DNA from: Sutterellaceae bacterium
GTDB lineage: Bacteria > Pseudomonadota > Gammaproteobacteria > Burkholderiales > Burkholderiaceae_F
DNA length: 11,437 nt
Assembly (NCBI GenBank): GCA_030531135.1
Contig: JAUNOJ010000036.1
Location: forward strand, 1-11,437
Reading direction: 5' to 3'
In this document: positions 1 to 11,437 of the stretch, piece by piece
Numbering within the stretch: position 1 is the stretch's first letter
How the letters are laid out: every line of letters begins with the position of its first letter
Made by a program: the position numbers and the translations under genes
Notes under the pieces: generated by a model
What the model saw: only the letters and a program-made list of their open reading frames with translations
Databases searched by the model: none
Told to the model about the DNA's origin: nothing

Positions 1-21
1 GAACCACCCTTAGTCATCTGA
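1..21 (+). CDS. tnpB: Last codons of a TnpB-like protein (partial)
   Basis: Frame 1 reads E-P-P-L-V-I and then TGA at 19-21, directly ahead of the IS200/IS605-type right-end hairpin. In this family tnpB usually ends within or just before the right end, which is the only reason for the call. Six residues cannot identify a protein on their own. Confidence 0.35.
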   Translation, partial: EPPLVI

Positions 22-60
22 CTGAGGAATCCTCTGCCTTCAGGCAAGGGAGGATGTCAA
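1..60 (+). mobile_element. Right end of an IS200/IS605-family element (partial)
   Basis: Two consecutive hairpins are visible: TTAGTC/GACTGA (10-15 with 20-25) and CCTCTGCC/GGCAAGGG (31-38 with 43-50, one mismatch and one G-U). They are followed by AGGATGTCAA, ending at 60. A GAATCC-hairpin-GGGAGG-TCAA terminus is the usual right end of IS200/IS605 elements that carry tnpB. The rest of the element lies off the left edge, so it cannot be told whether tnpA is present. The boundary at 60 is inferred from the TCAA end used by this family. Confidence 0.6.
1..60 (+). ncRNA. 3' end of a putative TnpB omega RNA (reRNA)
   Basis: In IS200/IS605 elements the omega RNA spans the end of tnpB and the right-end hairpin, and its guide is the flanking DNA just beyond the element. 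The hairpin at 31-50 and the TCAA end at 57-60 fit this. The guide would then begin at position 61 (ATTCGACTAAAATGCC). The 5' end of the RNA is outside the window. This is inferred from the architecture only. Confidence 0.35.
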
Positions 61-108
61 ATTCGACTAAAATGCCGTAAGAAAAGGCTTTTCATAGGAA
101 GTTTTGCC

Positions 109-432
109 ATGAGCATGATGCAAGGCTACACATGCATCGAGATTTCGCTCTCCCCCGTTGCCGACGAAATGATTCGCCAAGCAGCTCGTCTTCGAGAGAT
201 ATCCGTTGCCGCCTACATTGCCGAGAGTGCCCAAAAGCTTGCGCAAGAAGACATTGCCACAGCGCGCGCACTCGAAGGTCCAACCAATTGCTTTGTGCTT
301 GAACGCGACGGCGGTGAGCAATTCGCCAATGCTTACGATAACGAACTTGAAGAGTCGCCCACCATGATCAAAGGGCGCCGCTTGGCCGAGTCTATCCCCG
401 ACATTAAGCCCAAACCTGAAGATCTCTTTTAG
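109..432 (+). CDS. DUF1778/TacA-like antitoxin, orphan
   Basis: This 107-residue protein has an N-terminal ribbon-helix-helix-like segment at about residues 8-48: an IEISLSP strand, then two helices containing DEMIRQAARLR and VAAYIAESAQKLAQE. It resembles the DUF1778 (TacA) antitoxins, which pair with GNAT acetyltransferase toxins that modify aminoacyl-tRNA. The acidic C-terminal half (FVLERDGGEQF and NELEESP, around residues 72-93) corresponds to the toxin-binding tail of that family. In TacA-type pairs the toxin gene normally follows closely or overlaps, but here a terminator and then convergent rubrerythrin follow, and an IS end lies upstream, so no partner is visible. AGGA at about 97-100 supports the ATG at 109; the in-frame ATGs at 115 and 118 are alternatives. 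The RHH call is fairly secure, while function as an antitoxin is inferred. Confidence 0.7.
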   Translation: MSMMQGYTCIEISLSPVADEMIRQAARLREISVAAYIAESAQKLAQEDIATARALEGPTNCFVLERDGGEQFANAYDNELEESPTMIKGRRLAESIPDIKPKPEDLF

Positions 433-444
433 TTACACAAACGA

Positions 445-485
445 AAATCCGACCTGCCCGCAAAGGGAAAGTCGGATTTCTTTTG
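445..485 (+). terminator. Bidirectional intrinsic terminator between convergent genes
   Basis: Arms AAATCCGAC (445-453) and GTCGGATTT (471-479) pair perfectly over 9 bp and are followed by TTTCTTTTG on the plus strand. On the minus strand the stem is followed by TTTTCG. It lies between the stop of the antitoxin-like gene (432) and the stop of rubrerythrin (534), so it can serve both. Confidence 0.75.
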
Positions 486-533
486 TCACGGCAAGACCCC
501 ATCGGTTTTAACCGAACAAGGCCCTCGAGACGA

Positions 534-1073
534 TTAGAAGTTTTCAGCACGAACCTGCTGGAAGGCCTGCGGGTGAGCGCACACCGGGCAGATTTCGGGA
601 GCGGACTTGCCGATCACCAAGTGACCGCATTCGCGGCACTGCCACATCACTTCTTCGCTCTTGGCAAAGACCTGCTTCATTTCGATGTTGTTCAACAACT
701 TCAGGAAGCGTTCTTCGTGCGCCTTTTCGATGGCACCGACCATACGGAACTGAGCGGCCAATTCGGGGAAGCCTTCTTCTTCGGCCGTCTTGGCAAAACC
801 GTCATACATATCGGTCCATTCGTAGTTTTCGCCGCTCGCGGCCGACTTCAGATTTTCGGGCGTCGTTGCGATCCCTTCCAAGTGCTTGAACCAAATCTTG
901 GCGTGCTGACGTTCGTTGGCAGCCGTTTCCATAAAGAGTTCGGCAATCTGTTCAAAGCCTTCCTTACGGGCAACGCCTGCAAAGTAGTCATACTTGTTGC
1001 GAGCTTGAGATTCGCCTGCAAAAGCGGCCCAGAGATTCTTTTCGGTCTGGGTACCGGCAAACTTGTTGGTCAT
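534..1073 (-). CDS. rbr: Rubrerythrin
   Basis: Rubrerythrin is a cytoplasmic non-haem diiron peroxidase that reduces hydrogen peroxide with electrons passed through its own rubredoxin-like iron site. It is typical of anaerobes and microaerobes. The 179-residue protein has the two-part family layout. A four-helix ferritin-like domain (about 1-138) carries ligand motifs GES (E21), NERQH (E54, H57) and AIEKAHEE (E116, H119, E120). A C-terminal rubredoxin-like domain carries C146-x2-C149 and C162-x2-C165. The start is supported by AGGAG nine bases upstream of the ATG. The dnaJ terminator ends about 60 bp upstream, so the gene is probably a separate transcription unit. It converges on the antitoxin-like gene. 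The identification is firm. Confidence 0.96.
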
Positions 1074-1127
1074 GTTTCGTTTCTCCTGTTTTCGGGCGCT
1101 TTACCAGCACCCTTTTAAATAGACGCT

Positions 1128-1169
1128 CAAAAGACCGATACCTTTTGGATGGGGTCGAAGGTATCGGTC
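1128..1169 (-). terminator. Intrinsic terminator of dnaJ
   Basis: Arms GACCGATACCTT (1133-1144) and AAGGTATCGGTC (1158-1169) form a perfect 12-bp stem with a 13-nt loop. On the minus strand the stem is followed by TTTTGAG. It starts about 47 bases after the dnaJ stop and separates dnaJ from rubrerythrin. On the plus strand no T-run follows. Confidence 0.85.
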
Positions 1170-1215
1170 GATCATGCATAAGCAATATACCCTAATCTTC
1201 TCGAGAAGCGGGGAC

Positions 1216-2361
1216 TTACGAGAAGAAAGACTTCATCTTATCGAGAAAGCCCGAACTCTGAGGCGAGTGTTTGCTGCCGGCTTCCTTCAAAGAGTCGTCG
1301 AACTCTTTGAGAAGCTTCTTTTGCTTGGCAGACAAATTCACGGGCGTTTCGACATAAACGTGCACGTAAAGGTCGCCCGGAGCCTTGGTGTGCAAATTGG
1401 GCACACCCTTGCCGCGCAAGCGGAAGACCTTGCCGGTTTGCGTCCCTTCGGGAATGCTGATACGGGCTTCCGTATCCATCGTCGGCACACTGACTTCGCC
1501 GCCCAAAGCCGAGGTGGCAAAACTGATCGGCAAATCGGCATGCAAATCGTCGCCGTCACGCTGGAAAATTTCGTGCTCGCGCACCAAAATCTGCACGTAC
1601 AGGTCGCCGTTGGGGCCGCCGTTCAAACCCGGTTCGCCCTTGCCTTGGATACGAATACGCTGCCCGTGATTGATACCGGCAGGAATCGACACTTCCAAAG
1701 TCTTGGTTTTGCGCACGCGACCCACGCCGCCGCACTCGCCGCACGGATTTTCGATGATCTGACCCGTGCCGTGGCAGTACGGACACGTTTGCTGCACTTG
1801 CAAAAAGCCGCGGCTCGTATTGATCGTGCCGGTGCCGCCGCAGTGCGGACACGTCTTTTTGCTCGTACCTTCTTTACAACCCGAACCGTGACAGGTCTGG
1901 CATTCTTCCCAAACGGGCACGCGAATGTCGGTCTTGGCACCCTTGACAGCCTGCTCCAAGGAAATTTCCAAAGAGTAGCTCGTATCGGCACCGCGATACA
2001 CTTGCGGACCGCGACGCTGAGAGCGACCGGCTCCGCCGCCGAAGATTTCGGAGAAAATGTCGCCGAAGTCTCCGAACCCGCCTTGCGCACCGCCGCCAAA
2101 ACCTCCGAATCCGCCGAAACCGCCTGCGGCATTGGGATCGATCCCGGCCTTGCCGTAGCGATCGTATGCGGCGCGCTTCTGAGGATCGGAAAGCACGGCA
2201 TAGGCTTCGCCCACGGCCTTAAACTTTTCTTCGGCCGCTTTATCGCCGTTGTTGCGGTCGGGGTGATACTTCATGGCCAAACGACGATACGCCTTTTTGA
2301 TTTCATCGTCGGTTGCACCCTTGGCAACGCCTAGTACCTCGTAATAATCCTGATCAGCCAT
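1216..2361 (-). CDS. dnaJ: Chaperone protein DnaJ (Hsp40)
   Basis: DnaJ is the J-protein co-chaperone that delivers clients to DnaK and stimulates its ATPase. The 381 residues show the full type I layout: a J domain (1-70) with the essential HPD at 33-35; a Gly/Phe-rich region (about 79-110) with [12 protein letters not shown] repeats; a zinc-binding domain with four CxxCxGxG motifs (C154/C157, C171/C174, C193/C196, C207/C210); then the substrate-binding C-terminal domains and dimerisation tail. Length is near the usual 375-380. It lies downstream of dnaK in the same orientation with a 143-bp gap that holds two hairpins, one terminator-like. No clear Shine-Dalgarno lies next to the ATG (the nearest is GGAAG about 17 bases away), so expression below that of dnaK is plausible. 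The identification is certain. Confidence 0.98.
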
Positions 2362-2393
2362 AAACTAACTTAAAAACTTCCGATTGCAGAATG

Positions 2394-2435
2394 AAAAAGG
2401 CCGAAAACGCTAAACACAAGCGAATTTTCGACCTT
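2394..2435 (-). terminator. Terminator-like hairpin between dnaK and dnaJ
   Basis: On the minus strand, AAGGTCGAAAA-TT-CGCT (2435-2419) pairs with AGCGTTTTCGGCCTT (2411-2397): about 15 bp with one G-U and a two-base bulge, then a run of five T ending at 2394. This fits an intrinsic terminator of moderate strength placed 33 bases before the dnaJ start. It would lower dnaJ relative to dnaK by partial read-through. Efficiency cannot be judged from sequence. Confidence 0.6.
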
Positions 2436-2458
2436 CTCCAAGTATGTTTCTTTTGAGT

Positions 2459-2486
2459 CGGAGAAAGGATTCGCATCCCTTCTCCG
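2459..2486 (-). repeat. Stem-loop just after the dnaK stop
   Basis: CGGAGAAAGGAT (2459-2470) and ATCCCTTCTCCG (2475-2486) form a 12-bp stem with a 4-nt loop; the one irregular pair is a G-U on the minus strand. It begins about 18 bases after the dnaK stop and has no T-run, so it resembles an mRNA-stabilising or processing hairpin more than a terminator. Confidence 0.6.
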
Positions 2487-2504
2487 TCCTAGCCTAACGC
2501 GCGA

Positions 2505-4433
2505 TTAGTGCTTGACTTCCTTGAAGTCGGCATCGACCACGTCATCGGGCTTGGCGCCGCCGGCAGCCTGTTCGGCACCGGGCTGAGCCTGCTGCTGTTG
2601 AGCGGCGGCTGCAGCTTGATTGAGCTTTTCGCCGATCTTTTGAGCGGCAGCCATCAGAGCTTCCACACTCTTGTCGATGGCGGCCTTGTCTTCGCCCTTG
2701 ATGCGGTCTTCCACATCCTTGATGGCGGATTCGCAAGCGGCACGATCGGCACCGTCGACCTTATCACCCAAATCCTTCAAGGTCTTCTGAACCTGAGCCA
2801 CTGCGGCATCGGCCTGGTTGCGAGACTGGGCCAATTCGAAGCGGCGATGGTCTTCGGCCTTATTGGCTTCGGCATCGGCCACCATCTTCTTGATTTCTTC
2901 TTCGCTCAAACCGGAGGAAGCCTTAATCGTGATGGTGTTTTCCTTACCCGTGGCCTTATCCTTGGCGTTGACGTGCAAGATGCCGTTGGCGTCGATATCG
3001 AACGTCACTTCAATCTGGGGCAAGCCGCGCGGAGACGGCGGGATGCCTTCGAGGTTGAATTCGCCCAAGAGCTTGTTCGAAGCGGCCATTTCGTGTTCAC
3101 CCTGATAGACCTTAATGGTCACGGCAGGCTGATTGTCTTCGGCCGTCGAGAACACCTGCGAGTGCTTGGTCGGAATCGTGGTGTTGCGCTTGATCATGGC
3201 CGTCATCACGCCGCCCAAGGTTTCGATACCCAAAGTCAAAGGCGTGACGTCGAGCAACAAAACGTCGCGACGATCGCCCGTTAACACCTGACCCTGAATT
3301 GCAGCACCGATAGCCACGGCTTCGTCGGGGTTGACGTCCTTACGCGGTTCCTTACCGAAGAATTCGCGCACCACTTCCTGAACGCGCGGCATACGACTCA
3401 TACCGCCCACCAAAATCACGTCGGAGATGTCGGAGGTCGAAGCGCCTGCATCCTGCAAAGCCTTGCGGCAGGGAGCGATCGTGCGCTGCACCAAATCTTC
3501 GACCATGCTTTCGAACTTGGCGCGCGTAATCGTCATGTTCATGTGCTTGGGGCCGGTCTGGTCTGCCGAGATGTAGGGCAGATTGATTTCGGTTTCCTGA
3601 CGGTTGGACAATTCGATCTTGGCCTTTTCGGCAGCATCCTTCAAGCGCTGCAGGGCCAAAACGTCGGTCGACAAATCCAAGCCGTTGTCTTTCTTAAATT
3701 CGGTGATCAGATATTCGACCAAGCGCTGGTCGAAGTCTTCGCCGCCCAAGAACGTGTCGCCGTTGGTCGACAAAACTTCAAACTGCTTTTCGCCGTCGAT
3801 ATTGGCGATGTCGATCACGGAGATATCGAACGTACCGCCGCCCAAGTCATACACGCAAATCTTGCGATCGGTGTCGCCGGCCTTATCCAAACCGAAGGCC
3901 AAAGCGGCTGCGGTCGGTTCGTTAATAATACGCTTGACTTCCAAACCGGCGATGCGGCCGGCGTCCTTCGTGGCCTGACGCTGGCTGTCGTTAAAGTAGG
4001 CGGGCACCGTAATCACGGCTTCCGTCACGGCTTCACCGAGATAGTCTTCGGCAGTCTTTTTCATCTTGCGCAAGACTTCTGCAGAAACCTGCTGGGGAGC
4101 AAGCTTCTTGCCGTCCAAAACCTGCACCCAAGCGTCGCCGTTGTCGGCACGCACGATCTTAAACGGAGCGCGAGCCAAGTCCTTTTGCACTTCGGCATCT
4201 TCATAACGACGACCGATCAAACGCTTGACGGCAAACAACGTGTTCTTGGGGTTGGTCACAGCCTGGCGCTTGGCGGTTGCACCCACCAAGATTTCGCCGT
4301 TTTCCAAATAGGCAACGATGGAGGGCGTCGTACGGGCGCCTTCGGAGTTTTCGATCACACGAACCTTGTCGCCTTCCATAATGGCCACAGCCGAGTTGGT
4401 GGTGCCAAGGTCGATACCAATGATCTTTGCCAT
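2505..4433 (-). CDS. dnaK: Chaperone protein DnaK (Hsp70)
   Basis: DnaK is the ATP-dependent Hsp70 chaperone of the cytoplasm. At 642 residues it is close to the usual 638. The N-terminal nucleotide-binding domain shows GIDLGTTNS (phosphate 1), [16 protein letters not shown] with [24 protein letters not shown] (phosphate 2) and [11 protein letters not shown] (adenosine site). The conserved hydrophobic linker [16 protein letters not shown], around residue 390, leads into the substrate-binding domain. The tail has a Gln/Ala-rich lid end and closes with [12 protein letters not shown], the proteobacterial type of C-terminus. AAGAGGA nine bases upstream supports the ATG at 4433. A sigma32-type promoter lies about 140 bases upstream. 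It lies between grpE and dnaJ on the same strand. Identification is certain. Confidence 0.99.
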
Positions 4434-4573
4434 AGTCTTATATCCTCTTAACTTTGTGGCCCGAGATGCAGGTTTGTGATCTCTTTGAAATGCGCCTGCA
4501 CGCTCGAAGCTCTAACTAAAAACCGTTACATTCAAGGGCTCTTTTTCTTCGGGGTCCCTTGACTCATAACCCC

Positions 4574-4602
4574 TATATGGGGACGCCCCGTGAAAATTCA
4601 AC
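4574..4602 (-). promoter_or_regulatory. Sigma32 (RpoH) heat-shock promoter of dnaK
   Basis: On the minus strand a C-rich lead and GTTGAA (4602-4597) are followed after 14 bases by CCCCATATA (4582-4574). The enterobacterial sigma32 consensus is CTTGAA, 13-15 bases, CCCCATnT. The -10 is an excellent match and the -35 differs at its first base. Transcription would start near 4566, giving a leader of roughly 130 bases before dnaK. Confidence 0.8.
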
Positions 4603-4610
4603 GGGGCGTC
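4582..4610. repeat. Perfect inverted repeat overlapping the dnaK promoter
   Basis: GACGCCCCGT (4582-4591) and ACGGGGCGTC (4601-4610) are perfect 10-bp arms around a 9-base spacer. The repeat covers the -35 element and touches the -10. The arm-N9-arm geometry is like the HrcA operator CIRCE, but the sequence is not CIRCE (TTAGCACTC). On the minus strand no T-run follows, so it is not a grpE terminator there. It is either an operator or a hairpin element. Confidence 0.65.
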
Positions 4611-4670
4611 TCAAAGTTTTTTCATTCGGACTTTGCAACCGATTGTTTCGCGTTGTCGGCTAAGGCAAAT

Positions 4671-5258
4671 TTAGCCTTGTGCCACGGCAACCATGGCCGG
4701 ACGCAACACGCGATCGTGAATCTTCCAACCGCGCTGGAAGACCTGAGCCACGTGACCGGCCTGAGAGGCGTCGGTAGCAGGCACCATGGCAATGGCCTGC
4801 TGCGTGTTGGGATCAAAGGTTTCGCCCACGGGATTCACCGGCGTCATGCCGGAGACTTCCATGGCGTGCATGAATTGGCGTTCGATGGCCAAAAGACCTT
4901 CGCGCATGGGGCCTTCGACTTCGGCCGTCATTTCCAAAGCCTTTTCGAGGCTATCGATCACGGGCAACAAATTCTGGGCAAACTTTTCCACCCCGAACTT
5001 CTGGGCCTTTTGCACGTCTTCGGCACTGCGGCGGCGGACGTTGTCCATTTCGGCAACGGCACGCACGTAAAGGTCGAAATTTTCGGCAGCTTTCGCCAAG
5101 GCGTCTGCCAACTGTTTTTCAACGTCGTCCTTTGCCCCTTCGGGTTCGATCCCCATTTCCGGGGGCAGTTGGCTGCCCGAGGCTTGCTGGGCGGCTTCGG
5201 CAGCTTTCTTAAGCTCTTCTGCCGGATTCACTTCTTGTTTTTCAGTATTTTCTGCCAT
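4671..5258 (-). CDS. grpE: Nucleotide exchange factor GrpE
   Basis: GrpE releases ADP from DnaK and completes the DnaK/DnaJ cycle. The protein is 195 residues from the chosen start. A charged, Glu/Ala-rich N-terminus and a long helical region (about 40-110) lead into the family signature: FDLYVRAVAEMDNVRRR followed by FAQNLLPVIDSLEKAL. The C-terminal beta domain has NPVGETFDPNTQQAIA and VFQRGWKIHDRVLRPAMV. An in-frame TTG at 5282 would add eight residues. The ATG at 5258 is preferred because GGAG lies nine bases upstream (5267-5270) and the sigma32 promoter would start transcription only about 35 bases before it. It lies downstream of hemH and upstream of dnaK, a betaproteobacterial arrangement. 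The identification is certain. Confidence 0.98.
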   Translation of the reverse strand: MAENTEKQEVNPAEELKKAAEAAQQASGSQLPPEMGIEPEGAKDDVEKQLADALAKAAENFDLYVRAVAEMDNVRRRSAEDVQKAQKFGVEKFAQNLLPVIDSLEKALEMTAEVEGPMREGLLAIERQFMHAMEVSGMTPVNPVGETFDPNTQQAIAMVPATDASQAGHVAQVFQRGWKIHDRVLRPAMVAVAQG

Positions 5259-5299
5259 GACTGTAGGCTCCGTATGTGCCAAAAATTAAGGTATTTTGT

Positions 5300-5329
5300 T
5301 ATATGGGGGCGCGCGAAAAATTTTTCAAG
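5300..5329 (-). promoter_or_regulatory. Sigma32 (RpoH) heat-shock promoter of grpE
   Basis: On the minus strand CTTGAA (5329-5324) is followed after 15 bases by CCCCATATA (5308-5300). Both boxes match the sigma32 consensus, and the -10 is identical to that of the dnaK promoter. The start site would be near 5292, about 35 bases before the grpE ATG. The spacer contains the palindrome GAAAAATTTTTC (5315-5326). Confidence 0.85.
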
Positions 5330-5372
5330 ACCGATCGTGTCGAATTTTCACGTCGCTTTTTGTGCGCGTATC

Positions 5373-6386
5373 TTACGCCTGATTGTGAACGGCGTAACGC
5401 ACAAGTTCGGCATAGAGCTTGCCTGCTGCGGGCTCGGCGTTCATGCACTCGATATAGTGAAAGTGTCCGCCGCCTGCGCTTTGGAAAATACCTTTGAGTT
5501 CTGTGGCAATTTCTTCCAGCGTTTCCAAGCAGTCGGCGGCAAAACCCGGACAAATCACGTCCAAGCGAGACAACTGTTCATGCCCCAGGCGCTCTGCCGT
5601 TGCGATGGCAGAAGGCTCCAACCACTTGGCTTTGCCGAATTTGCTCTGAAATGCCAATTCAACCTGATCGTCTCGCAAACCCAAAGCGGTTTGTAAAAGC
5701 TTTGCCGTTTGGCGGCACTGTTTTTCATACGGATCGCCCCTGTCGCTAGAAGCCTGCGGAATTCCGTGAAAGCTCATCAAAAGTTTACCGCCCTCGCCCA
5801 AGGCGCCCTTTTCACGCCAATGCGTTTGCACGCGTTGAGCCAATGCTTCGATGTAAGCAGCGTGATCGAAATAGTCGTTGATGCGCACCACCGGCACCGT
5901 CAATGAAAGTTTTTTGACGGCTGCGTCCACCGCATCGTAAACGGCTGCCGTCGTTTGCGTCGCATATTGTGCGTACAAAGGCAAAACAACGATGCGAGCA
6001 GGCTTTGTTGCCGCGATCTTTTCCAACACTTCGCCAATGCGATGCGTGCCGTAACACATCGCCCAGTCCACAGTGAAATCGTCCCCCAAAGCTTCTTGCA
6101 GCACCCGGGCAGTTTTGTTTGTAATCGCCATCAACGGAGAGCCCTCTTCGGTCCAGACCGTCTTGTAGCGATCGGCCGAAGCTTGCGCGCGTCTCGGAAT
6201 GATGATGCCGCGCAAAATCGGCTGCCACAACAGCGGGTGCATTTCCACCACGCGCCGATCGCCCAAAAACTCCAACAGGTATTGCGCCACAGCCTCTTTG
6301 GTGGGTGCGGCAGGAGACCCGGTATTGACGATCAATACGGCGGTCTTGTCAGTGGCGGTTTCAATCCGGTTTTGATTTTCGGTCAT
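5373..6386 (-). CDS. hemH: Ferrochelatase
   Basis: HemH inserts Fe(II) into protoporphyrin IX, the last step of protohaem synthesis. From the ATG at 6386 the protein is 337 residues, close to the family's usual length. N-terminal ILIVNTGSP-type sequence (VLIVNTGSP), RYKTVWTEEGSPL near 73-85 and VLPLYAQYATQT near 134-145 are ferrochelatase blocks. The catalytic core shows SFHGIP with H207, GDPYEKQC, FQSKFGKAKWLEP, and CPGFAADCLETLEE with the conserved Glu288. The frame is open upstream to 6485, but that stretch overlaps terminator hairpins and has no family similarity, so the shorter start is used even though the nearest SD-like element (AAAAAAGG) is about 10 bases away. Adjacency to grpE is common in Betaproteobacteria. 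Confidence 0.96.
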   Translation of the reverse strand: MTENQNRIETATDKTAVLIVNTGSPAAPTKEAVAQYLLEFLGDRRVVEMHPLLWQPILRGIIIPRRAQASADRYKTVWTEEGSPLMAITNKTARVLQEALGDDFTVDWAMCYGTHRIGEVLEKIAATKPARIVVLPLYAQYATQTTAAVYDAVDAAVKKLSLTVPVVRINDYFDHAAYIEALAQRVQTHWREKGALGEGGKLLMSFHGIPQASSDRGDPYEKQCRQTAKLLQTALGLRDDQVELAFQSKFGKAKWLEPSAIATAERLGHEQLSRLDVICPGFAADCLETLEEIATELKGIFQSAGGGHFHYIECMNAEPAAGKLYAELVRYAVHNQA

Positions 6387-6427
6387 GGGATGCGGCCTTT
6401 TTTCGGGGCAAAATCGTTTTCTCGCAT

Positions 6428-6458
6428 AAAAAAGCGAGAGTTTTCTTATCTCCCGCTT
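6428..6458 (-). terminator. Intrinsic terminator, second of a tandem pair
   Basis: On the minus strand AAGCGGGAG (6458-6450) pairs with CTCTCGCTT (6440-6432) with one G-U, and a T-run continues to 6428. It lies downstream of the VUT transporter gene and about 42 bases before hemH. Confidence 0.75.
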
Positions 6459-6465
6459 CAATGTC

Positions 6466-6495
6466 AAAACGGGACAAAAGCGCATTTTGCCCCGT
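6466..6495 (-). terminator. Intrinsic terminator, first of a tandem pair
   Basis: On the minus strand ACGGGGCAAAA (6495-6485) pairs with TTTTGTCCCGT (6479-6469), 11 bp with one G-U and a 5-nt loop, then TTTG. It starts 18 bases after the stop of the VUT transporter gene. The short T-run suggests moderate strength, which the second hairpin may back up. Confidence 0.7.
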
Positions 6496-6512
6496 CAAAC
6501 TTAATGGATTCT

Positions 6513-7085
6513 TTAAACCGTCTGAACAGCCACAGTGCGATAGCGCTTCCAGAGCACCAAAATCGCGCCGCCGATCAAGCTCATCCAGAACTTGCCGATC
6601 ACCTGCCCCAAAAGGAATTCCAAGGAACCGAAAGCCATCGACAGGAAAATGGCCGAGTCGACCATGGAGCCTGCCAGCCCCGACAAGACCACGGCCCAGC
6701 CGAGACTGCGGTGACGCAGGGGCGTATAGACCAAAAAGTCGGCCAATTCCGAAAAGAGGAAAGCGCACGTCGAAGCCAGAATCAAAGAAGGTTCGGAAAT
6801 AAAGCCCGAGAGCACGGCACCGGCAAAGATGCAGTAAAGCGCCCACTTGCCGCCCAAGAGTTGATGCACGGCGTCGCGCAACACCAAAGCGAGCCCTGCC
6901 ACCAACACGGCAGACGGACTCATGATGCCCGGCCACACCGGAATGAGACACGGTCCGTTGGGTTCGCAAACGAAACCCACATTGACCACCATCCAGTTAC
7001 CCAACGGGATGGTTAAAACGAAGAGTACGACGGAAAGCCACCCCGCCCAGTTGCGACTCAAATCGCGCTTGACAATATGCGACAT
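6513..7085 (-). CDS. VUT-family (DUF165/YhhQ-like) transporter
   Basis: This is a 190-residue integral membrane protein with about six hydrophobic segments (roughly 14-34, 54-70, 80-98, 100-120, 129-150, 155-178). Family blocks are LIPVWPGIMSPSAVLVAGLA with LVLRDAVHQLLG (47-78), AFLFSELADFLVYTPLR (108-124) and GSMVDSAIFLSMAFGS (139-154). These match the VUT/DUF165 family, whose E. coli member YhhQ imports queuosine precursors. The role in preQ0/preQ1 uptake is inferred from the family; no queuosine gene or convincing preQ1 riboswitch is nearby. TAGGAAA about eight bases upstream supports the start. It diverges from the ATPase-like gene at 7300 and is closed by tandem terminators. Confidence 0.8.
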   Translation of the reverse strand: MSHIVKRDLSRNWAGWLSVVLFVLTIPLGNWMVVNVGFVCEPNGPCLIPVWPGIMSPSAVLVAGLALVLRDAVHQLLGGKWALYCIFAGAVLSGFISEPSLILASTCAFLFSELADFLVYTPLRHRSLGWAVVLSGLAGSMVDSAIFLSMAFGSLEFLLGQVIGKFWMSLIGGAILVLWKRYRTVAVQTV

Positions 7086-7199
7086 ATTGTTTTCCTACCG
7101 ACCGCCGACGGTGCGTTAACCGACGCAGTCTTGTTGATTGTTGAAAGAAGTGGGAATTTTAAGGCAAAGGTGCGTTTGGGGCAATTGTCCGATTGCCGT

Positions 7200-7236
7200 A
7201 GTAGAACATTTTCCGAATACTGCAAGATGTTCTACT
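7200..7236. repeat. 10-bp perfect inverted repeat
   Basis: AGTAGAACAT (7200-7209) and ATGTTCTACT (7227-7236) are perfect arms around 17 bases. They are part of the four-site array and are not followed by a T-run on either strand. Confidence 0.8.
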
Positions 7237-7276
7237 TCTATTGGAAGATTTTCCAAAATTCGTAAAATCTTCCAAT
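7201..7276. promoter_or_regulatory. Array of four related sites, probable operator region
   Basis: Four related 16-bp sites sit at 7201-7216 (minus), 7220-7235 (plus), 7240-7255 (plus) and 7261-7276 (minus), with centres about 20 bp apart. In the plus sense the cores read GGAAAATGTTC, GCAAGATGTTC, GGAAGATTTTC and GGAAGATTTTA, roughly a GAA-N4-TTC half-palindrome. Sites one and two share 12 of 16 bases; three and four share their first 13. The two-helical-turn period suggests cooperative protein binding in the gap between the divergent transporter and ATPase-like genes. Confidence 0.55.
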
Positions 7277-7278
7277 AG
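7238..7278. repeat. 15-bp perfect inverted repeat over a likely promoter
   Basis: CTATTGGAAGATTTT (7238-7252) and AAAATCTTCCAATAG (7264-7278) are perfect 15-bp arms around 11 bases. The repeat contains TTGGAA (7242-7247) and TAAAAT (7263-7268) 15 bases apart, a possible sigma70-type promoter for the gene at 7300. Such an overlap is expected of a repressor-controlled promoter. Confidence 0.8.
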
Positions 7279-7299
7279 CCTGTTGACACGAAAACCGCC

Positions 7300-8478
7300 A
7301 TGATCCAAAGACGCCGCTACATCGAGCAAATTCGCCCGTTTTTCGAATCCGACCTCGTGAAGCTCGTCACGGGCGTTCGTCATTGCGGCAAGCGTACGCT
7401 TTTGCGGCAAATCGAAGAAAATTTTCATCAACAAAACAAACCGACGTTGCGGTTGGATTTTGACGAACCTTCCACCGCCAACGCCATCGACTCGATTTCG
7501 ACACTCGAAGCAGTCGTTGACCAAGCGCTTTGTGCCGCCGACGGACAAAAGCTGTACGTCTTTCTCACCGAAGTTCAGAATCTCTCGGACTGGCATGTTG
7601 CCTGTCGTTCTCTGAGACTCAAAAACCTCTCGCTTTTCGTAACGAGCAGTACTTCGGTTGTGCTCACAAGAGAATTCACCCGGGAACTGAGCGGGCGCTA
7701 CGTTTCTTTTCGCCTACACCCCTTTGTATACAAAGAACTTTGTGCCGGCAATCGTACCTATCCCGTCACCGGCTATTTGATGCTCGGCGGTTTCCCTCAA
7801 GTTCTTGATTCGGAAAAGAAGACTGCTACGCCGGCCAAGCTCAAAGCGATCGAGAGCTCGATTATGGGCGACATCGTCCGTCGCTATCGCATTCGAAAGG
7901 ACGAGATTTTCCGACAGCTTGCGAACATCGTTTTGGCTTCCAATGCCCGGATTTTGAGTGCGAATGCCGTTTGCCATGCGCTCAAAGAAGAAGGGCACGA
8001 CGTCACAATCACCACCGTCTGCAAGTTTCTGGATTATCTCAAAGAGACCTATTTGATCGATGCGGTGCCGATTTTCGACACCAAAGCAAAGCGAGCGTTG
8101 AGCTACTACGAAAAGTTTTATGCCATCGATGCCGGGCTATCCACTATTCGTCAAATCAACAATCGCCCGAATTTGACACGCAACCTCGAAAACATCGTCT
8201 ATAACGAATTGCTCTACCGCGGCTACGCCCTACAGGTCTTTCGACACGACTCTCACACCATCGACTTTTTGGCCGTGAAAGCCGGCAAAGAATACTTGGT
8301 ACAGGTCGCCTACAGCATAGCGGAGCCTTGCACGTACGAGCGCGAGTTTGCACCGTTTCACAGGCTTGATAACAGTCGACTGAAGATCATTATTACGAAC
8401 GATGAGGCGGATTTCTCCACCTCAACGGTCAGGCACATTTGCCTGAAGAACTTTTTGCTGTCCGATGATCTTGAGTAA
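7300..8478 (+). CDS. COG1373/DUF4143 ATPase-like protein with degenerate Walker motifs
   Basis: This 392-residue protein has the layout of the COG1373 family: an N-terminal AAA-type domain (about 1-170), a winged-helix-like middle, and a C-terminal DUF4143 restriction-endonuclease-like domain (about 255-345). Recognisable blocks are TGVRHCGKRTLL, LYVFLTEVQNLSDW, LSGRYVSFRLHPFVYKEL, LGGFPQVL, KFYAIDAGL, ENIVYNELLYRGY and IDFLAVKAGKEYLVQVAY. Relative to the usual G-x4-G-K-[ST], the residue after Lys31 is Arg32, and the Walker B Asp is Thr90 (Glu91 remains). ATP hydrolysis is therefore doubtful. The family's cellular role is poorly known. No Shine-Dalgarno precedes the ATG at 7300, but the family's MI-x-R start fits. 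It converges on the YheT-like gene with a 24-bp gap. Confidence 0.85.
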   Translation: MIQRRRYIEQIRPFFESDLVKLVTGVRHCGKRTLLRQIEENFHQQNKPTLRLDFDEPSTANAIDSISTLEAVVDQALCAADGQKLYVFLTEVQNLSDWHVACRSLRLKNLSLFVTSSTSVVLTREFTRELSGRYVSFRLHPFVYKELCAGNRTYPVTGYLMLGGFPQVLDSEKKTATPAKLKAIESSIMGDIVRRYRIRKDEIFRQLANIVLASNARILSANAVCHALKEEGHDVTITTVCKFLDYLKETYLIDAVPIFDTKAKRALSYYEKFYAIDAGLSTIRQINNRPNLTRNLENIVYNELLYRGYALQVFRHDSHTIDFLAVKAGKEYLVQVAYSIAEPCTYEREFAPFHRLDNSRLKIIITNDEADFSTSTVRHICLKNFLLSDDLE

Positions 8479-8502
8479 ACCTTGTGGGCTTACCCAACGG
8501 CC

Positions 8503-9543
8503 TTACAGCCACGAAAAAATCGACTTCTTGGGCTCGGGTTTGGGTTGAGGCTTCTCCGTCTCCACCTTGGGATCAAACGCCGAGAAAAAGCGCATGATGC
8601 GCTCGGGCAGATATCCCAAGTCCCCCGGGGGATTGCCGCGCGGAAAACCGATGTGACCGCCCTCTTCGGGCTGCTCCAAGTACACGTCGGAGCTTACGTC
8701 CTTTTCTCCGGGCAAAGCCCACACGGGCAAAAACGGATCGTTTTTGGCGTTTAAAAGTAAGAGCGGCACGCGCACGCCCTTTAAAGCAGGTTTGGCCGAG
8801 CATTTCGTCCAATAATCCATAGCGCTCTTAAAGCCATGAATCGGCGCCGTATAAACGGAGTCGAAATCGTAGAGCGACTCGCATTTTTTCACTTGTTCCA
8901 TGTCGATCAAGTCGGGGAAACGCTTGGCTTTGTCCAAAAGCTTTTCTTTTAGGGTCGACAAGAACATTTCGGCATAAAGCTTGTTGGCGCCTTTGTTGAG
9001 AATTTCGCTTCCGGCTACCAAGTCCACCGGCGCGCCCACGCTCACGGCCGCCGTCAGGAAACCGGCCTTTTCACCTCTGTCGCCCAAATATTTGGAGAGT
9101 TGATTGCCGCCGAGGCTGACGCCCACGGCATAAATGGGGGCGGTGATATAGCGCTCGTGCACGGTTTTCAATGCCCATTCGCAGTCGTCGCTATCGCCCG
9201 CAAAATACGCGCGCGGCAAGCGGTTGGGTAAACCGCCGCAACCTCTGAAGTGCGCAACCACACCTCGCCAGCCGCGCACCGCACATTCATGCATCAGGGC
9301 TTCGGCGTAGTGACTGTCCGAGCCCCCTTCGAGTCCGTGAAAATGCACCAACACAGGAGCATTGAGTTCGGCGGGTTCGGGCTCTGACCAATCGAACACC
9401 ATGAAGTCGCCGTCGGGCATATCGATCAGCTCGCGGCGATAACTGATTTCCGGACGCGGGAAAAAGCGTGCGGGCACAATTGTTTGCAGATGCGCTCCGG
9501 GTAACCAGCGCGGAGCTTTGTAGTCGGACTGTAAAACGGGCAT
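8503..9543 (-). CDS. yheT: YheT-family alpha/beta hydrolase
   Basis: This 346-residue protein resembles the YheT/COG0429 family of putative esterases with an alpha/beta hydrolase fold. It begins with the family block YKAPRWLPGAHLQTI. The oxyanion-hole motif is HFHGLEGG (67-74), followed by FRGCGG and the nucleophile elbow GVSLGG with Ser143. Asp269 in NAKNDPF and His297 in GGHIGF complete a catalytic triad. A Pro/Lys/Glu-rich tail (about 327-342) is probably disordered. The frame stays open upstream to 9663, but the extra 40 residues do not look like the family and the ATG at 9543 starts it correctly; no clear SD is present. There is no signal peptide, so it is probably cytoplasmic or peripheral. 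The substrate is unknown. Confidence 0.9.
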   Translation of the reverse strand: MPVLQSDYKAPRWLPGAHLQTIVPARFFPRPEISYRRELIDMPDGDFMVFDWSEPEPAELNAPVLVHFHGLEGGSDSHYAEALMHECAVRGWRGVVAHFRGCGGLPNRLPRAYFAGDSDDCEWALKTVHERYITAPIYAVGVSLGGNQLSKYLGDRGEKAGFLTAAVSVGAPVDLVAGSEILNKGANKLYAEMFLSTLKEKLLDKAKRFPDLIDMEQVKKCESLYDFDSVYTAPIHGFKSAMDYWTKCSAKPALKGVRVPLLLLNAKNDPFLPVWALPGEKDVSSDVYLEQPEEGGHIGFPRGNPPGDLGYLPERIMRFFSAFDPKVETEKPQPKPEPKKSIFSWL

Positions 9544-9562
9544 AAAAACGAAGTAACAAACG

Positions 9563-9590
9563 GTGCTAAATGTTCGCAAAAGTTTAGCGC
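9563..9590. repeat. Inverted repeat upstream of the YheT-like gene
   Basis: GTGCTAAA (9563-9570) and TTTAGCGC (9583-9590) form an 8-bp stem with one G-U, around a 12-base spacer, 20 bases before the ATG at 9543. It could be an operator or a 5'-leader hairpin; nothing else supports a function. Confidence 0.4.
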
Positions 9591-9687
9591 TCGAAAAGGT
9601 TTGCGGATACGATCCCCAGCCTCGAAGTTGTACCAATATTTTTCCGACACCGACCGTGCACATCGTTTTTGAGATCCTGTTGCAGGC

Positions 9688-9693
9688 TACAAT
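9688..9693 (+). promoter_or_regulatory. Possible -10 box for the gene at 9740
   Basis: TACAAT at 9688-9693 is a five-of-six match to a sigma70 -10 box, 46 bases before the ATG. No good -35 is found at 16-18 bases; TTGAGA at 9669 is too close. The assignment is weak. Confidence 0.3.
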
Positions 9694-9739
9694 CGTTTCG
9701 AGAAAAATCCTTCTTTTACCGACAAATTAAGCCTCTGCC

Positions 9740-10957
9740 ATGATCTATCTACGTCGAGATATTGAAAAGGCTTTCTTGCAAGCCTCCCGAGAGTACGCAG
9801 TCGTTCTTGTCACAGGCGCACCTCATGTCGGAAAAACGACCATGCTCAAAGCCTTGGCCGGGGCCGATCGCTCATATGTCACGTTTGACGATCTCTTTGA
9901 GCGCGACTTGGCACAACGCGATCCCGCCGGGTTCTTGCAAAGGTATCGGCCGCCGGTTTTGATCGACGAAGTCCAATATGCGCCGCAATTGTTTGCCTAC
10001 ATCAAACAGGCGGTCGATAAAGGCGCAACCCCCGGATCGTTTTGGCTCGCGGCCAGCCAAACCCTTTCGTCCATCGATGCCCTAAAGTCGATGGCAGGAC
10101 GCGTTGCCGTTTTGCGCATGAGTTCGCTTTCGCAACGAGAAATCGACGGGCACGATGACGATGCCGATTTTTGCCTTACGCTTGACGCTTGGCAAAGACG
10201 AGCACAAAACCGACAACCGAAGACACTGTCGGCAATCTTCTCTTGCATTTGGCGCGGCGCGTTGCCGCATGCGCTTAACCCGACAACGGATCGCGACGAC
10301 TTCTACAGCACCTACGTGTCCGATTTGATCACGCGTTGCGTCACTGCGCTTTTGCCCGGCATCGACCCCTGCCGATTCTTGCGCTTCATGATTGCCGCGG
10401 CTTCTCGCACGGCGCAGACCCTCAACCTCAAAGCCATGGCACGCGTAGCGGAAATGGACGAAGAAACCGCCAAGGTCTGGCTCAAAGCTTTGAAAGCGTT
10501 GGGGATCGTTTTCTTTGTCGATGCGCTCCGTCACCCATTACTCAAGCGCACTGTCAAAAAGCCCAAACTCTACTTCGAAGACACGGGGCTTGTCGCCTAC
10601 CTGACGCGCTACCCGACGCCTGAAATTCTCGAAGTCGGAGCACTGAACTGCGCCGTTTACGAAAACTTCGTCGTCACCGAAATCATGAAAAACATCCGCA
10701 ATCGAGGGTTGAACTTTGAGTTTTACTACTGGCGCGATTTCGACGGCAAAACCGTTGACCTGATTCTCGAAGTGGACGGACAACTCTTTCCGATTGTCAT
10801 CCGAAAGACAGACAAGCCCAAGCTTTTCGATGTCAGGCACTTCTCGGTACTGAAAAAAGCTCCATTGTCTGTCGGCTCCGGCGCCGTCATTTGCATGAGT
10901 CCGACGGTCGGTGCACTGAATACCGAGACCTTGGTGATCCCGACTTGGGCACTCTGA
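9740..10957 (+). CDS. COG1373/DUF4143 ATPase, second member, with altered nuclease-like motif
   Basis: This 405-residue protein belongs to the same broad family as the one at 7300 but to a different branch. The ATPase domain is intact: Walker A GAPHVGKT (26-33), Walker B VLIDE (73-77), then QYAPQLFAYIK and the FWLAASQ sensor region, where many relatives have TGS. The C-terminal DUF4143 part has LYFEDTGLVAYL (277-288), YENFVVTEIMK (307-317) and FYYWRDFDGKTVDLILE (328-344), followed by PIVIRKT (351-357). Most family members have PIEIKKT there, so the usual Glu and Lys of the PD-(D/E)xK core are Val353 and Arg355. Binding and hydrolysis of ATP are likely; nuclease activity is unlikely. Biological function is unknown. 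No SD is seen before the ATG. The upstream neighbour is divergent. Confidence 0.88.
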   Translation: MIYLRRDIEKAFLQASREYAVVLVTGAPHVGKTTMLKALAGADRSYVTFDDLFERDLAQRDPAGFLQRYRPPVLIDEVQYAPQLFAYIKQAVDKGATPGSFWLAASQTLSSIDALKSMAGRVAVLRMSSLSQREIDGHDDDADFCLTLDAWQRRAQNRQPKTLSAIFSCIWRGALPHALNPTTDRDDFYSTYVSDLITRCVTALLPGIDPCRFLRFMIAAASRTAQTLNLKAMARVAEMDEETAKVWLKALKALGIVFFVDALRHPLLKRTVKKPKLYFEDTGLVAYLTRYPTPEILEVGALNCAVYENFVVTEIMKNIRNRGLNFEFYYWRDFDGKTVDLILEVDGQLFPIVIRKTDKPKLFDVRHFSVLKKAPLSVGSGAVICMSPTVGALNTETLVIPTWAL

Positions 10958-10991
10958 CCGCCATTTTCTAGGCAGTATTCCCAGGGGGTAT

Positions 10992-11020
10992 TTGCACTTT
11001 TTCTTCGGCTCCGTTAAAGT
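10992..11020 (+). promoter_or_regulatory. Candidate sigma70 promoter of the aroG leader
   Basis: TTGCAC (10992-10997) and TAAAGT (11015-11020) are exactly 17 bases apart. Both boxes are imperfect, but the position suits a leader transcript starting near 11027, about 50 bases before the leader peptide. Confidence 0.4.
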
Positions 11021-11079
11021 GAAAGCCATTGACGCGAAACGTTTTGTCAGACGCGTCGAAATTTGGAAAACTTTTAGAC

Positions 11080-11154
11080 ATGCTTTACACCGCACGATTT
11101 TATTTTTACTCCTTTTTCTGCTCCAAGGCGGAAGGAGTACGCGTGCACGCTTAA
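11080..11154 (+). CDS. Phe/Tyr-rich leader peptide of the aroG attenuator
   Basis: A 24-codon frame starts with ATG at 11080 and stops with TAA at 11152. Residues 6-13 read RFYFYSFF; in all, seven of 24 residues are Phe or Tyr (Tyr3, Phe7, Tyr8, Phe9, Tyr10, Phe12, Phe13). Runs of regulatory codons like this mark leader peptides of attenuators such as pheL, where a ribosome stalls when the charged tRNA is scarce. The frame ends 22 bases before an intrinsic terminator, which lies ahead of the DAHP synthase gene. The SD is weak (GGAAA about 14 bases upstream). The product itself would have no function other than its translation. Confidence 0.75.
   Translation: MLYTARFYFYSFFCSKAEGVRVHA
11107..11139 (+). 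promoter_or_regulatory. Attenuator 1:2 pause hairpin
   Basis: TACTCCTT (11107-11114) and AAGGAGTA (11132-11139) are perfect 8-bp arms. The left arm lies on the codons for Tyr10, Ser11 and Phe12 of the leader peptide, so a ribosome stalled on Phe/Tyr codons would break this stem. That would free GGCGG (11127-11131) to pair with CCGCC (11179-11183), the left arm of the terminator. Confidence 0.6.
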
Positions 11155-11176
11155 AGCAAGCAAACCGAAGTACGAC

Positions 11177-11210
11177 AACCGCCAGGAAGCCTCGGCCCCG
11201 GCGGTTTTTT
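11177..11210 (+). terminator. Attenuator terminator ahead of aroG
   Basis: AACCGCC (11177-11183) pairs with GGCGGTT (11200-11206), with possible extra pairing inside the loop, and a run of six T ends at 11210. It lies between the leader peptide stop and the DAHP synthase start (65 bases downstream), where an ordinary terminator would silence the gene unless controlled. Confidence 0.8.
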
Positions 11211-11275
11211 GTTAGATAGCCTCGGTCGAACAGAGAGCGGTTTGAAAACTTTTTTGAAATATCGGGAGAACAACC

Positions 11276-11437
11276 ATGCGACACACCACCGACGACCTTC
11301 GAATTCAGGAGATTCGCGAACTTACGCCTCCGGCTCACTTGATCCGTGAATTCCCCTGCGAGGAAGTCGCTTCTCAAACCGTTCATCGTGCCCGCGAAGC
11401 CGCGCACGACATCCTGCACGGCAACGACGACAGAATG
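11276..11437 (+). CDS. aroG: DAHP synthase, class I AroFGH type (5' part only)
   Basis: 3-Deoxy-7-phosphoheptulonate synthase condenses phosphoenolpyruvate with erythrose 4-phosphate, the first step of the shikimate pathway. The 54 visible residues show the N-terminal block of the E. coli AroF/G/H type: TTDDLRIQEIRELTPPAHL, then an F-P-C segment, HRAREAAHDIL and HGNDDR. The catalytic (beta/alpha)8 barrel lies beyond the right edge. This N-terminal extension is the part that carries feedback-inhibitor contacts in AroG and AroF. GGGAG seven bases upstream supports the ATG. Which isozyme it is cannot be settled; the Phe/Tyr leader suggests a Phe- or Tyr-responsive one. Confidence 0.9.
   Translation, partial: MRHTTDDLRIQEIRELTPPAHLIREFPCEEVASQTVHRAREAAHDILHGNDDRM

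Follow-up and report, generated by a model that had tools for sequence, protein, structure and literature searches.

The DAHP synthase gene aroG at the end of the DNA analysed here is probably regulated by a ribosome-mediated transcription attenuator; judged from comparison of sequences and from predicted folds, this is by far the best explanation of the data, and we give it a probability of about 0.92. The window, as the whole stretch of 11,437 nt is called here, is an entire contig (G000:C246) and ends inside aroG. The sequence parts of such a device are present and conserved in relatives, and each of its alternative RNA states can be folded; from these observations we infer that the leader is translated, that ribosomes stall on it, that starvation provides the signal, and that both Phe and Tyr count, not only Phe.

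The leader frame and its alternative RNA folds

The features of the region, in order along the forward strand, are:

10992..11020, + strand, promoter-like pair TTGCAC (10992-10997) and TAAAGT (11015-11020) with a 17-nt spacer, recognised by conservation within the genus
11080..11154, + strand, putative leader ORF of 24 codons plus TAA, MLYTARFYFYSFFCSKAEGVRVHA, with ATG at 11080-11082 and stop TAA at 11152-11154
11082..11157, + strand, outer clamp, GCUUUA 11082-11087 with UAAAGC 11152-11157 and GCACG 11092-11096 with CGUGC 11142-11146, a single-sequence MFE prediction only
11098..11118, + strand, candidate regulatory codons F Y F Y S F F, at positions that are mostly aromatic across 38 frame-locked leaders
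11107..11122, + strand, segment 1 (UACUCCU 11107-11113 and UCUGCU 11117-11122), overlapping Tyr/Phe codons, from the fold and pair counts
11127..11139, + strand, segment 2 (GGCGGAAGGAGUA) with the GGCGG core at 11127-11131, from the fold and conservation
11177..11183, + strand, segment 3 (AACCGCC), partner of segment 2 (antiterminator) or of segment 4 (terminator), from the fold and conservation
11200..11210, + strand, segment 4, GGCGG and the U6 run (terminator), from the fold and conservation
11263..11268, + strand, CGGGAG, Shine-Dalgarno-like site of aroG, from the sequence
11276..11437, + strand, first 54 codons of the DAHP synthase gene aroG, with ATG at 11276, truncated by the contig end

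A preliminary description of this DNA had noticed a short frame with RFYFYSFF, which occupies residues 6-13 of the 24-codon leader, and an 8-bp hairpin with its left arm on the Phe/Tyr codons; the overlap is as described, but the stem is larger, since stem 1:2 in the fold of the window has 13 bp with a 3-nt bulge. The competing GGCGG/CCGCC pairing that it proposed is found as the antiterminator 2:3, in which GGCGG 11127-11131 pairs with CCGCC 11179-11183. Likewise, its U6 terminator before an AroFGH-type start corresponds to the pairing 3:4 of AACCGCC 11177-11183 with GGCGGUU 11200-11206, with a loop of 16 nt and a U run at 11205-11210 that ends 65 nt before the aroG start. A simple terminator scan of 10500-11437, which allows a loop of 8 against the actual 16 nt, returned 0 terminators.

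When folded without constraints, the RNA from 11080 to 11220 forms the leader hairpin and the terminator (–44.6 kcal/mol; z –2.80, with 1 of 200 shuffles as good); once segment 1 is taken away by folding from 11125 onwards, the GGCGG:CCGCC pairing forms, at a z of –0.79 that is not clearly better than shuffles. Partition functions of the window RNA ended just ahead of segment 4 give the same two states: with no ribosome, segment 2 is paired upstream with a probability of 0.97 and 2:3 has 0.00, and with segment 1 masked the 2:3 pairing reaches 0.998. In the full window RNA the terminator stands at 0.998. The device is of a classical kind, sharing with the amino-acid leader-peptide transcription attenuators of the trpL/pheL/hisL type a small frame that carries codons for the pathway products, an intrinsic terminator ahead of a biosynthetic gene (11177-11210) and mutually exclusive 1:2, 2:3 and 3:4 pairings, although the upstream pairing of segment 2 is weak in many relatives: in 15 of 41 family RNAs the prediction already favours 2:3 with no ribosome present, and among RNAs from outside the family only 19 of 58 have segment 2 paired upstream.

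In the mechanism that we propose, RNA polymerase would start upstream and copy the leader frame. With sufficient charged tRNA-Phe and tRNA-Tyr the ribosome would reach the stop codon, segment 2 would be masked or paired with segment 1, and segments 3 and 4 would form the terminator, transcription ending near 11210. If tRNA-Phe or tRNA-Tyr were uncharged, the ribosome would stall on the F/Y codons and cover segment 1, GGCGG in segment 2 would pair with CCGCC in segment 3, no terminator would form, and aroG would be transcribed. DAHP synthase would probably be made, then, mainly when Phe/Tyr are short. In 103 leaders the aromatic codons lie mostly 8-35 nt 5' of segment 2, a span within which a stalled ribosome, of the footprint size that we assume, would cover segment 1 and leave segment 2 free except at the nearest codons.

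The 54-aa fragment of AroG scores 53.6 bits with the AroG model and 34.5 bits with the AroFGH model, both below the whole-protein cut-offs; its identity is supported by relatives with long open frames, one of which has the Phe-regulated E. coli AroG as its PDB match. A PF00793 search of the window's own assembly did not find the remainder of the gene, and its match on contig C100 (an open frame of 295 aa) was set aside as presumably a KdsA-type relative, by its length. Upstream of the leader lies an AAA/DUF4143 ATPase gene with its stop at 10957. Nine same-genus upstream regions are long enough to be compared for the promoter-like pair; seven of them (L002, L004-L008, L010) have it in the form TTGCA[CT]-N17-TA[GA]AGT, and the other two (L003, L013) have looser forms at unchanged spacing; a sigma-70 consensus scan of 10500-11437 returned 0 promoters and no match at 10992-11020. 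Elsewhere in the window, two AAA_14 + DUF4143 ATPase genes lie on the same strand (7300-8478 and 9740-10957, both +) with an alpha/beta hydrolase gene on the opposite strand between them, and a TacA1-like antitoxin frame of 107 aa (109-432, +; Pfam 25.4 bits, cut-off 21) is found near the contig start.

Conservation, specificity for aroG and breadth

Among 67 same-family genomes searched, the 54-aa AroG query found 47 places in 42 genomes, one of which (L015, in G012), starting 37 nt from a contig end and with its leader likely at the end of another contig, was left out of the 46 places with upstream sequence. An aromatic-rich leader followed by the RNA triad GGC/UGG, CCGCC and GGCGG-U was found at 42 of these 46; it is absent at four, namely in G020, G021 and G022 (genus g4) and at one copy of G047. 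The comparison of regions upstream of aroG that the preliminary description had suggested thus reveals conserved leader codons and stems, by which its proposal of aroG attenuation is strongly supported. All 42 family leaders have the CCGCC + GGCGG-U terminator, with the U run broken after 3 in L012 and L022, and segment 2 reads GGCGG in 41 and GGUGG in one. Each leader holds 5 to 10 aromatic codons, with 7 in the window (F/Y block plus leader). Conservation suggests that the leader is translated; a Shine-Dalgarno-like 4-mer precedes its start in 4 of the first 29 family leaders (L002-L031), versus 27 of 29 for the aroG start.

In the alignment of these leaders (A1, 42 rows), segments 2 and 3 form standard pairs in 98.1% of cells versus 22-56% when slid. 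These pairs are nearly invariant, as expected of a segment that has to serve two partners, and the cores give no covariation because GGCGG/CCGCC hardly vary. For stem 1:2, 79.4% of pairs are standard versus 51-60% slid, with a covariation score of 0.284 against 0.231 in shuffled alignments (0/500), and for the terminator 3:4, 91.6% are standard (0/500). Both stems vary, and both exceed all 500 shuffles in percent paired and covariation score; these shuffles ignore relatedness, and for percent paired the slid controls lie well below. Pairs changed on both sides do not beat the slid controls, numbering 7 versus up to 10 in stem 1:2 and 3 versus up to 4 in the terminator, and 84/500 and 65/500 shuffles, respectively, are as high.

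The genes upstream of the attenuator differ, being the ATPase in the window and, in L016 and L017, frames whose ends we read as barrel-like; the attenuator therefore travels with aroG. A covariance model built from the 42 family leaders (R1) finds, in the window's own genome, one place, the leader itself. In the family it finds 46 places: the 42 of training, the leader at the contig end in G012, an orphan in G008 and two unrelated weak ones (G051 and G013:C13). At the sensitivity of this model, with its stricter filters, there is no sign in the family of pheA, tyrA or pheST under such an element. Among 120 genomes of the order, 33 have a match and 87 have none; all 22 non-training matches at E<=1e-5 lie directly 5' of aroG, and of the 33 at E<=0.01, 24 are upstream of aroG and 9 elsewhere, the best of the latter at 1.3e-4.

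The orphan (L324, G008:C90, 880-1007) keeps the terminator and GGCGG, with the leader MSYNVRFSLCILILPRRKG, in which F/Y are mostly gone. The AroG query has no match in this genome, which is 82% complete, so that absence of aroG is uncertain, and a PF00793 search finds one place there, a 288-aa open frame shorter than AroG. This leader appears to be one natural case of decay.

In a wider set we examined 204 aroG upstream regions, 201 of them distinct and four being repeats of family loci, drawn from named records (L048-L127), a class search (L128-L157) and an order search (L158-L267); they are best-scoring or partly chosen loci rather than a random draw, and 16 further loci in which the script recognised no AroG frame are uncounted. 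Scored by their densest short frame, 74 of these regions reach 5 or more F/Y/W within 9 codons on the sense strand, against 3 on the antisense strand; for 6 or more the figures are 61/204 and 0/204. In E. coli, the same scan detects pheL upstream of pheA (density 7) and gives 2 for aroG and 3 for aroF. In 68 of the 204 regions the aromatic density is 5 of 9 or higher and the terminator folds at –8 kcal/mol or lower; when the four family repeats are set aside, these are 64 of 200 (35/71 named, 2/27 class, 27/102 order); by this test 136 of the 200 regions outside the family have no leader. Segment 2 (GGCGG or GGUGG) is present in 61 of the 64 leaders, missing in two Devosia-labelled loci and L186, and the CCGCC..GGCGG-U terminator in 62. 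For the pairs that flank 2:3, covariation is clearly above shuffles at the first position only (31/60 vs 22.9).

The named genera with leaders include Burkholderia, Paraburkholderia, Caballeronia, Cupriavidus, Rugamonas, Massilia, Janthinobacterium and Oxalobacter, as well as Xanthomonas, Stenotrophomonas, Pseudoxanthomonas and Devosia; none was found at the aroG loci sampled from Serratia, Pantoea, Pectobacterium, Dickeya, Citrobacter, Buttiauxella and Erwinia. An order-mate (G408, L178) shares its leader peptide, residue for residue, with Burkholderia sp. Leaf177 (L057), which suggests that the order is Burkholderiales. Three Devosia-labelled loci (L074, L114, L118; Alphaproteobacteria) have an aromatic leader and a CCGCC..GGCGG terminator, with GGCGG as segment 2 only in L118, whose AroG groups on a long branch with that of Xanthomonadales, perhaps by transfer or as a mislabelled record. 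A divergent AroG form of the same order (FLSVHK for FLSVTK; L201, L203, L207, L219) is preceded by similarly built leaders, rich in F/Y/W or in F.

Amino acids probably read by the leader and the type of the enzyme

The preliminary description held that both Phe and Tyr codons are read. Codons were compared in 38 frame-locked family leaders, 4 of 42 being dropped with their core in another frame. The counts are F 26, Y 12 and other 0 at codon –4; F 24, Y 10 and other 4 at –7; F 19, Y 14, W 2 and other 3 at –8; and F 18, Y 14, W 1 and other 5 at –9. F and Y thus interchange at codons –9 to –6 and –4, with Y in 10-14 of the 38 at each, over fixed RNA segments. These counts speak against an attenuator that senses only Phe, with Tyr codons tolerated because TAY, like TTY, keeps the strand rich in U; such a device, unlikely in our judgement, would fit codon –3, the aromatic codon nearest segment 2, which is F in 36 of 38, and the same-genus AroG proteins with a readable residue 211, which all have the Ser of the Phe type (9/9; the window's gene is cut before this residue). 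In C. glutamicum, moreover, the Phe-Tyr-Phe leader aroR of aroF responds to Phe, Tyr supply being without effect, according to PMC11802643.

The type of the enzyme bears on the same question. Residue 211 is Ser in E. coli AroG and Gly in the same column of AroF, and we take this column to be that of Ser219 in yeast Aro3. At the position matching Ser219, Ser goes with sensitivity to Phe and Gly with sensitivity to Tyr, as stated in PMC10349828. In genus g14, five genomes have two aroG copies each. The leaders of the Gly (Tyr-type) copies contain F2 Y6 (G043, G046) or F2 Y5 (G044, G045), none being found at the Gly copy of G047, and those of the Ser (Phe-type) copies F5 Y0 (G043, G046), F5 Y2 (G044, G045) or F5 Y3 (G047), so that the leader is Tyr-rich on 4 of 5 Gly copies and Phe-rich on 5 of 5 Ser copies. 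The g14 Gly genes are split between two separate clades of the protein tree, one of them starred jointly with its Ser partners; this implies two switches or else gene conversion. Tyr-rich leaders on Tyr-type enzymes in both clades argue against sensing of Phe only.

Across distinct leaders, the mean F/(F+Y) is 0.70 in the Ser class (83 leaders), 0.27 in the Gly class (2, from one genus), 0.41 in the Ala class (8, each of them with W) and 0.79 in the divergent form (4). In the wide set a leader is present at 56/168 Ser, 8/14 Ala, 4/5 unassigned and 0/17 Gly genes; because of the last figure, the link between Gly and Tyr-rich leaders is confined to g14. This match of enzyme type, in one genus, supports the reading of Tyr codons, and together with the F/Y interchange it lends support to the earlier proposal: Tyr would count beside Phe, and the two would plausibly be read jointly.

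An action in trans of the leader peptide, or of the short RNA made on attenuation, is very improbable, and so is stalling of the ribosome by the nascent chain rather than through tRNA charging. Other attenuators are known to have trans-acting leader products, and the peptide ends are partly alike (LAER, AEG). One RNA core, however, encodes LAE, KAV, RRD or GGR depending on the leader, and it begins at codon position 3 in 91 of 103 leaders but elsewhere in 12, so that RNA rather than peptide is conserved; F and Y also swap. Even less credible is a hairpin that terminates the upstream gene or is unregulated, the F/Y-rich frame being due to chance: it starts 220 nt past the ATPase stop, and the predicted fold of the full RNA contains this terminator whether or not the leader is included, but this reading is opposed by the excess of dense aromatic frames on the sense strand, by the adjacency to aroG in many genomes behind different upstream frames, and by G008, where no AroG match accompanies a leftover leader devoid of most F/Y codons.

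Known systems and significance

The nearest precedent for the attenuator proposed here is C. glutamicum, in which aroR (Phe-Tyr-Phe) precedes the DAHP synthase gene aroF and ribosome stalling raises transcription, as described in PMC11802643 and PMC4046766. Compared by description, both systems place a Phe/Tyr leader before a DAHP synthase gene, but C. glutamicum belongs to a distant phylum, and the family leaders have 5 to 10 aromatic codons, with Tyr-rich or Trp-containing versions. The opinion that the codon mix is unusual is weakened by aroR and by the 41 of 68 leaders of the wider set in which F, Y and W are all present. In E. coli, pheL-pheA resembles the present case in its Phe-rich leader before an aromatic gene, but it controls chorismate mutase/prephenate dehydratase rather than DAHP synthase and its leader has F and no Y; the scan found no such leader within 450 nt of aroG or aroF. 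A single leader reads more than one amino acid of a shared pathway also in thrL and ilvL, which differ from the aroG leader in belonging to another pathway. A gene of a Vibrio vulnificus operon is, by its nomenclature, presumably a Tyr-type DAHP synthase. A predicted attenuator ahead of this gene is listed in Table 7 of PMC1173090 (from Merino's database), in a position similar to ours but with tyrA in the operon. The DAHP synthase genes of E. coli are known for the protein repressors TyrR and TrpR (PMC11802643).

No Rfam leader family or T-box matches the window at the gathering score, and at E<=5 the region 10960-11290 returns only SNORA51 and L31-Firmicutes, far below their cut-offs; a literature search, mostly of open papers, found no recognised report of an aroG attenuator in these bacteria. 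What is new is the breadth of the aroG attenuator, its absence from Rfam and its match to the enzyme type. A wider proposal, for and against which we see even odds, is that of a broad aroG-specific class in Burkholderiales, Xanthomonadales and Devosia that would sense F and Y, often with W, jointly, its codon mix being retuned with the allosteric site of the enzyme (Phe-rich leaders on Ser-type, Phe-inhibited copies and Tyr-rich leaders on Gly-type, Tyr-inhibited ones), so that after duplication each gene copy would answer to one amino acid in both its transcription and its enzyme activity.

DAHP synthase sets the entry of carbon into all aromatic synthesis, and its control seems to lie with a leader RNA in many Burkholderiales and in Xanthomonadales. 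If leader codons and inhibitor site really co-evolve, the text of the RNA would become a predictor of the feedback inhibitor of the enzyme.
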